DNA of 6,466 nucleotides from Holophagaceae bacterium (lineage in GTDB: Bacteria; Acidobacteriota; Holophagae; Holophagales; Holophagaceae), in assembly GCA_025353305.1 (NCBI GenBank), contig JANXQX010000004.1, positions 1 through 6,466 of the forward strand. Reading direction: 5' to 3'. The stretch's first letter is position 1. The number at the start of each line of letters is the position of its first letter. Below, one piece after another: positions 1 through 6,466 of this stretch. Below the pieces are notes generated by a model. It was not told the origin of the DNA. It was given only the letters and a program-made list of their open reading frames with translations, and did not search any database. The translations under genes and the position numbers were made by a program.

Positions 1-1
1 C

Positions 2-187
2 AAAACCTCGGCGCTGCTGGATGGCCTGCGCGGTGAAAAGGGCGTCGACAAGAAAGCAGTCGTGGATCTCATTCAACGCGTTTCACAACTGTTGTCTGAT
101 CTGCCTGCGATCCAGGAAATGGATCTGAACCCCGTCATGGCATTCGAGGACTGTGTTTTTGCGGTGGACGGACGGATAAGAATTTGA
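2..187 (+). CDS. Acyl-CoA synthetase (NDP-forming), C-terminal end, partial
   Basis: Only the last 61 residues are present; the gene enters from the left edge in frame 2 and stops at TGA 185-187. The visible part has a helix-rich stretch (LIQRVSQLLSDLPAIQEMD) followed by EMDLNPVMAF and a short strand ending VDGRIRI. This matches the end of the ATP-grasp (beta) part of ADP-forming acetyl/acyl-CoA synthetases, where an E-x-D-[LI]-N-P motif supplies a metal-binding Asn. Such enzymes interconvert acid + CoA + ATP with acyl-CoA + ADP + phosphate in the cytoplasm. The thiolase starts 42 bases downstream on the same strand, so this is probably the activating enzyme of the same operon. The substrate cannot be read from the fragment. 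A succinyl-CoA-synthetase beta-like protein is a less likely alternative. Confidence 0.75.
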   Translation, partial: KTSALLDGLRGEKGVDKKAVVDLIQRVSQLLSDLPAIQEMDLNPVMAFEDCVFAVDGRIRI

Positions 188-218
188 AAAGCAAGCCAAG
201 CAATCCAAATCATCAAAC

Positions 219-224
219 AAGGAA
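219..224 (+). promoter_or_regulatory. Ribosome binding site of the first thiolase
   Basis: AAGGAA lies five bases before ATG 230 in an otherwise A-rich 42-base spacer (188-229). It supports the ATG at 230 as the true start. No promoter or terminator is visible in the spacer. Confidence 0.6.
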
Positions 225-229
225 CACTC

Positions 230-1420
230 ATGTTGACCAAAGCGTTCATCCCCTATGGTGGCTACTTCAGCACTCCCTTTACGCGCTGGCAGGGAAGTTT
301 GGCCAATGAACACTCCATTCAACTGGGAGCCAAAACCTCCAAGCGCTTTTTCGAATCGAAGGGCTGGAATCCTTTAGAGATCCAATACGTCCTGGTCGGC
401 AGCACCGTCTATCAGAAACAGTGGTTCTACAGCGGTCCCTGGGCTGCGGCGTTAATGGGCGCCACAGAGGCGCCGGGCGTCCTCATTAATCAGGCCTGCT
501 CCACCTCCGCCTTCTCCATCTATCAGGCGGGCATGGGTCTTGAGACGGGGCTGTTCGACAACAGCTGGTGCCTCCTGGCGGATCGCTGCTCCAACGGTCC
601 CCACGCCACCTGGCCCAATCCCAACGGTCCTGGCGGCCAGGCCATTGCCGAGGACTGGGTCATGGACAACTTCGGCTTGGACCCATGGGCGGGCGGCGCC
701 ATGATCCAGACCGCGGAAAACGTGGCAAAGGAATATGGGCTGACCAGAAGCGAATGCGATGCCCTGACCCTCCGGCGGCAGGAGCAGTACCAGCAGGCCC
801 TGGCCAAGGACCGCGAATTCCAGAGGCGCTACATGTTCCCGGTCGAAATCCAGGTTTCCAAAAAGAAGATCATCACGGTCGAAGCTGACGAAGGAGTCTT
901 TCCGAGTACGGCAGAAGGGCTCGCGGCGCTCAAGCCGGTCCTCCCAGAAGGCGTGCATACCTATGGAACCCAGACCTATCCAGCGGATGGCAATTGCGGC
1001 ATCGCCGTGACCACGCGTGAGAGGGCCCGTGAACTGAGCGCCGACCCGAACTTGGAAATCCAAGTGATGTCCTTTGGGTTCGCCCGGGCCAAGAAGGGCT
1101 TCATGGGCGCTGCGGTGGCCCCCTCGGCCCAGATGGCCCTCGGCCAGGCAGGTTTGAAGCCCCAGGATCTGGGCGCCATCAAGACCCACAATCCCTTTGC
1201 ATCAAATGATCTGGCCATGGCCAAAGTGCTCGGATTGGATGCGAATGCCATGAACAACTACGGATCTTCTTTGATCTTCGGCCATCCCCAGGCGCCCACC
1301 GGTGCCCGCCTCATCATCGAAGGCATCGAAGAACTCGCCATGAAGGGCGGCGGCTATCTGCTTTTTTCGGGTTGCGCCGCGGGCGATACGGCGGCCTCCA
1401 TCGTTCTCAAGGTCGGGTGA
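230..1420 (+). CDS. Divergent thiolase family protein (acetyl-CoA acetyltransferase-like)
   Basis: This 396-residue protein is close to the usual thiolase length. All four thiolase active-site positions are visible: the nucleophile Cys90 in NQACSTSAFS, His320 in KTHNPFASNDL (in place of the usual H/N-E-A-F-A), His352 in GHPQAPTGAR, and Cys382 in SGCAAGDTAAS (in place of C-x-G-G-G). The N-terminus STPFTRWQGSL replaces the common RTPFGRFGGSL, and the usual GG before the GHP motif reads GS (NNYGSSLIFGHP). It should catalyse CoA-dependent cleavage of a 3-oxoacyl-CoA, or the reverse condensation. The divergent signatures place it away from PhbA and PcaF and recall thiolase-like proteins of anaerobic aromatic pathways such as BbsB, though that resemblance is from memory. 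BbsB-type enzymes work with a small zinc-ribbon/OB partner, and none is encoded next to this gene here. The ATG has an AAGGAA site, and the stop lies four bases before the hydratase start, implying translational coupling. Confidence 0.85.
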   Translation: MLTKAFIPYGGYFSTPFTRWQGSLANEHSIQLGAKTSKRFFESKGWNPLEIQYVLVGSTVYQKQWFYSGPWAAALMGATEAPGVLINQACSTSAFSIYQAGMGLETGLFDNSWCLLADRCSNGPHATWPNPNGPGGQAIAEDWVMDNFGLDPWAGGAMIQTAENVAKEYGLTRSECDALTLRRQEQYQQALAKDREFQRRYMFPVEIQVSKKKIITVEADEGVFPSTAEGLAALKPVLPEGVHTYGTQTYPADGNCGIAVTTRERARELSADPNLEIQVMSFGFARAKKGFMGAAVAPSAQMALGQAGLKPQDLGAIKTHNPFASNDLAMAKVLGLDANAMNNYGSSLIFGHPQAPTGARLIIEGIEELAMKGGGYLLFSGCAAGDTAASIVLKVG

Positions 1421-1424
1421 ATCC

Positions 1425-2207
1425 GTGGACTATCAATTCATCACGATGGAAGAGATGGGCCGGGTCCTGAAACTGAGCCTCCACCGGCCTTCCACCAATG
1501 CCCTGAACCGCGCCTTCGCGGAAGAGCTCTTCAATGCTTTCGGCGAAGTGGATCAGATGGAGGATGTGACGGTGGTGGTCATCACCAGCGCCTTGGAAAG
1601 GGCCTTCATCGCCGGAGCGGACATCAAGGAGATGGCCGCCATGGATCTGGTCGAATCAGAGGCTTTTTCAAAACTCCTGCAAGAGGCCTATTCCATCCTG
1701 CCCCGCATGAAGAAAGTTGTGATCGCGGCGATCAACGGCCACGCGATGGGTGGAGGCTGTGAGCTGACCCTGGCCTGTGATTACCGTTTCATGACGAGAG
1801 GAAAGGCTTTCATCGGCCTGCCCGAGGCTGGCCTGGGCATCGTCCCGGGGGCCGGAGGAACCCAGCGTCTGCCGCGTCTTGTGGGCCTTTCCAATGCCCT
1901 CGACATCCTTCTGCGCGGAAGAACTTTGGGGCCCGAGGAGGCCTTGGCGATCGGCCTGGTGGACCGGCTCTTCGATGCGGAGACCTTCACTTCTGAAGTC
2001 ATGGGGTTCGCCGCCACGCTTGCGTCCGGCGCGGGCAAAGCCCTGGGTTTCATCAAGGCCTCGGTCCACGAAGGCCTCGAACTGCCCATGGACAAAGCCC
2101 TGGATGTTGAACGCAGATACGGCCTGGAAAACCTGCAGACCCGCGACGCCAAAGAGGGCCTGAAGGCCTTCGCGGAAAAACGGAAACCCAACTTCACGAA
2201 TAAATGA
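1425..2207 (+). CDS. Enoyl-CoA hydratase/isomerase (crotonase family)
   Basis: The 260-residue protein has the full crotonase pattern. FIAGADIKEM (61-70) forms the first half of the oxyanion hole, and NGHAMGGGCELTLACDYR (104-121) holds the second half and the catalytic Glu113. LPEAGLGIVPGAGGTQRLPR (132-151) holds the second catalytic Glu134. With both glutamates present it should hydrate trans-2-enoyl-CoA to 3-hydroxyacyl-CoA, the step before the next gene's enzyme; PaaF-like 2,3-dehydroadipyl-CoA hydration is possible. I take GTG 1425 as the start because GGGTGA sits just upstream and the gap to the thiolase stop is only four bases. An in-frame ATG at 1446 (residue 8) is the alternative, but it has no Shine-Dalgarno sequence. 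The C-terminal segment KEGLKAFAEKRKPNF is typical of the family. Substrate chain length cannot be read from sequence. Confidence 0.9.
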   Translation: MDYQFITMEEMGRVLKLSLHRPSTNALNRAFAEELFNAFGEVDQMEDVTVVVITSALERAFIAGADIKEMAAMDLVESEAFSKLLQEAYSILPRMKKVVIAAINGHAMGGGCELTLACDYRFMTRGKAFIGLPEAGLGIVPGAGGTQRLPRLVGLSNALDILLRGRTLGPEEALAIGLVDRLFDAETFTSEVMGFAATLASGAGKALGFIKASVHEGLELPMDKALDVERRYGLENLQTRDAKEGLKAFAEKRKPNFTNK

Positions 2208-2225
2208 ATCAATCACAACATCTTC

Positions 2226-2231
2226 TGGAGG
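2226..2231 (+). promoter_or_regulatory. Ribosome binding site deciding the start of the 3-hydroxyacyl-CoA dehydrogenase
   Basis: TGGAGG lies five bases before ATG 2237. It favours that start over the upstream in-frame ATG at 2204, which overlaps the hydratase stop (ATGA) but has no such site. Confidence 0.75.
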
Positions 2232-2236
2232 ATGCA

Positions 2237-3103
2237 ATGAACATCGAAGAGATCAAGACCATAGGCGTAGCGGGCACCGGCAGCATGGGCGTGGGAATCA
2301 TGCAGGTCGCCGCCCAGGCGGGCTTCCAGGTCAAGGCGGTGGATGTAAGCCAGGCTGCCTGGGATAGGGCCCTCAAGGCGATCACCAAGAGCCTGGAACG
2401 GATGCTCTCCAAGGAGAAGATCACCGAGGAGCAGATGAAGGAGGCGCTTGGGCGGATCAGCTTCTCAACCGACCTCGAGTCCCTGAAAGAAGTGCCCTTC
2501 ATCTTTGAGGCGATCTTCGAAAACCTTGGCGCCAAGAAGGAGTTCTACGAGAAGCTGGATGCCATTTCCCGGGAAGACGTCATCTACGCCAGCAATACTT
2601 CGTCCCTCTCCATCACCGAAATGGCGGCTCTGGTGAAGCATCCGGGCCAGTTCATCGGGATGCATTTCTTCAATCCGGTCCCGATGATGAAGCTGGTGGA
2701 AGTCATTCCGGCCTTGCAGACCGAAAAGGCCACCGTCGACCTGGCCTTGGAGATGGCGAAAAGCCTCGGCAAGACGTCCATCACCTGCAAGGACACCCCG
2801 GGCTTCGTCCTGAACCGCCTGCTCGTTCCCTACATGCTCGATGCGGTCAGGCTTCTAGAGCAGGGCGTGGCTTCCAGGGACGACATCGACACGGCCATGA
2901 AATTGGGGGCCGGCATGCCCATGGGCCCCTTCGAGCTGATGGATTTCACGGGTGTCGAAATCTCCCAGTTCGTGGGGGACATCTTTTTCGAGGCCACCAA
3001 GGAACCCCGCTTCGCGCCTCCAGGGCTGCTTCGGAACATGGTGAAGGCGGGTTATCTGGGCCGGAAGACCGGCCGGGGATTCTACGAGTATCCCGCGAAA
3101 TAA
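2237..3103 (+). CDS. 3-hydroxyacyl-CoA (3-hydroxybutyryl-CoA) dehydrogenase
   Basis: The 288-residue protein matches the usual length of about 282-290 residues for HBD/PaaH-type enzymes. The N-terminal Rossmann fold begins IKTIGVAGTGSMGVG, with the NAD-binding G-x-G-x-x-G at 13-18. The catalytic set is intact: Ser122 in SNTSSLSIT, His143 in GMHFFNPVP with Glu155 in KLVEVI, and Asn193 in GFVLNRLL. Spacing equals that of clostridial HBD (S to H 21, H to N 50). The C-terminal helical domain carries GAGMPMGPFELMDFTG and ends GRKTGRGFYEY. It should oxidise 3-hydroxyacyl-CoA to 3-oxoacyl-CoA with NAD(P) in the cytoplasm, directly after the hydratase and before the thiolases. The start at 2237 is chosen for its strong TGGAGG site and because family members begin at this point; an 11-residue extension from ATG 2204 would overlap the previous stop. 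The TAA stop forms the centre of a perfect palindrome. Confidence 0.93.
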   Translation: MNIEEIKTIGVAGTGSMGVGIMQVAAQAGFQVKAVDVSQAAWDRALKAITKSLERMLSKEKITEEQMKEALGRISFSTDLESLKEVPFIFEAIFENLGAKKEFYEKLDAISREDVIYASNTSSLSITEMAALVKHPGQFIGMHFFNPVPMMKLVEVIPALQTEKATVDLALEMAKSLGKTSITCKDTPGFVLNRLLVPYMLDAVRLLEQGVASRDDIDTAMKLGAGMPMGPFELMDFTGVEISQFVGDIFFEATKEPRFAPPGLLRNMVKAGYLGRKTGRGFYEYPAK

Positions 3104-3110
3104 TTTCGCG
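3094..3110. repeat. Perfect palindrome centred on the dehydrogenase stop codon
   Basis: CGCGAAA, then TAA, then TTTCGCG: a 7-base perfect inverted repeat whose 3-base loop is the stop codon of the 3-hydroxyacyl-CoA dehydrogenase. The full 17 bases are symmetric around one central A. The sequence after it (CTTTCACGC) has no U-run, so it is not a standard intrinsic terminator. It might act as an RNA hairpin, a weak attenuator or a protein-binding site just before the fusion gene. It may also be chance, since half of it is coding. Confidence 0.5.
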
Positions 3111-3140
3111 CTTTCACGCACCACGGAAAAGGGATGGGTC

Positions 3141-6059
3141 ATGGATACTACGACCTTCGAGCCTAAAAAATTCGCAGTCATCGGCGCCGGCCCAGTGGGC
3201 TGTATCGTGGCGGCCTTCCTGGCCAAGGGAGGCTATGAGGTCACCCTTTGCGATATCGACATCAAGCTCCTCGAACCGGCGCTGAATCCGGGGATCATCA
3301 TCGAAGGAACCGACACGCTCCAGGCCAAAGTCACACGGATCACCACCCGGATCGAAGATTTGCATAACGATCCTCCCGATGTGATCGTGGTGGCCGTCAA
3401 GGCCATCGCCCTTCCCGCGGTGGCTTCCGCGCTTCGGGGTTTTTGCGATTCCAAAGGCAAGAGCGGCGGACCCTACGTCATCAGCTGGCAGAACGGCATC
3501 GACACGGAATTCCTGCTTGCCCAGCAACTGGGGAACCGTCCAGTCATGCGGGGCGTGGTCAACCTGGGCTGCGTTCCCATCGAGCCGGGCCGCGTCCGCA
3601 TCGGCTTCCACATCCGCCCCCACCACATCCAGGAACTCGATCCCCGTTCGCGCGATGCCGCCATCGCCATCTGCAGGGTATTCACGGAATGCGGCATGGA
3701 CACATTCCATTCCGAAGAGATCCGCGATCTGGTCTGGCGCAAGGCCATCCTGAACGGCTGCATGAACCCGATCTGCGCCGTGACCGGAAAAACGATGGCC
3801 GAGCTCATCGAGGATCCGATCCTCTTCCATCTGGTGGGCGCCCTCATCAAGGAAGGCGTGGCCGTGGCCCGCGCCAATGAGTATGCCCTGGGTTCGGGCT
3901 TCTACCCGTACTGCATCGATTACATCAAGAGCGCCGGCCATCACAAGCCCTCGATGCTTCAGGACATCGAAGCCGGCCGGCGCACCGAAGTGGACTTCAT
4001 CAACGGCAAGATCGCCGAGTACGGCGCCCAGGCCGAGGTTCCCACGCCTTACAACACCATGATCCGGGGACTGGTCAAGGCGATGGAATCGAAGGGGAAA
4101 GGGAACGGATTGGAAAAGGTGGAAATAGACATCAGGACCAGGGTTGCAGCCCTGACGGCCCGGATGTTCGACACTCCCCAGTACCCATCCCAGGGTGCGG
4201 TGCTGTTCGTGGACCTGGAGCGCCGGAAATCCTTTTCCAAGTTCCTTCCACGGGATGTATTTCGGACCTTTCTCTCCAATCGGGGGGGGAATATGTATCT
4301 CCTCTACAATCTTCTGCTGGAGGGCAGGGAAGCCCTGGATCCTCAGATCCCCTTGGTCTTCGGCAGCGGGGTTCTAACGGTGGCGGCACCATCGACTGCC
4401 CGGGGCCACGTCGCGAGCGTGTCTCCCGACAATCACGCCATTCTTGACAGCAATTGCGTTGATGCCTTCCCGGCCTTCCTTAAGATGCAGGGCTACGATC
4501 ATCTGGTTCTCTACGGCCAGGCTTCCGCGTGGACGCTTCTCGAGTTGTCGGCGGAAGGGACCCGGTTTCATGACGCGGCGCTTTACTTGGGAATGGACAA
4601 CACCGATTTCACCCAGGTCATCGAAAAGGATTTTTCCTGCACCGAACGCAAGGACATGGCCATGGCCCGCATCACCCGTGCGGGGGAAAACCAGGTCCTT
4701 TGCTCGGCGATCATGGGTGGGGCCGATGCCATGTACGCCAGGGGCGGCACCGGGGCCAAGATGGGCGGGCTGAAACTCAAGGCGGTCATGATTCTAGGGC
4801 GCCAGGCCGCACCCGTTCTGTCGCCAGCCGTCCAATGGAGCAACCATTCAACCCATTGGAATGACAATCTCGACGCTGAACACCTGGCCGGTTACCGGGC
4901 TGGATTGGAGGGGTGCCGACACTGCCCCATCCGGTGCAACAACCTGGAGCCCAAAGAAGAGCGAGCGCCTTACGACCAGCGCCATGACCCCGAGTACACA
5001 CCGCCCGAAGGATTGGGGCCGATGGTCGGAATCCATGACCGTGACCGGATTGCACGCCTCGACTCACTGCTCAACAATCTGGGATTGGATCCCGCAAGCA
5101 CCGGCGGTGCCATCGCCTGGGCCATGGAACTCTATCAGCAAGGCATCATCGCCCGGGCGGATACCGGGGGCCTCGAACTCAATCAGGGAAATTTTGAAGC
5201 CGTGGAGAAGCTGCTGTTCATGACCGCCAAACGCGAAGGCTTTGGCGATGTCATCGCGGACTCGACCCAGGCGGTTGAACGCGGAAAGTACCCAGAAAAG
5301 GCACTTCAATTCCGGATGGCTGTGGATGGACAATTCCAATCCGACCCCCATGACGAGAGCATCCTGGAAGGATTCGCCCTGGGCTTTGCCAAGGCGTCCA
5401 GGGAAGGCGAAGAAACGCTCGCCGTTGGGGACGCGGTGGGCATGTGCCGATTCGCCACAAGGCAGACCAATTCCTCGGCCGCGGCTGGACTGGATGACTT
5501 TGCGCATCAAATGAAAGAACTGACCCAGGAAGACTTCTCGATTAAGCAGCTCGAGGAAGTCGGCCTGAATATTTCAGGAATGGAGCGGCTCATCAATTCC
5601 CGCCTGGGCCTGGCTGAGAGGGACGCAGCACTGCTGGACCAGTGGATCGATGAAGAGATCCCGGAAGGCCCCTTCGCCGGAGAGAAAATAGACAAGACCA
5701 AATTCGAGGCGCTGAAGGATGGCTACGGTTCCTTCCTTGGCCAGAATGGGACTGGTTTCCCATCCTTGGAACGTCACCGCGGCCTCGCGGCCGTGACCAC
5801 GGGATTTGCCGTCAAAGTCACGATTCCCGAAGGATTTCCCGGTGTCTCCGAGGGGGCCATCATCCTGGATCAGCCCGTTGAAAATGTCGCCGAGCTCCGG
5901 CTGGCGCTGAAAAAGCGCTTTCCCCTCGCCAGCAAGCAATTCTCCGATAACTCCTTGATCATGGCGGTGGGCGGAACCGTAGTCATGGCGAACGAGAAGG
6001 CCTTTCCGATCCATAACGGCGACGAGATCGCCGTGCTGCGCATGGTTCCGGGGGTGTGA
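3141..6059 (+). CDS. Fusion: ketopantoate-reductase-like dehydrogenase + aldehyde ferredoxin oxidoreductase + MoaD/ThiS-like domain
   Basis: This 972-residue protein joins three domains in one uninterrupted frame. Residues 1-316 are a complete PanE/ApbA-type NADP-dependent 2-oxoacid reductase: dinucleotide motif GAGPVG (15-20) and catalytic Lys201, Asn205 and Asn209 in WRKAILNGCMNP. Ser271 and Glu283 lie in SMLQDIEAGRRTE. All five align in spacing with E. coli PanE K176, N180, N184, S244 and E256. After a charged linker (about 317-345), residues 346-885 are an AOR-family domain: VLFVDL, RGG (381-383), ARGGTGAKMGGLKLKAV (533-549), the cluster cysteines 592, 595, 599 (CRHCPIRC) and 769 (DAVGMC), and PEY with Glu618. 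It should bind a tungsten or molybdenum pterin and one [4Fe-4S] cluster and oxidise an aldehyde with ferredoxin. The segment between Cys599 and Cys769 is about 30 residues shorter than in Pyrococcus AOR. Residues 890-972 are beta-grasp, ending VLRMVPGV rather than Gly-Gly. The gene begins 37 bases after the dehydrogenase; GGGATGGG precedes its ATG. Cytoplasmic; no signal peptide. Substrates are unknown. Confidence 0.88.
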   Translation: MDTTTFEPKKFAVIGAGPVGCIVAAFLAKGGYEVTLCDIDIKLLEPALNPGIIIEGTDTLQAKVTRITTRIEDLHNDPPDVIVVAVKAIALPAVASALRGFCDSKGKSGGPYVISWQNGIDTEFLLAQQLGNRPVMRGVVNLGCVPIEPGRVRIGFHIRPHHIQELDPRSRDAAIAICRVFTECGMDTFHSEEIRDLVWRKAILNGCMNPICAVTGKTMAELIEDPILFHLVGALIKEGVAVARANEYALGSGFYPYCIDYIKSAGHHKPSMLQDIEAGRRTEVDFINGKIAEYGAQAEVPTPYNTMIRGLVKAMESKGKGNGLEKVEIDIRTRVAALTARMFDTPQYPSQGAVLFVDLERRKSFSKFLPRDVFRTFLSNRGGNMYLLYNLLLEGREALDPQIPLVFGSGVLTVAAPSTARGHVASVSPDNHAILDSNCVDAFPAFLKMQGYDHLVLYGQASAWTLLELSAEGTRFHDAALYLGMDNTDFTQVIEKDFSCTERKDMAMARITRAGENQVLCSAIMGGADAMYARGGTGAKMGGLKLKAVMILGRQAAPVLSPAVQWSNHSTHWNDNLDAEHLAGYRAGLEGCRHCPIRCNNLEPKEERAPYDQRHDPEYTPPEGLGPMVGIHDRDRIARLDSLLNNLGLDPASTGGAIAWAMELYQQGIIARADTGGLELNQGNFEAVEKLLFMTAKREGFGDVIADSTQAVERGKYPEKALQFRMAVDGQFQSDPHDESILEGFALGFAKASREGEETLAVGDAVGMCRFATRQTNSSAAAGLDDFAHQMKELTQEDFSIKQLEEVGLNISGMERLINSRLGLAERDAALLDQWIDEEIPEGPFAGEKIDKTKFEALKDGYGSFLGQNGTGFPSLERHRGLAAVTTGFAVKVTIPEGFPGVSEGAIILDQPVENVAELRLALKKRFPLASKQFSDNSLIMAVGGTVVMANEKAFPIHNGDEIAVLRMVPGV

Positions 6060-6090
6060 TTCCAACTGGCATTCACAACAAAGAAAAAGA

Positions 6091-6118
6091 TCACCGCCAA
6101 GACGCCAAGGACGCCAAG
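6091..6118 (+). repeat. Left arm of REP-like inverted repeat
   Basis: The arm is made of three CGCCAAG heptamers at 6095-6101, 6103-6109 and 6112-6118, preceded by TCAC. It matches the reverse complement of 6227-6254 at 25 of 28 positions. Both arms have a GAAAAA-type tract just outside. The pattern recalls the multicopy extragenic CGCCAAG repeats seen in many bacterial genomes. Confidence 0.8.
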
Positions 6119-6226
6119 TCAAAACAAGTTATTCAATTTTACAACGTGGGAATGCATGCAAGCGCACGTCATTTTCATGGCCACACCCAAAACAGATTCG
6201 TGTAAATAAAAACCACATGAGCATTT

Positions 6227-6254
6227 CTTGGCGCTCTTGGTGTCTTGGCGGTGA
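6227..6254 (-). repeat. Right arm of REP-like inverted repeat
   Basis: Reverse complement of the left arm with three differences (arm positions 14, 20 and 21). In a + strand transcript, positions 14 and 20 become G-U pairs, leaving a single A-C mismatch in a 28-base stem. It ends 32 bases before the next start codon. Confidence 0.8.
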
Positions 6255-6273
6255 AGTGTTTTTCAATCAGTCT

Positions 6274-6279
6274 AAGGAA
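6274..6279 (+). promoter_or_regulatory. Ribosome binding site of the pcaF-like thiolase
   Basis: AAGGAA seven bases before ATG 6287, the same type of site as at the first thiolase (219-224). It lies outside the inverted repeat, so the hairpin would not bury it. Confidence 0.6.
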
Positions 6280-6286
6280 ACAGCAA

Positions 6287-6466
6287 ATGTTTGATGCTTT
6301 CATCTGCGATGCAGTGCGCACGCCCATCGGTGCTTATGGCGGGGGCCTGTCGGGAATCCGGACCGACGATCTGGCGGCCCACCCCATCCAGGCTTTGATG
6401 AAGCGCAACCCCTCGGTCGATTGGGCACAGGTGGACGATGTGATGCTCGGCTGCGCCAATCAGGCG
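6287..6466 (+). CDS. pcaF: 3-oxoadipyl-CoA/acetyl-CoA thiolase, N-terminal part (partial)
   Basis: The first 60 residues are present; the gene runs off the right edge. It opens MFDAFICDAVRTPIGAYGGG, then LSGIRTDDLAAHPIQALMKRNPSVDW and DDVMLGCANQA. This closely follows the start of PcaF/PaaJ beta-ketoadipyl-CoA thiolases, in which RTP-IG-x-GG, RxDDLAA-P, LM-RNP-VDW and GCANQAG are characteristic. The family cleaves 3-oxoadipyl-CoA with CoA to succinyl-CoA and acetyl-CoA, the last step of adipyl-CoA, phenylacetate and beta-ketoadipate routes. The nucleophilic Cys would lie beyond the window, so integrity cannot be judged. With the hydratase and dehydrogenase upstream it would complete a PaaF-PaaH-PaaJ-like module. 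A generic acetyl-CoA acetyltransferase is the alternative. Confidence 0.8.
   Translation, partial: MFDAFICDAVRTPIGAYGGGLSGIRTDDLAAHPIQALMKRNPSVDWAQVDDVMLGCANQA

Follow-up and report, generated by a model that had tools for sequence, protein, structure and literature searches.

Each part of the protein described here has a known relative. Class I members of the AOR/WOR family share with it the AFOR_N and AFOR_C domains, four [4Fe-4S] cysteines and the pterin-site residues R76, G341 and D343. In contrast to them, the present protein lacks E313, has the T243 and H448 loops deleted and carries an added N-terminal dehydrogenase. A ThiS/MoaD-like C terminus on an AOR-family protein also has a precedent, in the Azoarcus AOR with a C-terminal MoaD domain (PMC1779556), but the portion of that paper cited here names no dehydrogenase, and the Gly-Gly end is lost in the present clade. 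A survey of 92 clades (PMC13328260) mentions neither "ketopantoate" nor "dehydropantoate" in its main text. For the dehydrogenase, the reference is the Enterococcus D-mandelate dehydrogenase, one of the D-2-hydroxyacid dehydrogenases related to ketopantoate reductase (KPR), which has the same five KPR residues and an Asp closing strand 2, although identity is just 26–27% and the fusion adds an AOR lobe.

The closest described gene cluster is that of Desulfococcus multivorans for phenylacetate and phenylpyruvate. On these substrates the organism forms IorAB together with a CoA ligase, dehydrogenase, hydratase and thiolase, functions that recur, with TRAP uptake, in the clusters considered below. 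It lacks genes for PadB and PadEFGHI, grows on phenyllactate, and its last step to benzoyl-CoA is called unclear; the section devoted to it mentions no ketopantoate reductase and no AOR (PMC5109826). In agreement with the sequence-only reading, no described enzyme combining KPR, AOR and ThiS-like parts was found in the literature searched.

A dehydrogenase and an AOR-type lobe in one protein

The window, by which we mean the whole 6,466-nucleotide stretch of Holophagaceae DNA analyzed, encodes this fusion in a single unbroken open reading frame (Table 1). A Pfam search bears out the three parts and their order as read from the sequence, with matches to ApbA (residues 12–154, 68 bits against a cut-off of 22.2), ApbA_C (194–316, 119.4 against 22.7), AFOR_N (127.1 against 29.8) and AFOR_C (190.6 against 27 for residues 565–755, the better-scoring of two stretches), while the ThiS match (908–971) reaches 20.6 bits, slightly under its cut-off of 22.5. 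Overlapping ApbA is a short match of Rossmann type, Pyr_redox at residues 10–52 (23.9 bits, cut-off 22). As both AFOR profiles exceed their curated cut-offs, residues 353–755 belong to the AOR family, where residues 346–885 had been placed.

Table 1. Features of the window and the evidence for each
Feature	Position	Strand	Evidence
ADP-forming acyl-CoA synthetase (ATP-grasp_5), 3' end	2..187	+	Pfam; whole gene in L001
Thiolase, 396 aa	230..1420	+	profile matches; in 12/71 KPR loci
Enoyl-CoA hydratase	1425..2207	+	profile matches
3-Hydroxyacyl-CoA dehydrogenase	2204..3103	+	profile matches
Fused gene, KPR + AOR-like lobe + ThiS-like tail, 972 aa	3141..6059 (stop codon included)	+	ORF, Pfam, protein listing
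KPR-type domain, residues 1–320	3141..4100	+	Pfam, TIGR00745, alignment
Linker, residues 321–345 (KPR end, spacer and AOR start in unfused relatives)	4101..4175	+	alignment; L002 joint
AFOR_N domain, residues 353–553	4197..4799	+	Pfam
AFOR_C region, residues 565–885	4833..5795	+	Pfam, alignments
CxxCxxxC (C592, C595, C599), predicted [4Fe-4S] ligands	4914..4937	+	alignment
GDAVGMC: C769, fourth predicted cluster ligand; D764, predicted pterin-site Asp	5427..5447	+	alignment
ThiS/MoaD-like tail, residues 891–972, PGV end replacing GG	5811..6056	+	Pfam, alignments
3-Oxoadipyl-CoA-type thiolase, start, cut by window end	6287..6466	+	profile match; whole gene in L001

The architecture recurs, and relatives are not always two separate genes. 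Among the 120 matches listed of 692, at least 13 proteins, including that of the window, carry all four Pfam domains, and at least 12 others are full-length fusions with 64–89% identity to it. Genomic DNA of locus L001 holds the whole fused gene in a continuous frame, and that of L005 runs in one frame through the joint as far as residue 436. An assembly artefact was rejected on these grounds, the additional proteins coming from several sources, and the fusion is confirmed as real.

The KPR-type domain passes the apbA_panE profile (TIGR00745, 188.4 bits, cut-off 141.35). All five recognized catalytic residues were located, at N118, K201, N205, S271 and E283; alignments and spacing (K+4=N, S+12=E) agree with the numbering N98/K176/N180/S244/E256, which we take to be that of their PanE counterparts. 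A GxGxxG motif lies at residues 15–20, and D38 closes strand 2 (TLCD). Its counterpart in the alignment is the Asp of D-mandelate dehydrogenase, an enzyme solved with NADH, whereas the NADP+-bound structure of T. kodakarensis KPR shows Gly and then Arg-Arg at this place. By this alignment, Asp38 points to NAD as the probable cofactor. The expectation of a flavin-free, NADPH-dependent domain therefore holds in its first half, as Pfam gives no separate flavin domain and the Rossmann match lies inside the KPR part, and is doubtful in its second. The predicted fold resembles those of KPR and D-mandelate dehydrogenase to a similar degree, the latter with a TM to target of up to 0.88 (0.75–0.88 for the 3wfi_A, 3wfj and 5x20 chains, 0.68 for 3wfi_B).

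Residues of the AOR-like lobe and its tail

We compared the lobe with a residue set (T243, E313, Y427, H448 and others) from PMC12096430, which, in the portion cited here, describes T243, E313 and H448 as conserved in most of the AORs it lists. The second shell (Thr243, Glu313, Tyr427 and His448) was counted in 13 fused proteins and 103 unfused ones (P0018–P0120, called unfused at the protein level by their listed Pfam domains and length). E313 is non-acidic in all 13 fused proteins and replaced in 103/103 unfused relatives, and none of the 120 proteins counted has this proposed general base for aldehydes. T243 is deleted in 12 of the 13 and H448 missing in 11 (retained in two); Tyr427 is kept in none, with His at that position in nine. 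The single fused row with a Thr aligned at T243 is probably an alignment slip. The window protein itself lacks all four residues expected of a strict AOR. Relative to the unfused L008 protein, the stretch leading up to the first cysteine motif is about 40 residues shorter, and that leading up to the last cysteine about 47 residues shorter. The four [4Fe-4S] cysteines are retained throughout (13/13 fused, 103/103 unfused), and R76, N93, G341 and D343 are invariant in the 13 fused proteins.

By these alignments the lobe is non-canonical, most of the usual catalytic residues being lost. It would still bind a [4Fe-4S] cluster and, probably, a pterin, and is probably not a standard aldehyde oxidase because most of the second shell is gone. 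Genome G001 has matches to MoaA, MoaE and MoeA, so the pterin cofactor can probably be made there and the lobe may be active. Activity of a conventional kind is assumed by a reading, close to the sequence-only one, in which the protein is a working bifunctional enzyme: the lobe oxidizes an aromatic aldehyde to an acid, a CoA ligase activates the acid, and the KPR domain takes the parent 2-oxo acid. Phenylacetaldehyde released by 2-oxoacid:ferredoxin oxidoreductase is an example of such an aldehyde. The Moco genes, the invariant cysteines, R76, N93, G341 and D343, purifying selection on the fused gene and the presence of IorAB and PaaK beside KPR relatives all agree with it, and the AOR of A. 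aromaticum is reported, in the portion of the source cited, to oxidize phenylacetaldehyde and benzaldehyde (PMC6365974). Set against these are the replacement of E313 in every fused and unfused protein and the loss of T243 and H448 from nearly all fusions, and we consider this reading unlikely.

We did not accept structure prediction as evidence that the active site has collapsed. In the fused model, pLDDT is below 50 at residues 561–623 and 726–782, the cluster and pterin stretches, and the AOR part superposes badly on solved AORs (rmsd 10–14). An unfused control with intact loops is equally poor there, so the model cannot judge the active site; both predictions used shallow alignments (55 and 43 sequences).

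The tail is ThiS-like by homology, since its counterpart in unfused L008 scores 39.1 bits for ThiS. The terminal Gly-Gly of a sulfur carrier is found in 0/13 fused proteins versus 101/103 unfused ones.

Origin of the fused gene

In the KPR tree, built from stop-free tblastn matches covering 270 or more query residues together with 10 of the 13 fused proteins, the fused clade (100/100) is sister to L002, L006 and L048; L001 and L005 bear the label AORnext in this tree, though both are fused. The AOR tree comprises 10 of the 13 fused proteins, P0016, P0017 and 23 ORFs from the loci, each 600 aa or longer, and leaves out the window, L001 and L004 as already represented. Here the fused proteins form one clade (100/100) on a long stem branch (0.26), and nested among them are P0016 and P0017, of AOR length (644–645 aa), for which the protein listing shows no KPR part. 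The nearest relatives have KPR and AOR as separate genes. At the L002 joint, a single TGA closes KPR, and after four codons the AOR begins with ATG in the same frame, so that loss of the intervening stop codon is the likely way in which the two genes merged. A KPR-family dehydrogenase gene and an AOR gene with a ThiS tail have thus become one, and the lineage in which this happened has Holophagaceae as its named members. The fused gene was found in two of 77 genomes of the family, and both had entered the set through L001 and L004. In line with this distribution, we infer that the KPR-AOR pair was acquired horizontally from a Geobacteraceae/Desulfuromonadales-like donor.

Loss of both loops, the second-shell residues and the Gly-Gly tail across the clade, together with its long stem, would be expected if the lobe were catalytically dead and retained as a folding, dimerization or regulatory scaffold for the dehydrogenase. 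Against this, the cluster cysteines, R76, N93, G341 and D343 do not vary, and dN/dS, 0.05–0.20 across all segments compared, is at most 0.20 in each AOR segment, indicating purifying selection. We regard a dead lobe as improbable.

Gene neighborhood and a candidate benzoyl-CoA module

The surroundings of fused genes are known from the window, L001 and the short loci L004 and L005. L001 has, in the same gene run as the fusion, Had (TIGR03201, 574.2 bits, cut-off 338.65) and Dch (TIGR03189, 439.8 bits, cut-off 292.5), with VorB-like and KorB-like 2-oxoacid:ferredoxin genes upstream; matches to IorAB or PaaK are lacking in L001. A scan found no promoter-like sites, and eight terminator-like sites versus 3.4 in shuffles; we gave this result no weight.

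Elsewhere KPR, with or without AOR, lies in IorAB-PaaK-ACT clusters; the isolate G. argillaceus (L020) is one holder of the KPR cluster. The best 80 of 192 candidates gave 77 loci, of which 71 contain KPR and many end at contig ends; among the 71, ACT8 is present in 55, IorB in 38, IorA in 31, PaaK in 29, HGD-D in 25 and the activase in 24, by tblastn at identity thresholds of 35–55%, counting presence anywhere in the locus rather than adjacency and not as a census. Since AOR is not seen in 47/71 of them, many contig-cut, it seems dispensable to the KPR module. L006 has the order BadF-HGD_D-ADPsyn-thiolase-PaaK-IorA-IorB-ACT8-KPR-AOR, followed on the opposite strand by an acyl-CoA dehydrogenase, a second BadF, BcrA (TIGR02259, 720.2 bits, cut-off 578), two HGD-D genes and Oah, the one case among these loci of benzoyl-CoA reductase genes beside a KPR cluster.

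The Had-Dch-AOR order in L007, where the AOR is unfused, the same gene run in L001, the Bcr-Oah genes adjoining the KPR-AOR pair in L006 and the general absence of E313 could indicate a tungsten enzyme acting beside ring-reduction genes on a CoA-bound ring compound, as BamB does, with loop loss opening the site for a bulky substrate. Yet the lobe sequence is no closer to BamB than to AORs, BamB aligned over AFOR_N only, its fold match ranks eighth, and the lobe does not come out as a class II benzoyl-CoA reductase (BamB). Moreover, G003–G005 carry paired HGD-D and BadF genes of class I reductase type, with BcrA confirmed in G005/L006. Such a role therefore appears very unlikely. The related idea that the lobe is the missing benzoyl-CoA reductase of G001, a genome with one HGD-D and no other AOR match, was set aside; because an Oah fragment stops at a contig edge (C168), the reductase genes may sit in missing sequence.

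We propose, with confidence evenly divided for and against, that the protein joins an NAD-type (R)-2-hydroxyacid dehydrogenase to a remodeled AOR lobe, in a gene obtained by fusion and transfer, and serves an anaerobic module converting arylpyruvates and arylacetates (phenylalanine-type compounds such as phenylpyruvate and phenylacetate) to benzoyl-CoA. To judge from the neighboring genes, the KPR domain would interconvert phenylpyruvate and phenyllactate, or phenylglyoxylate and mandelate. To judge from its residues, the lobe would either catalyze an altered redox step, with an aromatic carbonyl or CoA compound as substrate, or act as a scaffold for the dehydrogenase. The sequence-only reading had suggested two coupled steps, for example alcohol/oxo interconversion and then aldehyde oxidation. 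The neighborhoods back a shared pathway; direct coupling is unsupported, and so is the pair of reactions in the form suggested, as a 2-oxoacid reductase yields a hydroxy acid rather than an aldehyde and the lobe lacks most second-shell residues.

A more specific proposal, which we offer tentatively as a less probable one, is that a KPR-activase-dehydratase module converts phenylpyruvate to benzoyl-CoA by an undescribed route, with the lobe repurposed as an aldehyde-inactive iron-sulfur/pterin unit. KPR would form (R)-phenyllactate, which a CoA ligase and then a radical dehydratase of one subunit (activase BadF with HGD-D) would turn into cinnamoyl-CoA; hydratase, dehydrogenase and thiolase would yield benzoyl-CoA and acetyl-CoA. 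A point against is that known (R)-2-hydroxyacyl-CoA dehydratases have two subunits, whereas the HGD-D partner in KPR clusters appears to be single. Phenylacetate would enter through 2-oxoacid:ferredoxin oxidoreductase in the carboxylating direction. If true, this route would account for how phenylacetate and phenylpyruvate can support growth when PadB and PadEFGHI are missing.

The fusion physically links a dehydrogenase family usually labeled "ketopantoate reductase" to a benzoyl-CoA gene cluster, which suggests that a group of "PanE" genes in anaerobes is catabolic. An AOR-family branch without the residues underlying the proposed aldehyde mechanism is a natural test of that mechanism, and the conserved cluster provides named candidates for the conversion of phenylacetate and phenylpyruvate to benzoyl-CoA without Pad enzymes in some sulfate and metal reducers.

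Domain structure and distribution of the fusion

Of the three parts that the sequence-only reading had placed in one frame, the PanE-type dehydrogenase (ketopantoate-reductase-type, KPR) and tungsten/molybdenum aldehyde-oxidoreductase-family (AOR) parts exceed the Pfam cut-offs, the former also being backed by TIGR00745; the ThiS-like tail falls slightly short. Continuity of the frame was borne out by relatives. A protein search gave 692 hits, of which 120 were listed; 13 of those, the window protein included, carry ApbA, ApbA_C, AFOR_N and AFOR_C together, and the other 12 are 970-1014 aa long, at 64-89% identity, and come from several sources. The whole fused gene is present in the DNA of L001, a Holophagaceae MAG, and one frame spans the joint in L005, another Holophagaceae MAG. 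When codons of the window were compared with those of L001, L004 and L005, dN/dS came to 0.05-0.20 for the linker and for the domains. Among 77 genomes of the family of draft genome G001, the fusion occurs in two, the same two that entered the set through L001 and L004; the remaining matches are distant AOR or KPR proteins.

Features of the window and of related loci
Feature	Position	Strand	Remarks
ADP-forming acyl-CoA synthetase	upstream of fusion	+	3' end
Thiolase	upstream of fusion	+	
Enoyl-CoA hydratase	upstream of fusion	+	
3-Hydroxyacyl-CoA dehydrogenase	upstream of fusion	+	
Fusion gene	window 3141-6059	+	single open frame, 972 aa
ApbA	residues 12-154		Pfam, above cut-off
ApbA_C	residues 194-316		Pfam, above cut-off
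Pyr_redox	within KPR part		Pfam, short match, slightly above cut-off
AFOR_N	residues 353-553		Pfam, above cut-off
AFOR_C	residues 565-755		Pfam, above cut-off; best of two stretches
ThiS	residues 908-971		Pfam, slightly below cut-off
Inverted repeat	window 6084-6118 / 6227-6261		35 nt arms, 83% complementary, 108 nt apart
3-Oxoadipyl-CoA-type thiolase	downstream of fusion		start only
Lone HGD-D beside activase	L001 3712-4965		
Lone HGD-D beside activase	L055 2973-4226		
Lone HGD-D beside activase	L057		
Lone HGD-D beside activase	L072		
Paralogous KPR genes	L008 8503-9456, 9989-10933		ACT-pair gene between
KPR gene	L006 10001-11002		matches in two frames

The inverted repeat, which separates the fusion from the thiolase that follows, resembles a small mobile-type repeat element; 15 bases of it occur again, in two copies of opposite orientation, downstream of the L004 gene.

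The earlier reader knew of no characterised enzyme with this architecture, and within the literature collection searched no paper mentions ketopantoate reductase together with aldehyde ferredoxin oxidoreductase, or 2-dehydropantoate 2-reductase together with tungsten. An AOR joined to MoaD, like the AOR and ThiS-like tail here, has been reported from Azoarcus (PMC1779556, in excerpt). The three-part protein is a new combination of known parts.

Origin of the joint

A separate AOR gene follows the KPR gene in six loci (L002, L003, L006, L008, L023 and L029), and the two are fused in others, so relatives are not always two genes. In the KPR tree (104 rows), every fused row falls in one clade (100/100), which under midpoint rooting is sister to L002, L006 and L048; most of the surrounding rows bear the labels Geobacteraceae, Desulfuromonadales or Deltaproteobacteria. 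The AOR tree (35 rows) agrees. The L002 genes share a frame, with one TGA and four codons before the AOR start, and loss of such a stop would yield a linker like that of the window. Two AOR-size proteins, P0016 and P0017, nest within the fused clade of the AOR tree and may be either genes split again or start-site calls; their source was not found in the 77 genomes searched. The KPR gene of L006 that matches in two frames reflects a frameshift or an assembly error.

Residues of the KPR and AOR parts

All five catalytic KPR residues previously recognised (N118, K201, N205, S271 and E283) are present in the window protein. The same reading had taken NADPH as hydride donor; D38, by alignment, suggests NAD. 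The predicted model of this part fits KPR folds (5hws, 5ayv; TM to target 0.82-0.88) and D-mandelate dehydrogenase folds (3wfj, 5x20; 0.86-0.88) about equally, the latter enzyme being a member of this KPR-related family (PMC4230899, in excerpt).

AOR residues, in Pyrococcus numbering, were located by aligning Pyrococcus AOR to L008 and to the window, then tallied across all 120 listed proteins, which comprise 13 fused sequences, 103 unfused ones (P0018-P0120) and four shorter members of the fused clade (P0014-P0017). PMC12096430, as excerpted, is the source for the four second-shell residues (T243, E313, Tyr427 and H448) and for the role proposed for them. Cysteines 288, 291, 295 and 494, together with R76, G341 and D343, are invariant in fused (13/13) and unfused (103/103) proteins; N93 is kept in 13/13 and 84/103, and D489 in 10/13 and 103/103, respectively. 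E313 is replaced by V or T in all unfused proteins and by T, I, A or V in all fused ones, and Tyr427 by His in 103/103 unfused and 9/13 fused. H448 is found in 103/103 unfused and 2/13 fused proteins, T243 in 102/103 unfused (Ser in the other) and aligned in 1/13 fused, and the C-terminal Gly-Gly in 101/103 unfused and 0/13 fused. Because P0014-P0017 share these last changes (T243 loop and Gly-Gly lost in 4/4, H448 kept in 1/4), the changes are traits of the clade rather than of the fusion event. In unfused AORs the Gly-Gly end belongs to a covalently attached ThiS-like domain, placing a sulfur-carrier end on a protein that is itself a possible user of the cofactor.

The AOR part of the fusion model superposes on solved AORs only with an rmsd of 10-14, and nothing about the active site can be drawn from the model, since the control was equally poor. 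G001 encodes the Moco genes MoaA, MoaE and MoeA, so the AOR lobe could carry pterin and be active, which counts against the proposed reading of a dehydrogenase joined to a remodelled AOR lobe in a benzoyl-CoA module.

Gene neighbourhoods and the candidate pathway

Presence anywhere in a locus was scored over 77 loci (best 80 of 192 candidates) of at most ~23 kb, many of which are truncated where a contig ends. KPR occurs in 71, AOR in 30 and both in 24. The 71 KPR loci also hold ACT8 (55), the 2-oxoacid:ferredoxin oxidoreductase subunits IorB (38) and IorA (31), the CoA ligase PaaK (29), the dehydratase-type gene HGD-D (25), activase (24), synthetase (24), TRAP permease (17), thiolase (12) and AMP-forming ligase (9). 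No AOR was seen in 47 of them, which also counts against the proposed reading.

In L001 the order is Had, Dch, activase, HGD-D, acyl-CoA synthetase, thiolase, crotonase-type gene (a weak match only), dehydrogenase, fusion and thiolase, with the benzoyl-CoA-pathway enzymes Had and Dch above the cut-offs of their equivalogs. In L006 it is activase, HGD-D, synthetase, thiolase, PaaK, IorA, IorB, ACT8, KPR and AOR, followed on the other strand by acyl-CoA dehydrogenase, a second BadF, benzoyl-CoA reductase subunit A, two HGD-D and Oah. The unfused AOR of L007 comes after etf-like genes (by eye), Had and Dch.

Known 2-hydroxyacyl-CoA dehydratase-type enzymes have two HGD-D-like subunits. The lone HGD-D has HadB as its best NCBIfam match, far below cut-off, and the G001 draft genome as a whole gives one HGD-D match. 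Paralogous KPR pairs with an ACT-pair gene, as in L008, were also seen in other Desulfuromonadales loci. Several of L012-L017 and L030-L034 carry a second branch of this AOR downstream of the KPR cluster, after TRAP transporter, universal stress protein and transglutaminase-like genes.

As described in PMC5109826, Desulfococcus multivorans uses phenyllactate, lacks PadB and PadEFGHI genes, and on phenylpyruvate or phenylacetate forms IorAB, CoA ligase, dehydrogenase, hydratase and thiolase. In a benzene degrader, phenyllactyl-CoA is proposed to reach benzoyl-CoA by way of cinnamoyl-CoA (PMC13416013, in excerpt). The KPR module here may be the same as that of D. multivorans. Counting against the proposed reading, L001 shows no match to IorAB or PaaK; upstream of its run lie a VorB-like gene, a KorB-like gene and another synthetase. 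The pathway, if confirmed, would be a larger finding than the three-part protein itself.
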